Positions 1-64,000 of a stretch of 64,000 nt of DNA are shown piece after piece. The first letter of the stretch is position 1, and every line of letters begins with the position of its first letter. Location of the stretch: assembly GCA_013822395.1 (NCBI GenBank), contig PNKK01000001.1, positions 84,970 to 148,969 on the forward strand. The letters are read 5' to 3'. The notes beneath the pieces were generated by a model. The model was not told where the DNA came from. It did not search any database and saw nothing but the letters and a program-made list of their open reading frames with translations. Position numbers and translations under genes: made by a program. Origin of the DNA: Anaerolinea sp. GTDB lineage: Bacteria > Chloroflexota > Limnocylindria > Limnocylindrales > CSP1-4.

Positions 1-2
1 GG

Positions 3-485
3 CTGGAGCTGGACAGGAACCGGAGCGCGCTCCGGGTGGCGGTGACGATCCCCGGCGGTGCGTCGCTGGCGATGGTCGTGACGCACCTCCATCATCTCCC
101 CGCCGACGAGGACGCTCGGGAGGCGCAAGCCCGAGAGCTCGTGGCCTGGCTGGACGCCCGACCTTCGCCCGCCGGGACGATCGTCGTGGGGGACTTCAAC
201 GCCGAGCCGGTCGAGGCGGCGTACGGGGTGATGACGGCAGCCGGATTCCGGTCCGCGCACGTCGAGGCGAACGGGCGCGAGCCGGCGGTCACCTGGCCGT
301 CGGGGATCCAGGCACCGGGCATGGACACGGACGGCGACCCGGGCTGCCTCGACTACATCTGGCTCCGCGGCCCGCTCCGCGCCGTGGCCTCCCGGCTCGC
401 GTTCGACCGGCCGGCCGTGGGCGACCCGACGCTCTACCCCTCGGATCACTTCGGCCTCGTGGCCCGCGTGGCGGTTGGAGACTGA
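3..485 (+). CDS. Endonuclease/exonuclease/phosphatase family protein, 5'-truncated by the window edge
   Basis: The reading frame is open from the first full codon at position 3, so only the C-terminal ~160 residues are visible and the true start lies upstream. Family hallmarks are VVGDFNAEP (the D-x-N metal/phosphate site), the LDYIWLRG strand and the terminal SDHFGL motif carrying the catalytic Asp-His pair of the DNase I-like fold. Members hydrolyse phosphodiesters or phosphomonoesters (nucleic acids, sphingomyelin, inositol phosphates); the substrate cannot be told from this half. The next gene, a glycerophosphodiester phosphodiesterase, starts 2 nt after the stop, so the two are probably co-transcribed, and a role in lipid head-group or phosphodiester turnover is a reasonable inference. 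A nuclease role remains possible. Confidence 0.85.
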   Translation: MELDRNRSALRVAVTIPGGASLAMVVTHLHHLPADEDAREAQARELVAWLDARPSPAGTIVVGDFNAEPVEAAYGVMTAAGFRSAHVEANGREPAVTWPSGIQAPGMDTDGDPGCLDYIWLRGPLRAVASRLAFDRPAVGDPTLYPSDHFGLVARVAVGD

Positions 486-487
486 CG

Positions 488-1153
488 ATGGCGCGGGCGC
501 TCCGCCTGGCGCATCGCGGCGACTGGCGCGTGGCGCCCGAGAACTCCCTGGCCGCGATGCGGGCGGCGCTGTCGAACCCGGCCTGCGACGGTCTCGAATT
601 CGACGTCCGGGGCTCCCACGAGGGAATCCCGGTCCTCCTCCACGACGAGACTCTCGATCGGGTCCAGGGCCGGTCCGGCCGGCCCGGGGAGCTCTCGATC
701 GACGAGCTGGCCGCGGCCGGGATCCCGACCCTCGCAGACGTCCTCGCTGCGACGGGTCCGCAGCCGTTCCTCGACGTGGAGCTGAAGGGCGAGCCGGTCC
801 CGGCCGTCGTGCCGGTCCTCGAGGCGGCGCGCGGGCCGGGTCTTGTCCGGATTGTGGTCTCCTCGTTCGAGCCCGAGACGCTCGCCTGGCTCCGCGGCCT
901 CCGGCCGTCGTGGCCATGCTGGCTCAACACCGAGGATCTGTCCCCGGCGACCGTCGCGCTCGCCGCCGATCTCGGGTGTCGCGGCGTATCCGTGGACTGG
1001 CGAGCCATCAAGCCCGCCGGTATGGCTCGCGCGATCGAGGCCGGGCTGGAGGTGGCGGCTTGGACGGTTCGCCGCCGATCGACCGCCGCGCGCCTGGAGC
1101 GGCTCGGGGTCGTCGCGATCTGCGTCGAGGGCGCGGCACTCGACGCCCGCTGA
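488..1153 (+). CDS. Glycerophosphodiester phosphodiesterase (GDPD family)
   Basis: This 221-residue TIM-barrel enzyme would hydrolyse glycerophosphodiesters to glycerol-3-phosphate and an alcohol. The N-terminus has LAHRGDWRVAPENS, matching the family HRG...PENS signature, followed by EFDV and LLHDETLDR, which supply the metal-binding Glu/Asp and the second catalytic His. The later FLDVELKG strand carries another conserved Glu and Lys. No signal peptide is visible, so it should be cytoplasmic, like UgpQ. Its length (~220-250) is typical of bacterial GDPDs. The ATG follows the upstream stop by 2 nt, implying translational coupling with the EEP-family gene. The phosphate operon is nearby but on the other strand, so a phosphate-scavenging role is only suggested. 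Confidence 0.9.
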   Translation: MARALRLAHRGDWRVAPENSLAAMRAALSNPACDGLEFDVRGSHEGIPVLLHDETLDRVQGRSGRPGELSIDELAAAGIPTLADVLAATGPQPFLDVELKGEPVPAVVPVLEAARGPGLVRIVVSSFEPETLAWLRGLRPSWPCWLNTEDLSPATVALAADLGCRGVSVDWRAIKPAGMARAIEAGLEVAAWTVRRRSTAARLERLGVVAICVEGAALDAR

Positions 1154-1488
1154 CATGGAGCGAGTCAGATGGCTGCCAGTGATGCATCAAGTCGAACTTG
1201 AGACTTGAGGTCGACGACTGACAGTACTGCCGCCCGACCCAGCCGTTGCACTCGATGCAAACAACTTCGAGGTCGGCCGGTCGTCCACCGGGTGGCTCGT
1301 CGGTTCCTTGCATCTGCTGCCATGGTGGACGCCGATTCGGGGTTCAGATGGAGTCTCGGGACCGCGGTCGTTCGTTTCTTGACATCCCATGCAAGCGAAT
1401 GTGCCGACCGAGTCCGCGATCGTAGGTTGTTTGCAGTCGATGCAACGTCGATCCTCACCCTTGCACCGGCCGCAACGAGTCGCTGCTG
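1154..1488. other. Gene-poor 335-bp region with CxxC-coding relics
   Basis: No convincing gene fills this stretch between the GDPD gene and arsM. Its composition is visibly less GC-rich than the flanks. Read on the minus strand in two frames, it contains four CxxC knuckles (CGRC, CIDC and CMGC in one frame, CIEC in another), the pattern expected of a decayed zinc-ribbon gene broken by a frameshift. No ribosome-binding site or clear start accompanies them. Two imperfect palindromes bracket the core and are listed separately. Confidence 0.4.
1245..1446. repeat. Pair of inverted 18-bp palindromic repeats
   Basis: GTTGCACTCGATGCAAAC at 1245-1262 and GTTTGCAGTCGATGCAAC at 1429-1446 are each imperfect palindromes and are near-inverted copies of each other, enclosing about 165 bp. 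They could be terminal repeats of a small non-autonomous element, or simply a by-product of repeated CxxC codons in a decayed zinc-ribbon gene, because the same bases encode C-I-x-C on the minus strand. Confidence 0.4.
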
Positions 1489-2409
1489 CTAGCAGCAGTG
1501 CCCGGCATCGCAACCGCAGCCCGCCGGATCGAGGAGCGCCAGCTCGCGGGTGGCGGCGGGGGAGGGGAGGGTCGCGGCGAGCTGCTCCCGGTCCACGCCG
1601 GCCCAGCCGGCCGGCTTGGTCGCACGAGTGATCGCGGCGTGGAGGCCGTCGCCCACGGCGTGCGTCTGCTCGACGGAGACGTCGACGAGTCCGGCCGCCT
1701 CCAGGCCGGCCCGGTACTCGGCGAAGGAGAGCGCGCCGGCGATGCAGCCGGCGTAGGTGCCGCGCCGCGCCCGCTCAGCCGGGCTCAACCCGTTCTCGGC
1801 GACGATGTCGCTGATCCCGATCCGGCCGCCCGGTCGGAGGACACGGGCGATCTCGGCGAAGACCGCCGCCTTGTCGGCGGCGAGATTGACCACGCAGTTG
1901 CTGATCACGACGTCGACCGATCCCGCCTCGAGCGGCAACGCCTCGATCGTGCCCTTGACGAACTCGACATTCGTGGCCCCGGCCTCGACCGCGTTGCGCC
2001 GAGCCAGCTCGAGCATCTCGTCGGTCATGTCGACGCCGATGGCCCGACCGGTGGGACCAACTCGGCGGGCAGACAGGAGGACGTCGATGCCACCGCCCGA
2101 CCCGAGGTCCAGGACGATCTCGCCCTCGCGCAGTTCGGCGATGGCGGTCGGGTTGCCGCAGCCGAGCGAGGCGAGGACCGCCGCATCCGGAAGACCCGCT
2201 CGGTCGGCATCGGCGTAGAGGAGCGGGCCGTACCTGACCGTGCCGTCCGGGCCGCAGCACGAGTCGATCGCCTGGGATCGGCTCGCGGCCTCGGCGGCGC
2301 CCGTCGCCCCGGTCACGGCCAACGCCGCCTCAGCGTAGCGTGCCCGCACGGACTCGTGGACGGCATCCGTTTCGGCAGTCTGGGGGGTCGGCGTGGTCGG
2401 CGTGGTCAT
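1489..2409 (-). CDS. arsM: Arsenite S-adenosylmethionine methyltransferase ArsM
   Basis: This 306-residue cytoplasmic enzyme would methylate As(III) with SAM. The SAM-binding glycine motif is VLDLGSGGGID (~99-109), followed by IGVDMTDEML. Conserved ArsM cysteines are visible: CC at 51-52, C172 in SNCVVNL and C222 in AGCIAGAL. The tail adds a Cys cluster ending CGCDAGHCC, as in many ArsM proteins. The start at 2409 is chosen because GGGAGGAG lies 9 nt upstream of that ATG; an in-frame upstream start at 2475 lacks such support. The gene lies downstream of a small ORF and runs divergently from arsR across an ArsR-type operator, so it is probably arsenite-inducible. Confidence 0.95.
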   Translation of the reverse strand: MTTPTTPTPQTAETDAVHESVRARYAEAALAVTGATGAAEAASRSQAIDSCCGPDGTVRYGPLLYADADRAGLPDAAVLASLGCGNPTAIAELREGEIVLDLGSGGGIDVLLSARRVGPTGRAIGVDMTDEMLELARRNAVEAGATNVEFVKGTIEALPLEAGSVDVVISNCVVNLAADKAAVFAEIARVLRPGGRIGISDIVAENGLSPAERARRGTYAGCIAGALSFAEYRAGLEAAGLVDVSVEQTHAVGDGLHAAITRATKPAGWAGVDREQLAATLPSPAATRELALLDPAGCGCDAGHCC

Positions 2410-2475
2410 CGCTTGGTTCTCCTCCCTCGGGACGCACATGGTGACGCCGGTGGGCGCTCGCCGGCGGTCGGTCAA

Positions 2476-2691
2476 TCAGGCGCAACAGGCAGAGAGTTCG
2501 TTGCACCCGGTCGCGGCGGGAGCCGGGGCGATCCGCCTGGAGGCGAAGCGCTCGCGCGCGGTCTCGGCGACGCTGACGCGATCGTCGGTCGCGAGCCGCG
2601 CCTCCCGGATCGCGATCCGGTGCATCCGGTCACGCTCATCGGCCGAGCTCTCGCGACGCGTGACCCAGGAGTTCTGATTCAGCGAGAACAT
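2476..2691 (-). CDS. Small Cys-tailed hypothetical protein in the ars locus
   Basis: A 71-residue ORF that I do not recognise as a family. The ATG at 2691 is preceded by GGGGAG with 6 nt spacing, and the stop lies 66 bp before arsM, consistent with being the first gene of the arsM transcript. The protein is Arg/Ala-rich with no membrane segment or signal peptide. It carries three cysteines only at its extreme C-terminus (C63, C69, C70, ending ELSACCA), resembling the CC ending of the neighbouring ArsM. A role in handling As(III) is plausible from that tail and the position but is inference only; it may also be a leader ORF. Confidence 0.55.
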   Translation of the reverse strand: MFSLNQNSWVTRRESSADERDRMHRIAIREARLATDDRVSVAETARERFASRRIAPAPAATGCNELSACCA

Positions 2692-2739
2692 TCAGGGCTC
2701 CCCTCGGTGTGCCTCGCACGCCTCGATGCATCGACGTCC

Positions 2740-2772
2740 ATCAATATGACACTCAGATTGATGTTTGTCAAT
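2740..2772. promoter_or_regulatory. ArsR-type operator between the divergent ars genes
   Basis: An AT-rich island in GC-rich surroundings contains ATCAAT-N11-ATTGAT (2740-2762) and the overlapping ATTGA-N6-TCAAT (2757-2772). This matches the ATCAA/TTGAT dyads bound by ArsR/SmtB repressors. It sits 48 bp upstream of the minus-strand small ORF start and 30 bp upstream of the proposed arsR start, so one repressor could control both directions. Confidence 0.7.
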
Positions 2773-2801
2773 ATCGAAGATCATCGATAGACTGGGCGAC
2801 C

Positions 2802-3173
2802 GTGAGCCGCTCCACCGACCCCGACGTCCGCCTCCTGGCCGCCCTGGCCGATCCCGTCCGCTTGTCGATCGTCCGCCAGCTCGCCGTCGGCGACGCCGTC
2901 TGTGCCTGCGACTTCACCGAGTCATGCGGTGTAACCCAGCCGACAGTTTCACACCACCTCAAGGTCCTCCGCGAGGCCGGCATCGTGACCTCGGCGCGAC
3001 GCGGCTCGTGGGTCTGGTATCGCCTGGCGCCGGAGGTGGTCGGCCGGCTCGTGGCGATCGGGCGTGAGCTTGTGCCAGCGGACTTCATCCGGGCCGGCGA
3101 GCTCACCCCCTCTCGCCGCCGGCCGGTGTCCGCGGACGCCATCCCGTCCGTGCCACCCGCGCCGACGAGCTAG
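2802..3173 (+). CDS. arsR: ArsR/SmtB-family arsenite-responsive repressor
   Basis: A 123-residue winged-helix repressor that releases DNA on binding As(III). The core reads LAALADPVRLSIVRQLAVGD followed by the metalloid site: C34, C36 and C42 lie in AVCACDFTESCG at the start of the recognition region, then TQPTVSHHLKVLREAGIV is the DNA-recognition helix and RRGSWVWYRL the wing. The GTG at 2802 is preferred because the longer frame would start inside the operator and adds residues with no homology. The C-terminus is Pro/Ser-rich and non-conserved. It is divergent from the small ORF and arsM, and the dyads between them are its likely binding sites. Confidence 0.92.
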   Translation: MSRSTDPDVRLLAALADPVRLSIVRQLAVGDAVCACDFTESCGVTQPTVSHHLKVLREAGIVTSARRGSWVWYRLAPEVVGRLVAIGRELVPADFIRAGELTPSRRRPVSADAIPSVPPAPTS

Positions 3174-3237
3174 CGCCGCCTGCCACGGTTGTCTGCCCGG
3201 AACCTTCACCCGTCGTCGGCGCCGGGCCTGATCCGTT

Positions 3238-4467
3238 CTACGCGGACCAGAGAGCCCAGACCGGGACTGCCAGCACCCGCGGCGCGAACGGCACGACCTG
3301 GTCGCCTGTGTAGAGGACGATCCCGCGGACGAATCGATCACCAAGGGCGTCTGCCAGGTGCCGGAGTGACCGAGTATCCGCGGCGCCGACGGACGCGGCC
3401 GACTTGACCTCGATGGCGACGACCCGGCCCGCCCGGTCCTCCAGGATGAGATCGACCTCACCGCCCGAGTGATCGCGGTAATGGAAGAGCGTGGCCCCGG
3501 TGGCACTCCAGCTGAGCTGCCGGCGAAGCTCGGTGGCGACGAGTGACTCGAGGAGCGGTCCGAGCTGGTCGGGCTCAGCGACGAGACGCTCGGCGGAGAC
3601 GCCGCGCAGAGAGGCCGCGAGTCCGGTATCGGTGAGCGTGACCTTGGGCGCCCGAGCGAGGCGTCGCCCGAGGTTGGCGGACCAGGCCGGGATGGGCTCG
3701 AAGAGCATGATCGCCTCGAGCAGCGCGACATGGCGCTGGACGGTGGTCAGCGGCATGTCAAGCGAACGCGAGACCTCCGAGGTATTGAGCAACCCGGCGG
3801 ACCGCGCAGCCAGAAGCGACAGGAGTCGTGGCAGCGAGGTCAGGTCGTCGATCCGGCTCACGTCGCGGACATCGCGCTGGAGGATCGTCGTCAGGTACGC
3901 ATCGAACCAGGCGCGGCGGCGAGCCGGCGTACGACCGAGCGCCTCCGGATAGCCGCCATCGACGATCCGATCGGCGAGATCGGCTCGCGAGGTCGGTTCG
4001 AACGTGAACAACGGTGTGGGTTCGAAGGAGCGATCGACGAACCCCTCGATCGTCCCGCCAATCTCACCCTGCGAGAGGGTCCGAAGACGGAGGACCTGGA
4101 TCCGGCCGACGAGCGTGTCACTGACCCTTGGCAGGGCCATGACGTTGGCAGAGCCGGTCAAGATGAACCGTCCTGGCGTTCGCTGCCGGTCGACAGCGGC
4201 CTTGATCGCGAGAAGCAGGTCCGGCACGCGCTGGATCTCATCGATCGCGACGGGGCCGTCGAGCCCGCCGATGAACCCGCTCGGATCGGATCGTGCGGCG
4301 TTCAACGTCGTCAGGTCGTCGAGGGTCAGGTAGGTCGCCGGATATCCGGCCTCGATGACCTGACGGATGAGGGTGCTCTTGCCGACCTGGCGCGCGCCGA
4401 CGACGAGAACGACTGGCGTGTCGGCGAGCGCGGCGCGGAACGCTGGCTCCAGATTCCTCTGAAACAT
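3238..4467 (-). CDS. AAA ATPase with DUF4143 C-terminal domain
   Basis: A 409-residue protein of the AAA_14/DUF4143 class. Walker A is GARQVGKST (24-32) and Walker B is VAIDEIQRV (~73-81), followed by the sensor-like FILTGSAN. A winged-helix-like segment comes next (LLNTSEVSRSLDMPLTTVQRHV). The DUF4143 region ends with a restriction-endonuclease-like core (GGEVDLILED...VVAIEVKSA), which is typical of the family and resembles a PD-(D/E)xK nuclease. The biological role of the family is poorly known; it is common in genomic islands and associated with toxin-antitoxin or mobile loci. It is transcribed alone from a strong promoter whose -35 box is covered by a dyad. A paralogue lies at 27285-28508. 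Confidence 0.88.
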   Translation of the reverse strand: MFQRNLEPAFRAALADTPVVLVVGARQVGKSTLIRQVIEAGYPATYLTLDDLTTLNAARSDPSGFIGGLDGPVAIDEIQRVPDLLLAIKAAVDRQRTPGRFILTGSANVMALPRVSDTLVGRIQVLRLRTLSQGEIGGTIEGFVDRSFEPTPLFTFEPTSRADLADRIVDGGYPEALGRTPARRRAWFDAYLTTILQRDVRDVSRIDDLTSLPRLLSLLAARSAGLLNTSEVSRSLDMPLTTVQRHVALLEAIMLFEPIPAWSANLGRRLARAPKVTLTDTGLAASLRGVSAERLVAEPDQLGPLLESLVATELRRQLSWSATGATLFHYRDHSGGEVDLILEDRAGRVVAIEVKSAASVGAADTRSLRHLADALGDRFVRGIVLYTGDQVVPFAPRVLAVPVWALWSA

Positions 4468-4473
4468 CGCCGA

Positions 4474-4506
4474 ATCCTACCTGACAGATGGGTGATTATC
4501 AACCAT
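4474..4506 (-). promoter_or_regulatory. Sigma70-type promoter with overlapping palindrome for the AAA/DUF4143 gene
   Basis: On the minus strand, TTGATA (4502-4497), 17 bp and TAGGAT (4479-4474) precede the ATG at 4467 by only 6 nt, implying a leaderless transcript. The imperfect palindrome ATGGGTGATTATCAACCAT (4488-4506) covers the -35 box, a classic repressor-site position. Confidence 0.65.
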
Positions 4507-4570
4507 TATGTGGGTGATCTTCGGCCGAGAATCGGGGAGGTTCGCGGTTCCGACCGGCCAGGGCAGTCCC

Positions 4571-5002
4571 TCACAGCGCGGCGACGAACTCCTCCGCCCA
4601 GGCCTCGACCTCGTCGCGGATCTCGCGGAAGGCCGCCAGTCGCTCCGCCTCGGTGCCGGCGACCACGGCGGGATCGCGGAACGCCTCGTGGACGCGCCGC
4701 CCGCCACCGGGAAAGACCGGGCACGCCTCGCGGGCGTCGTCGCAGACCGTGACGATGACATCGAACGGCCGGTCGAGGAGCTCCGTCATCGGTTTCGAGC
4801 GCGCGCCCGACCAATCGACGCCGCGCTCGGCGAGGACCCGGATCGTCAGCGGGTGGACCGCCGACGGGTGGTTACCCGCCGACGAGACCGCCACGCGCTC
4901 GCCGCCCGCTCGCGCCAGGAATGCCTCCGCCATCTGGCTCCGGCAGCTGTTGCCGGTGCACAGGACGAGGATGCGGGTCGGAGACTGCGTCGAAGAGGCC
5001 AT
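4571..5002 (-). CDS. arsC: Arsenate reductase, thioredoxin-coupled (low-MW phosphatase fold)
   Basis: A 143-residue enzyme reducing As(V) to As(III). The P-loop LCTGNSCRSQMAEAF carries the CX5R active site (C15, R21). C87 and C94 in VCDDAREAC have the C-x6-C spacing of the redox relay in thioredoxin-dependent ArsC, and D110 in FRDP is the family general acid. It follows phoU by 10 nt on the same strand, placing it at the end of the pstSCAB-phoU operon. A TAGGAT box 7 nt before the ATG could also give an extra leaderless transcript. The start at 5002 is preferred over 5011 for that reason. Confidence 0.93.
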   Translation of the reverse strand: MASSTQSPTRILVLCTGNSCRSQMAEAFLARAGGERVAVSSAGNHPSAVHPLTIRVLAERGVDWSGARSKPMTELLDRPFDVIVTVCDDAREACPVFPGGGRRVHEAFRDPAVVAGTEAERLAAFREIRDEVEAWAEEFVAAL

Positions 5003-5012
5003 CGCCACCATC

Positions 5013-5714
5013 CTACGGGTTCAGGTCCTCCACCCGGCCGGTCGCGAGGTGGACGACGTCCTCGGCGATGTTCGTCACGCGATCGCCGATCCGCTCCAGC
5101 CAGTGCGCCACGAGGATCGTCCGCGCGCCGCGCTCGACGGCGGCCGGCGAGGCCTGCATCTCGGCGACCGCGGCGGTGAAGACCCGGCTGTAGCCGTGGT
5201 CGATCTCATCGTCCCCGGCCGCGACGGCGCGGGCGGCCTCGCTGTCCGAGCTCACCAGCGCCCGCAGGATCCCGCCCACGAGCGATGCGGCAAGCTCGCC
5301 CATCCTGGCCAGCTCGGCGGCCGCTGGAACCGGCGGCCCCTCCGGAATCCGCCGAACCTGCTTCGCGACGCCCACGGCGTGGTCCCCGATCCGCTCCAGC
5401 TCGGAGGCCACGTGGTTCAGGGCCAGGAGGAACCGGAGGTCGCGCGCCACCGGGGCCTGCGTCGCGATCGCGGCCGCGATGAGGTCCGTGACCGACCGCT
5501 GCATCTCGTTGATCTCGGCGTCACCCGCGATCACCGTCTCGGCGAGGGCGCCGTCCCGGGCCACGAACGCCCGGATGGCCGTCGCGATCTGGAGCTCGAC
5601 CCGCGAGCCCATCCGCAGGACCTCGTCCTTGATCTGGCGCTCCTCGCGATCGAGCGCCCCCCGCGAGCGGAGGACGTTCGCGACCCCGCCGCCCTCGATC
5701 ACCGTCTCGTCCAT
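5013..5714 (-). CDS. phoU: Phosphate-signalling regulator PhoU
   Basis: A 233-residue all-helical cytoplasmic protein with two PhoU repeats that links the Pst transporter to the PhoR sensor and restrains phosphate signalling. Each repeat ends with a metal-binding helix containing ERIGD: ASELERIGDHAVGVAK in the first and AHWLERIGDRVTNIAEDV in the second. It lies directly behind pstB, the standard pst-phoU order. The ATG at 5714 has GAGGGA 7 nt upstream; an in-frame ATG at 5738 overlapping the pstB stop is an alternative. The arsenate reductase follows after 10 nt. Confidence 0.93.
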   Translation of the reverse strand: MDETVIEGGGVANVLRSRGALDREERQIKDEVLRMGSRVELQIATAIRAFVARDGALAETVIAGDAEINEMQRSVTDLIAAAIATQAPVARDLRFLLALNHVASELERIGDHAVGVAKQVRRIPEGPPVPAAAELARMGELAASLVGGILRALVSSDSEAARAVAAGDDEIDHGYSRVFTAAVAEMQASPAAVERGARTILVAHWLERIGDRVTNIAEDVVHLATGRVEDLNP

Positions 5715-5737
5715 CGGTGATTCCCTCGATGGCCCCA

Positions 5738-6688
<951 letters not shown>

Positions 6689-6711
6689 GGGGGTCTCCTC
6701 CTCCATCACGG

Positions 6712-7626
6712 CTACCAGGTGAGGTGCCGCGACAGGCGGGCACGGATGACGATGGCCAGGGCGTTGAGGACGAACATCAGGACCAGCAGGACGGTGATCG
6801 CCGCGGCCGCGAGGGACTGGAAGTCCTCGCGAGGGTCGCCTGCCCACTGGAAGATCTGGATCGGGAGCACGGTGTAGCCCGAGGCGATCGGGTTGGGCAG
6901 GAAGGTCACGAACGTGACTGCGCCGACGAGGATGAGCGGCGCGGTCTCACCGATGGCGCGGGCCATCGCGAGGATGATCCCGGTCAGGATCCCGGGCGCC
7001 GCAGCCGGGAGGACGGAGCCTCGAACGACCTGCCAGCGGCTGCCGCCGAGCGCAAAGGCCGCCTCGCGCTGGGCATGCGGGACGGCCCGGAGTGCCTCCA
7101 TCGAGGCGATGATCACGACCGGCAGGATGAGCAGCGAGAGGGTGAGCGCCCCGGCGAGCAGCGTGAACCCGAGCCCCAGGCCGCGGACGAAGAGGGCCAG
7201 CCCGAAGATCCCGTAGACGATGGACGGCACCCCGGCGAGGTTCGAGATGTTCGTCCGGAGGAGCCGGTTGATCCGTCCGTCCGTCGCGTACTCCTCCAGG
7301 TAGATCGCCGCCGCCACCCCGACCGGGAACGTGATCAGGGCGACGAGGAGCGCGATCTCGATCGAGCCGACGAGGGCCGGCAGAACGCCGGCTCGAGCGG
7401 CCCGGCGAGACGGCCCCGAGGTCAGGAACTGCGCGTCCAGCCACGGTACGCCGCGCGACAGGATGTCCCACAGGAGCACGGCCAGCGTCAACAGGAGCAG
7501 GCCGACGGCGAGCAGGCAGACGCCCAGGAAGACCGTCCCGGCGAGCTTCCGGCGCATGAGGCTCGGCTCGAACCGGGGCGCAGCGGCGGCGGGTGCGGCC
7601 ACGGGTCCGGCGGGGTGCGCGGTCAT
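6712..7626 (-). CDS. pstA: Phosphate ABC transporter permease PstA
   Basis: A 304-residue inner-membrane permease with about six transmembrane helices, the first at ~30-55 ([20 protein letters not shown]). The cytoplasmic EAA loop that contacts PstB reads [36 protein letters not shown] and [15 protein letters not shown] are characteristic PstA segments. The start overlaps the pstC stop (TGATG), indicating translational coupling, and pstB follows immediately. Confidence 0.95.
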
Positions 7627-8534
7627 CAGTATCGGTTCCGGAATCGCGCGACGACGCGGTCGCTCAGGAGGTTGAGCGCGAGTGTCATCAGGAAGAGCGT
7701 CGCGCCGACCGCGAACAGCGCCTTGAACTGGAGCGAGCCGGCGGGCGTGTCGCCCAGGCTGATCTGAACGATGAACGCGGTCATCGTCTGGACGCTCTCG
7801 CGGATGTCGAGCGTCAGCTGGGGGTTGGCGCCGACCGCCAGGACCACCGCCATCGTCTCCCCGACGGCGCGGCTCATGGCCAGGATGATGGAGGCCATGA
7901 TCCCGGACAGGGCCGCCGGGACCACGACCCGCCGGACGACCTCGAACTTCGTGGCGCCCATCGCGAAGGCGCCCTCGCGGAGCGACCGCGGAACCGCCCG
8001 CAGCGCGTCCTCGGAGAGTGAGGCGATGAGCGGCGTCACGAGGATCCCGACGACGATCCCGCCGGCGAGGACGGAGAACCCGCCGATCCCGGGGACGAGC
8101 GACTTCAGGAGGATCGGCGAGATGAAGTTGATCGCGAAGAAGCCGAGCACGACGGTCGGGATCCCGGCGATCAGCTCCAGGAGCGGCTTCAGCACCGTCC
8201 GGATCCGCGGCGAGGCGTACTCGGCGAGGTAGATGCCGGAGACGAGGCCCAGCGGGATCGCGATGAGGAGCGCGAGCCCGGCAACGAGGAGGGTCCCGGT
8301 CACCAGCGGGAGGACGCCGAACCGGAAGGGCTTGATGGACGCCGACCAGACCGTGCCGGTCAGGTACTCGAGCAGGGGGACCTCGCGGAAGAACTCGACG
8401 GCCTCGAAGACGAGGACGGCGACGATCCCGACGGTGGTCAGGATGCCGATGGCCGCGGACAAGGCGAGGAACGCCTCGACGAGGCGCTCGCGGACGGGTG
8501 TCCGCCGGGTGAACGACGCGGGGGCTGCGGTCAT
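7626..8534 (-). CDS. pstC: Phosphate ABC transporter permease PstC
   Basis: A 302-residue membrane permease pairing with PstA. Family segments include the long first helix (AIGILTTVGIVAVLVFEAVE), GIYLAEYASPRIR, IAGIPTVVLGFFAINF and the EAA loop ALRAVPRSLREGAFAMGATKFE, then SRAVGETMAVVLAVG. It is the second gene of the operon, separated from pstS by a 108-bp spacer with two strong hairpins. The pstA start overlaps its stop. Confidence 0.95.
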   Translation of the reverse strand: MTAAPASFTRRTPVRERLVEAFLALSAAIGILTTVGIVAVLVFEAVEFFREVPLLEYLTGTVWSASIKPFRFGVLPLVTGTLLVAGLALLIAIPLGLVSGIYLAEYASPRIRTVLKPLLELIAGIPTVVLGFFAINFISPILLKSLVPGIGGFSVLAGGIVVGILVTPLIASLSEDALRAVPRSLREGAFAMGATKFEVVRRVVVPAALSGIMASIILAMSRAVGETMAVVLAVGANPQLTLDIRESVQTMTAFIVQISLGDTPAGSLQFKALFAVGATLFLMTLALNLLSDRVVARFRNRY

Positions 8535-8550
8535 GGCTCCTCGCTGTCCC

Positions 8551-8624
8551 GGGCGGCGCTCGGACCGCCGCCCTCGGAATGGGGAGGCGTCCCGACCCGA
8601 TTCCGAGCTTCGGGCCGGGACGCC
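8551..8624 (-). terminator. Two hairpins in the pstS-pstC spacer (attenuator or processing site)
   Basis: Reading downstream from pstS, GGCGTCCCG/CGGGACGCC (8586-8624) forms a 9-bp stem starting 18 nt after the pstS stop. GGGCGGCG/CGCCGCCC (8551-8573) forms a second. No U-tract follows. Hairpins here could let pstS mRNA accumulate above pstCAB by partial termination or 3'-end protection, a common arrangement for binding-protein genes. Confidence 0.55.
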
Positions 8625-8642
8625 GGAGGAGGGGAAGATGCG

Positions 8643-9698
8643 CTACTGCAGAGCGGCCTCCAGGGCGGTCCGGGAGGCCGCGATCTCGTCGGCGGGGAGC
8701 TCCACGTAGCCCACCTCGTCGACGAATAGGTTGACGTTGTCGAGGTAGTAGGTGAAGAACGCGGCGACCTCCGGCCGGGCGAGTGCCTGCCTGGACGAAT
8801 ACACGAAGAGCGGGCGCGAGAGCGGTGCGTAGGAGCCGTCCTTGATCGCCTCGATGGACGGGCTGATGCAGCCGCCCCCGCCGTCGATCGGGACGAGCCT
8901 GAGCTTGTCCTGGTTCTCCTCGTAGTAGGCGAACCCGAAGTAGCCAAGGCCGTTGTCATCATTGGCGACGCCCTGGACGAGGGCGTTGTCGTCCTCGCTC
9001 GGCGTGTAGTCGGAGCGGCTCCGCTTGGCCTCGCCGTTGATGACCTCCGTGAAGTAGTCGAACGTCCCGGAGTCGGCGCCGGGACCGAAGAGCTCGATCG
9101 TCTGGTCCGGCCAGCCGGCCCGGACATCCGCCCAGGTGGTGACGGTGCTGCCCTGGTCCCAGATCGTCTTCAGCTCGGCCGTGGTCAGGCAGTCGACCCA
9201 CGTGTTCGCCGGGTTGACGACCACCGACAGGCCGTCGTACGCGACCTTCAGCTCCACCGGGTCCACGCCCACGTTCCGGCAGATCGTCGCCTCGGACAAC
9301 TCGTCGTCCGTGGTCCCGAGCTGCCCGTCCGCGCCGGGCTTGTCCTCGGTCTTGATCGGTCGCGAGGCGTCGTTCGCGTCCGTGGCGTCGGCGCCTGAGG
9401 CGCACAGCTTCTTGAACCCGCCGCCGGTGCCGGAGAAGGCGACGGTCACCTTGACACCGGGATTCTCGATCTGGAACTCCTCGGCGACCGCGGCGCTGAT
9501 CGGGTAGACGGTCGACGAGCCGTCGATCGTGATCTCCCCGGCGAGTGGCGCCGATGACGGGGCATCCGAGGCTCCAGGTTCGGAGCTGGCGCTCGGACTG
9601 GTGGCGGAGCCAGGGCTGGCGCCGCCACCGCAGGCGGCAAGGGCGATCACGGTCCCGATCAGGAGCGCGACTCGACGTCCGGTCTGGCGATGACTCAC
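8643..9698 (-). CDS. pstS: Phosphate-binding lipoprotein PstS
   Basis: The extracytoplasmic phosphate receptor, 351 residues. The N-terminus is a lipoprotein signal peptide ending LAAC, followed by a Ser/Ala/Pro-rich tether. The phosphate site is seen as DGSSTVYPIS and FSGTGGG near the N-terminus, and PGADSGTFDYFTEV later. The GTG start at 9698 has GGGAGG 9 nt upstream. It leads the pst operon and lies about 100 bp downstream of an 11-bp-periodic PHO-box-like array, so phosphate-starvation induction is expected. Confidence 0.95.
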   Translation of the reverse strand: MSHRQTGRRVALLIGTVIALAACGGGASPGSATSPSASSEPGASDAPSSAPLAGEITIDGSSTVYPISAAVAEEFQIENPGVKVTVAFSGTGGGFKKLCASGADATDANDASRPIKTEDKPGADGQLGTTDDELSEATICRNVGVDPVELKVAYDGLSVVVNPANTWVDCLTTAELKTIWDQGSTVTTWADVRAGWPDQTIELFGPGADSGTFDYFTEVINGEAKRSRSDYTPSEDDNALVQGVANDDNGLGYFGFAYYEENQDKLRLVPIDGGGGCISPSIEAIKDGSYAPLSRPLFVYSSRQALARPEVAAFFTYYLDNVNLFVDEVGYVELPADEIAASRTALEAALQ

Positions 9699-9794
9699 GC
9701 GATGGATCCTCCCTGGCGGCCCGGTCCGGACCGGCGGCCGCGCGATGCCCGCGCGGCACGATTCACCGATGTCGACACCAGGAAGGCTCGATCG

Positions 9795-9838
9795 GCAGGG
9801 TCAACCCGGGATCGGCGTTCGGTTAACGCTGGGTGAAC
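9795..9838 (-). promoter_or_regulatory. PHO-box-like direct repeat array upstream of pstS
   Basis: On the minus strand, four consecutive 11-bp units read GTTCACCCAGC, GTTAACCGAAC, GCCGATCCCGG and GTTGACCCTGC. Units 1, 2 and 4 begin GTTnACC, the consensus of the PhoP site in actinobacteria (GTTCACC-type repeats with 11-bp period). The array overlaps the last codons of the CYTH gene and ends about 97 nt before the pstS start. Confidence 0.75.
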
Positions 9839-10722
9839 ACGTCCCCGAGCGCCGCCAGCGCCCGCTCGAGCTTGGACATCGTCGCCGGCGCGAGGTCCGG
9901 CCGGCTCACGAGGAGCTCGCCGAGGGCCGCGAGGTCCGTTTCGCTGCCGGACCGCAACTCGCACTCCAGCTCGGTCCAGCGGTCGTGCCGGCCGTCGCGG
10001 CCGGTCACCTCGACCTCGTCCAGGCTCATCTCGATGACGCTCTGGCCAGCCGCGACGTCGCGCTGGAGGCGTCGCTGTCGGAGGGTGACCAGCGCGGCGA
10101 GTGGTTGCCGGCCGACCACCTCGAGCACTCGGTCGCGCGCTGGGCTCGGCGGCCATGTGCGTGGATCCCCGCGCTCGCCGCGCTCGCCGTCGTCGTCAAC
10201 ATCGAGCTCGCCGGCGTCGCCCTCGAGCTCGAGCCGCCGGTGGACGGCGCCCTGGCCCCGGCGGGCGAGGGACTTCACCGTGAGCCGGCGCCCGCCCTGG
10301 CCTCTCCGGATCCTCGCGACGAGGCCGGCGGCCCGGAGCGCGCCGCCGACAGTGTCCAGGTAGCGATCCTCGATCTCGACCGTTCGGGCTCCGCCGATCG
10401 GCGTCACGCCAGGGAGTGAAGTGGCCGGATCCAGGACGAGCGCTCTGATCGCAGCCGGGTAGAGGACGGCCAGCTTGAGCTCGACCTCCTCCGAGAGCGG
10501 ACGACCGCCCCTGACCCTCGGCGTGCCGTCAGCCCTCGGCTCGCCGCTGGCCCCCGGGTTTCGGTCGGCGCCCGGCGTGGCGTCAGCCCTCGGCGACGTA
10601 CCGTCGCTCCCCGGTCCTCGGGTCCACGAGCACCCGCATCCGGTGGCCCGTGGTCGGATCGACGAAGACCTCGGCGGTCGGACGGAAGCGCGGCTCGATC
10701 GTCCCTCCGGGGGTCTCGCCAC
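9823..10722 (-). CDS. CYTH-domain protein (triphosphate tunnel fold), start uncertain
   Basis: The CYTH domain begins near residue 78 of the longest frame with EEVELKL, the ExExK signature that binds metal-triphosphate. It continues with EDRYLDT, RIRR...LTVK and HRRLELEGD, and ends with LERALAAL. Family members are inorganic triphosphatases, thiamine-triphosphatases or class IV adenylyl cyclases. Proximity to the phosphate operon favours tripolyphosphate hydrolysis, by inference. The domain itself spans about 9823-10494. Between the upstream gene's stop (10583) and the domain there is no ATG, GTG or TTG in frame. The only canonical start is GTG 10722, overlapping the upstream gene by 140 bp and giving a low-complexity N-terminus. 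Confidence 0.75.
   Translation of the reverse strand: MARPPEGRSSRASVRPPRSSSIRPRATGCGCSWTRGPGSDGTSPRADATPGADRNPGASGEPRADGTPRVRGGRPLSEEVELKLAVLYPAAIRALVLDPATSLPGVTPIGGARTVEIEDRYLDTVGGALRAAGLVARIRRGQGGRRLTVKSLARRGQGAVHRRLELEGDAGELDVDDDGERGERGDPRTWPPSPARDRVLEVVGRQPLAALVTLRQRRLQRDVAAGQSVIEMSLDEVEVTGRDGRHDRWTELECELRSGSETDLAALGELLVSRPDLAPATMSKLERALAALGDVFTQR
10520..10594. repeat. 54-bp-offset direct duplication at the membrane protein/CYTH junction
   Basis: GGCGTGCCGTCAGCCCTCGGC at 10520-10540 (21 bp) recurs with one mismatch at 10574-10594. The second copy contains the stop codon of the 116-residue membrane protein, so the end of that gene appears duplicated into the spacer before the CYTH domain, possibly explaining the missing start codon there. 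Confidence 0.7.
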
Positions 10723-10933
10723 CGCCCGGCCCGGCGGTCTCCCGGGCCTTTTCCGCGGCCTCGGAGCGGTAGCGCTGTCGCTCCACGAGCGGCACGATCA
10801 CGAGGAATGCGCCGATGGCAACCGTCCACAGACCCGCGGGGCCGGCGGACGGGGGGAGCACGATCGCCGCCAATCCGGCGAGCATCGTCAGCATCCCCAG
10901 GACGACGATCGCGCCACGGACGAGGGTGCCCAT
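10583..10933 (-). CDS. Small two-helix membrane protein, function unknown
   Basis: A 116-residue protein with two predicted membrane helices (about 5-28 and 33-52: VVLGMLTMLAGLAAIVLPP and LWTVAIGAFLVIVPLV). A short charged and Gly/Pro linker follows, then a C-terminal patch FRPTAEVFVDPTTGHRMRV...RTGERRYV that reads like a conserved extracytoplasmic or cytoplasmic tail motif. I do not recognise a named family. It starts 3 nt after the YbjQ-like gene stop, so it belongs to the DUF971-ybjQ-like run of minus-strand genes. Confidence 0.75.
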   Translation of the reverse strand: MGTLVRGAIVVLGMLTMLAGLAAIVLPPSAGPAGLWTVAIGAFLVIVPLVERQRYRSEAAEKARETAGPGGGETPGGTIEPRFRPTAEVFVDPTTGHRMRVLVDPRTGERRYVAEG

Positions 10934-10936
10934 CGG

Positions 10937-11281
10937 CTATTCGACCTGCTGCGGGGCGTCCGCGTCGGGCACGACGACGACGGCCGTGCCGTAGGCGACG
11001 ATCTCGGACATCGTGCCGGCCAGCTCGGAGCTGTCGAACCGCATCGAGATGACGGCATTGCCACCCATCAGCGTGGCGTTCTTGACGAGCCGGTCGAGCG
11101 CCTGGCGCCGGGTGTCCTCGAGGAGCGAGGTGTACTCGTGGATCTCGCCGCCGGCGAGCGATCGGAGCCCGGCGATCAGATTGCCGGAGAACCCGCGGCT
11201 CCGGACGACGAGCCCGAAGGTCTGGCCCTTCGTCTCGATGACGCGATGGCCGGCGATGAACGGGGTGGTGGCGACGATCAT
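10937..11281 (-). CDS. YbjQ/UPF0145 family protein
   Basis: A 114-residue cytoplasmic protein of the YbjQ (DUF74) family: ATTPFIAGHRV at the N-terminus, KGQTFGLVVRSRGFSGN, then NATLMGGNAVISMRFD and the final VAYGTAVVVVP strand. The family forms a pentameric beta-barrel and its function is unknown, although it is often called a putative heavy-metal-binding domain. The ATG at 11281 has GGAGG 7 nt upstream and overlaps the DUF971 gene stop by 4 nt. Confidence 0.9.
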   Translation of the reverse strand: MIVATTPFIAGHRVIETKGQTFGLVVRSRGFSGNLIAGLRSLAGGEIHEYTSLLEDTRRQALDRLVKNATLMGGNAVISMRFDSSELAGTMSEIVAYGTAVVVVPDADAPQQVE

Positions 11282-11679
11282 GAACGGGCCTCCGGGGAGC
11301 GTGGCGAGGGATCGATTGACCGCCGGGCCGTGCACGCCGCGCACGGGCACCGGTCGCGCAGGAGCACGAACGGGTAGTAGCCGGTGTGATGGCCGTCCGC
11401 CCACGCCGGCGCGATCGCGTACGACCCGACGAGGTGGACGTCAACGAGCCTGGTCTGCTCAGCGGTAAGCGTGGGACCTGTGTCCAGCCAGCCGGGCAGG
11501 CCGGCCTCACCGCGGCAGTAGGCGCACGGACAGAGCCAGCGGAGGCCGACGGCATCGAAGGTGGACCGGTGGCCGTCCGCCCAGTCGATCTCCAGGGTGC
11601 CCGCCGATCGATCCGCGTGGATACGGACGGGGATTGCTGGGTCGGGCGCGGTCGGGTCGGGCGCGGTCACGGTGGTCAC
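11278..11679 (-). CDS. DUF971 domain protein (gamma-butyrobetaine hydroxylase-like N-terminal domain)
   Basis: A 133-residue protein. The DUF971 signature is clear: LEIDWADGHRSTFD, LRWLCPCAYCRGE, then VGSYAIAPAWADGHHTGYYPF. A cysteine cluster CPCAAC follows near the C-terminus. Stand-alone DUF971 proteins occur near Fe-S and Mrp-type factors in other bacteria, and the cysteines are compatible with metal binding. The GTG at 11679 is chosen as the first plausible start after the low-complexity, non-homologous upstream frame; the ribosome-binding site is weak. The YbjQ-like gene is coupled downstream. Confidence 0.85.
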   Translation of the reverse strand: MTTVTAPDPTAPDPAIPVRIHADRSAGTLEIDWADGHRSTFDAVGLRWLCPCAYCRGEAGLPGWLDTGPTLTAEQTRLVDVHLVGSYAIAPAWADGHHTGYYPFVLLRDRCPCAACTARRSIDPSPRSPEARS

Positions 11680-11767
11680 GCCCCGATTGTGCACCGCGCG
11701 CGCCACGGGTGCCGAGGACGGCTCCGCCGATCGGATCGCGTGGCCGCGCCCCGCGCTCCTGGACCCC

Positions 11768-11811
11768 CCAACGCCGGCCCAGCCAACGCCGGCCCAGCCA
11801 ACGCCGGCCCG
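11768..11811. repeat. 15-bp tandem repeat in the intergenic region before the P-type ATPase
   Basis: CCAACGCCGGCCCAG occurs almost perfectly three times in tandem (11768-11782, 11783-11797, 11798-11811). It lies between the divergent DUF971 and P-type ATPase genes. No regulatory meaning is apparent. Confidence 0.85.
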
Positions 11812-11877
11812 ATCGGCCCCTTCAATCCGGCCGATGCGCCCGATGAGGGACGCGTCGAAACCCGCGATGATGACGGC

Positions 11878-14508
11878 GTGACATCCGCATTCCCCCCGGG
11901 GCTGCCCGCGGTCGCGCACGGGCTCCCGGTCCCCGAGGTCGCGGCCGCCCTCGACGTGGATCCCGCGGTCGGGCTCAACGCGGACGAGATCGCCCCGCGG
12001 GCGGCGGCAGCCGGCCCGAACGAGCTGGAGCCGCGTAAGCGCGAATCCGTGCTCGGGATGGTCGTCGACTCCGCGACGGAGCCGTTCGTCCTGCTGCTCG
12101 CGGCGGCGGGGCTCTTGGCCATCCTCCTCAACGAGGTCCGTGACGGGATCCTCATCCTGATCGGGCTTCTGCCGATCGTCGGGGCGGACGTCGTGACGGA
12201 GTACCGCGGAGAGCGGGCCCTCGATGCCCTCCGCGACGCGTCCGCTCCCATGGCCCGCGTCCGGCGGGGCGGCGCACCGCTGGACGTCGCCGCGGCGACC
12301 CTCGTGCCGGGTGACGTGGTCCTTCTCCGCGGCGGCGACGTCGTCCCGGCGGATCTCCGGGTCACGCGGGCCGACCGCCTGCTCGTCGATCGGAGCGTGC
12401 TGACCGGGGAATCCGTCCCGGAGCCGGTCCACCCGGAGCCGGATCCGGCGGCGGCCGTCCTTGCGGATCGCCGAGCGATCGCCTTCGCGGGCACGAGCGT
12501 GGTCGGCGGCCGCGGCGAGGGGATCGTGGTCGCGATCGGGACGGGAACCGAGGTCGGCCGGATCGCCGGCCGGCTGACGGGCAGGACGGAGCGACGGTCG
12601 CCCCTCCAGCACGAGCTGGATCGCTTGGTCCGGATCCTCCTCGTCGTGGCGGTCGCGCTCATCGCCATCGTCTCCGGGCTCGGATTCATCCGCGGCCAGA
12701 CGCTCGGCGAGAACGTCCTCGCGGGAATCTCCGCGGCGATCGCCGCGATCCCCGAGGAACCGCCGGTCCTGCTGGCGGTCATCCTTGGCCTCGGTGCGTA
12801 CCGGCTCCTCAAGCGCGGCGTCCTCGTCCGGCGCCTCAATGCCGAGGAGGTTCTCGGTGCGATCGACCTCATCGTCACCGACAAGACCGGGACGCTCACC
12901 CTCAACCGGCTCGAAGTCGCCGCGATTCGCGACGCGGCCGGCCGGGTCGAAGATGACGCCGCCAGGCGAGGGATCCTGCTCACGGCGCTCCGCGCCGAGG
13001 CGGACGCCTGGGCCCGGAGCGACGGCACGCCGCCCGGCTCGTTCACGCGGGCGCTCGAACGCGCGCTCGACGCCGAGCGCGTCTCCCACGAGCTCTCGAC
13101 GGACGAGCTCATCGACGCCGAGCCGCCCACAACGGACCGCCCGATCTCGATCACGGTCGCGTGCCGGGATGGGCGGGTGGAGCGGCTGGCGACCGGCGCG
13201 CCCGAGGCGGTTCTCGCGATGGACGGCGCGACTCCCGACGACGAGCGAGCTGGCTGGCAGCGCGAGCTCGACGCCGGTGCGGAGGCGGGCGAACGCCTGA
13301 TCGGGGTGGCCCGATCAGGCGGACCGGTCGACGGCTCGGCCCCCTCTGCAGCGCCCCTCGCAACCCCCTTCTCGGCGTCCTCCACGGCCGAGGCGGTGGG
13401 CACCGGCCCCGGCCGGGACTGGCGCATGGTGGCGCTCATCGGGTTCGCGGACCCGCTCCGTCCCGGGATGGGCGCCGCGCTCCGCGAGGCCCAGGAGGCG
13501 GGAATCCAAACGATCGTCGTCACCGGGGACCACCCGGCCACCGCCGCGGCGATCGCGCGGGCGGCCGGCCTCGGTGGGGAGCGGATCGTCACGGGCGCGG
13601 AGCTCGCCGCATGGGACGACGAACGGCTCGCCCGGGAGCTGCCGGACCTCCACATCGTCGCTCGTTCCACGCCGGAGCAGAAGGAGCGGATCGTCCGCGT
13701 CGCGCGAACCAACCGGCGCCTCGTCGCGGTCACCGGCGACGGCGTGAACGACGCGCCGGCTCTCCACCATGCGGATGTCGCCGTTGCGATGGGGAGCGGC
13801 ACGGCGGTCGCCCGGGAGGCCGCGGACCTCGTCCTCGGCGACGACTCGTTCGCGACGCTCCTGTACGGCCTGCGCGAGGGCCGGCGACTCGTGGACAACA
13901 TCCAGAAGGGCCTCGTCTTCCTCGTCTCCACCCACGTCGCGTTCCTGGGCTTCATCCTCATCGCGACGCTCGCCGGCTTCGGCCAGCCGCTCCTGCCGAT
14001 CCAGATCCTGTGGATGGAGCTGTTCATCGACTCGTCCACCTCGATCGCCTTCGAGCGGGAGCCAGCTGAGCCGGACATCATGTCCCGGCCGCCGCGGCGG
14101 ATCGGGGTCCCGCTCCTGGGCGCCGGGATCCTCCTCCGAATCGCGCTCGCCGGCGGCTTCTCCGCGGTCGCCGCCCTGTGGCTCATGCTCACCCACCCGG
14201 GCGACGCCGAGCACACGCGCTGGCTCGCCTATACCGCGCTCGTGTGCGGCCAGGTCGTCCGAGCCTATGCGAACCGGAGCCTGCAGATCCCGGTCCTCCG
14301 CGTGGGGTCGAACCGGGTCCTCCTCGTCGGCGGGCTTGCCGTCATCGCGATCCAGGCGGCGATTCCGTTCATCCCGGCCGTGAGCGATGCGTTCCGCGCC
14401 TCCGCGCTCGACCTCCAGGAGTGGCTCCTCGTCGCGGTCATCGCCCTGGCGCCGGCGGCCCTCGCCGAGGCGATCCGGTTCCGCGGCCGCACCACGTGGG
14501 TGGCCTGA
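11878..14508 (+). CDS. P-type (P2-like) cation-transporting ATPase
   Basis: An 876-residue membrane pump. Landmarks in order: an N-terminal cation ATPase domain ([21 protein letters not shown]), TGES actuator loop (~174), PEEPP in TM4 (where Ca2+ pumps have PEGLP-type motifs), the phosphorylation site DKTGTLT with D335, VTGDHPATA, and GDGVNDAP (~620). About ten helices are visible, with the C-terminal four-helix bundle after WMELFIDS. The ion cannot be assigned; Ca2+, Mg2+ or Mn2+ are candidates. The GTG at 11878 gives a normal family length, but no strong ribosome-binding site is seen. An Ala/Ser/Pro-rich insertion (about 480-505) lies in the nucleotide-binding domain. Confidence 0.92.
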
Positions 14509-14563
14509 CCCGGACGATCGGGCCACGGGACGCCGCCGCGATCCCGGGCTATCCTCGGCCGCG

Positions 14564-15526
14564 ATGTCACTCGTGATCGACGGCCTCAGCAAGCGCTTCG
14601 GCCGGATCCAGGCGCTGGACAGGCTCTCGTTCGAGATCCCAGCCGGGCACGTCTTCGGCTTCCTCGGCTCGAACGGCGCCGGCAAGACGACGACGATGCG
14701 GATCGCCCTCGGAGTGCTCCGTGCGGACGCCGGCACGATCACCTGGGGCGGGGTGGACCACCGGCGGCTGCGCCGCGCGACCTGGGGCTACCTTCCCGAG
14801 GAGCGCGGTCTCTACCCGAAGATGACGGTCCTGGACCAGCTCATCTTCTTTGCCCGGCTCCAGGGCGTCCCGGCGGCAACCGCGCGCCGCGAGGCGCTCG
14901 ACTGGCTGACCCGGCTGCGGGTCCCGGACTTTGCCGACCGCCGGGCCGGCGAGCTCTCCAAGGGCAACCAGCAGAAGGTCCAGTTCCTCGCCGCCGTCCT
15001 CCACGACCCCGAGGTTCTGCTGATGGACGAGCCGTTCACCGGCCTCGACCCGGTCAACGTCGTCCTCCTTCGGCAGGCGATCCTGGAGCTCCGCGACCGG
15101 GGCAAGACGGTCGTCCTGTCCACCCACCAGATGGAGACGGTCGAGGCCATGTGCGAGTCGGTCGCGATCGTGGACCGCGGCCGGCTCGTGACCGCCGGCT
15201 CTCTTCGCGACGTCAAGCGATCCACGGGCCGGCAGAGCGTCGTCCTGTCGGTCGAGGACGACGTTCGGATGGACTGGCTCCGCGAGGTGCCCGGGATCCG
15301 GATCCTCCGCCCGGGCATCGAGCGGGTGGAGCTTGACCTGGAGCCGGATGTCGATCCGGACACCATCCTCGCGGCCGCCCTCGCGCGCGGGGCTCGGGTG
15401 CGCCATTTCGAGGTCGCGGACCCGTCCCTCGAGCAGGTCTTCATCGAGCTCGTGGGCCATCCGGCATCGGACGATGACACCCTCGCGCCGGCTCCCGACG
15501 AGCCGATCTCGGAGCGTGTGGCGTGA
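14564..15526 (+). CDS. ABC exporter ATP-binding protein, NatA-like
   Basis: A 320-residue ATPase. Walker [13 protein letters not shown], signature [14 protein letters not shown], Walker [14 protein letters not shown] and the switch STHQME are intact. SKGNQQK in place of LSGGQ is typical of the NatA/YhaQ-type exporters, and a C-terminal DUF4162-like region follows. The start at ATG 14564 is supported by a TATCCT box ending 8 nt upstream (leaderless pattern). The permease begins within its stop codon (GTGA overlap), giving a two-gene exporter of unknown substrate, possibly Na+ or a drug. Confidence 0.92.
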
Positions 15527-16833
15527 CCGCCCGTCACGACCCGCTCCTGCCGAACGCGCGGATCGTGGCCCGCCGCGAGTTCCTCGAGCGGGTCCGGAGC
15601 CGTCCCTTCTTCGCCTCGACCGTCCTGCTGGCCGCCCTCGCCGTCTTCATCGCCTTCCTGCCGGTCGTCGTCCGGCTCGTGGATCGGGGCACGACGACGA
15701 CCATCGCCATCGCCGCCGATGACCGGGCACTCGCAGCGAGGTCGGCTGACGTCATGCGGGGCGTGCTCAACTCGACGACCGGCGGAGCGGCCGGGCAGAC
15801 CTACGAGTTCGTCATCGCGGATGACCCCGCTGGGGTGGCGCAGGACGTGGAGGCGGGCGTCTACGACGGCGCGATCGTCGCGGTTCGGGATCCCAGCGGC
15901 CGGCTCGACTTCACGTTCCTCACGGGGCAGGGCATCGGTTCGGACCGGACGCAACTCGTCGCCGTCGGGACGTTCGCAGTCGCGATCCTCGAATGGACCG
16001 AGGCGAACCAGGCGCCGACCGGGCAGCCATTCCGGATCCCGACGCTGGAGGTCATGGCGGCTGCCGGACCGAACGCCGGCGGGGCGCCGCTCGGCGCCTC
16101 GGAGATCGCGAGCCGACAACTGTTCGGGACCGTCCTCGTGGTGATCCTCTTCCTGACGATCGTGATCTACGGGATGTGGGTCGCGGCCGGCGTCGCGGCA
16201 GAGAAGGAGACCCGGGTAATGGAGCTCCTGATCAGCGCCGCCTCGCCCCGCCAGCTCGTGCTCGGAAAGGTCCTGGGCATCGGGGTCGCCGGCCTGGTCC
16301 AGTACCTGGCGATCCTCGTCCCGGCCCTCCTTGCTCTCGCCCTCCAGGAGCCCATGGGGCAACTGCTCGGGCTGGCCGGCGGGACCGGCCCCCCGCTGGC
16401 CGGCATCGCCCCGGCGCTGTTCATCGGGTACGGGCTCTTCTTCGTCCTCGGGTTCACGCTCTACGCGCTCGTGTATGCCGCCGCCGGGTCGCTGGTCAGC
16501 CGGGTGGAGGATCTCCAGGTGATCGCCCTGCCGATGAGCCTGATCGGGATCGCCGGCTACCTCCAGGCGGTGCTCGCCCTGTCGGGCGGCCTCAGCTGGT
16601 TCATCCGGCTGTCGTCGTACGTGCCGTTCTGGAGCCCGTTCGTGATGTTCACGCGGCTGACCGTCGGGCGGGTGGAGCCGTGGGAGATCCTGCTCGCGTA
16701 TGGACTCCTGGTCGGCGCCATCGTGCTGGTGGCCGCGCTCGCGATCCGGACCTACGCGGCCGGCGTCATCCTCTACGGTCAGCGTCCGGGCCCCGGCAGG
16801 CTCTTCCGGGCGATCGTCTCCCCGGGCGACTGA
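15523..16833 (+). CDS. ABC-2 type permease, NatB-like
   Basis: A 436-residue permease partner of the preceding ATPase. A first helix at ~30-52 is followed by a large extracytoplasmic domain (~55-190), then five or six helices (e.g. [20 protein letters not shown]). The conserved cytoplasmic motif [23 protein letters not shown] is the NatB/ABC2_membrane_3 signature. The GTG start overlaps the ATPase stop. It converges on the vapC gene. Confidence 0.9.
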
Positions 16834-16945
16834 GGACCGCGGGTTGCGGCCCGGCAGCTCGTCGCCTCGCCCGTTCGCTCCGAGATCCAACAAATCGTCC
16901 GACGAGCTCGCGCACGCGGCCCGGGAACCGCCGGCGGCGCCGGAA

Positions 16946-17024
16946 CCCGTCAGGGCTCCATGGTCGCTCTGTTGTGGCCGCCTGGGGCCCGTCAGGGCTC
17001 CCTGGTTGCGACGTTGTAGCGGCG
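16946..17024. repeat. 42-bp-offset direct repeat duplicating the vapC 3' end
   Basis: CCCGTCAGGGCTCC starts two imperfect ~37-bp copies at 16946 and 16988. The second includes the stop and last ~10 codons of the PIN toxin gene; the first is a diverged copy in the spacer. It looks like a tandem duplication of the gene end. Confidence 0.7.
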
Positions 17025-17387
17025 CTGCTCGCGATCGAAGGTTGCGAGCGTTGCCGCCCCGGCCTCTTGCGCAGCGGCGACGATGAGGGCATCCGAGATC
17101 GGCCGGCCCGGGAGGGCGCGGGCGCGAACGAGCGCCTCCACGACGATGTCCGTCCGTCCGCCGAGGATCCTGACGTTCTCGCGCTGGACGAGCCCGATGA
17201 GGCCCTCGACGATGTCCGCCTGCTCCACCCCGTACTGTGTTCGCAGCACGTGGGCGCACTCGGCAAGCGCGACCGGCGATACCCCGATCTCCTCGTCGCC
17301 GTCGACCAGGACCGCAGCGCGCCGTGCCTGGTCAGCCGGCGTCCCGACGAGGTAGCGGACGAGGACCGACGTGTCGGCGGCGATCAC
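16992..17387 (-). CDS. vapC: PIN-domain ribonuclease toxin (VapC-like)
   Basis: A 131-residue PIN-domain protein. The acidic active-site residues of the fold are present: D5 in AADTSVLVRYL, E43 in ALAECAHVL, D99 in ISDALIVAAA and D118 in ATFDREQ. VapC toxins cleave RNA (often initiator tRNA or rRNA) when freed from their antitoxin. The GTG start overlaps the antitoxin stop by 4 nt, the usual antitoxin-first order. No changes in catalytic residues are seen. Confidence 0.9.
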   Translation of the reverse strand: MIAADTSVLVRYLVGTPADQARRAAVLVDGDEEIGVSPVALAECAHVLRTQYGVEQADIVEGLIGLVQRENVRILGGRTDIVVEALVRARALPGRPISDALIVAAAQEAGAATLATFDREQRRYNVATREP

Positions 17388-17641
17388 AGCAGGCGGTCCG
17401 GATCCGGCGTCTCCCAGGCCGCCCGGCGGAGCTCCTCCCAGGTCTCATCCGGCGGCGTCCGCGTCGCCCGATCCCGCAACGACCCGGCGAGCGAGCGTCG
17501 ATGCCGCCCCGGGATCACGTCGATGACGATCCGTCCATCCTCGACCCGCTGCACGGCCTCGTCCCCGGCGTAGATCCCGAGCTGCTCCCGGATCGCCTTC
17601 TCGATCGTGATCTGTCCGCGTTCACCTACTCGGCTCGTCAT
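17384..17641 (-). CDS. vapB: AbrB/MazE-type antitoxin of the PIN toxin
   Basis: An 85-residue antitoxin. The N-terminal swapped-hairpin DNA-binding domain reads SRVGERGQITIEKAIREQLGIYAGDEAVQRVEDGRIVID, the SpoVT/AbrB signature. The C-terminal acidic tail (DETWEELRRAAWETPDPD) would wrap the toxin. ATG 17641 is chosen since it is the canonical MT-S-x-V/G start and lies 10 nt after a TATGGT box. An ATG at 17656 would overlap that box. The dyad upstream suggests autoregulation. Confidence 0.88.
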   Translation of the reverse strand: MTSRVGERGQITIEKAIREQLGIYAGDEAVQRVEDGRIVIDVIPGRHRRSLAGSLRDRATRTPPDETWEELRRAAWETPDPDRLL

Positions 17642-17651
17642 GGTAGGGCCA

Positions 17652-17688
17652 ACCATATTGAGATACGTGTTGGTGCGTCAAGTATGGT
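17652..17688 (-). promoter_or_regulatory. Promoter and dyad for the vapBC operon
   Basis: Minus-strand TTGACG (17681-17676), 18 bp and TATGGT (17657-17652) form a good promoter. The two boxes lie in opposite arms of an inverted repeat (ACCATATTGA at 17652-17661 and TCAAGTATGGT at 17678-17688), the geometry expected for repression by the antitoxin. The dyad also places a TATGGT box on the plus strand. Confidence 0.6.
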
Positions 17689-17773
17689 CTGCCACGTGCC
17701 GGCCGTCGATCGCCGGGGAGCCGGGAGATGGCAGATCTCGACCTGGCATGCCCTGATCGTTCGAGCTTCCGGA

Positions 17774-18541
17774 TCAGCCGGAGTCGGCTCCGTCGGGTTC
17801 ATCGAGGCCGAGCGGGAGTCGACGGATCAGCGCCAATACGGGGGCGCTGCCGGCGCCGGCATCGGTCGTGGCCTCAGCATCCGGTGCCGGGTTTCCCGCC
17901 GCCGTCCCGCCCCCGACCGGGATGAACCGCCACAGGCGGCTGAGGACCCCGGGCAGATACGGGCTGGTGCGCCGGCGGGCGAGGACCCCCGCCAGCCCCT
18001 GGGCCGCGACGGCCGCGAAGAGAGCGCGACCCTCGCCCGGGATCGCGGGCACGGCGAGCACCTCGTCACCCGGGTGGAGGACGCGGCGGAGCTGGTCGCG
18101 TCGCCGTTCGAGCGGCATGGAGAGCAGCGACCGGCCGTCGAGGTGGAGGAGATCGAAGGCGAGGAACGCGACCGGCCGGCCGGACTCACCGGCAAGGCGC
18201 CGGGTCAGTTCGGCGGGATCGGCCCGCCCGCTCGGATCCACCACGACGAGCTCGCCGTCGAGGACCGCGGAGCGGGCCGCGACCCGGACACCAAGGCCCG
18301 CCAGCTCGGCCGGGACGAGCGCCAACGGCCGGCCGTCCTCGCCCAGGAAGACGACCTCGCCGGCACCAGGACGGGCCGCCGGCCCGACGATCGCGAGTAC
18401 GCGCCGGCCGCCCCATGCGGGCTCGAAGAGATGGTCGGACGAGTCGAACGGCTCGGCGAGGGGGCGAGCCAGCATCGGGCGCAGCGTGGCCGGCGGGTTC
18501 GGCATCGCCGGCTCGAGCCGCAGCGACAGCTGGTCGGTCAT
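17774..18541 (-). CDS. ATP-dependent DNA ligase-fold protein lacking the nucleophilic lysine
   Basis: A 255-residue homologue of the adenylation domain of LigD/LigC-type ligases. Motif I, normally E-P-K-W-D-G-x-R, here reads EPAWGGRR (40-47), so the AMP-accepting Lys and the following Asp are replaced. Motif III (AVLDGELVVVD) and IIIa (AFLAFDLLHLDG) are well preserved, whereas motif IV is altered to AGVLARRRTSPYLPG. No OB-fold domain follows; the C-terminus is low complexity. It could be a nucleotide- or DNA-binding scaffold rather than a ligase. A TACCAT box lies 9 nt upstream of the ATG. It stands alone on the minus strand between vapBC and deoC. Confidence 0.8.
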   Translation of the reverse strand: MTDQLSLRLEPAMPNPPATLRPMLARPLAEPFDSSDHLFEPAWGGRRVLAIVGPAARPGAGEVVFLGEDGRPLALVPAELAGLGVRVAARSAVLDGELVVVDPSGRADPAELTRRLAGESGRPVAFLAFDLLHLDGRSLLSMPLERRRDQLRRVLHPGDEVLAVPAIPGEGRALFAAVAAQGLAGVLARRRTSPYLPGVLSRLWRFIPVGGGTAAGNPAPDAEATTDAGAGSAPVLALIRRLPLGLDEPDGADSG

Positions 18542-18902
18542 CGCCCGGCGATGGTAGCCGGTAGACTCGCTTGCCGCGGCGGGCGGGCACACCATCGGAG
18601 GCATCCGATTTCCTGTGCCGCAGGTCGGCAGCTGATCCTCTGCCTCGCGCTGGTCCTCCCCCCTCCACTCCCGTTGATCGATCTCGTTCATCGATCCGGC
18701 ACCATCTGAGCGTGGCCATGGACCGATTCCGACGAATCCGCGGGCCGGCCGAGCGTGGCTGTCTCGGATCTGATGAATGACGTCGATCACGGGCGGGACT
18801 CGGGAGCGGCGGCCCCGGGGAGTCAGCACGGACGTTGGGATGCATACCACACGATCGGAAGCAGTCGCCACGCGCGGGGATCGGCGGTATCCTCACCCTC
18901 CC
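18542..18902. other. 361-bp divergent intergenic region
   Basis: No gene or RNA is recognised between the ligase-like gene and deoC. A GAGCGTGGC unit occurs twice (around 18704 and 18750). TACCAT (18556-18551, minus) and TATCCT (18888-18893, plus) are probable -10 elements for the two divergent genes. Confidence 0.5.
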
Positions 18903-19886
18903 ATGACGACCGCGCATCGGCCGGACACCCTCTCGCGGGAACGCGCCAGCGAGCTCGTGCGCGACTGGGCCGGCGGGAGACCCGGGCCGCTCGGCGCCGT
19001 CCTCGGGCGCCTCACCGCGGTCGACCAGGTGGGCGTGGAGCTCCGCGTCGACAGTCTGAAGAAGCGCTCGATCAAGAAGGCCTCCAAGCTGTGGGCCCTC
19101 GACCTCGCGATCCGGATGATCGATCTCACGACCCTCGAGGGGAAGGACACCCCGGGCAAGGTCCGGGCGCTCTGTCAGAAGGCGATCCACCCCCAGCCGG
19201 GCGACCCCACGATCCCGTCGGTCGCGGCGATCTGCGTCTACCCGGCCCTCGTCGCCGACGCGAAGGAGGCGCTCAGGGGTTCGACCGTCAAGGTCGCCAG
19301 CGTCGCGACGGGGTTTCCGTCCGGCCAGACCTTCCGCGACATCAAGGTGGCCGAGGTCCGGGCGGCGGCGGCGGCCGGCGCCGACGAGATCGACATGGTC
19401 ATCGATCGCGGCGCGTTCCTGTCGGGCGACTACGGGACGGTCTTCGACGAGATCGTCGAGGTCAAGGATGCCTGCGGCGAGGCCCATCTCAAGGTCATCC
19501 TCGAGACCGGCGAGCTCGAGACGTACGACAACGTCCGCCGGGCGAGCATCCTGGCGATGGCCGCCGGGGCGGACTTCATCAAGACCTCCACCGGCAAGGT
19601 GACGCCCGCCGCGACCCTCCCGGTCACGCTCGTCATGCTCGAGGCGATCCGCGACTTCGAGAAGGCGACCGGGCGGTCGGTGGGCATGAAGCCGGCCGGC
19701 GGGATCCGAACGGCCAAGGAGGCGATCCAGTACCTCGTCGTCCTGTACGAGACCCTCGGGCCGCGCTGGATGACGCCGGACCGCTTCCGGTTCGGGGCGT
19801 CCAGCCTCCTCAACGACGTCCTCATGCAGATCGAGAAGGAGCGGACGGGCCGCTACCAAGGCCCGGACCACTTCACGCTCGACTGA
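18903..19886 (+). CDS. deoC: Deoxyribose-phosphate aldolase DeoC
   Basis: A 327-residue class I aldolase cleaving 2-deoxyribose-5-phosphate to glyceraldehyde-3-phosphate and acetaldehyde in deoxynucleoside catabolism. Key motifs: RMIDLTTLEG, VATGFPSGQ, GADEIDMVID, LKVILETGELE, the Schiff-base motif GADFIKTSTGK (Lys ~227) and GMKPAGGIRT with the second conserved Lys. It is longer than E. coli DeoC (259) through an N-terminal extension and a C-terminal helix, as in the actinobacterial/eukaryotic-like branch. The ATG lies 9 nt after TATCCT. In many actinobacteria deoC is followed by a pair of aldehyde dehydrogenases; here such a pair lies 9 kb away at 28632-31111. Confidence 0.95.
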   Translation: MTTAHRPDTLSRERASELVRDWAGGRPGPLGAVLGRLTAVDQVGVELRVDSLKKRSIKKASKLWALDLAIRMIDLTTLEGKDTPGKVRALCQKAIHPQPGDPTIPSVAAICVYPALVADAKEALRGSTVKVASVATGFPSGQTFRDIKVAEVRAAAAAGADEIDMVIDRGAFLSGDYGTVFDEIVEVKDACGEAHLKVILETGELETYDNVRRASILAMAAGADFIKTSTGKVTPAATLPVTLVMLEAIRDFEKATGRSVGMKPAGGIRTAKEAIQYLVVLYETLGPRWMTPDRFRFGASSLLNDVLMQIEKERTGRYQGPDHFTLD

Positions 19887-19967
19887 CGCGCTCGGTGCCG
19901 TGCGCCTCGGTGCACCACCGAGCTCCACCGTGCGGAACCCGGGCCCACGCCGGGGCGTCAGCCGGCC

Positions 19968-20900
19968 ATGACGCGACGCCCGCTCGTACTCGCCGGACTC
20001 GTCATCTTCTTCGCGGCTGCCTGTTCCCGGGGCGCCTCGCCGTCACCGACAGCGGGGCCCACACCAACCCCGACGCCCGGACCCGCCCTCACCCTCGCCG
20101 AGCTGAAGGCCGCGATCATCGATCGATTCGGGCCGCTCTGGTACTGCGACCCGGACTTCTACCCGATCGCGCGCCGCGAGGAGATCGACGCCGCCCGCCA
20201 GCGCTGGCCGGAGGTCATGGCCGACACGGACGCCGTCGAGGCGATCGCCGCGAGGCAGGGTCTGGATCCTGCGGCCGACTTCACCGACGAGCAGAAGCTC
20301 GCCATCTACCAGGCCTGGAAGGTCCTCAACGCGATCGCGCTCGAGCCCATCGGCAACGACACGTACCGCTTCGACTACCTCGCCCAGCCGCCCGCCGGCG
20401 CCACCGACGGCACGAGGACGGGCGGCACGATCACCGCGGCCGGCGAGATCACCGTCGAGCAGGAGGCCCCCGCGGGCGAGCCCATCTGCCCGATCTGCCT
20501 GGCCCGGGGCACGGCGATCGACACTCCGGATGGGGGAGTGCGGGTTGAGACGCTCCGGATCGGGGACGCGGTCTGGACGCTCGACACGCACGGAGCGCGG
20601 GTGCGCGGCACCGTTACCGCGGTGGGGTCAATGCCGGCGCCCGCCGGTCATCGCGTCGTCCGGCTCGTCCTTGCCGACGGGCGGACGGTGACCGCATCCT
20701 CGGGCCACCCGCTCGCCGACGGCCGCCGTCTCGGGGACCTCCGTGCCGGCGATGCCGTGGACGGCTCGCTCGTCGTGTCGGCGGACCTCATCGCCTACGA
20801 CGGCGCGCGGACCTGGGACATTGCCGTCAGCGGCCCGACCGGGACCTACCTCGTCGACGGGATTCCGGTTCGGAGCACGATCGACCAGTCCAGGTCATGA
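19968..20900 (+). CDS. Lipoprotein with C-terminal Hint (hedgehog/intein) domain
   Basis: A 310-residue predicted lipoprotein: hydrophobic leader ending FAAAC (lipidated C19), a Ser/Thr/Pro tether to ~40, and a helical domain of unknown function (~41-165, LTLAELKAAIIDRFGPLWY...). A Hint domain then starts at C177 in CPICLARGTAIDTPDG. Typical Hint features follow: RVETLRIGDAVWTLD, VRLVLADGRTVTASSGHPLADG (block-B His 247), LRAGDAV and the final TWDIAVSG...TYLVDGIPV strands. The terminal His-Asn of inteins is missing, as in hedgehog-type domains that cleave at their N-terminal Cys without splicing. Autocleavage is inferred, not shown. It follows deoC by 81 nt. Confidence 0.82.
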   Translation: MTRRPLVLAGLVIFFAAACSRGASPSPTAGPTPTPTPGPALTLAELKAAIIDRFGPLWYCDPDFYPIARREEIDAARQRWPEVMADTDAVEAIAARQGLDPAADFTDEQKLAIYQAWKVLNAIALEPIGNDTYRFDYLAQPPAGATDGTRTGGTITAAGEITVEQEAPAGEPICPICLARGTAIDTPDGGVRVETLRIGDAVWTLDTHGARVRGTVTAVGSMPAPAGHRVVRLVLADGRTVTASSGHPLADGRRLGDLRAGDAVDGSLVVSADLIAYDGARTWDIAVSGPTGTYLVDGIPVRSTIDQSRS

Positions 20901-20938
20901 TCGGCATCGAGGTCGGTGTCGACCCAGGTTCGCGCGCG

Positions 20939-21490
20939 TCAGAGCGGCTTGAGAGAGGGCCCGAACCCGAGGGTCTCACCGAGCTTGGCGCGCACCTGTC
21001 GCAGCGTGTCGGCCATGAGGGTTCCCCGGCCCCGCTCCTCGAGAAGTTCGGCCTTCTCGACGACGAACACGAGATCCGTCTGGGCGATCGAGTCCGTCCG
21101 CAGGCCTCCGTCAGGATGTCGAACGAGAACGTCGTGCCGGCCCTGGTATTCAATCTGGGAGCTGCAGAGGACGACGACGACCGTCGGGTGGAGGGGATCC
21201 CGGCAGTCGGTCTTGCTCGAGACGACGATCACCCATCGGCTGTCTCGCCGCGGCGGTTCGCCTGGTGCGCTCGTTGCTAGGAGGCGCTCGATGCTCGCCC
21301 GCGTCGGGGTCCGGCCGCCGTTCTCGTACTTGCGGAGGGTCTCGGGCGCGATGCCGGCGCGCCCGGCGAGCTCGGCCTGGGTCAGGCCGAGGCGCTGACG
21401 CTCGGCCCGCAGGAGGGCGCGCCAGCCCGACTCGGGCGCCGGCCCCGCCTGCGTCCGCTTCGCCGATCCCGATCGATCCTGTGGCCCCAT
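20939..21490 (-). CDS. XRE-type HTH fused to a MazF/PemK-like toxin domain
   Basis: A 183-residue protein with two parts. Residues 22-72 form a Cro/C1 helix-turn-helix (LLRAERQRLGLTQAELAGRAGIAPETLRKYENG). Residues ~80-176 resemble a MazF/PemK barrel: RWVIVVSSKTD, HPTVVVVLCSS, VLVRHPDGGLRTDSIAQTDLVFVVEKAELL and a final LRQVRAKLGETLGF helix. The usual first MazF strand (GEIW...DLxP) is absent or replaced by the HTH. This could be a toxin-antitoxin fusion, a self-regulating toxin, or a regulator built on an inactive toxin fold. The start ATG has GAGGG 4 nt upstream. It converges on the Hint lipoprotein gene. Confidence 0.72.
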   Translation of the reverse strand: MGPQDRSGSAKRTQAGPAPESGWRALLRAERQRLGLTQAELAGRAGIAPETLRKYENGGRTPTRASIERLLATSAPGEPPRRDSRWVIVVSSKTDCRDPLHPTVVVVLCSSQIEYQGRHDVLVRHPDGGLRTDSIAQTDLVFVVEKAELLEERGRGTLMADTLRQVRAKLGETLGFGPSLKPL

Positions 21491-21585
21491 CCGGCCCTCA
21501 AGCGGCGACCCCGGGGCGCTCGACGCGAGCTATCAGCGCCCGGTACGCGTAGGAAGCACCAGCGTGGTCGCGCCGTCAATTGGAG

Positions 21586-21608
21586 AACCGGTACAACCTG
21601 TACTGGTT
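21586..21608. repeat. Palindrome between the DUF234-type ATPase and XRE-MazF genes
   Basis: AACCGGTACA-ACC-TGTACTGGTT is a 10-bp inverted repeat with one mismatch and a 3-nt loop. It begins 6 nt after the ATPase stop and is 96 bp upstream of the XRE-MazF start, so it may be a hairpin ending the ATPase transcript or an operator for the HTH protein. No T-run follows. Confidence 0.6.
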
Positions 21609-21613
21609 GCCGG

Positions 21614-23050
21614 TCAGGGTTGATCGCCTCCGAGGCGGTCGAAGCCCAGCATCTGATCGAGATCGTAGCCGCGGACCTGCTCGCTTCGCAGTTGTGGCTC
21701 GAGGCCGCCTCGTCCCCACAGCACCAGCAGCAGCTCGTCGATGGGGCTGGGCACCGCCGCAGCCTTGGCCAGCAGCTGGACGATCTCGCCCTGACCCAAC
21801 GGACGCTCCTGCCACTTGGCCCCCCCGAGCAGGACCGATCGGGCGCCGCGCATCCCCAGCACGTCGACCTCGACGGCCGGACCGGTCGTGCTCCACCAGC
21901 GACCCACCACCAGGTCCTCGGGGAGCTCACGGGACGCGACCAGCTGCGCCGCGTGCTGGCGAGAGAGCTCTTCGAAGACCCAGCCCAGGTGCTTCTGCCA
22001 CTGCTCGCGCCGGCGGCGGAGCACCGCCCGTCCCTGGCCGCCGCCGATCTGCGCCGCATCCGAGTAGAGCACCGAGAACCAGAAGGCCAGGTATGGATCG
22101 TCGATCTCATAGAGGGGTCGGGTCCGGCGCGGTGAGCCGAGCGCCACCGACCGACGCACGAAGCCAGAGTGGACGAGGACCTCAAGCGGGTGCTCGATCC
22201 GCTGAGCGGCTTCGTCGGCGATCTCTGACTGACGCGTCCGACCGCGGCCGATGGCGGCCAGGATTCGGGGGTAGCCGCCGACGTCGGGAAGCTCCTCGCG
22301 GAGGATGCCGAGCGCGTCCTCGAAGAGAAGGCCGCCGGGCGTCGCCGCCAGGCGCACCAAGTTTGCCTCGGTGCTCACCTCGGGATCCCAGCGGCGCAGG
22401 TGGAGCGGATAGCCGCCGCACGCGGCGTACGCTTCCAGGAAGGCCGGCGCCGACAGGCGCGGCAGGAACACGCGGGCTCGGGGCGCCGGGAGGGGATCAA
22501 GGCGCTTGGCCAATGTCGGCCGGCCGCGCAGGGCGCCACCGGGACCCAACATCAACTCGATGGTGCCCACCGCCGAGCCGGTGAGTGCCAGCATCAATCG
22601 CGTCCCGGGCCGCAGATGGTCCCACACGACCTGCACGATGCTGGCGAAGCCACGGGTCGACTGCGCGAGATAGGGGACCTCGTCGAGCACGACGACGAGC
22701 GGCTCCTGCCGGGCCAGGGCGGCGACGAAACGGAGGGCGGCCTCCCAGCTGGCGAAGGAGCCGCCCCCGAGCTCGAGGGCCCCTTGTCCGAGGTCGCGAG
22801 CGATCGCCTCGGCGAAGCGGCGCAGCTCCACCGCCTCCGCCTGCTGGGTAGCCCCGAAGAAGAGCGCGCGCTTGCCCTGAACGAAGTGCGAGAGGAGGAA
22901 CGTCTTGCCTACCCGCCGCCGTCCCCAGAGCACGACCAGCTGCGGCGCCTCGTCCAGCGTCTGGCTCCACAGCGTCTCCAGTTCAGTCGCTTCCGCGTCG
23001 CGCCCCGGGGACCGTTCGAGGCCACGGGCCCATGTCAGTGGTAGGAGCAC
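21614..23050 (-). CDS. Archaeal-type ATPase with DUF234-like C-terminal nuclease-like domain
   Basis: A 478-residue P-loop ATPase. Walker A is WGRRRVGKTFLL (~42-53), Walker B is LVVVLDEVPYL, and LALTGSAVG follows as sensor. After the ATPase domain comes a winged-helix-like region (RTRQSEIADEAAQRIEHPLEVLVHSGFVRR), LYEIDDPYLAFWF, then a DUF234-type domain with WSTTGPAVEVDVLG resembling a PD-(D/E)xK core. Such ATPases are widespread in archaea and patchily present in bacteria, with unknown function and frequent island location. The GTG start at 23050 lies just downstream of a TTGTA/TACAA palindrome. The Fic gene is upstream on the same strand. Confidence 0.85.
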   Translation of the reverse strand: MLLPLTWARGLERSPGRDAEATELETLWSQTLDEAPQLVVLWGRRRVGKTFLLSHFVQGKRALFFGATQQAEAVELRRFAEAIARDLGQGALELGGGSFASWEAALRFVAALARQEPLVVVLDEVPYLAQSTRGFASIVQVVWDHLRPGTRLMLALTGSAVGTIELMLGPGGALRGRPTLAKRLDPLPAPRARVFLPRLSAPAFLEAYAACGGYPLHLRRWDPEVSTEANLVRLAATPGGLLFEDALGILREELPDVGGYPRILAAIGRGRTRQSEIADEAAQRIEHPLEVLVHSGFVRRSVALGSPRRTRPLYEIDDPYLAFWFSVLYSDAAQIGGGQGRAVLRRRREQWQKHLGWVFEELSRQHAAQLVASRELPEDLVVGRWWSTTGPAVEVDVLGMRGARSVLLGGAKWQERPLGQGEIVQLLAKAAAVPSPIDELLLVLWGRGGLEPQLRSEQVRGYDLDQMLGFDRLGGDQP

Positions 23051-23060
23051 TGGACTGCAA

Positions 23061-23080
23061 GGCCTTTGTAGTACAAGGCC
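23061..23080. promoter_or_regulatory. Palindromic operator-like site upstream of the DUF234-type ATPase
   Basis: GGCCTTTGTAGTACAAGGCC is a near-perfect inverted repeat centred on TTGTAGTACAA, placed 10 bp before the GTG start codon. Its position at a start site suggests an operator or translational hairpin. Confidence 0.6.
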
Positions 23081-23191
23081 GTATGCGCGAGCCAGGACGA
23101 GATTGAGGGCGCCGAGCCGTTCGTCGGGCGACAGAGGGGAACCTTGGCCGTGGCCACGATGCTCCGGGGTCGGGGTGGGCCACAGCGACTC

Positions 23192-24421
23192 TCAGGACCG
23201 CCGGCCCGAGCCCTTCCCGGGCGATGGCCGTCGCGGCTCTCCGGTGCGCGTGGGCGTCAGAGCCTCGAATTCGAACTCGTCGAGCAGATCCAGCAGCGCC
23301 GGCGCCTCCCATGCGCGGTTCCGCTTCCGCCCGATTGTCACCGGCCGGAGGACCTTCGCCCCCTCGAGGCGCAGCACGGCCTCGCGGGCCTGCGGATACG
23401 AGACACCCAGCTGCGAAGCAGCGGTATTGATGTCGATCACCGGTCGCGCTGCCAGCAGCCCGATGAGCCGCTGGGTGGCCGAGGTGCGACGGGGGCGGCC
23501 GGCGACCTCGCGCCACGCCGCCTGGAGGCCCGCGAGCGCCTCGCCGAGCCTTGCCGCAAGAACGGTCGAGTCGCGGAGCGCGTGAGCGAACCGGGTCGCC
23601 CACCCGGCCAGGTCGCCCGTTCGGTACAGGATGAGCCCCTCCACATATGCGCTTGCGTTGGCGACGAGGACGAGGCTGATCGGCGGCACGAACCGCGGCG
23701 CGACGGCGCGCCGCCGGAGGATGACGTGGATGAGCGCTCGGCCGACACGGCCGTTGCCGTCGGCGAATGGGTGGATCGTCTCGAACTGCGCGTGCGCGAT
23801 CGCCGCCTGGGCCACCGGCGGCAGGTCGGAGCGGCTGATGAACGTGCAGAGGTCGTCCAGCAGAGGCCGGACCTCGGAGGCCGGCGGCGGGATGAACTCG
23901 GCCCGGCGGGGACTCACCGACGAGCCGCCGATCCAGTTCTGTCGATCGCGGATCCTCCCACCGAAGCGCTCGTCCTCGGTGCCGGCGAAGAGGATCCGGT
24001 GGAGCTCGAGCAGGTCCTCGGTCGCGACGGTGTCGGCTCGCGCACCGAGCTGGATCGCCTGCTCCATCGCCAGGACGTTCCCGACGACGCCGCGGGCCGT
24101 CCGATCTGCAGCGGCTGGATCGAGGACGGCCTTGGCCAGTCGGCGGTGCGAGAGGCGGAGGCCCTCGATCTTCGACGACGCCACGCTCTCGGCACGGAGG
24201 AGCTGTCGACTGAGCGCCTCGAGCCCGGAGAGTTCACGAGCGACGTCGAGATCTCGAACGGCCCGTTCGGCTTCGGCAATCGACTCCGCGACCGAGAGGG
24301 GGAACACCGGATCGATCGAGGAGACTGGATCTGGAACAAACGCCTCGTACGCGAAGGTGTGCGCCGACTCGCCATAGCCGCCCGCGTGACCTTCCCAGAG
24401 CAACCGAACCGTCCGAGGCAT
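23192..24421 (-). CDS. Fic-family AMP-transferase with C-terminal winged helix
   Basis: A 409-residue Fic protein that would transfer AMP (or another nucleotide group) to a target hydroxyl. The N-terminal Fic_N region includes ASSKIEGLRL (82-87 SSKIEG), matching the inhibitory [S/T]xxxE[G/N] motif, so it is predicted to be class II and auto-inhibited. The catalytic motif HPFADGNGRVGR (217-228) is complete. Residues ~310-390 form a winged helix (INTAASQLGVSYPQAREAVLRLE) common in stand-alone Fic/DOC regulators. It is 141 bp upstream of the DUF234-type ATPase on the same strand. Repeated GTGAAGG elements in its promoter suggest autoregulation. Confidence 0.93.
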   Translation of the reverse strand: MPRTVRLLWEGHAGGYGESAHTFAYEAFVPDPVSSIDPVFPLSVAESIAEAERAVRDLDVARELSGLEALSRQLLRAESVASSKIEGLRLSHRRLAKAVLDPAAADRTARGVVGNVLAMEQAIQLGARADTVATEDLLELHRILFAGTEDERFGGRIRDRQNWIGGSSVSPRRAEFIPPPASEVRPLLDDLCTFISRSDLPPVAQAAIAHAQFETIHPFADGNGRVGRALIHVILRRRAVAPRFVPPISLVLVANASAYVEGLILYRTGDLAGWATRFAHALRDSTVLAARLGEALAGLQAAWREVAGRPRRTSATQRLIGLLAARPVIDINTAASQLGVSYPQAREAVLRLEGAKVLRPVTIGRKRNRAWEAPALLDLLDEFEFEALTPTRTGEPRRPSPGKGSGRRS

Positions 24422-24427
24422 CGTCCC

Positions 24428-24516
24428 AACCCTTCACGACGGCGATTCTTGTGAAGGTTACGCGCGCAAGGCAACATAAACAAGCAGACTGTGAAGGGCT
24501 GTGAAGGGCTGTGAAC
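24428..24516. promoter_or_regulatory. GTGAAGG repeat cluster upstream of fic
   Basis: AACCCTTCAC (24428-24437) and GTGAAGGTT (24451-24459) form an inverted repeat. TGTGAAGGGC occurs in tandem at 24490-24499 and 24500-24509, with a partial third copy to 24516. The cluster starts 7 bp from the fic start codon. It reads as a multi-site operator, plausibly for the winged helix of the Fic protein itself. Confidence 0.65.
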
Positions 24517-24664
24517 CACCGACACCCGTGCTCGAGGCGTCACTTGCCGGGTTCGCCATGACGAACGAGGCAAAGACGTCGCGAAGAGGGCGCCAACGTC
24601 AAGATGGTGAGCGGCACAGGATTTGCCGCTCTCGGTGAGCGTCCGCGCCGGGTCTCAACCGGAG

Positions 24665-25192
24665 TCAGGTGGGCAGGGGAGCCGTCTCGAGCACCGGAGT
24701 CGGCGGCTCGGCCGCGGCAGGCGCGAGGTCCGGCGCCTCCGACACGATGCCGACTCCGCCGAAGATCGCGAAGCCGTCGAGGGTCAGGACGGGTCCGCTC
24801 GGGTCGACGAGGTCCTTCTTCCGTGCGTCGCCGAACCCGCCGAAGATGCTTCTGCCGCGCAGCTCGACCCGCCATTGCGGCGGGACGACCAGGCGGCACC
24901 CGCCGAAGAGTGCCCGGACGGTGAGCGTCGCCCCCGCGGGGTCGAGCGTCGCGCGGCGGAGGTCCAGGGTCCCGCCGCCGTACCAGGCGGTGAGCGACGC
25001 CCGTCGAAGTGCCGGCGCCGTGCTGGCAAGGTCCAGTCCATCGTAGATCGCGACGAGATCGATCTCGTCGTCGGCCGCGCCGCCCTTAGAGGCCATCCGC
25101 TCTCGGGCGACCATCGCCGCGAGCGCGGACGCGATGCCGGCGACGAAGCCGATGACGAGGACGCCTCGCACGAGTGCCGTGAACGATCGCAT
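24665..25192 (-). CDS. Membrane-anchored LiaF-like (DUF2154-type) protein
   Basis: A 175-residue protein with one N-terminal membrane helix (RGVLVIGFVAGIASALAAMV). A beta-repeat C-terminal domain follows, with short strands (LTAWYGGGTLDLRRA, LTVRALFGGCRLVVPPQWRVELRG, SIFGGFGDAR, LDGFAIFGGVGI). This is the pattern of the LiaF/YvqF C-terminal domain ('cell wall-active antibiotics response protein'). In Firmicutes LiaF modulates a cell-envelope stress sensor; no LiaRS pair is nearby here, so the role is open. The ATG has GGGAGGAG 8 nt upstream. It lies alone between fic and the S9 peptidase. Confidence 0.75.
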   Translation of the reverse strand: MRSFTALVRGVLVIGFVAGIASALAAMVARERMASKGGAADDEIDLVAIYDGLDLASTAPALRRASLTAWYGGGTLDLRRATLDPAGATLTVRALFGGCRLVVPPQWRVELRGRSIFGGFGDARKKDLVDPSGPVLTLDGFAIFGGVGIVSEAPDLAPAAAEPPTPVLETAPLPT

Positions 25193-25270
25193 TGGGTGCT
25201 CCTCCCGGACGCTGTGATCGGATGAATCGTGGGCGCTGCAGGCCGTCCCGGCAAGGTCCGAGCGGCCCGA

Positions 25271-25352
25271 GATCAGCGGGATCAGCGGGATCTGCAGGAT
25301 CCGCGGAACCTCCAGGATCCGCGGAACCCGCAGGGCAGGCCGGAACCCGCGG
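25271..25352. repeat. Short tandem repeats between the LiaF-like and S9 peptidase genes
   Basis: GATCAGCGGG is doubled at 25271-25290. CAGGATCCGCGGAACC occurs at 25295-25310 and again at 25313-25328 (18-bp period), followed by degenerate copies up to the S9 gene stop. Confidence 0.8.
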
Positions 25353-25353
25353 G

Positions 25354-27171
25354 TCAGGCCGGGACGTGGATCCCCGGCACCTGACGGGCAAGGAACTCGA
25401 GCACGACCCCGGTCTGTTGGATCCGCTCCTCGACCTGAAAGGGCGCGTGGCCGGTCGGGAAGAGGTACAGCTCGTGCGGGTGGTTCCGCGCCCGGAGCCG
25501 GTCGACATACGCCATCACCTGGCGGATCGGGCAACGGCTGTCCGCCTCGCCGGCGAGGAACAGGATCGGGGCTCGGACGTCGTCCACGTACGAGATCGGC
25601 GACCGTTCGGCCATCAACTCGGGGACCTCGGCCGGGGTGCCGCCGAGCAGCGCCCGGTCGTACGCCTGGAGGAGCGGGGAGAGGTCCTCGTACCCCAGCG
25701 CGTAGTCGCCCACCGGGACGCCGGCGACGCCGGCCACGAACCGGTCCGGATGCATCCCGTGCATGAGGAGCGTGAGGTAGCCGCCCCACGACCAGCCGGC
25801 GATCGCGAGTCGGGCGGGGTCGGCGAGACCCTTGGCGACGAGGTCGTCCACGCCGGCGAGGATGTCCTCGATCTCCGGCCAGCCGATGTTCCCGATGAGC
25901 GTGTCGCGCCACTCGGCCCCGAAGCCGATCGAACCGCGATAGTTCACGAGGACCACCTGGAAGCCGGTATCCACGTAGGCCTGGAGGTCCGGCGCCCAGC
26001 GGTCGAGGTCGATGGACGTGGGCCCGCCGTGGACGTGGACGAGGGTCGCAAACGGGGCCTCGCCTTCCGGCTCGATCCGCCAGCCGGATACGGTCTGGCC
26101 GTGCGGGTTCGGGAACGACCACGGAATGAACGGGCGGCCCGAGGGGGCAGGCCCGGCCGTGAGGATCGGCTCGTCCCGGCCGACCTCGAGGACGACGCCC
26201 GGGTGCTCGCCGGCCTGGAGGCGGTACCAGACCGTGCCGTTCGGCCGGACGCGGGCGCCGGTCATCGAGCCCGGGCGCGCCGGCAGGGTCTCGATGGCGC
26301 CGGTCCCGAGGTCGTAACGGTGGAGCCGGTGCCGGCCGTCCACGAGCTCGACGAGCAGGACCGCCGAGCCGTCCGGCCACCAGTCCGCGACCTCGGTGAA
26401 GTGGTCCCACGGCAGGACGAGGTCGGTGACGGTTCCGGTCCGCGGCTCCCACATCGCGGGAGCCCGCTCGCCGCGCCGTTCGTGCCCGATGGCCAGCCGC
26501 TCGTCGCCGGGCACCGGCGACCAGGCGAACGCGAGGAGCTCCCGACCCGGGTCCTCGAGGTCGGCCACCACGGCGCCGGTCCGCGCGTCGAGGACGCGAA
26601 GCGCCGAGTGGATCAGGTCGCCGTGCTCCCCGTGCTCGATGCACACGAGGCGCTCGTCGGCGCTCAGGCCGGCCAGCTCCGTGCCGCCCCGGATCGTCGC
26701 GTTGCTCCCGCCGAGGAGGAGAGAATCCGAGCTCTGCCGAAGCCGGCGGCTCCTGCCGGCGGCGTCGGCGGCGTAGAGCGCGAACCCGTCGCGGCCCGAG
26801 ATCGCGGCCACGGTCCGCTCGCGACCGGGCGCCAGCCCCTCGTCCCAGCCGCGCGCCAGGCCCTCGGCCAGGGGCTCGGGGTCGCCGCCGCTGAACGGCG
26901 CGGCCATCCAGGTCCCGGACTCGTCACCGGTCGTGTCGCGGTGCCAGAGGATCCACTCGCCGTCCGCGCTGGCGTGACCGGACACGAGACCCACCGGTTC
27001 ATGGGTGATCTGCCGTCGCTCGCCGGTCGCGAGGTCCCAGCTGTGGAGCTGGTAGATGCCGCTCTCGGACGACACGTAGACGAGCCGGTTCGGCGCGTGG
27101 CGGGACCACGTCGGGAAGCCGATGACCGGGGCTCGGTAGCGGCGCTGCCAGAGCGGGGCGTGATCAGTCAT
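25354..27171 (-). CDS. S9-family prolyl oligopeptidase-like serine peptidase
   Basis: A 605-residue enzyme with an N-terminal beta-propeller (repeats such as LHSWDLATGERRQIT, LHRYDLGTGAIETLP) and a C-terminal alpha/beta-hydrolase domain from ~370. The triad is S461 in AGWSWGGY, D544 in GEADSRCP and H575 in PTGHAPF; the oxyanion region is HVHGGPTS. It should cleave small peptides, acylaminoacyl- or dipeptidyl-peptidase style. No signal peptide is seen, so it is cytoplasmic. ATG 27171 follows a TATCCT box by 6 nt. It is divergent from the second AAA/DUF4143 gene. Confidence 0.92.
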   Translation of the reverse strand: MTDHAPLWQRRYRAPVIGFPTWSRHAPNRLVYVSSESGIYQLHSWDLATGERRQITHEPVGLVSGHASADGEWILWHRDTTGDESGTWMAAPFSGGDPEPLAEGLARGWDEGLAPGRERTVAAISGRDGFALYAADAAGRSRRLRQSSDSLLLGGSNATIRGGTELAGLSADERLVCIEHGEHGDLIHSALRVLDARTGAVVADLEDPGRELLAFAWSPVPGDERLAIGHERRGERAPAMWEPRTGTVTDLVLPWDHFTEVADWWPDGSAVLLVELVDGRHRLHRYDLGTGAIETLPARPGSMTGARVRPNGTVWYRLQAGEHPGVVLEVGRDEPILTAGPAPSGRPFIPWSFPNPHGQTVSGWRIEPEGEAPFATLVHVHGGPTSIDLDRWAPDLQAYVDTGFQVVLVNYRGSIGFGAEWRDTLIGNIGWPEIEDILAGVDDLVAKGLADPARLAIAGWSWGGYLTLLMHGMHPDRFVAGVAGVPVGDYALGYEDLSPLLQAYDRALLGGTPAEVPELMAERSPISYVDDVRAPILFLAGEADSRCPIRQVMAYVDRLRARNHPHELYLFPTGHAPFQVEERIQQTGVVLEFLARQVPGIHVPA

Positions 27172-27180
27172 GTGGGCAGG

Positions 27181-27273
27181 ATATCTCGCGGGGTGACGGA
27201 AGCACCGTCTGTGCGAAAGCGGTATCAACTGATGTGTGAAACTGGTAGCGAGATATGTGTGAGAGTGATACCG
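27181..27273. promoter_or_regulatory. Divergent promoter region with nested inverted repeats
   Basis: ATATCTCGC (27181-27189) pairs with GCGAGATAT (27248-27256), and CGGTATCA (27220-27227) pairs with TGATACCG (27266-27273). Two TGTGTGA-containing direct repeats lie between (about 27232 and 27257). The region separates the S9 peptidase (minus) from the AAA/DUF4143 ATPase (plus) and is AT-richer than its surroundings. Confidence 0.6.
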
Positions 27274-27284
27274 TTGCGACCGGC

Positions 27285-28508
27285 ATGTACCGACCGCGAC
27301 TCGTGGACCCGCTCATCAGGCAACTCATCCTGGAGCTGCCGGCGCTCCTCATCGTGGGACCGCGCGCGGCCGGCAAGACGACGACCGCCGCTCGATATGC
27401 CCGCACCGTCGTTCGGCTCGACCGCGAGGCCGAGGCTGTCGCCTTCCGGGCCGACCCCGACGCCGCACTCCGGGGCCTCGCGGAGCCGGTCCTGCTCGAC
27501 GAGTGGCAGGTCGTGCCCGGTGTCCTCGGCGCGATCAAGCGCGCGGTCGACGTCGATCCTCGGCCGGGCCGGTTTCTCGTCACCGGGTCCGTGCGAGGCG
27601 ACGTCGAGGGCGAATTGTGGCCCGGGACGGGCCGCCTGACCAGGGTCGCCATGTACGGCATGACCGTGGGGGAACAGGTCGGCGCAACGACGCGACCCTT
27701 TCTCGATCGAGTCGTGGCTGGCCAGGCCCTCGTCGGTCATCCCGACCGGCCGGACCTGCGTGACTACGTCGACCTGCTCCTGAGGAGCGGCTTCCCCGAG
27801 CCCGCGCTGCGGTTCGGGGAGCCGGCGCGGGCGCGATGGCTCGACAGCTACGTGGAGCAGCTCCTCACGCGAGACGCCGAGCAACTCGATGGCGGTCGAG
27901 ACCCGGCTCGGCTCCGGCGGTACCTCGAGGCGTTCGTCCTGGCCACCGCGGGCGTTGTCGAGGACACGATGCTCTTACAGGCCGCCGGCATCGCGCGCAA
28001 GACGGCGCTCGCGTACGAGCGCCTCCTGACGAACCTCCTGGTCGTGGAGTCCCTGCCAGCCTGGACGTCGAACCGGCTCAAGCGGCTGCTCCTTCGCCCG
28101 AAGCGTTTCGTCGTCGACGCTGCCGTGGCGGCCGCTGCCGTCCGCGCGGACGCAGCCGCGATTCTTCGCGACGGCGACCTGCTCGGTCGGCTCCTGGAGA
28201 CGTTCGTGGTGTCCCAGATCCGGGCCGAGCTCGCCGTGACCGCGGCACGCCCGCGCCTGTACCACCTCCGTCAGCAGGAGGGCCGCTTCGAGGTCGATCT
28301 CGTCGCGGACCTCGGTGGCGGCGGTCTCGTGGGCGTCGAGGTCAAGCTGACTGCAGCCCCGTCGATTGCCGACGCCCGCCACCTGGTTCGCCTTCGCGAC
28401 ACGCTCGGCGATCGGTTCGTCCGGGGCGTCGTTCTCCACACCGGGCCCGGGTCGATCGAGCTCGATGAGCGCATCGTCGCTGCGCCCATCTCCAGCCTCT
28501 GGGCCTGA
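27285..28508 (+). CDS. AAA ATPase with DUF4143 C-terminal domain (paralogue)
   Basis: A 407-residue member of the same class as the gene at 3238-4467. Walker A GPRAAGKTTTAAR and Walker B PVLLDEWQVVP are followed by FLVTGSVRGD. The C-terminal DUF4143 part ends with FEVDLVADLGGGGLVGVEVKL, the nuclease-like E-V-D...E-V-K core, and HTGPGS. The two paralogues share only the family motifs and a similar end (ALGDRFVRGIVLYTG versus TLGDRFVRGVVLHTG), so they are not a recent duplication. ATG 27285 is preferred; an ATG at 27255 lies inside the promoter repeats. Confidence 0.87.
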   Translation: MYRPRLVDPLIRQLILELPALLIVGPRAAGKTTTAARYARTVVRLDREAEAVAFRADPDAALRGLAEPVLLDEWQVVPGVLGAIKRAVDVDPRPGRFLVTGSVRGDVEGELWPGTGRLTRVAMYGMTVGEQVGATTRPFLDRVVAGQALVGHPDRPDLRDYVDLLLRSGFPEPALRFGEPARARWLDSYVEQLLTRDAEQLDGGRDPARLRRYLEAFVLATAGVVEDTMLLQAAGIARKTALAYERLLTNLLVVESLPAWTSNRLKRLLLRPKRFVVDAAVAAAAVRADAAAILRDGDLLGRLLETFVVSQIRAELAVTAARPRLYHLRQQEGRFEVDLVADLGGGGLVGVEVKLTAAPSIADARHLVRLRDTLGDRFVRGVVLHTGPGSIELDERIVAAPISSLWA

Positions 28509-28527
28509 CCCCAGCGAGGGGGTGGAT

Positions 28528-28582
28528 CCCGCGAACGCGGGCGGGCCGCGAGGGGGAGGACGACGAGGTCGTCGCGCGGCCC
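28528..28582 (+). terminator. Strong compound hairpins downstream of the AAA/DUF4143 gene
   Basis: CCCGC-GAAC-GCGGG (28528-28541) is followed by GGGCCGCG/CGCGGCCC (28543-28550/28575-28582), enclosing GACGAC-GAG-GTCGTC. No T-run follows, but position and stability suggest transcription termination before the aldehyde dehydrogenase promoter. Confidence 0.6.
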
Positions 28583-28631
28583 GTCTCCGTGGGCGGCGGA
28601 ATCGCCGGGCATCCCGGGTATGATGCCGGAC

Positions 28632-30155
28632 GTGACCAGCGACTCGACGAAGCTGCGGCCCTGGGCGGGCGATCGCGCCCCGGCCAGCTGGGGCCTGGGC
28701 GATGGGCAGGCGATCCCGTGGGAGTACGCGCCGGCGCCCGAGTCGCGCGACATCGTCACGGTCCGGGACCGCTACGGCCTGTTCATCAACGGGCGCGAAG
28801 TCGACGCGTCCGACGGCGCCGTGTTCGCGACGATCAATCCGGCCACCGAAGAGAAGCTCGCCGATGTCGCCCGCGCCACGCCCGCCGACGTGGACCGGGC
28901 CGTCCGCGCGGCCGGCCGTGCCCAGAAGCGGTCGTGGGGCTCGCTGCCCGGCCGCGAGCGCGCCAAGTACCTGTTCCGGATCGCTCGGATCCTCCAGGAG
29001 CGGAGCCGCGAGTTCGCCGTCCTCGAGACGATGGACTCGGGCAAGCCGATCAAGGAGAGCCGCGACGTGGACGTCCCGCTCGCCGCGGCTCACTTCTGGT
29101 ACTACGCCGGCTGGGCGGACAAGCTCGAGTACGCGTTTCCCGGGCGCGTCGCCCGGCCCCTCGGCGTGGCGGCCCAGGTGATTCCCTGGAACTTCCCGCT
29201 CCTGATGCTCAGCTGGAAGATCGCGCCGGCCCTCGCCGCCGGGAACACGGTCGTCCTGAAGCCCGCCTCGACGACGCCCCTCTCCGCCCTCCTGTTCGCC
29301 GACGTCTGCCGCCAGGCGGACCTGCCGCCGGGAGTCGTGAACATCGTCCCCGGCCCGGCCGAGATCGGGATGCACCTCGTCTCGAGCCCGAACGTCCAGA
29401 AGGTCGCCTTCACCGGCTCGACCGGAGTCGGGAAGCTGATCCACAGGGCGATCGCCGGCACGGACAAGGCGATCACCCTGGAGCTCGGTGGCAAGGCCGC
29501 GAACATCGTGTTCGAGGACGCCGCGCTGGACCAGGCGGTCGAGGGGATCGTCAACGGGATCTATTTCAACCAGGGCGAGGTGTGCTGCGCCGGGTCGCGC
29601 CTCCTCGCCCAGGAGTCGATCGTCGAGCCACTCGTCGAGAAGCTCAAGGACCGCCTGGCGACGATCCGGGTGGGGGATCCACTCGACAAGAACACGGACG
29701 TCGGCGCGATCAACTCCCGTCAGCAGCTCGACAAGATCACGGAGCTGGTCGCGGCCGGGGTGGCCGAGGGCGCCGACCTCTATCAGCCGCCGTGCGACCT
29801 GCCGGACCGAGGCTTCTTCTTCCGTCCCACGCTCTTCACGAACGTCGCCCAGAGCCACCGGATCGCGAAGGAGGAGATCTTCGGGCCGGTCCTCTCCGTG
29901 CTGACGTTCCGGACGCCCGAGGAGGCTGTCGAGAAGGCGAACAACACGCCGTACGGGCTGTCGGCCGGGGTCTGGACGGAGAAGGGGAGCCGGATCCTGT
30001 CGATGGTCCGGCGCCTGCGGGCGGGCGTCGTCTGGGCGAACACGTTCAACCGGTTCGACCCGACCTCGCCGTTCGGCGGCTACAAGGAGTCCGGTTTCGG
30101 CCGCGAGGGCGGGATGCACGGGCTCCACGCATACGTGCGCCTCGAGGACCGCTGA
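28632..30155 (+). CDS. NAD(P)-dependent aldehyde dehydrogenase, full length
   Basis: A 507-residue ALDH-superfamily enzyme oxidising an aldehyde to the acid. Motifs: VIPWNFP and GNTVVLKPAS (cofactor site), FTGSTGVGK, the general base E284 in LELGGKAANIV and the nucleophile C318 in NQGEVCCAGSR; the end has FGGYKESGFGREGG. The GTG at 28632 is preferred because the upstream ATGs at 28620/28623 lie in a TATGAT box ending 7 nt before the GTG. The stop overlaps the start of a half-length homologue (TGATG). With deoC in the window, acetaldehyde is a plausible substrate, by analogy with actinobacterial deo clusters. Confidence 0.93.
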   Translation: MTSDSTKLRPWAGDRAPASWGLGDGQAIPWEYAPAPESRDIVTVRDRYGLFINGREVDASDGAVFATINPATEEKLADVARATPADVDRAVRAAGRAQKRSWGSLPGRERAKYLFRIARILQERSREFAVLETMDSGKPIKESRDVDVPLAAAHFWYYAGWADKLEYAFPGRVARPLGVAAQVIPWNFPLLMLSWKIAPALAAGNTVVLKPASTTPLSALLFADVCRQADLPPGVVNIVPGPAEIGMHLVSSPNVQKVAFTGSTGVGKLIHRAIAGTDKAITLELGGKAANIVFEDAALDQAVEGIVNGIYFNQGEVCCAGSRLLAQESIVEPLVEKLKDRLATIRVGDPLDKNTDVGAINSRQQLDKITELVAAGVAEGADLYQPPCDLPDRGFFFRPTLFTNVAQSHRIAKEEIFGPVLSVLTFRTPEEAVEKANNTPYGLSAGVWTEKGSRILSMVRRLRAGVVWANTFNRFDPTSPFGGYKESGFGREGGMHGLHAYVRLEDR

Positions 30156-31111
30156 TGGCCGCAATGCCGGCGCGGCGGAAGGCGGCCGCGGCGCGCGCCG
30201 TCCCGGCGGTCCCGGCCGCCGGCCCCGCACCCCGGATCGAGGTTCGCAAGACCTACAAGCTCTACATCGGCGGGGCGTTCCCGCGAACCGAGAGCGGGCG
30301 CTCCTACCTCGTCTCGGCCGCCGACGGGACCCCCGTGGCCAACGCCTGCCGCGCCTCGCGCAAGGACCTCCGCGACGCCGTCCGCGCCGCGCGGAAGGCC
30401 TTCCCGGGCTGGGCGGACAGAACAGCGATGAACCGCGGCCAGATCCTCTACCGCGTCGCCGAGCTGATGGAGGGCCGACGGGACCAGTTCGTGACCGAGG
30501 TCGCCCAGGCCGAGGGCGTGCCCGCCGATCGCGCCCGGATCGTCGTCGATCGCGCGATCGACCGCTGGGTCTGGTACGCCGGCTGGGCGGACAAGATCGC
30601 CCAGGTCCTAGGCTCATCCAACCCTGTCGCGGCGGACTACTTCAACTTCACGATCCCGGAACCGACCGGCGTGGTCGGGATCGTCGCGCCGGAGACGTCA
30701 TCGCTCCTGGGGCTCGTCTCGCGCCTGGCCCCGCCGCTCGTCGCCGGCAACGCGGTCGTGGTGGTCACGTCCGAGACGCGGCCGTTGCCCGCGATCACGC
30801 TCACGGAGGTCCTCGCGACGTCCGATGTCCCGGGTGGCGTGGTGAACGTCATCACCGGCCTCAAGAAGGAGCTCGCGCCGGTGATGGCCGCGCACGACGA
30901 CGTCGACGCGATCGACGTCTGGGGCGTGGACGAGGCGGCCCGCAGGGAGATCGAGATCGCCGCCGCCGACAACGTGAAGCGGATCGTCCGCCGGCCGGCC
31001 GGCGCAACGGACGCCCGGTTCGACTGGCTGGACGACCGGGCGGCCGAGCGCCCGGAGTGGATCGCCGCCTACCTCGAGCTGAAGACCGTCTGGCATCCGA
31101 TCGGGGTGTAG
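30155..31111 (+). CDS. Half-length aldehyde dehydrogenase homologue without catalytic cysteine
   Basis: A 318-residue protein aligning with the N-terminal, cofactor-binding part of ALDH: LYIGGAFPRTESGRSYLVSAADG, AFPGWADRTAMNRGQILYRVAELMEGR, GVVGIVAPETSSLLGLVSRLAPPLVAGNAVVVV and LPAITLTEVLATSDVPGGVVNVITG. It ends where the catalytic domain (LELGGK, GQxC) should start, then carries a short unique tail (RFDWLDDRAAERPEWIAAYLELKT). The frame is clean and coupled to the full-length ALDH, so it looks like a maintained partner rather than a fragment. It may form a heteromer that stabilises or regulates the active subunit. Confidence 0.88.
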   Translation: MAAMPARRKAAAARAVPAVPAAGPAPRIEVRKTYKLYIGGAFPRTESGRSYLVSAADGTPVANACRASRKDLRDAVRAARKAFPGWADRTAMNRGQILYRVAELMEGRRDQFVTEVAQAEGVPADRARIVVDRAIDRWVWYAGWADKIAQVLGSSNPVAADYFNFTIPEPTGVVGIVAPETSSLLGLVSRLAPPLVAGNAVVVVTSETRPLPAITLTEVLATSDVPGGVVNVITGLKKELAPVMAAHDDVDAIDVWGVDEAARREIEIAAADNVKRIVRRPAGATDARFDWLDDRAAERPEWIAAYLELKTVWHPIGV

Positions 31112-31143
31112 GGCCGGAGGACGGCGGGGTTTCGTCGGTTCAC

Positions 31144-31200
31144 GAAGTTCAGCATTTAACGAAGTTCAGCATTGACTGAACGTTCCGAGCAATCTACGAT
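31144..31200 (+). promoter_or_regulatory. Promoter and operator of the GbsR-like/ABC operon
   Basis: TTGACT (31172-31177), 17 bp and TACGAT (31195-31200) form a near-ideal promoter ending 7 nt before the ATG at 31208, so the transcript should be leaderless. GTTCAGcattgaCTGAAC (31164-31181) covers the -35 box. A GAAGTTCAGCATT half-site copy lies 17 bp upstream (from 31145). This is a strong candidate for autorepression. Confidence 0.75.
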
Positions 31201-31207
31201 CGCGTCC

Positions 31208-31738
31208 ATGACGCCTGGTGAGTCTCGCTTCGTCGAGGAAATGGGTCGCTACCTCGGCTCCATGGGCATGACCCCGATGGCCGGCCGGATGTGGGGCTGG
31301 CTGCTCATCTGCAACGAGCCGGAACAGACGGCCGCCGACATGGCCGAAGCGCTCCAGGCCAGCCGCGGGGCGATCAGCGGCACGGCCAGGATCCTCGCGA
31401 GCGCCGGGATGATCCGTCGTGCCACCCGGCGCGGCGACCGGCGTGAGTACTTCTCGGCACCGCCCGAGGCCCTCGAGTCGCTCATGCGGAATGGCAGCCG
31501 GATCTACACGGACCTGCGCCTCATCACGGAGCGCGGCCTCGCGGCGATCTCCGATCGTCCACCGGAGGCGCGCGAGCGGCTCGAGGAGATGCGCGACCTG
31601 CTGGCCTTCGTCGCCGGCGAGATGCCGGCCCTGATCGAGCGGTTCCTGCGCGAGCGTGCGGCGCACCACCGAGGCACCGCCGAGATGTCTTCGCCGATGG
31701 CCGCCGCCGATGACCAGCCGTTCACGATCCCCGTCTGA
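31208..31738 (+). CDS. GbsR/MarR-type transcriptional regulator
   Basis: A 176-residue winged-helix regulator. The N-terminal part resembles GbsR-like proteins (FVEEMGRYLGSMGMTPMAGRMWGWLLICNEPEQTAADMAEAL), followed by the recognition helix SRGAISGTARILASAGMIRRATRRGDRREYF. The C-terminal helices mediate dimerisation and probably ligand sensing. A frame extending to a TTG at 31172 would begin in the -35 box, so ATG 31208 is preferred. It is followed by an ABC exporter pair and most likely represses the operon through the upstream dyad. Confidence 0.87.
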   Translation: MTPGESRFVEEMGRYLGSMGMTPMAGRMWGWLLICNEPEQTAADMAEALQASRGAISGTARILASAGMIRRATRRGDRREYFSAPPEALESLMRNGSRIYTDLRLITERGLAAISDRPPEARERLEEMRDLLAFVAGEMPALIERFLRERAAHHRGTAEMSSPMAAADDQPFTIPV

Positions 31739-31792
31739 ACCGACCCCGCCCTGCGACCCGCGTCCCGGAGGCCGACAAAGGAGCACCGCTCA

Positions 31793-32701
31793 ATGACCGC
31801 GATCATTCAGACCGAGAAGCTGACGAAGTCGTACGGCGTCCACCGCGGGATCATCGACGTCGACCTTCAGGTCAACCAGGGAGAGGCGTTCGGCTTCCTG
31901 GGCCCCAACGGCGCCGGCAAGACGACGATGATCCGGACCCTGCTCGACCACATCCGGCCGACGAGCGGGCGGGCAACGGTCTTCGGCATCGACACGACCG
32001 GGGACCCGGTGGCCATCCATCGACGGGTCGGCTACCTGCCGGGGGAGTTCGTCCTGTACGACAAGCTCACCGGCGGCCAGACCCTCGAGTACTTCGCCAA
32101 CCTCCGCGGTGGGGTCGACAAGCTCTACCAGCAGAACCTGATCGCGCGTCTCGACGTCGATCCGTCGCGCAGGTTCCGGGAGTACTCGAAGGGCAACAAG
32201 CAGAAGATCGGGCTCATCATCGCCCTCCAGCACCGCCCCGACCTGCTGCTGCTGGACGAGCCGACGTCCGGGCTCGACCCGCTCATCCAGCAGGAGTTCT
32301 ACGCGGTCATCCGCGAGGCCAAGGCCGAGGGCCGGACCGTGTTCCTTTCGTCGCACATCCTGTCGGAGGTCGAGAGGACCTGCGACCGGGTGGCGATCAT
32401 CCGCGAGGGCCGGCTCGCCCGGGTCGACAAGACCGAGGCGCTCCGCGACCTGGCCCACCACCAGGTGGAGCTGGTCTTCACGGACCACGTGCCGGTCGAG
32501 GCCTTCAGCTCGCTGCCGGGCGTCTCCGACATCGTCACCGAGGACCACATCCTGCGGATGCGCGTCGCCGGCAGCATCACGCCGGTGGTACGGGCCGCCG
32601 CCCGCTACGACCTCGCAGACTTCGTGAGTCGCGAGCCGTCGCTCGAGGAGACCTTCCTGGCCGAGTACGGCCGGACGGCGGTCGAGGTGACCGCGCGATG
32701 A
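31793..32701 (+). CDS. ABC exporter ATP-binding protein
   Basis: A 302-residue ATPase with Walker A GPNGAGKTTMIR, signature YSKGNKQKIGLIIAL, Walker B LLLLDEPTSGLDP and switch SSHILSE, and a C-terminal domain of ~80 residues typical of exporter ATPases. AAGGAG precedes the ATG. The permease start overlaps its stop (ATGA). It sits in a MarR-like-regulated operon, suggesting export of a toxic or signalling compound. Confidence 0.92.
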   Translation: MTAIIQTEKLTKSYGVHRGIIDVDLQVNQGEAFGFLGPNGAGKTTMIRTLLDHIRPTSGRATVFGIDTTGDPVAIHRRVGYLPGEFVLYDKLTGGQTLEYFANLRGGVDKLYQQNLIARLDVDPSRRFREYSKGNKQKIGLIIALQHRPDLLLLDEPTSGLDPLIQQEFYAVIREAKAEGRTVFLSSHILSEVERTCDRVAIIREGRLARVDKTEALRDLAHHQVELVFTDHVPVEAFSSLPGVSDIVTEDHILRMRVAGSITPVVRAAARYDLADFVSREPSLEETFLAEYGRTAVEVTAR

Positions 32702-34371
32702 CCACCGCCGAACGGACCCTGTCCACGACGTCGCTCTGGAGCCGCCTGTACGGCTTCGGCAGCGTCTTCGCCAAGACGGTCCGCGACTCGCGGCGGGCAG
32801 CCATCATCGCCGGCGCGCTTCTCGCTGCCGTGTTCCTCGGCATCAGCAGGGCGATCGTGACCGAGTTCGACACGCCCGAGTCCCGCGCCGAGATCGACGC
32901 CCTGGTCGCGGCTGTGCCGCCGATCCTGCAGGGCCTTGCCGGCAAGGTCGTCAACGTCGGCACGCTGGGCGGATACCTGCAGTACAAGTACGGCACGTTC
33001 TTCCCGCTCGTGCTCAGCCTGTGGTCGATCCTGGCCCTGTCCGGCACCCTCGCGGGTGAAGCCGCACGAGGCAGCCTCGAGTTCGTCGTCGCGACGGGCA
33101 GATCGCGCCGGCGGGTCGCGCTCGAGAAGCTGTCGGGCCACGTGCTGATGCTGTCGCTGGCGATATTCGTGGCGTTCCTCTCGATCACCTACGCGGGCTT
33201 CGCCTACCCGGTCCTTCCGGGCGACGAGATCAGCGTCCTCCAGGCCTTCGGCTACTCGATCTGGATGGGCCTGATCGTGCTCGCCGGCGGCGCCCTCGCG
33301 TTCGCTCTCGCCCCGTTCGTCGGCCGTGGGGCCGCGGCCGGCATCGCCGGTTTCGTGACCTTCGCCGGCTTCATCCTGAACGGCTATCAGCAGCCCGTTC
33401 CGGACCTGGCCCCGTTCGCCAACCTGACCTGGTGGGGCTGGACCCAGAACCACGTGGCCCTCGGCGGCGGGTTCGACTGGCCGTCGGTGGTCCTGGTGGC
33501 GGTCGTGACGGTCATCCTGCTGGGCATCGGGGTCGAGGCGTTCGCCCGGCGCGACATCGGCGTCACGAGCTCCGTGCCGGTGCCGAGCATGCCTCGATCT
33601 CTGCTCGGCTTGTCCGGACCCGTGCCGCGCGCGATCAGCCTCAATCTCGGATCCGCGCTGGCCTGGGGCCTGGGCGTTGGATTCTTCGGGCTGGTCATGG
33701 GTGCTACGGCCGGCGGATTCATGGAGGCATTGCGCAACTCGCCGCAGTTCCTGGAGCTCCTGTCGACGGCCTTTCCGAACGTCGACTACGCCTCGCCGAG
33801 CGGCTTCCTGCAGCTGCTCTTCGTCGAGTTCGGGGTGATCCTCACCGGGCTCGCGGCGGCGACCTTCGTCGGCGGCTGGGCGTCGGACGAGACGTCCGGG
33901 CGACTCGAGATGCTGCTTGCCGCGCCCCTGGCGCGGGTGCGCTGGGCGGTCGCCGGTGGCATCGGCATGCTCGTGAACGTCGCGGTCTTCGGCGGGCTCA
34001 CCGCGGCGGGCATCGCCATCGGTGTCGGGTCCATCGGCGGCGACGTCGCCGGGCCTGTCGTCGGAGTGCTGGTTCTGGGCCTCTACGCGGCCGCCCTGGC
34101 CGGCGTCGGCCTGGCCGTCGGCGGCCTGTTCGGCACGCGCTTCGCCGCGCCGGTCGTCGTGGTGTTCGTCGTCGTGACCTGGTTCGTGCAGCTCCTCGGG
34201 CCGCTCCTCAACCTGCCGGACGTCATCCGCCAGCTGGCCCTGACCAGCCACTACGGCCAGCCGATGGTCGGAGTCTGGGATCCCGTCGGGATCGTCGCGT
34301 CGGTCGTGCTCGCGATCGGCGGCATCGGCGTGGGCGCAGTGGCCCTTGCTCGGCGGGACCTGCGGAGCTGA
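32698..34371 (+). CDS. ABC exporter permease, 12-helix type
   Basis: A 557-residue membrane protein with two similar halves of about six helices each (e.g. FPLVLSLWSILALSGTLAGEAARGSLEF in the first half, VEFGVILTGLAAATFVGGWASDETSGRLEMLLA in the second). Each half has the ABC-2 EaarGtlE-like coupling motif. The large duplicated permease resembles the 'exporter of polyketide antibiotics' family. It is coupled to the ATPase; the substrate is unknown. Confidence 0.88.
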   Translation: MTTAERTLSTTSLWSRLYGFGSVFAKTVRDSRRAAIIAGALLAAVFLGISRAIVTEFDTPESRAEIDALVAAVPPILQGLAGKVVNVGTLGGYLQYKYGTFFPLVLSLWSILALSGTLAGEAARGSLEFVVATGRSRRRVALEKLSGHVLMLSLAIFVAFLSITYAGFAYPVLPGDEISVLQAFGYSIWMGLIVLAGGALAFALAPFVGRGAAAGIAGFVTFAGFILNGYQQPVPDLAPFANLTWWGWTQNHVALGGGFDWPSVVLVAVVTVILLGIGVEAFARRDIGVTSSVPVPSMPRSLLGLSGPVPRAISLNLGSALAWGLGVGFFGLVMGATAGGFMEALRNSPQFLELLSTAFPNVDYASPSGFLQLLFVEFGVILTGLAAATFVGGWASDETSGRLEMLLAAPLARVRWAVAGGIGMLVNVAVFGGLTAAGIAIGVGSIGGDVAGPVVGVLVLGLYAAALAGVGLAVGGLFGTRFAAPVVVVFVVVTWFVQLLGPLLNLPDVIRQLALTSHYGQPMVGVWDPVGIVASVVLAIGGIGVGAVALARRDLRS

Positions 34372-34712
34372 TCGCCGTCCCGCCCCGGGTGCGGCTGAGA
34401 CTGATCCCGCTGCTTGGCACCGGGGGCTGGTCCTCCCCGCGGTGCCACCGTTCGCCCTCGGTCTGGGCGGCGTCCTCATCGACGAGAGGTCCTCAGAAAC
34501 GCCAAGCGCCTCTACAGACCTGTTCGGCATTTCTGCCCAACCAGATGAGGTGCGTCTCGCTGTCGACTTCGGAGGGTCTCGTCGCGACGGCGCAGCCCTC
34601 TCTGCCGGGCCGGCATCCCCTCAGAGCACCGTGAGCTCGCCTGCGACTCCGCCATTCGAGTGACCAATCGCCTTTCAGGGCCGACCTGCTCAGAAGAGGA
34701 AACGCTCGGGCG
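34372..34712. other. 341-bp intergenic region, nothing recognised
   Basis: This lies between the convergent ABC permease and trypsin-like protease genes. I find no ORF with a ribosome-binding site, no clear terminator hairpin and no repeat. Composition is slightly lower in GC than the flanking operons. Confidence 0.5.
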
Positions 34713-35480
34713 TCACCAGCCCTCGAGTGGCTTCGCGTACACGCCAGGGACGCCGGTGCCACAATCGCGTCCCCAGCTCACGATTCCGATGACAGGACCT
34801 TCATCGAGGTCCTCGCCGGCGATGACGGGGCCACCGCTGTCGCCGATGCATGTGTCATCGGAAGGCACGCTCGCCGGGACCGCGCAGAGCATGGTCTGCT
34901 CATCGAACTGCCGCCCGGCCGTGGCCGCGCGGGCCTGACACTCGCTCGTCTCAAGCCGGAGCGGTTTCTGCGTAAGACGGCACGACGTGCGGCCACCGAC
35001 ATTCGTTCCTCCCCAGCCGAGCGCGAACACGCCGCCCCCAGGACGAGCGGCTGTGGACGTGTTTCGGACAGCGCCTGATACGGCCCACCCGTCAAGACTC
35101 AGGCGCGCGAGGTCGTAGGCGCCTCGATCTCGATCATACTTCGGGTGTATCGTGATGCTCGAAACGCGCATCCGAATACCGTCGACAGCGGCGCTGCGAC
35201 AGAGGTTGTCTGCTCCTACCACGACGTCAAGGTCGGACGCACGTCGGTCGGCCACACAGTGAGCTGCCGTCAGGACGATCCCAGCTTCGACGACCGCCCC
35301 ACCACAGAATTGCCCATTGTAGATCGTGTTCAGGGGCGAACTCGCCGCAACTAAGGCGACGACTCCTCGCACCGGGTGACCGACAATCTGACGCCCGACG
35401 GAGGTCTGGGAGCGTGGTGACGCGATCGTTGCGATAACCGCGGCCAGCGCCACTGCGCCCCAGGGCAGCGCGCGCCTCAC
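34713..35480 (-). CDS. Secreted trypsin-like (S1) serine protease
   Basis: A 255-residue protease with an N-terminal hydrophobic leader (ALPWGAVALAAVIATIA). The S1 triad is H74 in LTAAHC, D123 in AYDLARL and S215 in GDSGGP. IVGHPV marks the likely mature end region, and paired cysteines (C59/C75, C211/C240) suit an extracytoplasmic enzyme. The D-L-A sequence replaces the usual D-I-A-L, and the protein ends at PGVYAKPLEGW, slightly earlier than trypsins that carry a C-terminal helix. The GTG start overlaps the stop of the upstream membrane-protein gene, so the two are translated together. Confidence 0.88.
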   Translation of the reverse strand: MRRALPWGAVALAAVIATIASPRSQTSVGRQIVGHPVRGVVALVAASSPLNTIYNGQFCGGAVVEAGIVLTAAHCVADRRASDLDVVVGADNLCRSAAVDGIRMRVSSITIHPKYDRDRGAYDLARLSLDGWAVSGAVRNTSTAARPGGGVFALGWGGTNVGGRTSCRLTQKPLRLETSECQARAATAGRQFDEQTMLCAVPASVPSDDTCIGDSGGPVIAGEDLDEGPVIGIVSWGRDCGTGVPGVYAKPLEGW

Positions 35481-36052
35481 GGGTCGGACACGACAAGCCC
35501 AAGCGCCAACATCGTCTCGTACTCGGCGCCGCCACTCTCGTACCTAAGTCGTAAGCCGTCGATCACTCCCTCACCAGCACCTGCAACGCGACTGAGCCCG
35601 ATCACTGCGGTCGGCAGACGGCAGGCGTCGTCTGTGACCGGAAGCATCGCCCCATCGACGGAGCGAGTCACGAGGCTGGGAATCGGGTACTCGCGAGCCG
35701 TCACAGGGATCCCGCATCCGTACGCGACGTCAACTCCAAGCACGTTTAGTCCCCTCGTGCCCGCCGGTTCGATCGACCGCAGGTAGATCGTCTCGCGTGT
35801 AGGATTCGGTGGGAGCGGCATGGTCCAAGTGAGCGTCTGGCCGGGTGCGGCGCGTGTCGTGACGCCCGCACGCCCGTCGTATCGGATCGGTCCCTCCTGG
35901 CGGGGTCGAAGGGCGACGCTCACCGCCACCGCAACGGTCACAGCGAGCACCACGCCTGCTAGAGTCAGCGGCGCGAGTCGGCGCAGCGCCCTCTGTGTCG
36001 ACTTCGACTCCTCGCGCTCACTTTCCCGACGACCCGCGCAGCATACGGCCAT
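35477..36052 (-). CDS. Single-pass membrane protein coupled to the S1 protease
   Basis: A 191-residue protein with one strong membrane helix (~33-55, LTLAGVVLAVTVAVAVSVAL) after a charged N-terminus, and an extracytoplasmic part (~65-191) rich in beta-strand-like segments, with cysteines in AYGCGIPV and DDACRLP. I do not recognise a family. The ATG at 36052 is chosen as the only nearby start; no ribosome-binding site is seen and the frame stays open upstream, so a longer N-terminus is possible. The 4-nt overlap with the protease suggests it anchors, inhibits or is a substrate of the protease. Confidence 0.6.
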   Translation of the reverse strand: MAVCCAGRRESEREESKSTQRALRRLAPLTLAGVVLAVTVAVAVSVALRPRQEGPIRYDGRAGVTTRAAPGQTLTWTMPLPPNPTRETIYLRSIEPAGTRGLNVLGVDVAYGCGIPVTAREYPIPSLVTRSVDGAMLPVTDDACRLPTAVIGLSRVAGAGEGVIDGLRLRYESGGAEYETMLALGLVVSDP

Positions 36053-36515
36053 GACGTGTTCGACCCACAAAGTTGCCCGTTCTTGAAGAAGCTGAAGCTG
36101 ATCTTGGTGCTCTGGTCGAAGCCAGTGCTTGTGGATAGCTGCACGCCGGCTCGGGTCATCGGCTCGGCGCTCAGGCCGCCGAGCATGGCGACCTCGGCCT
36201 GACTCGTTCGCGGCTTCTTCTAGCCTGAAACGTGAATGACCTGAATGGAACCTCCAAGCGGCCATGCTAACGCTAACGGGTGGTTGGGGGTGGATGTCAA
36301 TGGGTAGGTGTACGTATGTTGATGGGGTGTCTTCCGCCGACATCGCGCTCATTCGTGCCTGTGGACGGGCGGCACGAGGTGATCGACGACCTTCATCCCG
36401 GTCATCGGCGCAGGGGGATCGCACGGCGAGAGGTCGCCCGCTGACGCCCGAGACACCCTGACGCCCGAGACACCCTGGCGCCCGACGTCACGGAGAGTCG
36501 GTAGACTCGCAGGCG
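36053..36515. other. 463-bp intergenic region with a 17-bp tandem repeat
   Basis: No supported gene. TGACGCCCGAGACACCC is repeated at 36442-36458 and 36459-36475, with a diverged third copy to 36491. TAGACT (36502-36507) lies 8 nt before the EamA gene start. A short open frame at 35965-36186 (minus) overlaps the membrane-protein gene and lacks start support. Confidence 0.6.
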
Positions 36516-37412
36516 ATGCCGCCCGTTGCGCTCGCCTTGGTCATCGTGGCGGCGGTTCTCCACGCCGGCTGGAACGTCCTCCTCAAGACGTCCGGCGATC
36601 CGCTCCGGACGGCCGTCCGGCTCCAAGCGATCGGCACGGCCGTGCTCGTGCCGCTCGGGGTCGTCGCCTGGTTCCTCGGTGGCCGCCCGCCGCTCGAGCC
36701 GGCCGGCGTCGCTCTGGCGCTCGGCAGCGGTGCCCTCGAGGCCGTCTACTTCGTCTGCCTCTCGGCGGCCTACGGACGGGGTGACCTGTCGCTCGTCTAC
36801 CCGCTCGCCCGCGGCAGTGCGCCGCTGCTGTCCATCCTCATCGGGATCGGGCTGCTCGGGGAGCGCCTGGGGCTGCCGGCGGCGATCGGCGTCGCCGCCC
36901 TCGTGACCGGGATTCTGCTCGTCGCCCGGCCGTGGCGCGCGCTGCGGGCGGCCGGCCGCGAGCACCGCGGCGCGATCGGGTTCGCCCTCGCGACGGGCGC
37001 GTCCATCGCCGCCTACTCGGCCGTGGACCGGGTGGGCGTGCGGATCCTGGAGCCATGGCTGTACGGCGCGTTCCTGGCCGTCTTCGCGACCGTGATCCTC
37101 GCGGTCACGGTGGAGGTTGGGCGTCGCTCGGGGATCATCTCCACGCCCGTCGTCGCGGAGCGCCCGACCTCGCTCTGGCGCGACGGCGTGGCCGGTGTCC
37201 TAGCGCTGACCGCCTACCTCCTCATCCTGTTTGCGTACTCCCAGGCCCCGCTCGCGGCGGTCGCCCCGCTCCGCGAGTCGGGGATCGTGCTGGCTGCGGC
37301 CTGGGGTGCGCTCCGGCTCGGGGAATCGAACGGCCGGCGCGAGGCGATCACCCGGATCGCGGCGGCGGCGCTGGTCGTGGTCGGGGTGGTCCTGCTGGCG
37401 ATCTCGCGCTGA
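36516..37412 (+). CDS. EamA-family (DMT) transporter
   Basis: A 298-residue membrane protein with about ten helices in two EamA repeats. Landmarks are HAGWNVLLK near the N-terminus, LSLVYPLARGSAPLLSILIG in the first repeat and LILFAYSQAPLAAVAPLRESGIV in the second. DMT proteins export or import small metabolites such as amino acids or sugars; the substrate is unknown. The ATG follows a TAGACT box by 8 nt. It converges on a second EamA gene of different sequence. Confidence 0.9.
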   Translation: MPPVALALVIVAAVLHAGWNVLLKTSGDPLRTAVRLQAIGTAVLVPLGVVAWFLGGRPPLEPAGVALALGSGALEAVYFVCLSAAYGRGDLSLVYPLARGSAPLLSILIGIGLLGERLGLPAAIGVAALVTGILLVARPWRALRAAGREHRGAIGFALATGASIAAYSAVDRVGVRILEPWLYGAFLAVFATVILAVTVEVGRRSGIISTPVVAERPTSLWRDGVAGVLALTAYLLILFAYSQAPLAAVAPLRESGIVLAAAWGALRLGESNGRREAITRIAAAALVVVGVVLLAISR

Positions 37413-37431
37413 GGTGCGGCCCGGGCCGCCG

Positions 37432-37546
37432 TGATCGAGCTGGCTCATCAGAATCGCCGCGGACGAGCGTGGCCGCCCACGACTTCTGTCGATTCCGCGA
37501 CTCCGCCGAGCATGGACGGGCCCGGTTTGATGAGCCACGTCGATCA
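37432..37546. repeat. 19-bp inverted repeat pair enclosing 77 bp
   Basis: TGATCGAGCTGGCTCATCA (37432-37450) and TGATGAGCCACGTCGATCA (37528-37546) match as inverted copies at 17 of 19 positions. They lie between the convergent EamA genes. A GCGCGGCCG tandem repeat follows at about 37549-37576. The pair could be a small MITE-like element or a long-stem RNA structure. Confidence 0.6.
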
Positions 37547-37653
37547 GCGCGCGGCCGGCGCGGCCGGCGCGGCCGGGTCCGGGTCGAGGAGATCGTGCCA
37601 GCGCCGATCGCGAGAGTCACACCCGGACGGCCCTGCCCGCGGGTCTGCGAGGG

Positions 37654-38586
37654 TCAGGCGGCGTCGACCGGTGGCGGTGTCCGACCGAAGATCCGGCGCT
37701 GGCCGAAGCGGCTGTTCACCAGGGCCACGCCGCCGATGACCAACGCGGTTCCGACGAGCACCCCGGCGTCCACGACCTCGCTCAGCACGAGCGCGCCCGC
37801 GACGATCCCGACGATCGGCAGGAGGTAGGCGACCATCGACGTCCGCGTCGCGCCCCACGACTGGAGAAGCCGGAAGAAGCAGAGGTAGGCAAGCCCCGAG
37901 CCGAGCAGGCCGAGCCACGCGATCGCGAAGATCGACCGCCCCGTCCATTGGACGTCGAACGGGCGCTCGGTCAGGAGCGCGATCGTCCCCGTGATCACGA
38001 ACGCGAAGCCGACCTGGAAGAGAGCGGGGATCATCGGTCGCAGGCCCCGCACGTTCCGACGGGCGTAGACGGCCCCGAACCCGTACGACGCGGTGGAGGC
38101 CAGGAGGGCGAGCTCGCCGCTGATCGCGCCGGGCCCGCCGCCGGATCCGAGGCCGCGGCCGACGAGGATGATCACCCCCGTGTAGCCAACGGCGAGGCCG
38201 GCAAGGCGGTTCACCGTGATCGGCTCGTCATGCAGGAAGAGGGCCGCGATCACGATCGTGAAGAGCGGCACGCCACCGTTGAGGATGGCCGCGACCGCCG
38301 AATCCACCGATTGCTCCGCCGAGGTGATCAACGCGAAGGGCAGCGCAATGTTCACCACCGACATCACGAGGAGGTGCCCGTACATCTTCGGCTCGCGCGG
38401 CAGGCGCTCACGGGCGATCGCCACGACCGCGACCAGGAGGACGAGGCCGGTCCCGAGCCGCGCCGCCACGAGCGTGAACGTCGGCAGCGTCTCGACCCCG
38501 ATCTTGATGAACAGGTAGGACGTGCCCCACATCAGCCCGAGCGCGAGGAAGAGGATCCAGTCCAGCCTGCTGCCGCGCGACGTCAT
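37654..38586 (-). CDS. EamA-family (DMT) transporter
   Basis: A 310-residue, ten-helix transporter with two EamA repeats: WGTSYLFIKIGVETLPTFTLVAARL is the typical first-repeat start, and GFGAVYARRNVRG...ALFQVGFAF begins the second. The signature EAMA-type PIVGIVAGALVLSE is near the end. The ATG follows a TATCAT box by 6 nt. It is divergent from the MFS gene. Substrate unknown. Confidence 0.9.
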   Translation of the reverse strand: MTSRGSRLDWILFLALGLMWGTSYLFIKIGVETLPTFTLVAARLGTGLVLLVAVVAIARERLPREPKMYGHLLVMSVVNIALPFALITSAEQSVDSAVAAILNGGVPLFTIVIAALFLHDEPITVNRLAGLAVGYTGVIILVGRGLGSGGGPGAISGELALLASTASYGFGAVYARRNVRGLRPMIPALFQVGFAFVITGTIALLTERPFDVQWTGRSIFAIAWLGLLGSGLAYLCFFRLLQSWGATRTSMVAYLLPIVGIVAGALVLSEVVDAGVLVGTALVIGGVALVNSRFGQRRIFGRTPPPVDAA

Positions 38587-38665
38587 CGGCGGATGATAGA
38601 GGCGTTTGGCCTACCGGGGTGGGCCAAGGCGCGCCGGGGCTGCGACGGCCCGCTACCATCCGCTG

Positions 38666-39966
38666 GTGCTCGCCATCCGTTGGCTCTTCGTCCTCGTGGG
38701 GGCGATTCTCGGCGTCTTCTACCCGTTCGTGCCCCCGATTCTCGCCGAGCGGGGGTTCACGCCGGCCGAGATCGGGCTCACGACCGCCCTGGCCGCCGTC
38801 GCCTTCACCCTGTCCGTGCCCGTCTGGGGCCACCTGGCGGATTTCGTCCTCGGTCGGGTGGTCGCGCTTCGCATCGCGGCCGTCGGCTCGACGATTGCCG
38901 TCCTCGGGCTTGTCCTCGACGGCCCGCCGGTCGTCATCGGCCTGCTCATCATCGGCTACGCGGCGTTCGAATCCGCGCTGGCGCCGCTCGCGGATGCCGT
39001 CGCCGTCAACGCGCTGAGCGCTGCGCCTCGGTCGTACCCGCGAGTCCGGCTCCTGTCCAGCCTGGGCTTCGCCGGTGCCTCCATCCTCGCCGGCCGGCTG
39101 TACGACGAGACCGGGTTCGGGCCGGCCCCGTTCCTGTGGGCCGTCACCGGGCTGGCGATCCTCGTCGTGACCCGCTGGATCCCGGACGTCCCGAGATTCC
39201 GGGGACCGAGCCCGGGCGACGCTGCCCCCAGCGACGCCGCGCCCGGCTCCCCCGTGCCCAGCACCCTCACGCCCGGCGGCGTCCCTGCGCCCGGCGTCCC
39301 TGCGCCCGGCGTCCCTGCGCCCGGCGCCTCGACGCGCGCCGAGCCCCGCCTCGCCCGCTCTCGTGGTGGGTCGTTCGTCCTGGTGCTCCGGACACAGCCG
39401 CGCCTGCGCGGCCTGCTGCTGGGCCTTGGGCTCGTCCACGTCGGTATGCTCGCCGGCTTCACGTTCCTGGCGCTGCGTCTCCTCGACCTCGGCGGGCAGG
39501 CCTCGGACGTGGCGCTGTCGGCCGGCATCTCCGCGATTGCCGAGATCCCGGCGATGGCGCTCGTCCCTCGGATCGTCGGGCGGGTCGGAGTCCGGGCCCT
39601 GCTCGTGGCCGGCATCCTGCTGTACGGGCTGGTGATGGTCTCCTGGGCGTTTCTCGCCGACCCGAGCCTCATCATCGCCACGCGGCTGGCCAGCGGCGTC
39701 GCCCTCGCTGTGATCACGATTGCCGCAGTGATGACGATCGCCGCGCTTCTGCCGGCCGAGCTCCAGGCGACCGGGCAGGGCCTGTATCAGACCGTCGGAT
39801 TCGGGGTCGCGGCCATCGTCGCCAACGCGGTCGGGGGTCTCGTCTACGGGTCGGGCGGCGCCACGCCCCTGTTCCTGGGCACTGCCGTCCTCGCCGTCCT
39901 CGGCGCCGTCGTGGCCTGGAGGTTCACACCGGCCCCCACGAACATGGCTCCGGTACGATCCGGACC

Positions 39967-39970
<4 letters not shown>
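38666..39970 (+). CDS. Major facilitator superfamily transporter
   Basis: A 434-residue MFS-1-like protein with twelve predicted helices split by a central loop. The first half contains FYPFVPPILAERGFTPAEIGL and VPVWGHLADFVLGR (motif A region), the second FTFLALRLLDLGGQASDVALSAGISAIAEIPAM. It resembles the LacY/PPP1-like family used for sugars and nucleosides. The loop (~190-235) is low complexity with three GVPAP units. GTG 38666 is chosen since TACCAT ends 6 nt before it. The stop overlaps galK (ATGA), suggesting a galactose-related substrate. Confidence 0.88.
39278..39322. repeat. 15-bp tandem repeat in the MFS central loop
   Basis: GGCGTCCCTGCGCCC is repeated three times exactly (39278-39292, 39293-39307, 39308-39322). 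In frame it encodes GVPAP units in the cytoplasmic loop between the two halves of the transporter. Confidence 0.9.
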
Positions 39971-41175
<1,205 letters not shown>

Positions 41176-41206
41176 TCTGCGCCCGAATGCTGAACCGCGC
41201 CGGGGG

Positions 41207-43410
41207 TCAGTCGGTCGTCAGCACCCAGATCCGGGCGCTGAAGTCGCCGCGCGGCGCTCCCGTCGGTGGGTCCTCGGGCTCGAGACCCAGCCCGACGGCC
41301 ATGAGGAGATCCCCGCCGCGCCGGACGGCATCGCCGCCGAGGCCGGGCCATGGCTCGACGCGGTAGGTCGCGTCCGGGTCCAGGCCGCGCAGGCGGAGCC
41401 GGTCCGGCGGCGGGACCGGGCGCGCCAGGATCCGGATGTGCGCGACGAGCGCCGTCCGCCGGTCCGGCCCCACGACCATCCACGCGACATCGTCCCGCCC
41501 GAGCGGGCTCCGCAGACGGAGGAAGCGCCCCCTCTGGAAGACGTCGCGATGCTCCCGGTAGAACGCGATCTGGGCCCGGATCTCCGTCCGCTCGCCGTCC
41601 GAGATGGTTCGGGGATCCAGCTCGTAGCCGAAGACCCCGAAGAACGCCACCGCCGCCCGGGTCCCGAGTGGCGTGACCCGTCCGACCTGGTGATTCGGGA
41701 CGGCCGAGACGTGGGCGCCCATCGAGCTGAGCGGGTAGACGTGCGAGGCGCCCCACTGGATCGTCAGGCGCTCGATGGCATCGGTGTCGTCGCTCGTCCA
41801 GGCCTGCGGCGCGTAGGCCAGCATCCCGGGGTCGAATCGCCCGCCGCCCCCGGCGCACGACTCGAACAGGATCTCCGGGAAGCGCGTGGTCAGGCGGCGC
41901 CAGAGCTCGTAGGCGCCGAGCATGTGGCGGTGAAAGAATTCGCCCTGCCGTTCGGGCGAGAGCGAGCCGCCGTACGGCTCGGTGATGTTCCGGTTCATGT
42001 CCCACTTGACGTAGCGGATCGACGCACTCCCGAGGACGTCGGCAACGGCCGCCTCGAGGTGGTCCACGACCTCCGGACGTGACAGGTCCAGAACGAGCTG
42101 TTGACGGCTCTCTGTCCGGGGCCGGCCGGGCACACCGATCGCCCAATCGGGATGCTCCGCGAAGAGTCGACTGCGCGGGCTGACCATCTCGGGCTCGATC
42201 CACAGACCGAACGACATGCCCATCGCCTCCACCTCGGCCGCGAGGGGGGCGAGGCCGTCGGGGAGCTTGCGCCGGTCGACGACCCAATCGCCGAGCGAGC
42301 TCGTGTCGCTGTCGCGCTCGCCGAACCAGCCGTCGTCGAGGACGAACAGCTCGATGCCGAGGTCGGCCGTCGCCCTGGCCATCTCGAGGAGGCGCCGGTG
42401 GTCGAAGTCGAAGTAGACGCCCTCCCAACTGTTCAGGAGGACGGGCCGCGGGCGATCCCGCCAGGTCCCACGGGCGAGCCTCTCCCGATAGAGGCCGTGG
42501 AGGGCGTCGCTCAGCGCGCCGATCCCGCCGTCCGACCAGGCGATGACGGCCTCCGGAGTCGTGAACGTTGCCCCGGGCTCCAGCGTCCAGGCGAACCCGT
42601 CCGGGTGGAGTCCGATCCGGGCGCGGGTCGAGCCGCGCGGCCCGACCTCCGCTTCGGCGAGGAAGTTGCCGGAGTAGACGAGCGAGAAGGCGAACCCCTC
42701 GCCGTGGACCTCGTCCGCCCCCGGCCGGAGGAGGAAGAGCGACGGATCCTGCTGGTGGCCGGTGGCGCCTCGCAGGCTGCCCAGGGAACGACGACCCGGC
42801 TGGAGCGGCGCGCGGTGAGGATGGCGCTCGCGGGCCCAGGCGCCACTGAACCCGAGCAGCTCCCACGGACCGTCCGGCAGGTCGATCGACGAGCTCATCG
42901 CCGTGCGGATCACCAGCCGGCCATCTCCGGTGCTCGTGAGCCGCATGGACCGGGTGATGATCGGCCGGTCCTCGAAGATCGTCAGGCTGAGGGTGACCCG
43001 GAGACCGGAGATCCGGTCGGCCAGGTCGATCTCCACGGTCGTCGCCTCGCTTGGTGCTTCGACATAGGTCGACGGGAGGCCCTCGAGCGCCGGCTTACCG
43101 GCCATGATCCGGTGGTCCTCGTAGACAAGGTCGAGGACGGTAGCGCCGTCCGGTCCCTCGACGACGAGGGCGGGGATACGGAAATCGCCGCTGCCGGGGG
43201 CCGGGACCGCCAGGCCGATCGGATCGTCGACGCGGTTGGAGAACCCGCGGAAGTCCGCGGGGCCGAGGTGGCGGTACGAGGCCGCCGGGTCCAGCGGCGC
43301 CCCGACGTGGAGCTGGCCGAGCCAGTCGTTCTCGAGGACGGCGAGGACCAGGCTGAGCCGGCCGTTGTGGAGGTGCAGCTCGCGAGTGGCGTCCTGCCAG
43401 GTGATGGGCA

Positions 43411-43411
<1 letters not shown>
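41207..43411 (-). CDS. GH36 alpha-galactosidase
   Basis: A 734-residue cytoplasmic glycosidase cleaving terminal alpha-galactose (melibiose, raffinose-type sugars). After the N-terminal beta-supersandwich domain comes the barrel with LNSWEGVYFDFD and LFVLDDGWFGERD. The nucleophile D471 lies in YVKWDMNR and the acid/base D541 in AWTSDDTDA; the 70-residue spacing matches characterised GH36 enzymes. ESCAGGGGRFDPG is the substrate loop. The ATG overlaps the lacZ stop (TGATG) and has GAGGG 8 nt upstream. It is the last gene of the importer-lacZ operon and converges on galK with a 31-bp gap. Confidence 0.95.
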
Positions 43412-48361
<4,950 letters not shown>

Positions 48362-48384
48362 GGGTCTCGATCGATGTCAGCGAC

Positions 48385-49770
48385 TCACTGCGGCGGCAGG
48401 GAGTCGTAGAAGGACTGGATCGTTCCGAGGTAGGTGTCCAGGTTCAGGTTCGGGTCGTTCAGGAAGGTCTGCAGGAAGCCCTGCATGCCGTTCGGGCCGG
48501 CGAAGTCCGGCCGCGTGTCACGGTCCAGGAATTGGGCGATGGCGCCCGACTTGCCGATGATCTCGGCCATCTTCTGCTGGAACGGCGTGTAGCCGCTCGT
48601 GTCGGCGTCCTTGGCCGCGGCCACGTTGTTCGGGCTGGCCTTCAGGAACTCGAGCTGCGCCGGACCGGTGGCCACGCACTCGAGGAGCGCTTTGGCGCCG
48701 TCCAGGTTCTTCGGCGACTTGCTGATCATCAGTCCGTCGATCGGCGCGTCGATGGCGTTCTCGCTGTCCCACTGGTTCCCGAGGACGGGGAACGGGAAGA
48801 AGTCGAGATCGTCGCGGATGGCCGGGTCGGTCGCCTGCTCACCCGCGAAGGTCCCAAGGAAGTACATCCCGGCTTCCTTGTTGATCATCGACTGGGCGCC
48901 CTCCTGCCAGGTCCGCCCGAGGGCGTTCGGCTGGGTGTAGGGGAGCAGCTCCTTCCAGAGGTTGAAGACATCCTTCACCCGCGAGTCGGTCCATTTCTCC
49001 TTGCCGGCCATGAGGTCGACGTGGAACTGGTAGCCGTTCTGGCGCATGTTGAGGATATCGAACGTGCCCATCGCCGGCCAGCCGTCCTTGTCGGCGAAGG
49101 CAAGCGGGATGAGCCCGTCGGCCTGCATCTTGGTGGCGAGGGTCTTGAACTCCGCCCAGGTCGTCGGGATGGTGTAGCCCTTGTCCGCGAAGAGGCTCTT
49201 CCGGTAGATCACGACCCACGGGTAGTTGTACATCGGGATGAAGTACTGCTCCCCGTCGTCGCCGGTCGAAGCCTGCTTGAAGGCATCGGAGTAGTTGCTC
49301 CCGACCTTCGCCCAGACGTCCGAGATCGGCGTCGCCAGGCCCTGGCCGGCGAAGAACCGCATGCGGTAGCCCGCGAACCAGGTGAACACGTCGTCCGGCG
49401 TGCCCTGCAGATAGGAGTTGATGCTGTCCTGGAAGGCGCCGTGCTCGACCGTATTGATCTTCGGCGTGGCGGTCGTCTGGGTGGCGCAGTAGTTGAGCAT
49501 GGCCGCGAAGGCGTCCTTCGGGACCTGATCCGAGTAGTTCGACCCGACCGTGACCTCGCCGAGGGACGGGGCCTCCGTCGGGGCGGCCGAGGCGGCGGGT
49601 TCGCTGGCTGCGGGTTCAGTCGCCGGCGCCTGGGATGCGCCGCCGCCACACGCGGCCGCGATGAGCAGCAGGGTGCTGCCGAGAGCGAGAATCCGGGCCA
49701 GGAACGACCGGCGCGGGGTGCGCGCATCGGCCGGGTCCCCTGGCCCCCGCGACATGCTGAGATCTCCCAT
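48385..49770 (-). CDS. Galactoside ABC importer substrate-binding lipoprotein
   Basis: A 461-residue solute-binding protein of the CUT1 type. The N-terminus has a basic RRSFLARILALGSTLLLIAAAC leader region ending in a lipobox and Ala/Pro-rich tether. The mature part contains FTWFAGYRMRFFAGQGL, PMYNYPWVVIYRKSLFADKGY and WPAMGTFDILNMR, typical of sugar-binding proteins. Two starts are possible: ATG 49770 (GGAGG 12 nt upstream) and ATG 49755 (GGGAG 8 nt upstream). It leads the importer-lacZ-GH36 operon, divergent from a DeoR regulator. Confidence 0.9.
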   Translation of the reverse strand: MGDLSMSRGPGDPADARTPRRSFLARILALGSTLLLIAAACGGGASQAPATEPAASEPAASAAPTEAPSLGEVTVGSNYSDQVPKDAFAAMLNYCATQTTATPKINTVEHGAFQDSINSYLQGTPDDVFTWFAGYRMRFFAGQGLATPISDVWAKVGSNYSDAFKQASTGDDGEQYFIPMYNYPWVVIYRKSLFADKGYTIPTTWAEFKTLATKMQADGLIPLAFADKDGWPAMGTFDILNMRQNGYQFHVDLMAGKEKWTDSRVKDVFNLWKELLPYTQPNALGRTWQEGAQSMINKEAGMYFLGTFAGEQATDPAIRDDLDFFPFPVLGNQWDSENAIDAPIDGLMISKSPKNLDGAKALLECVATGPAQLEFLKASPNNVAAAKDADTSGYTPFQQKMAEIIGKSGAIAQFLDRDTRPDFAGPNGMQGFLQTFLNDPNLNLDTYLGTIQSFYDSLPPQ

Positions 49771-49920
49771 CGAAGCGGCTCTCCTCCAACTGGTGGTCGC
49801 CACGGGTCGGCATGGACGCACACAAACCGACATGACCAAACATCAGTGTGGGCATCCCGGAGGGGCATGTCAAGCCAATTTCTCACATCTGGCGGCGAAT
49901 TCGGGGATCACGCGTTGACT

Positions 49921-49940
49921 TTTGCGCGATGCTGCGCGAA
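49921..49940. promoter_or_regulatory. Dyad in the spacer between the importer operon and deoR-family gene
   Basis: TTTGCGCgatgctGCGCGAA is an imperfect inverted repeat in the 216-bp divergent spacer, directly after a TTGACT box (49915-49920). It is a candidate operator for the DeoR-family regulator. No matching -10 element could be fixed. Confidence 0.4.
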
Positions 49941-49986
49941 CCTCTTGTGGCCAACCACCACCCGACGTCGGAGGACCCGCAAGCCC

Positions 49987-50817
49987 GTGCTCGCGCGACA
50001 ACGCCAGACCTACATCCTGGAGCGCGTCCGGGAGGACGGCGCCGTGCGGGTCGCCGATCTGGCGCGCGACCTTGGTGTCTCCGACATGACGGTCCGGCGG
50101 GATCTCGAGCTCCTCCACGGGCAGGGTCTCCTCGAGAAGGTTCACGGGGGTGCCACGGTTACCACGGGGAGCTCGCTGTTCGAGCCCGGCTTCGTCGTCA
50201 AGTCCGAGCTGCAGCTCGCGGAGAAGGCGGCGATCGCCTCGGCCGCGGCCGAGCTCGTGACGCCGGGCATGGCGATCGTCCTTTCGGCCGGCACGACCAC
50301 GTTCGCGCTGGCGCGCCGCCTGATCGACGTCGAGGGCCTGACGGTGGTCACGAACTCCGTCCCGGTGGCGGACGTGCTCTACCGCCAGGGTCGCCCCGAC
50401 CAGACCATCATCGTCACCGGCGGCGTCAGAACGCCCAGCGACGCCCTGGTCGGGCCGTTCGCGGTCTCCGCCCTGCGGACGATCCACGTCGACCTCGTGT
50501 TCATGGGAGTGCACGGCATGGATCCCCACTCGGGGTTCACCACGCCGAATCTCCTCGAGGCGGAGACGAACCGCGCCCTCGTGGAGTCGGGCCGCCGGCT
50601 GGTGGTCGTCGCCGACCACACGAAATGGGGCGTGATCGGGATCAGCTCGATCGCGCGCCTGGACCAGGCGGATGTGCTCATCACGGACACGGGCCTGGGT
50701 GCCGACGCGCGAGCCGCCCTCGCGCGCGAGGTGCGCGAGCTGACGGTCGTTGAGCCGAGCGCCGGTGCCCAGACGGCGGGGGCGACCGACCTCGCCGTCA
50801 TTCCCGCGGCGCGATGA
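49987..50817 (+). CDS. DeoR-family transcriptional regulator
   Basis: A 276-residue regulator. The N-terminal helix-turn-helix reads RQTYILERVREDGAVRVADLARDLGVSDMTVRRDLELLHGQGLLEKVHGGA, the DeoR signature. The C-terminal domain (DeoRC, IVLSAGTTTFALARRL, TNLLEAETNRALVESGRRLVVVADHTKWG) binds a phosphosugar. GTG 49987 gives the usual short N-terminus, with GGAGG 12 nt upstream. It is divergent from the galactoside importer operon and coupled to galT (ATGA), so it probably responds to a galactose intermediate and controls both directions. Confidence 0.92.
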   Translation: MLARQRQTYILERVREDGAVRVADLARDLGVSDMTVRRDLELLHGQGLLEKVHGGATVTTGSSLFEPGFVVKSELQLAEKAAIASAAAELVTPGMAIVLSAGTTTFALARRLIDVEGLTVVTNSVPVADVLYRQGRPDQTIIVTGGVRTPSDALVGPFAVSALRTIHVDLVFMGVHGMDPHSGFTTPNLLEAETNRALVESGRRLVVVADHTKWGVIGISSIARLDQADVLITDTGLGADARAALAREVRELTVVEPSAGAQTAGATDLAVIPAAR

Positions 50818-51917
50818 ACGCCGCCGGGGACCGTTCCGACCCCGTGTTCGGCCGGCTTCGAGGCGAGCCGCACCGCCGCTTCAACCCGCTGCTCGATGAA
50901 TGGGTCCTCGTGTCGGCTGGCCGGACCCACCGCCCGTGGCAGGGTCGGAGGGAGCCGTCCGCCAGCGACGTGCTGCCGCCCTACGACCCAGGCTGCTATC
51001 TCTGCCCGGGCAATGTCCGTGCGAACGGCGAGCGGAACCCGACCTACGACGCGACGTATGTCTTCACCAACGATTTTTCGGCGCTCCGGCCCGGCACCAC
51101 GACCGAGCGGATCGAGGACGGCCTCCTTCGCGCCGAGGGCGAGGAAGGCGCCTGCCACGTCCTGTGCTTCAGTCCGCGTCACGACCTGACACTCGCCCTG
51201 ATGCCGCCCGATGCCGTCCGTCGCGTGGTGGACGTCTGGGCGGACGAGACGGCCGAGCTCGGTCGGCGCTACCGATGGATTCAGGTGTTCGAAAACCGCG
51301 GCGAGATCATGGGCGCGTCCAACCCGCATCCACACGGGCAGATCTGGGCCGGGTCGGCGCTCCCGCGCGACGCTGCCAAGGAGGACGCGGCGCAGCGCCA
51401 GTACCGTGAGCGGATTGGTCGGCGGCTGCTGCTGGACTACGCTGGGCAGGAGGAGGGTGGACCGCGGGCGGTTGAGGAGAACGACGATTGGCTGGTGGTC
51501 GTGCCGTTCTGGGCGGCCTGGCCCTACGAGGCGCTCCTGGTGGCCCGGCAGCCGGTGACGCGACTGCCCGCCCTGGGCAACGCCCAGCGGGACGGACTGG
51601 CCGACATCCTGGTCCGGCTGCTGACCCGCTACGACAACCTCTTCGGGCTGTCGTTCCCGTACTCGATGGGCTGGCATCAGGCGCCCTTCGGCGACGGTGG
51701 GGACAGCCACTGGCAGCTCCACGCCCACTTCCTTCCGCCGCTCCTTCGGGCCAACGTCCGTAAGTTCATGGTCGGTTACGAGCTGCTCGCGGAGACCCAG
51801 CGCGACCTGACCCCGGAGCGGGCGGCCGCGGAGATGCGTGCCGCGTCCCGGACGCACCGGGCCGCCGACGATGGGTGGCCTGCCACGGACGAGTCCGTCC
51901 CGGCCACGGCAGGCTGA
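50814..51917 (+). CDS. galT: Galactose-1-phosphate uridylyltransferase
   Basis: A 367-residue HIT-fold enzyme exchanging UMP between UDP-glucose and galactose-1-phosphate. The active site is SNPHPHGQIW with the nucleophilic His of the HxH motif. The zinc site appears as CYLCPGN and later histidines. FENRGEIMG and GWHQAPFGDG...HAHFLPP are further family blocks. It starts inside the deoR-family stop codon and precedes galM by 15 nt. Confidence 0.95.
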   Translation: MNAAGDRSDPVFGRLRGEPHRRFNPLLDEWVLVSAGRTHRPWQGRREPSASDVLPPYDPGCYLCPGNVRANGERNPTYDATYVFTNDFSALRPGTTTERIEDGLLRAEGEEGACHVLCFSPRHDLTLALMPPDAVRRVVDVWADETAELGRRYRWIQVFENRGEIMGASNPHPHGQIWAGSALPRDAAKEDAAQRQYRERIGRRLLLDYAGQEEGGPRAVEENDDWLVVVPFWAAWPYEALLVARQPVTRLPALGNAQRDGLADILVRLLTRYDNLFGLSFPYSMGWHQAPFGDGGDSHWQLHAHFLPPLLRANVRKFMVGYELLAETQRDLTPERAAAEMRAASRTHRAADDGWPATDESVPATAG

Positions 51918-51932
51918 CCCCAGGCGGCCGGC

Positions 51933-52799
51933 ATGACCAGCTCGATCGATCTGCGCTCTGGGGCTGTCGTCGTGCGGGTGGAGCCTTCCCGTGGCGGCCG
52001 CGCCTCGAGCGTCCGCGTGCACGACCACGAGCTCCTGGTCGGTCAGGGCACACCCGGCGACGACCCGCGCACGTGGGGCAGCTACCTCATGGCTCCCTGG
52101 GTCGGCCGGATGGACGGGGCACGGTTCCCATTCGGCGGCCGCGAGCACCGGTTCATCGCGGACTTCGGGCCGCACGCGATCCACGGACTCGTCCTGGACC
52201 GGCCGTGGATCGTGGATGCCGCGGACGGCCGGAGCGTGACGATGCGCATCGAGCTGGGCCCCCTGGGATGGCCGTTCGGGGGCTCGGCCGTCCAGCGGAT
52301 CCGGGTCTGGCCGGACCGCGTCCGGTTCTCGGCGTGGGTGACGGCTGATGAGCCCGCGCCGGTCGCGCTCGGCTGGCACCCATGGTTCCGGCGCGGCGAA
52401 TCCGGGCCGGACACCGTCATCGTGGAGGCCGCCGAGATTCTGCAGACACGGCCAGACCTGGTCGCGACCGGCCTGCGGTTGCCGGTGGACGCGACGACGG
52501 ATCTGCGCCCGGACCAGCTCATCGGCAGCCGCCGCCTCGACCACACATACGTCCATCCAACGGCTCCCGTCACGTTGCACGTGCCACCGCTCACCGTGCG
52601 CCTCGAGTGGTCCCGGCAGGTCGACTCGGTCCATGTCTACACGCCGGAGCGCGCGATCTGCATCGAACCCATGACCGCCTGGCCCAACGCCGCGAACCTC
52701 GCGGCCGCCGGCGTTCGCGGGACCGGCCTCACCTATGTCGGCGCTCGAGGACGCCTCGCCGCGTGGATGACCTGGCGCTGGGAGCTGAACACGCACTGA
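51933..52799 (+). CDS. galM: Aldose 1-epimerase (galactose mutarotase)
   Basis: A 288-residue member of the aldose-epimerase superfamily. Typical blocks: GSYLMAPWVGRM (corresponding to the N-terminal R/P-W loop), HAIHGLVLDRPW with the catalytic-type histidine, ALGWHPWFR with the second, and CIEPMTAWPNAAN containing the conserved Glu. It converts beta- to alpha-galactose after LacZ cleavage. It lies in the deoR-galT-galM run and is followed by argH. Confidence 0.92.
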   Translation: MTSSIDLRSGAVVVRVEPSRGGRASSVRVHDHELLVGQGTPGDDPRTWGSYLMAPWVGRMDGARFPFGGREHRFIADFGPHAIHGLVLDRPWIVDAADGRSVTMRIELGPLGWPFGGSAVQRIRVWPDRVRFSAWVTADEPAPVALGWHPWFRRGESGPDTVIVEAAEILQTRPDLVATGLRLPVDATTDLRPDQLIGSRRLDHTYVHPTAPVTLHVPPLTVRLEWSRQVDSVHVYTPERAICIEPMTAWPNAANLAAAGVRGTGLTYVGARGRLAAWMTWRWELNTH

Positions 52800-52844
52800 C
52801 GCCCCGCCCGGGCCCGGCACGCTACGATCCGCGCGGGAGGTGCG

Positions 52845-54284
52845 ATGCAGCGCTGGGGCGGTCGGTTCACGGGCGGGACGGACGAGCGGGTGATCGATTT
52901 CACTCGCTCGATCGAGATCGACGCCGCCCTGGCGGCGGACGACATCGAGGGCTCGATCGCCCACGTGCGCGGCCTCGGCCGCGCCGGGGTGCTCACCGCG
53001 GACGAGGTGGCTGCGCTCGTCGCCGGCCTCGAAGGGTTGGCGATCGACCTCGAGGCCGGGCGGATCGACTGGGATCCGGCCCTCGAGGACGTCCACATGA
53101 ACCTCGAGGCGGCGCTCGAGGCACGGATCGGGCCGGTCGCGCGCAAGCTCCACACCGGCCGGTCGCGGAACGACCAGGTCACCACGGATCTCCGACTCTG
53201 GACGCGCCGGGCGATCGACCGGCTGGACGCCGCGATCCTGGAGATGGAGCGCGCGCTCGTGGGACTCGCCGAGCGCGAGGGCGAGGCGATCCTCCCGGGC
53301 ACGACCCACATCCAGCCGGCTCAGCCCGTTCTGTTCGCGCACCATCTCCTCGCCTACGTCGAGATGCTCGAGCGCGACCGGGGCCGGCTCGCCGACGCGC
53401 GGCGCCGGCTCAACGTCTCGCCGCTGGGTTCGGGTGCGCTCGCCGGCGCCGGCTACCCACTGGATCGCGAGGCAACCGCCGCCGACCTCGGGTTCGAGGG
53501 CGTGACGGCGAACTCGATGGATGCCGTGTCTGATCGCGATTTCGTCGTCGAGGTCCTGGCGGCCGTCGCGCTGGCGATGGTCCACCTGTCCCGGTTCGCC
53601 GAGGAGATCACCTGGTGGTCCAACCCCGTGTTCGGCTTCGTCCGGGTGGCGGACGCCTTCTCCACCGGCAGCTCGATGATGCCGAACAAGCGGAATCCCG
53701 ATCCCGCCGAGCTGGTCCGCGGGCGCGCCGCGCGGACGATCGGGGCCCTCACCACGATGCTCGGGATCCTCAAGGGCCTGCCGCTCGCGTACCAGCGCGA
53801 CCTCCAGGAGGACAAGCCGCCGTTGTTCGGGGCGGTCGGGGTGCTCGAAGGGTCGCTCGGCGTCATGACCGGGCTCGTTGAGACGCTGTCCGTTGATGCC
53901 GCCCGGATGCGCACCGCGGTCGATGAGGGGTTCACGACCGCGACCGCAGTGGCCGACACGCTGGTGCGTCGCGGCGTCGCCTTCCGGAGCGCCCATCACG
54001 TGGTCGGCGCGCTCGTGGCGGCGGCGGAGGCCCGCGGGGTCGGACTCGACGCGGTCACGGACGTCGAGGTGGCCGCCGCGCTCCGAGCCTCAGACGACGA
54101 GGTCGCTCGGAGTCTGGCGGACGAGCCCGGGGCGGGGGAGGCGCTGCGCGGGTCCGCCTCGATCGACGCCGCCCTCGCTCTTGCGGATGTCATCGGCGGG
54201 ACGGCACCCGTTCGGGTGCGAGCCGCGCTCGAGGCCGCGAGGGATCGCCTGGGTGCCGCTGGCGCTCCCGCAGCGCGCAGATGA
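52845..54284 (+). CDS. argH: Argininosuccinate lyase
   Basis: A 479-residue fumarase/aspartase-superfamily enzyme releasing arginine and fumarate from argininosuccinate. MQRWGGRFTGGTDERV is the usual N-terminus. EDVHMNLE, HTGRSRNDQV, TTHIQPAQP and the signature GSSMMPNKRNPDPAE (catalytic Ser loop) are all intact. GGGAGG precedes the ATG. No other arginine gene is nearby; its place behind galM is probably positional. A strong terminator-like hairpin follows at 54401-54435. Confidence 0.96.
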   Translation: MQRWGGRFTGGTDERVIDFTRSIEIDAALAADDIEGSIAHVRGLGRAGVLTADEVAALVAGLEGLAIDLEAGRIDWDPALEDVHMNLEAALEARIGPVARKLHTGRSRNDQVTTDLRLWTRRAIDRLDAAILEMERALVGLAEREGEAILPGTTHIQPAQPVLFAHHLLAYVEMLERDRGRLADARRRLNVSPLGSGALAGAGYPLDREATAADLGFEGVTANSMDAVSDRDFVVEVLAAVALAMVHLSRFAEEITWWSNPVFGFVRVADAFSTGSSMMPNKRNPDPAELVRGRAARTIGALTTMLGILKGLPLAYQRDLQEDKPPLFGAVGVLEGSLGVMTGLVETLSVDAARMRTAVDEGFTTATAVADTLVRRGVAFRSAHHVVGALVAAAEARGVGLDAVTDVEVAAALRASDDEVARSLADEPGAGEALRGSASIDAALALADVIGGTAPVRVRAALEAARDRLGAAGAPAARR

Positions 54285-54400
54285 AGCTCAGCCCAGCGGC
54301 GCTCGCCGCCGGGGGGCCACGGCGAGCTTCCAGGGATCGACCCAGGCGGTATCGACCTCGAACGAGCGACCCGGTCGGGACGTGACCGGTGCATGAACAA

Positions 54401-54435
54401 GCGCTGCCGGGCTCCGGATCCGAGCCCGGCAGCGC
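54401..54435. terminator. Bidirectional terminator-like hairpin
   Basis: GCGCTGCCGGGCTC and GAGCCCGGCAGCGC form a perfect 14-bp stem with a 7-nt loop (CGGATCC). It lies between the convergent argH and sugar-binding-protein genes. No T-run is present, as is common in GC-rich genomes. Confidence 0.8.
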
Positions 54436-54454
54436 CATGGCGGCCCGGCCGGTG

Positions 54455-55450
54455 TCAGCAGCCGGACTTGTAGACGTACTTCGCGACGGCCGGGTCGTCG
54501 ATGTTGTCCGCGGTGACGATCAGCGACTCGGTCGCGATGCTCTGGGTGACGGTCTTGCCGGACAGTGCCGCCGCCGCCTGCTCGATGCCCTGGAAGCCGA
54601 TGTCGTAGGGCTTCTGCGCTACGAGGGCCTGGACGTCGCCGGCCTTGAGCTGCTTGATCTGGTCCGGGCCTGCGTCGAAGCCGACGACCTTGACAACCCC
54701 GCCCTTGCCGGCCGAGCGGACGCCCGCCGCGGTCCCCTGGGCCGAGAACAGGTTGGTCGCGAAGACGCCGATGAGATCCGGGCTGCGCTGCAGCTCAGCC
54801 TGGATGATCGTGGCGGCCTCCTGCGGCGAGTTATGTGAGTACTGCGTGGGCCCGGCGAGCGTGAAGTTCGTGAATCTCGTCTTCACGGCCTCCTCGAAGC
54901 CGGCGACGCGTGCGTCCACCGACGAGACCCCGGGATCGGTGGAGATGACGAGCACCTTCCCGGTGGCCCCGCCAGTCAGCTCGTTGAGGGCCTCAGCGGC
55001 CTTCGCGCCGCCGAGCTTGTTGTCCGTTGCGATGCGGGAGACGCCGATGCTCGGGTCGTCGACCGTGGTGTCGACGAGGATCACTTTGGCCCCCGCGTCC
55101 TGGATCTTCTTCAGCGGGTTCGCCGACGCGATGACATCGTTCGGGGCGACGAGCAGCGCCGCTGGCTTGCTCGCGGCGACCGCGTCGAGCAGCGGGTTCT
55201 GCAGCGTGGCGTCGAACTTGTCGGGGCCCTGTACCTGCAGGTCGATGCTCAGCTGCGTGGCCTTCTCCCGCGCTCCGCACTCCATGGAGACGTAGAACGG
55301 GTCGCCCTTGACGCCGACCATGAGCACGATCTTCTGGCCCGCGACGCCGTCGCCGGGTGTCGATCCGGCCGGCGCCTGGCCGCTGCACGCCGTGACCAGC
55401 AGGAGGCCGGCTATGAGGGTTGCTCTGCGTGCCGCTTGCACTCGCTTCAT
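54455..55450 (-). CDS. Sugar-binding lipoprotein of an RbsB-type ABC importer
   Basis: A 331-residue periplasmic-binding-protein type 1 (Peripla_BP_4) receptor. The leader ends LLVTAC, followed by a short tether. The fold is recognised by IVLMVGVKGDPFYVSMECGAREKA, PAALLVAPNDV, VILVDTTVDD and GVFATNLFSAQGTAAGVRSAG. These receptors bind monosaccharides such as ribose, xylose or galactitol-like polyols. GAGGAGGA precedes the ATG. It is the last gene of the eight-gene sugar operon. Confidence 0.92.
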   Translation of the reverse strand: MKRVQAARRATLIAGLLLVTACSGQAPAGSTPGDGVAGQKIVLMVGVKGDPFYVSMECGAREKATQLSIDLQVQGPDKFDATLQNPLLDAVAASKPAALLVAPNDVIASANPLKKIQDAGAKVILVDTTVDDPSIGVSRIATDNKLGGAKAAEALNELTGGATGKVLVISTDPGVSSVDARVAGFEEAVKTRFTNFTLAGPTQYSHNSPQEAATIIQAELQRSPDLIGVFATNLFSAQGTAAGVRSAGKGGVVKVVGFDAGPDQIKQLKAGDVQALVAQKPYDIGFQGIEQAAAALSGKTVTQSIATESLIVTADNIDDPAVAKYVYKSGC

Positions 55451-55565
55451 CCTTGTTCCTCCTCGACGAGATCGGGTAAGTAAGGCCGAAACTTGTCGAC
55501 GCTGTTGCCGCACCTCCTTCGGCGGGGGTCGCCATGACAGGGACCCTCTGTGTCTGAACCTGTTG

Positions 55566-56627
55566 CTAGCCACGATCCCGTGAGCGACGGCGCAGCTGGT
55601 CGAACCAGACTGCCGCGATGAGGACGAATCCGACGGCGACGTCCTGCCAGTAGGGCTGAACGCCCGTGATGATGAATCCGTTCTTGAGGACAGCCGGGAT
55701 CCAGACTCCGATGAGGGTCCCGATGATTGAGCCCACGCCGCCGAACAAGCTGGTGCCGCCGAGGGCGACCGCCGTGATCGCCTGGAGGTTGGCCGTCGAG
55801 AAACCGCCGATGCTCGTGGTGCTGAAGTAGGAGAGGGACAAGAACCCGGCCAAGCCGGACGCGACGCCGCCCAGGACATAGACCTTGAGCAGGTGGCGCT
55901 CGACGTTGATGCCGACCCGGCGCGCCGCCTCGGGGTTGGAACCGATCGCGTAGGTATGGCGACCGAACACCGACAGGTGGAGCAGCACGAACCCAGCGAT
56001 GACCACGACGAGCGCGATGGGGATGAGGTTCGGGATGCCCGCGATCAGCGCGCCGTTCCCCACCGGGTCGAGCGCATAGGTCGCACTGTTGACCCCGTCT
56101 TGCAGGATCAGTGCCACGCCGAGCCCGGCACCGAGTGTGCCGAGTGTGGCCAGGAGGGGCGGAACGCGGAGGTAGGCGACAACGACGCCGTTGATGAGTC
56201 CGATGATCAGGCCACCCAGCAGCGCGGCCGTGACGGCAACCAACACAGAGAGTGCCGTCGTCTGGTTCGCTGTGGCGTCGAACGCGGTGGTCCCTTCTCC
56301 GAGGGGCAAAAGCTTCAGGGCCTGGACGGCGAAGACCTGGCCGAGCACGATCCCGCTGGGGATCGAGAGGTCCACCCCGGCGGTGATGATGACGAATGTC
56401 GTCCCGACGCTGACGACGGTCAGGATGGCCACGTTCTGCGCCAGCTGCACGAAGTTGCTGCCTTGGGTGAACAGGCCCGGCGCGAGCGCCGAGAAGGCGA
56501 GGATGATCACCGCCAGCGCACCGAACGTCACCATCGTCGGGTTGGCCAGCACCGCGCGGGCGATCGACCGGCGCGTCCGAGCGTCCCCGCCGTTGTCCAC
56601 GGGCTCCGGCGCCATAGCGGTGCTCAT
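55566..56627 (-). CDS. RbsC-type sugar ABC permease
   Basis: A 353-residue permease of the branched-chain/CUT2 family with about ten helices. Conserved blocks: TFVIITAGVDLSIPSGIVLG, VPPLLATLGTLGAGLGVAL, GSNPEAARRVGINVERHLLKVYVLGG and LGGTSLFGGVGSIIGTLIGV. The ATG overlaps the stop of the ATPase gene (ATGA). It serves the same importer as the flanking genes. Confidence 0.93.
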   Translation of the reverse strand: MSTAMAPEPVDNGGDARTRRSIARAVLANPTMVTFGALAVIILAFSALAPGLFTQGSNFVQLAQNVAILTVVSVGTTFVIITAGVDLSIPSGIVLGQVFAVQALKLLPLGEGTTAFDATANQTTALSVLVAVTAALLGGLIIGLINGVVVAYLRVPPLLATLGTLGAGLGVALILQDGVNSATYALDPVGNGALIAGIPNLIPIALVVVIAGFVLLHLSVFGRHTYAIGSNPEAARRVGINVERHLLKVYVLGGVASGLAGFLSLSYFSTTSIGGFSTANLQAITAVALGGTSLFGGVGSIIGTLIGVWIPAVLKNGFIITGVQPYWQDVAVGFVLIAAVWFDQLRRRSRDRG

Positions 56628-57415
56628 GTGGGTTCATCGTTTGTGTAAGCGCCCGAGATGGCGGCGATCAGCCGATCGACGTCGGCCTCACCCCTTCCGA
56701 ACCGTGCGACACGCCGACCCAGTCGGAGCACCTCGATCCGGTCAGCGACCTGCAGGACCTGCGGCAGGTTGTGGGCAATGAAGATGACCGCGAGGCCCTT
56801 GTCGCGGATGCGCTCGATCAGCTCGAGAACCTTGGCGGTCTGGATGACCCCGAGGGCCGCGGTCGGCTCGTCCATGATGATCACCCGACTGGCCCACATC
56901 GCCGATCGAGCAATCGCGACGCCCTGCTTCTGCCCGCCGGAGAACGACGCGACGGGGACTCGCATGTCCTGTACGAGGCCGACCCCGAGCTCGACGAAGG
57001 CGTTCCTCGTCCGCCGCCGCATCTCCGCGTGGTCGTGCAGGAAGCGCATCCGGCGAAGCTCACGACCGAGGAACACGTTGGCGGCCGCGTCGAGGTCGGG
57101 CACGAGCGCGAGGTCCTGGTAGACGGTCTCGATGCCCCGTCGCTTGGCGTCCAGCGGGTCGGTGAAATGCACGGGCTCGCCGTCGACGCGGACCTCGCCC
57201 TCGTCGGGGGGAATGACGCCGGCCAGCACCTTGATCAGCGTGGACTTGCCAGCGCCGTTGTCACCGACGAGGGCGGTGACCTGGCCGGGGAAGGCCTCGA
57301 ACGATGCTCCGCGTAACGCCCGGACGTGGCCGAAGCTCTTCGTCACGCCGTGCGCACTCACGGCAGGGATGGCAGCCGCCATGGCCGTCCCGACGTCTGT
57401 TGCTGCCGCGGTCAT
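56624..57415 (-). CDS. Single-domain RbsA-like sugar ABC ATPase
   Basis: A 263-residue ATPase. Walker A is GDNGAGKSTLIK, Walker B is VIIMDEPTAALG and the switch is IAHNL. The signature is FSGGQKQGVAIAR rather than LSGGQ, as seen in the half-size CUT2 ATPases. It has one nucleotide-binding domain, unlike the duplicated E. coli RbsA, so it should act as a homodimer. The ATG overlaps the stop of the aldolase gene, coupling uptake and catabolism. Confidence 0.93.
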   Translation of the reverse strand: MTAAATDVGTAMAAAIPAVSAHGVTKSFGHVRALRGASFEAFPGQVTALVGDNGAGKSTLIKVLAGVIPPDEGEVRVDGEPVHFTDPLDAKRRGIETVYQDLALVPDLDAAANVFLGRELRRMRFLHDHAEMRRRTRNAFVELGVGLVQDMRVPVASFSGGQKQGVAIARSAMWASRVIIMDEPTAALGVIQTAKVLELIERIRDKGLAVIFIAHNLPQVLQVADRIEVLRLGRRVARFGRGEADVDRLIAAISGAYTNDEPT

Positions 57416-58314
57416 CTGCCGGCCACCTCGCGCCAGGGCCGGCCACGCCCGGCAATGGTCGCGCTGAGGGCCTGGAGCCGGTGGCTGGCCGTGGTGGCCA
57501 GGAACTCGCGGCGGGCCGATCGATCGAGACCGACCGCCTCGCCCCAGATGGCCCGACCGGCGATGAATCCGGAGGCGCCCGCGTCCATCGCGTTGCCGAC
57601 CCGGTCCACGAATGCCTCGAACTCGACGCCGGCCGACAGCAACGTCCAGGGAACCCCGTCCACGACCTCGCTGACCTCGCGGCAACCGTCGGTGTCACCG
57701 GGCCACTCGAGCTTGAGCAGGTCGGGACCGAGTTCGGCGAGCAGCTGCGCAGACCGGACGACGGCTGCGCGCTTCCGGGCAGGGTCCAGTGCCGGCTCGC
57801 CCGGAAGGGTGACGATGAGCGGCTCGATGACCGACGGCATGCCGTCCAGGTGGCAGGCGGTGATCACCGCCGCAACTGCTCCGAGCGCCTCCCCGGCCAG
57901 GTCCGGTCCGGCATTGGGCACTGGGCGGTCTGGGCGCCAGCGCACGAGGAACTTCAGCGCCACCCCGCCGCTGGCGCGTACCCATGCCGGTCCGCGTCCA
58001 GGGTCGAACTCGGTCCGTGGCTCGCCGTTCCACGTTGCGCCGGGTGACCGCTCGGCCGAGATGAGCAATCCGGCCGTCGCGGCGATGGCGTCGGCTGCGC
58101 GGACGGCGTCGACGCCGTACTCGACGTCCAGCAGGACGCCGCTGCTGTGCGGCGACAGGGCGGAGACCACGTCAATCTTGAACTGGCGCAGGTCCTCGTC
58201 CTCCGCCGGCCGGCCCGCCGCCTGGAGCATCTTCCGCAGGGTGCCCCGCTGGTCCATCGCGAGGATCGCAAACCGGCCGTTGGCATCCGCGATCGGGTCA
58301 AGGTTGAGGAACAT
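57412..58314 (-). CDS. LacD/YihT-family class I aldolase
   Basis: A 300-residue TIM-barrel aldolase of the family containing tagatose-1,6-bisphosphate aldolase (LacD) and sulfofructose-1-phosphate aldolase (YihT). Visible blocks: FAILAMDQRGTLRKML, FKIDVVSALSPHSSGVLLDVEYG, GVALKFLVRWRPD, SVIEPLIV, the Schiff-base Lys201 in DLLKLEWPGD, and ASGFIAGRAIWGEAVGL. Several blocks look as close to YihT as to LacD. ATG 58314 is chosen because AGGTGA lies 5 nt upstream; GTG 58323 abuts the kinase stop. It cleaves a ketose (bis)phosphate in the pathway fed by the adjacent importer. Confidence 0.85.
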   Translation of the reverse strand: MFLNLDPIADANGRFAILAMDQRGTLRKMLQAAGRPAEDEDLRQFKIDVVSALSPHSSGVLLDVEYGVDAVRAADAIAATAGLLISAERSPGATWNGEPRTEFDPGRGPAWVRASGGVALKFLVRWRPDRPVPNAGPDLAGEALGAVAAVITACHLDGMPSVIEPLIVTLPGEPALDPARKRAAVVRSAQLLAELGPDLLKLEWPGDTDGCREVSEVVDGVPWTLLSAGVEFEAFVDRVGNAMDAGASGFIAGRAIWGEAVGLDRSARREFLATTASHRLQALSATIAGRGRPWREVAGR

Positions 58315-58323
58315 GAGGGTCAC

Positions 58324-59694
58324 CTACTGGTCACTGCGACGATTCAGGCCTCGGACCCCGGCGTTGTCGATCGCGACGCCGGCTGCCCGCGCCGCCATGA
58401 GCGCGGCGCCATAGGCGCCCGGTTCGGTCAGGTCCGTGGTCTGCAGGTGCGGATACTGGCGCTGTTTCGCCGCGCAGACGGCGGGATTGTTGAGCCACCC
58501 GCCGCCGGCCACAACATCGATGTAGGGACCGGCTTCGGACTCGATGAGCGCGAGCTTGTGCTCGGCGAGCTCGACCATATCCTCCACGGCCGCCCGCCAC
58601 AGGACCGCTGGGCTCACGTTGTCGGTGATGCCCTCGACCGTGAATCCGTCGTATCTCGGCTGGCGTAACCGGAGACCGGGTGCGCGGGCCGGCAGGGCCG
58701 CAGCGGCCTCGCCGAGCAGCTGGCGCTCCGCGCGGCTCGTGGCGCCGACCATCAGGCCCACGCGCTCCAGCGTGAGGCCGGTCGCGATCCCACAGAGGAT
58801 GCAGAGATGGTCTTCGACAACGCCCCATCCGACCGAGATCCCGTGATCGACGAGGCGCTGGATCCGCTCGGGCGCCAGCGGAGCGCGGATCGTGCGGACG
58901 AGCGCCTCGGCCGAGCCCATCGAGTCGAACAACGCCCCGTCGGCGGTCGCACCGGCTCCGTAGGCGGCCGATTGGTGGTCATGGCCGGCGACGGTGAGGA
59001 CGGCACCCCGCAGCACCTGCGGGACGTTGGCGCCGTCGGCCGTCCCGGCGGGGGTGCCGGCGACCATCGGCTGGGGGATCAGCGGCGGCGAGTCAAGCAA
59101 CGCGAACGCCTCGTCCCAGGGACTCGCGCCGGCGATGTCGAGCATGCCGGTGCGGCTGGCCAGCGACAGCTCCGCGACCGGCTCTCCGCCAAGGCTGCGA
59201 ACGACCCACTCGGCCACGGCGTAGAAGCGGACCGCGCGCGCGGTCTCGGGCACCTCCCGGCGCAGCCAGATCAGCTTGACCAGCGAGGGCAGCGGACCGA
59301 GCTCCATGCCCGTCGTCGACTGGAAGCGCTCCGTGCCGATCTCACGCCGCACGGTCTCCACGTCGCCGCGCGGGTCGTGCCACGCGATGGTGGGCGCCAG
59401 AGGCAGGTCAGACCCGTCGACGAGGATGCCGGTCTCGGCCATGCTCGTCACGCCGATGCCGCGGACGCGCGGGTCATGGTCGGAGGCCACCCCAGCGTGT
59501 GTGACCGCGTCGGCGGCGACCGTTGTGGCCAGGTGTGCGATGGCTGCCGGGTCGATCTGAGCATGCTTGCCGTCGTGCTGCCAGGGCATCGGACGCTCTG
59601 CCTCGGCGCGGACGACGCCCTGTAGGTCCAAGGCGATCGCCTTGACACGGGTGGTTCCCACATCCACCCCGACGAGCATGTCGACGTCGCTCAT
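58324..59694 (-). CDS. FGGY-family carbohydrate kinase
   Basis: A 456-residue kinase of the xylulokinase/gluconokinase superfamily. The N-terminal phosphate loop is GVDVGTTRVKAIALD and the sugar-binding region includes VTSMAETGILVD and TIAWHDPRGD, with the catalytic Asp in WHD. The C-terminal lobe has VAGHDHQSAAYGAG, and DVVAGGGWLNNP is the adenosine motif. Substrate range in this family includes pentuloses, hexuloses, polyols and erythritol. The ATG overlaps the stop of the cupin gene. It likely performs the first phosphorylation of the imported sugar. Confidence 0.9.
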   Translation of the reverse strand: MSDVDMLVGVDVGTTRVKAIALDLQGVVRAEAERPMPWQHDGKHAQIDPAAIAHLATTVAADAVTHAGVASDHDPRVRGIGVTSMAETGILVDGSDLPLAPTIAWHDPRGDVETVRREIGTERFQSTTGMELGPLPSLVKLIWLRREVPETARAVRFYAVAEWVVRSLGGEPVAELSLASRTGMLDIAGASPWDEAFALLDSPPLIPQPMVAGTPAGTADGANVPQVLRGAVLTVAGHDHQSAAYGAGATADGALFDSMGSAEALVRTIRAPLAPERIQRLVDHGISVGWGVVEDHLCILCGIATGLTLERVGLMVGATSRAERQLLGEAAAALPARAPGLRLRQPRYDGFTVEGITDNVSPAVLWRAAVEDMVELAEHKLALIESEAGPYIDVVAGGGWLNNPAVCAAKQRQYPHLQTTDLTEPGAYGAALMAARAAGVAIDNAGVRGLNRRSDQ

Positions 59695-60719
59695 GTCGCC
59701 CTCAGCGACGCGGCGGGGTCGGGTGGTCGACAGACGAGCGCCTCGACCCGGCCCTCGACGCCCCATGCCCCGCTCGCCCATGGAACGATGACGGCGTCGC
59801 CGCGTCGCAGCGCGAACCGGTCTCCCTGCTCGGCGACGAGAATGCCCTCTCCCTCAGTCACGAGGACGACGGCGAAGCCCGCGTCGACGCGAATGTCGCC
59901 GGGCCGGACACGGTGCGCCCGGAACCACGGGTCGGCGGCGGACGGCAAAAGGCTAGCGATCGTGGAGGACGGCACTTCCTCGCGGGGCAGGATCAGCGTC
60001 GTGAGCTCGCGATCGTCGAGTGCCTCAAGGCGCAGCGCGTCGAGAGCGACATCCATGCCCAACCCGAGGTGGCTGCTCTCCTCGCCGATGGCGAAGCCCT
60101 CCCACTCGAGGAGGATTGACAGGTCCGTCGGTTCCTGGAGCTCGAGCACGAACATCCCCGCGTCGATGGAATGGGGAACTCCCGACGATACAAGCACGGC
60201 GTCTCCCGGTCGGACCGTGCGTGGACGGAGGGAGTGAACCAACGCCTCCGAGTCCCTGGCATGGACCATGGCGCGTACGTGATCTCGGCGCATCGTCTCG
60301 CGAAAGCCCAGACGGACCTGGGCGCCAGGGGTCGTTTCCATGACGATCCATGCCTCAGTCTTGCCGTGGGGCAGGCCGAGGTGCCGGCGGGCGAAGGCAC
60401 GGTCAGGATGCAGGTGAACGGGCAGTCGCTGGTCGAGGTCGAGGAGCTTCACGAGGAGCTCCGGGCTCGGTCCGAACGCCTCAAGATGCGCGCCGCCCAA
60501 CCACGCCGTCGGATCCTGGACGATGGCGTCGCGCAGCAGGGTCCCGTCGGCGAGGCGGGACAGACCCTGCTCCGCCTGGCCGAAGCGAGGAACGGCAGAG
60601 CCCAGCCACTCCTCTGGTCGGTTGGCTCCGCCGGGGTCACCCCGGAGCGCCGTGATCCGGCGTCCACCGAGGTAAAAGTGGTCGAACCGGTTGGCCGGCA
60701 GTCGTTGCGCCCCGATCAT
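59691..60719 (-). CDS. Type I phosphomannose isomerase-like cupin protein
   Basis: A 342-residue cupin-fold protein. Zinc-ligand blocks of class I mannose-6-phosphate isomerases are visible: LPVHLHPDRAFA, GKTEAWIVMET and SSGVPHSIDAG, with a second cupin towards the C-terminus (GDAVIVPWASG). It would interconvert an aldose- and ketose-phosphate. The usual substrate is mannose/fructose-6-phosphate, but the operon context suggests a specialised sugar phosphate. Start and stop overlap the LacI-type and FGGY genes by 4 nt each. Confidence 0.85.
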   Translation of the reverse strand: MIGAQRLPANRFDHFYLGGRRITALRGDPGGANRPEEWLGSAVPRFGQAEQGLSRLADGTLLRDAIVQDPTAWLGGAHLEAFGPSPELLVKLLDLDQRLPVHLHPDRAFARRHLGLPHGKTEAWIVMETTPGAQVRLGFRETMRRDHVRAMVHARDSEALVHSLRPRTVRPGDAVLVSSGVPHSIDAGMFVLELQEPTDLSILLEWEGFAIGEESSHLGLGMDVALDALRLEALDDRELTTLILPREEVPSSTIASLLPSAADPWFRAHRVRPGDIRVDAGFAVVLVTEGEGILVAEQGDRFALRRGDAVIVPWASGAWGVEGRVEALVCRPPDPAASLRAT

Positions 60720-61753
60720 GCGCTCATGTCCCCTCGGGCGACGGGCTGTCGGGCCGGCGCGCCTCGGCCCGGATGAGTCAGGCGGGTCGGAAGGACGACG
60801 GTCCGCGGTGCAGCCGACGGGTTGGCCATGCGCTCCAGGGCGAACGCGGCCCCCACCCGACCCATCTCGGTGGGATCGTTCTCGACGAGGCTCACCGGCG
60901 CCTCGACGAGGTCGGCAGCCTCGAAGCGGTCGAAGCCCACGAGGTCTGCGGTCGCGCCGTGCCGGCTCACCGCGCGCAGGCTCCCGAGAAGCGCGAGGTT
61001 GTTGCTCGCAAAGATCGCCGTGGGAGGCTTGGGAAGCTCCAGCAGCGCCCCGGCAAGTCGCTCGGCGACGTCGGCGTTGTGTGCCCCGGTCCTCACGAGG
61101 TCCGGCTCGAGCGGGAGGCCGTGCTCGAAGATGGCTGAGGTGAACCCGGCGAGACGCTCACGGATCGTCCACAGATGCTCATCGTCGCCGACGAAGCCGA
61201 TCCTTCGGTGCCCACGCGCGACGAGGTCGCGGACGGCGTCGACGGTGCCGCCGCGGTTGTCGATCAGCACGGTGTCGACGTCGACCCCGAACAGCGGGCG
61301 GTCGAGCGCGACGATCCGCAGGTCCATCGCCAGCTCCGCCGCGAGATATGTGGCATCACCCCCGGACGGCACGAGCAGCAGGGCCTCGACCCGCCGCTCG
61401 ACGAGCGCTCGCACGATGCGCCGCTCACGATCGGGACTCTCCTCGTGGCTGGCGATGATCAGCTGCTTTCCGTGGGGCGTGAGGGTGCGCTCCACAGCAC
61501 TCGCGATGAGCGAGTAGAACGGGTTCGCGAGGTCCCCGATGACCAGTCCGACGGTCGTTGACCGTTGCTTGGAACGAAGCTCCCGGGCAAGTGCGTTGGG
61601 CCGGAATCCCAGGCTCGCGGCGGCATCTTGGACCCGTGCCAGGGTCGCCGGCGCGACGCCGGGTTCGCCGTTGAGGGCGCGCGAGGCGGTCTTGATTCCC
61701 ACGTCGGCGACCGCCGCCACCTGGCGCAGCGTGGGGCGTTGCGGACGGGTCAC
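60716..61753 (-). CDS. LacI-family transcriptional regulator
   Basis: A 345-residue repressor. The N-terminal helix-turn-helix is TLRQVAAVADVGIKTASRALNGEPGVAPATLARVQDAA, and the hinge LGFRPNALARELRS is followed by a Peripla_BP_3 sensor domain (VGLVIGDLANPFYSLIASAVE, AIFASNNLALLG). GTG 61753 overlaps the pfkB stop. It is inside the operon it presumably controls; two CGGAGAGCGCTGA sites in the divergent promoter are likely targets. Confidence 0.93.
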   Translation of the reverse strand: MTRPQRPTLRQVAAVADVGIKTASRALNGEPGVAPATLARVQDAAASLGFRPNALARELRSKQRSTTVGLVIGDLANPFYSLIASAVERTLTPHGKQLIIASHEESPDRERRIVRALVERRVEALLLVPSGGDATYLAAELAMDLRIVALDRPLFGVDVDTVLIDNRGGTVDAVRDLVARGHRRIGFVGDDEHLWTIRERLAGFTSAIFEHGLPLEPDLVRTGAHNADVAERLAGALLELPKPPTAIFASNNLALLGSLRAVSRHGATADLVGFDRFEAADLVEAPVSLVENDPTEMGRVGAAFALERMANPSAAPRTVVLPTRLTHPGRGAPARQPVARGDMSA

Positions 61754-62706
61754 GCCGCCGGCACCCGGACTGTTTCAAGGAGCTCGTCGAGCAGCACCTG
61801 GTCCACCCCGCCGGCGAGGTCGTGGGCGACCGAGGCGCTCGCCGTAGCGACGCCGACGGCAACAGCCTGGCGAAACGGCAGGTCGCGTTCGAGCGCGACG
61901 CCGAGGCCGGCTACGAGCGAGTCGCCGGCACCGATGGCGTTGCGGATCGTGACGATAGGCGCGTCGACCCAGAACCCACCCGCGTCGTCGTGTCCGGCCA
62001 CGCCGTGCCGCCCCGCACTGACGAGAGATGCCCGCGCCCCGGCGGCGACCAGCTTCGTCGCAGCAGCGGTCGCCCGGGCGCGGATATCGCCGCCCTCCGT
62101 CTCAGTCTCCTCGCTGCCCACCCCGAGGAGCAGCACCTCCGCTTCGGCGAGGTTGGGCGAGACGACGTCGGGTCCATGGGACAGCGTGGCCGCGAGCGCC
62201 TCTCCGGCCGCGTCCACGATGCACCGAGAGCCGGCCGCGTGGGCGAGCTCGAGCACTTGCCGGTAGAGATCCACGGGCGCGTTGGGCGGCAGGCTGCCCG
62301 TGGCGACAACGACGTTGTGGCGGTTGGTCGCGAGCTCGTCGCGGACGGCGGCGAGGAGGCGCACGGCGTCGTCGTGGGTGAGCGGCGGGCCCGGCTCGTT
62401 GATGACGGTCGTTCGCCCGCTGTCCTCGAGAACGATGAGTGCGGCCCGGGCCTCCCCGCTCGTGACGACTGGGCGCAGCTCGTGGCCTTCCTTGGCGAGG
62501 TATTCGGCGAGCAGTGAGCCGGCCCGGCCGGGCAGGTTGGCGATCAGGACGGCCTTCAGGCCGTGGGCGCGGGCGGCACGGACGACGTTGACCGCCTTGC
62601 CCCCTGCCGTTACCACTGCTTCGCGAGGCCGGATGACCTGGCCGGGCACCAATCGGGACAGCCGAAGCGTACGGTCCACGGCGAGATTCGCGCCGAGCAC
62701 AAGCAC
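61750..62706 (-). CDS. PfkB-family phosphosugar kinase (1-phosphofructokinase/tagatose-6-phosphate kinase type)
   Basis: A 318-residue ribokinase-fold enzyme. VLVLGANLAVDRTLRL and AGGKAVNVVRAARAHGL mark the 1-PFK/LacC branch; TVINEPGPPLT is the branch-specific substrate loop. AIGAGDSLVAGLGVAL carries the catalytic Asp and anion hole. Members of this branch phosphorylate sugar phosphates to bisphosphates. GTG 62706 is chosen because AGGAGG lies 6 nt upstream; the longer frame runs into the promoter. First gene of the minus-strand operon. Confidence 0.9.
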   Translation of the reverse strand: MLVLGANLAVDRTLRLSRLVPGQVIRPREAVVTAGGKAVNVVRAARAHGLKAVLIANLPGRAGSLLAEYLAKEGHELRPVVTSGEARAALIVLEDSGRTTVINEPGPPLTHDDAVRLLAAVRDELATNRHNVVVATGSLPPNAPVDLYRQVLELAHAAGSRCIVDAAGEALAATLSHGPDVVSPNLAEAEVLLLGVGSEETETEGGDIRARATAAATKLVAAGARASLVSAGRHGVAGHDDAGGFWVDAPIVTIRNAIGAGDSLVAGLGVALERDLPFRQAVAVGVATASASVAHDLAGGVDQVLLDELLETVRVPAA

Positions 62707-62753
62707 CGCAGACCTCCTGCGCGCAGTTGACAACGATGTCGCGCCAGCGTGAA

Positions 62754-62816
62754 GATACCCTCGCGGTATCGGCGCGTCAATGGCCGGAGAGCGCTGATGT
62801 GGACGGAGAGCGCTGA
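62754..62816. promoter_or_regulatory. Operators between the divergent sugar operons
   Basis: CGGAGAGCGCTGA occurs at 62785-62797 and 62804-62816 (19-bp offset); its AGCGCT core is typical of LacI-family operators. A perfect palindrome GATACC-CTCGC-GGTATC lies at 62754-62770. The sites separate pfkB (minus) from the DhnA-type aldolase gene (plus), so one regulator can switch both. Confidence 0.65.
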
Positions 62817-62879
62817 AGCGCATTCGCCGGGACCGCTGAGTGGCGCGACACCATCCCCACGGGCGAGACAGGAGTCCCG

Positions 62880-63728
62880 ATGACAGGGATCGACTATCGG
62901 ATGCGCCGGTTGTTCGACGAGCGGTCGGAGCGCTGCCTCGACATCGCCGTCGACCACGGCTTCTTTGGTGAGGGCAGATTCCTCGTCGGAATCGAGGATC
63001 TTCCGTCGGCCATGCGCCGCCTCATGAGTTCCGCGCCGGACGCGATCCAGCTCAGCCCGGGCTCGGCGCGGCTGCTGCAGTCGACCGGTGGACGCATGCG
63101 GCCGGCCCTCGTTCTGCGCACCGACGTCGCCAACGTCTACGGGCAGGTGCTGCCGGACCGGATGTTCAGCCGGATGATCCCGGAGCCGGCGCTGACCGGA
63201 GTCCGTCTCGACGCCGTCTGCATCGTCGTCAATCTGTTCGACCTCCCCGGTCGGCCGGAGATCCGGGAAGCGTGCGTCGCGAACGTCCTCGCCGCGCGGG
63301 CGGACTGCGACCGCTACGGGATGCCGCTCATGGTTGAACCCCTCGTCATGCGAGAGGTGGACGCGGGCGGGTACGGCGTCAACGGCGATGTCGAGCGGAT
63401 CGTCCCGCTCGTCCGGCAGGCCGCGGAACTCGGTGCCGACATCATCAAGGCCGACCCGACCGACGACGTCGACGACTACCATCGAGTCGTGGAGGCCGCG
63501 GGCGGCGTGCCGGTCCTCGTCCGGGGCGGCGGACGCGTCTCCGATCAGGAGCTCTTCGAGCGAACCGCGGCCGTGCTCGCCCAGGGCGCCCGGGGCATCG
63601 TCTACGGACGCAACATCATCCAGCACCCGCACCCGGACCGGATGACGCACGCCCTCATGTCGATGCTCCACGACGATGCCACGGTCGCCGACGCCCTCGC
63701 GATCGTGGGCGGGGGAGCGGGCGGATGA
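62880..63728 (+). CDS. DhnA-type class I aldolase (FbaB/LsrF family)
   Basis: A 282-residue class I aldolase. DIAVDHGFFGEG at the N-terminus matches the DHG signature, and GADIIKADPTDDVDDYH holds the Schiff-base Lys190. VPVLVRGGGRVS and GARGIVYGRNIIQHPHP form the phosphate-binding end of the barrel, as in LsrF and FbaB. The ATG has GGAG 5 nt upstream. It begins a plus-strand operon divergent from pfkB and overlaps the next dehydrogenase gene by 4 nt. Substrate unknown; fructose-bisphosphate or a related phosphosugar is possible. Confidence 0.88.
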   Translation: MTGIDYRMRRLFDERSERCLDIAVDHGFFGEGRFLVGIEDLPSAMRRLMSSAPDAIQLSPGSARLLQSTGGRMRPALVLRTDVANVYGQVLPDRMFSRMIPEPALTGVRLDAVCIVVNLFDLPGRPEIREACVANVLAARADCDRYGMPLMVEPLVMREVDAGGYGVNGDVERIVPLVRQAAELGADIIKADPTDDVDDYHRVVEAAGGVPVLVRGGGRVSDQELFERTAAVLAQGARGIVYGRNIIQHPHPDRMTHALMSMLHDDATVADALAIVGGGAGG

Positions 63729-64000
63729 GGGCGGCCGTGCCGCCGGTGCGGATCGGCATCATCGGTGCCGGCCTCATGGGGCGCGAGCTCGCCGTCGCGA
63801 TCGGGCGCTGGGTCGCGCTCGTCGATCACCCGGTCCGGCCGGTCGTGACCGGGGTGGCCGACCCCGAACCAGCCGCACGCGGATGGTTTGACCGGTTGGG
63901 CACGGTGCGCATCTCGACCGACGACTGGCGCCGGCTTGCCGACGACCCGGAGATCGACCTGCTCTACCTCGCCGTCCCGCATGACATGCACGAGCAGATC
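63725..64000 (+). CDS. Gfo/Idh/MocA-family oxidoreductase, 3'-truncated by the window edge
   Basis: The first 92 residues of a Rossmann-fold dehydrogenase. VRIGIIGAGLMGRELAVAIG is the dinucleotide-binding loop, VTGVADPEPAARG the second strand and IDLLYLAVPHDMHEQI the family's cofactor-contact segment. Enzymes of this family oxidise sugars, inositols or sugar phosphates with NAD(P). It is coupled to the DhnA-type aldolase (ATGA overlap). The gene continues beyond the window. Confidence 0.88.
   Translation, partial: MRAAVPPVRIGIIGAGLMGRELAVAIGRWVALVDHPVRPVVTGVADPEPAARGWFDRLGTVRISTDDWRRLADDPEIDLLYLAVPHDMHEQI

Follow-up and report, generated by a model that had tools for sequence, protein, structure and literature searches.

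A lipoprotein family of Chloroflexota with a C-terminal, splicing-dead Hint domain and predicted self-cleavage

A lipoprotein gene ending in a Hint domain

The window, that is, the whole stretch of 64,000 nucleotides analysed here (Anaerolinea sp., contig PNKK01000001.1), carries at 19968-20900 on the plus strand a gene coding for a lipoprotein with a Hint domain at its C-terminal end. The predicted ORF is real: the frame is open, full-length homologues in the same genus are 71-74% identical, and the gene is under purifying selection, with a dN/dS of about 0.2-0.4 against close relatives, synonymous changes outnumbering non-synonymous ones in the N-terminal and Hint halves alike. The features of the gene, with the evidence for each in brackets, are as follows:

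19968-20900 (+): whole gene, 310-aa lipoprotein with a C-terminal Hint domain (open frame, full-length homologues, purifying selection)
19968-20024 (+): signal peptide and lipobox AAAC, with Cys19 (20022-20024) as the predicted lipidated residue (sequence)
20025-20084 (+): linker rich in Pro, Thr and Ser, residues 20-39 (sequence)
20085-20495 (+): N-terminal alpha+beta domain, residues 40-176 (AlphaFold2)
20145-20147 (+): Cys60, predicted disulfide partner of Cys174 (62 of 65 homologues)
20487-20498 (+): junction C174-P175-I176-C177, predicted cut between Ile176 and Cys177 (conservation in 59 homologues)
20496-20882 (+): Hint domain, residues 177-305 (Pfam Hint_2, Foldseek)
20697-20708 (+): block-B motif S244-S-G-H247 with the putative catalytic Ser and His, family consensus SPGH (conservation in 59)
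20811-20819 (+): block-F motif T282-W-D284 (conservation in 59)
20874-20879 (+): S303-T304, in place of the terminal Asn and the +1 nucleophile of inteins (conservation in 59)

The signal peptide ends at Cys19 in the sequence FAAAC, the linker that follows it is about 10 to 78 residues long in homologues, and the protein closes with V-R-S-T-I and five further residues; across the family, about 1-12 residues follow the Hint domain. The original prediction for this locus, a lipoprotein bearing a Hint domain with an initiating cysteine at 177 and a block-B histidine at 247, is confirmed: the lipobox cysteine is present, an anchor is kept among the 65 homologues, and both Hint residues stand where they had been placed.

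A Hint domain that keeps its N-terminal residues and lacks the splicing end

The Pfam Hint_2 profile (PF13403) matches the protein from residue 176 with 37.1 bits against a cut-off of 28.4 (E 5e-9), the match covering only the first 45 of the 147 profile positions. An AlphaFold2 model built with 59 sequences reached a pLDDT of 92.4; when its Hint half was compared with the PDB using Foldseek, the first match was a BIL domain of Clostridium thermocellum (2lwy, E 1e-7), followed by mini-inteins and, lower down, by hedgehog (1at0), with a Foldseek probability of 1.00 to the BIL, to the inteins (RecA, DnaB and gp41-1) and to hedgehog. With a profile score above the curated cut-off and a Hint fold, the domain belongs to Hint_2 and to the Hint superfamily.

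The alignment of 59 homologues, in which the mean column identity is 52-60%, contains a set of invariant residues (Pro175, Ile176, Cys177, Leu178, Trp203, Asp237, Arg239, Ser244, His247, Thr282, Asp284, Gly292 and Tyr294). At the junction, the proline, the isoleucine and the second cysteine are found in 59/59 sequences and the first cysteine, Cys174, in 57/59. Loss of Cys177 or His247 among homologues had been named beforehand as the sign that would speak against the prediction; both residues are kept in all 65.

The other end of the domain is altered. True Chloroflexota Hint domains end in YDIEVEGPHNFVAEGLIVHNS, versus YDLLPSGPTGIYFAGGIPLAST in the lipoprotein family, where few residues follow. 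The block-F HN has become TG, the terminal His is replaced by G, A, S or R, the Asn by Ser303 and the +1 residue by Thr304, so that both His-Asn pairs are gone, in agreement with the expected loss of the intein end. A conserved set of putative catalytic residues, without the residues of splicing, is thus shown by the alignment. The gene had also been said not to contain an intein inserted in a host gene, and this holds: there is neither a His-Asn end nor a C-extein, and Ser303 is found in 58 of the 59 sequences.

A fixed domain pair spread across Chloroflexota

Modelled alone with AlphaFold2, the N-terminal domain reached a pLDDT of 93.8 and consists of five helices followed by a four-stranded sheet. 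It had been described as a novel helical domain; the novelty stands, as no significant relative was found in Pfam, among PDB sequences or folds, or among viral folds, and the purely helical character gives way to an alpha+beta fold.

To appreciate the spread of the family, 400 Chloroflexota genomes were sampled, of which 48 have a long, strong homologue (E below 1e-40), the lower-scoring hits being other Hint proteins or matches to the signal peptide. The profile of the N-terminal domain and that of the whole protein retrieved these same 48 genomes, the former adding only G088, where the gene is cut by the contig end; the N-terminal domain without Hint was never found among the 400 genomes. 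The Chloroflexota Hint domains of other architectures that were compared score far lower against the family profile. The two domains are, as these searches show, a fixed pairing.

The family occurs in at least 12 taxonomic families within the 400-genome sample, a further sample adding more, and a match is present in 32 of 101 relatives; the records returned by one scan of genome contigs were all from Chloroflexota. In the source assembly, which is about 70% complete, the Hint_2 match of this gene product is the only one. Phage and plasmid records queried with the Hint domain of a relative gave no match, and viral contigs yielded no confirmed relative; on these grounds, we rejected a mobile or phage origin. 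Plasmids queried with P0001 at E up to 10 returned only distant Hint_2 proteins, rhizobial and related, of another architecture.

Proposed reaction and predicted direction of shedding

A lipobox cysteine is found in 64 of the 65 homologues (51 by pattern and 13 more by inspection of the sequences), and the remaining one, L091, has a transmembrane segment in its place. As all homologues checked carry a lipid or membrane anchor on the N-terminal domain, the predicted cut after residue 176 would shed the Hint domain and not the N-terminal domain, whose release by cleavage had originally been proposed; this part of the prediction has to be reversed.

The gene product is best described as belonging to a fixed-architecture, splicing-dead family of putative Hint autoprocessing proteins, for which cleavage is predicted. 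The reading we favour, somewhat more probable than its contrary in our judgement, is that of a precursor exported and anchored by a lipid, in which the C-terminal Hint domain acts once, as a self-processing unit with a specialisation for N-terminal chemistry. Cleavage after residue 176 would be the natural prediction from the residues retained: His247, aided by Ser244 and Asp284, would enable Cys177 to attack the Ile176 carbonyl in an N-to-S acyl shift, and the resulting thioester on Ile176 would be resolved by water or by an outside nucleophile, either a thiol or an amine. The Hint domain would then be shed, and the lipid would keep the N-terminal domain attached to the membrane's outer face, with Ile176 as its last residue or as its point of linkage to the nucleophile. 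One has to keep in mind that a beta-branched isoleucine at position -1 is unfavourable for a fast N-S shift or thioester hydrolysis; its invariance suggests, therefore, a reaction that may run slowly or only once triggered.

Three conserved cysteines

The three cysteines conserved in mature homologues are Cys60, Cys174 and Cys177. Among the 65 homologues, L076, L078 and L117 lack both Cys60 and Cys174 (replaced by Val and Tyr) and keep Cys177, and no homologue lacks just one of the two. These three sequences form one group on the tree (support 90/45), and the joint loss probably represents a single event; it is, therefore, weak as covariation. The simplest reading of this pattern would be a Cys60-Cys174 disulfide, located on the N-domain side of the predicted cut and leaving Cys177 free; such a bond fits better than a Cys174-Cys177 one because Cys174 is never lost without Cys60. 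With this disulfide, the C-terminal tail of the N-terminal domain would be held in place, and Cys177 would be the only free thiol. A natural comparison for this disulfide exists in genome G272, which has two copies of the gene, L075 with the Cys60/Cys174 pair and L076 without it.

A second reading of the same residues is a redox-gated Hint domain, in which a Cys174-Cys177 disulfide across C(-3)-P-I-C(+1), formed in the oxidising exterior, would block the reaction until reduced, and which Cys60 could join through thiol-disulfide exchange. The motif is present in 62 of 65 homologues, and there are precedents among inteins: redox state controls activity both in the Ssp DnaE intein with an engineered Cys(-3) and in the Pyrococcus abyssi MoaA intein, which has a native Cys(-3)-Cys1 disulfide (PMC3922620). 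Like the lipoprotein, these inteins have a cysteine at -3 and the catalytic one at +1; unlike them, the lipoprotein is not a spliced host protein, and its third conserved cysteine, Cys60, is another possible partner. A phmmer search also picked the structures of redox-trap inteins 3nzm and 4gig, aligning EPICPICLARGT with DPFCPGCLSFGT over this junction, at an E of 1.6 that is not significant alone. Against such a gate stands the loss of Cys174, always paired with that of Cys60; moreover, in the clade that lacks Cys174 all other Hint residues are retained, and a redox trap is, thus, not essential. We regard this gate as rather unlikely.

Other explanations for the conserved Hint domain

The Hint domain could be catalytically dead and retained in the lipoprotein for its folded form, with a role in binding or structure. 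The unfavourable Ile(-1), which is invariant, would fit such a role, as would the constant association of the N-terminal domain with Hint as one working unit; however, at a mean column identity as moderate as that of this family, the nucleophile, S-x-x-H and T-x-D are exactly what stays invariant, and we consider a dead domain unlikely.

A stalled splicing reaction would make another use of the altered end. In this scheme, Cys177 would pass the N-terminal domain on to Thr304 at position +1, and the branched ester could not be resolved since Ser303 replaces the Asn, the product being a branched, ester-linked protein. Thr304 is found in 58/59 sequences, and positions 303 and 304, where inteins have their terminal Asn and +1 nucleophile, hold hydroxyl residues in 59/59. 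However, the conserved S-T may serve the fold alone, neither block F nor block G retains its helper histidine, and esters are labile, so this outcome seems very unlikely to us.

In polymorphic toxins, the Hint domain sits just before the C-terminal toxin (PMC3482391), and toxins with Hint do exist in Chloroflexota, such as the RHS-like protein in L092, where a C-terminal tail follows Hint; for the lipoprotein, a toxin or immunity module whose Hint domain releases a C-terminal toxin is contradicted by the domain order, with nothing beyond the short tail mentioned above, and by the lack of a conserved partner gene, which leaves it extremely improbable, as had been anticipated.

Comparison with known Hint systems

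The hedgehog Hog region and the lipoprotein share a secreted N-terminal domain followed by a C-terminal Hint domain, a Cys1, a T/S-x-x-H motif and a similar fold (1at0); the counterpart of the hedgehog T-x-x-H is here an invariant S-x-x-H, with Ser for Thr, next to the equally invariant Cys177. The isolated hedgehog Hint part performs the same first step as the one proposed here: it forms a thioester, and hydrolysis or hydroxylamine completes the cleavage (PMC4695875). Unlike Hog, the lipoprotein has no conserved equivalent of Asp303, no second catalytic cysteine and no sterol-recognition region, and its anchor is already N-terminal. Between Gly209 and Asp237, the segment of the Hog-specific aspartate (Asp303, position 46), no Asp is conserved, and a near-ungapped register places position 46 near Ser221; likewise, no cysteine after 177 is conserved in the 59 aligned homologues where Hog has its second one at the Hint end. 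Without an Asp303 equivalent or a sterol-recognition region, for which too few residues follow Hint, a cholesterol-type transfer, suggested initially by analogy with hedgehog, is not supported and is unlikely. A broader, phylum-wide hedgehog-like logic can be imagined, in which a surface domain and a splicing-dead Hint domain, fixed as a pair, are kept under selection, and in which a thioester that Hint forms at the C-terminus of the membrane-anchored domain is passed on to a nucleophile of the cell surface, perhaps under the control of a disulfide relay between cysteines 60, 174 and 177; we hold this scheme to be distinctly unlikely.

BIL domains offer a closer match. Type A BILs have a C-terminal His-Asn, which the family does not have; type B BILs are Hint domains with an N-terminal nucleophile and no C-terminal intein motif, for which N-terminal cleavage is expected (PMC4031507, PMC7765530). 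The lipoprotein shares with type B the Hint fold, the N-terminal cysteine and the absence of an intein-like C-terminal motif. Type B BILs, however, lie in hypervariable regions of non-conserved proteins, whereas the lipoprotein has one architecture across the phylum and nothing after Hint.

By description only, the family also resembles a poorly characterised group of bacterial proteins that Buerglin (2008) termed "yet another subgroup", with a C-terminal Hint domain, a pair of conserved cysteines upstream of it and, in some members, secretion signals (PMC2362128); the lipoprotein has a C-terminal Hint domain, an export signal and, upstream, Cys60 and Cys174. The members named there come from Myxococcus (MXAN_6253), Stigmatella, Reinekea, Photorhabdus (plu1731), Serratia and Yersinia (PMC2362128), gamma- and deltaproteobacteria as these were then named, and the account given of this subgroup describes no lipid anchor for them. 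Hint_2 (PF13403) proteins of alphaproteobacteria, for their part, share with the lipoprotein the domain start, block A and block B; the rhizobial members compared here differ from it in the second half of the domain and in their long C-terminal extensions.

The familiar roles of Hint domains are, for the most part, those of a selfish intein, of a module that releases a toxin or of the hedgehog processor. Here, the domain is kept for its own sake: across a bacterial phylum, a single-copy gene encodes the same fixed pair of domains, and the Hint part has an invariant N-terminal chemistry and lacks a splicing end. Should the prediction hold, the family would be a small bacterial system for asking why a cell keeps a self-cutting lipoprotein, and a natural case for asking what receives a Hint thioester outside animals.

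Gene neighbourhood

Neighbouring genes are conserved only within clades: deoC lies upstream in the window, MoxR-DUF58-transglutaminase genes stand beside the gene in family f22, and glutamine synthetase and NAD synthase in f12. No partner gene common to different clades was found; with neighbours shared only inside clades, there is no guilt by association to draw on, and an operon partner was rejected.

Several genes around the locus deserve mention in their own right. The convergent neighbour (20939-21490, minus strand) codes in one ORF for a 183-aa protein in which an HTH_3 helix-turn-helix is fused to a PemK/MazF-like toxin domain. A Fic/DOC protein with Fic_N (23192-24421, minus strand) is encoded beside a DUF234/ATPase_2 protein (21614-23050, minus strand). 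On the other side, an ORF with an ATP-dependent DNA ligase domain (17774-18871, minus strand) is divergent from deoC, and a PIN-domain gene (16992-17656, minus strand) adjoins a MazE/AbrB-type antitoxin gene, the two likely forming a toxin-antitoxin pair. Finally, the RHS-like protein in a relative's genome (L092, 1-1458) has an intact His-Asn Hint domain and, after it, a C-terminal tail, as is classical for toxins.
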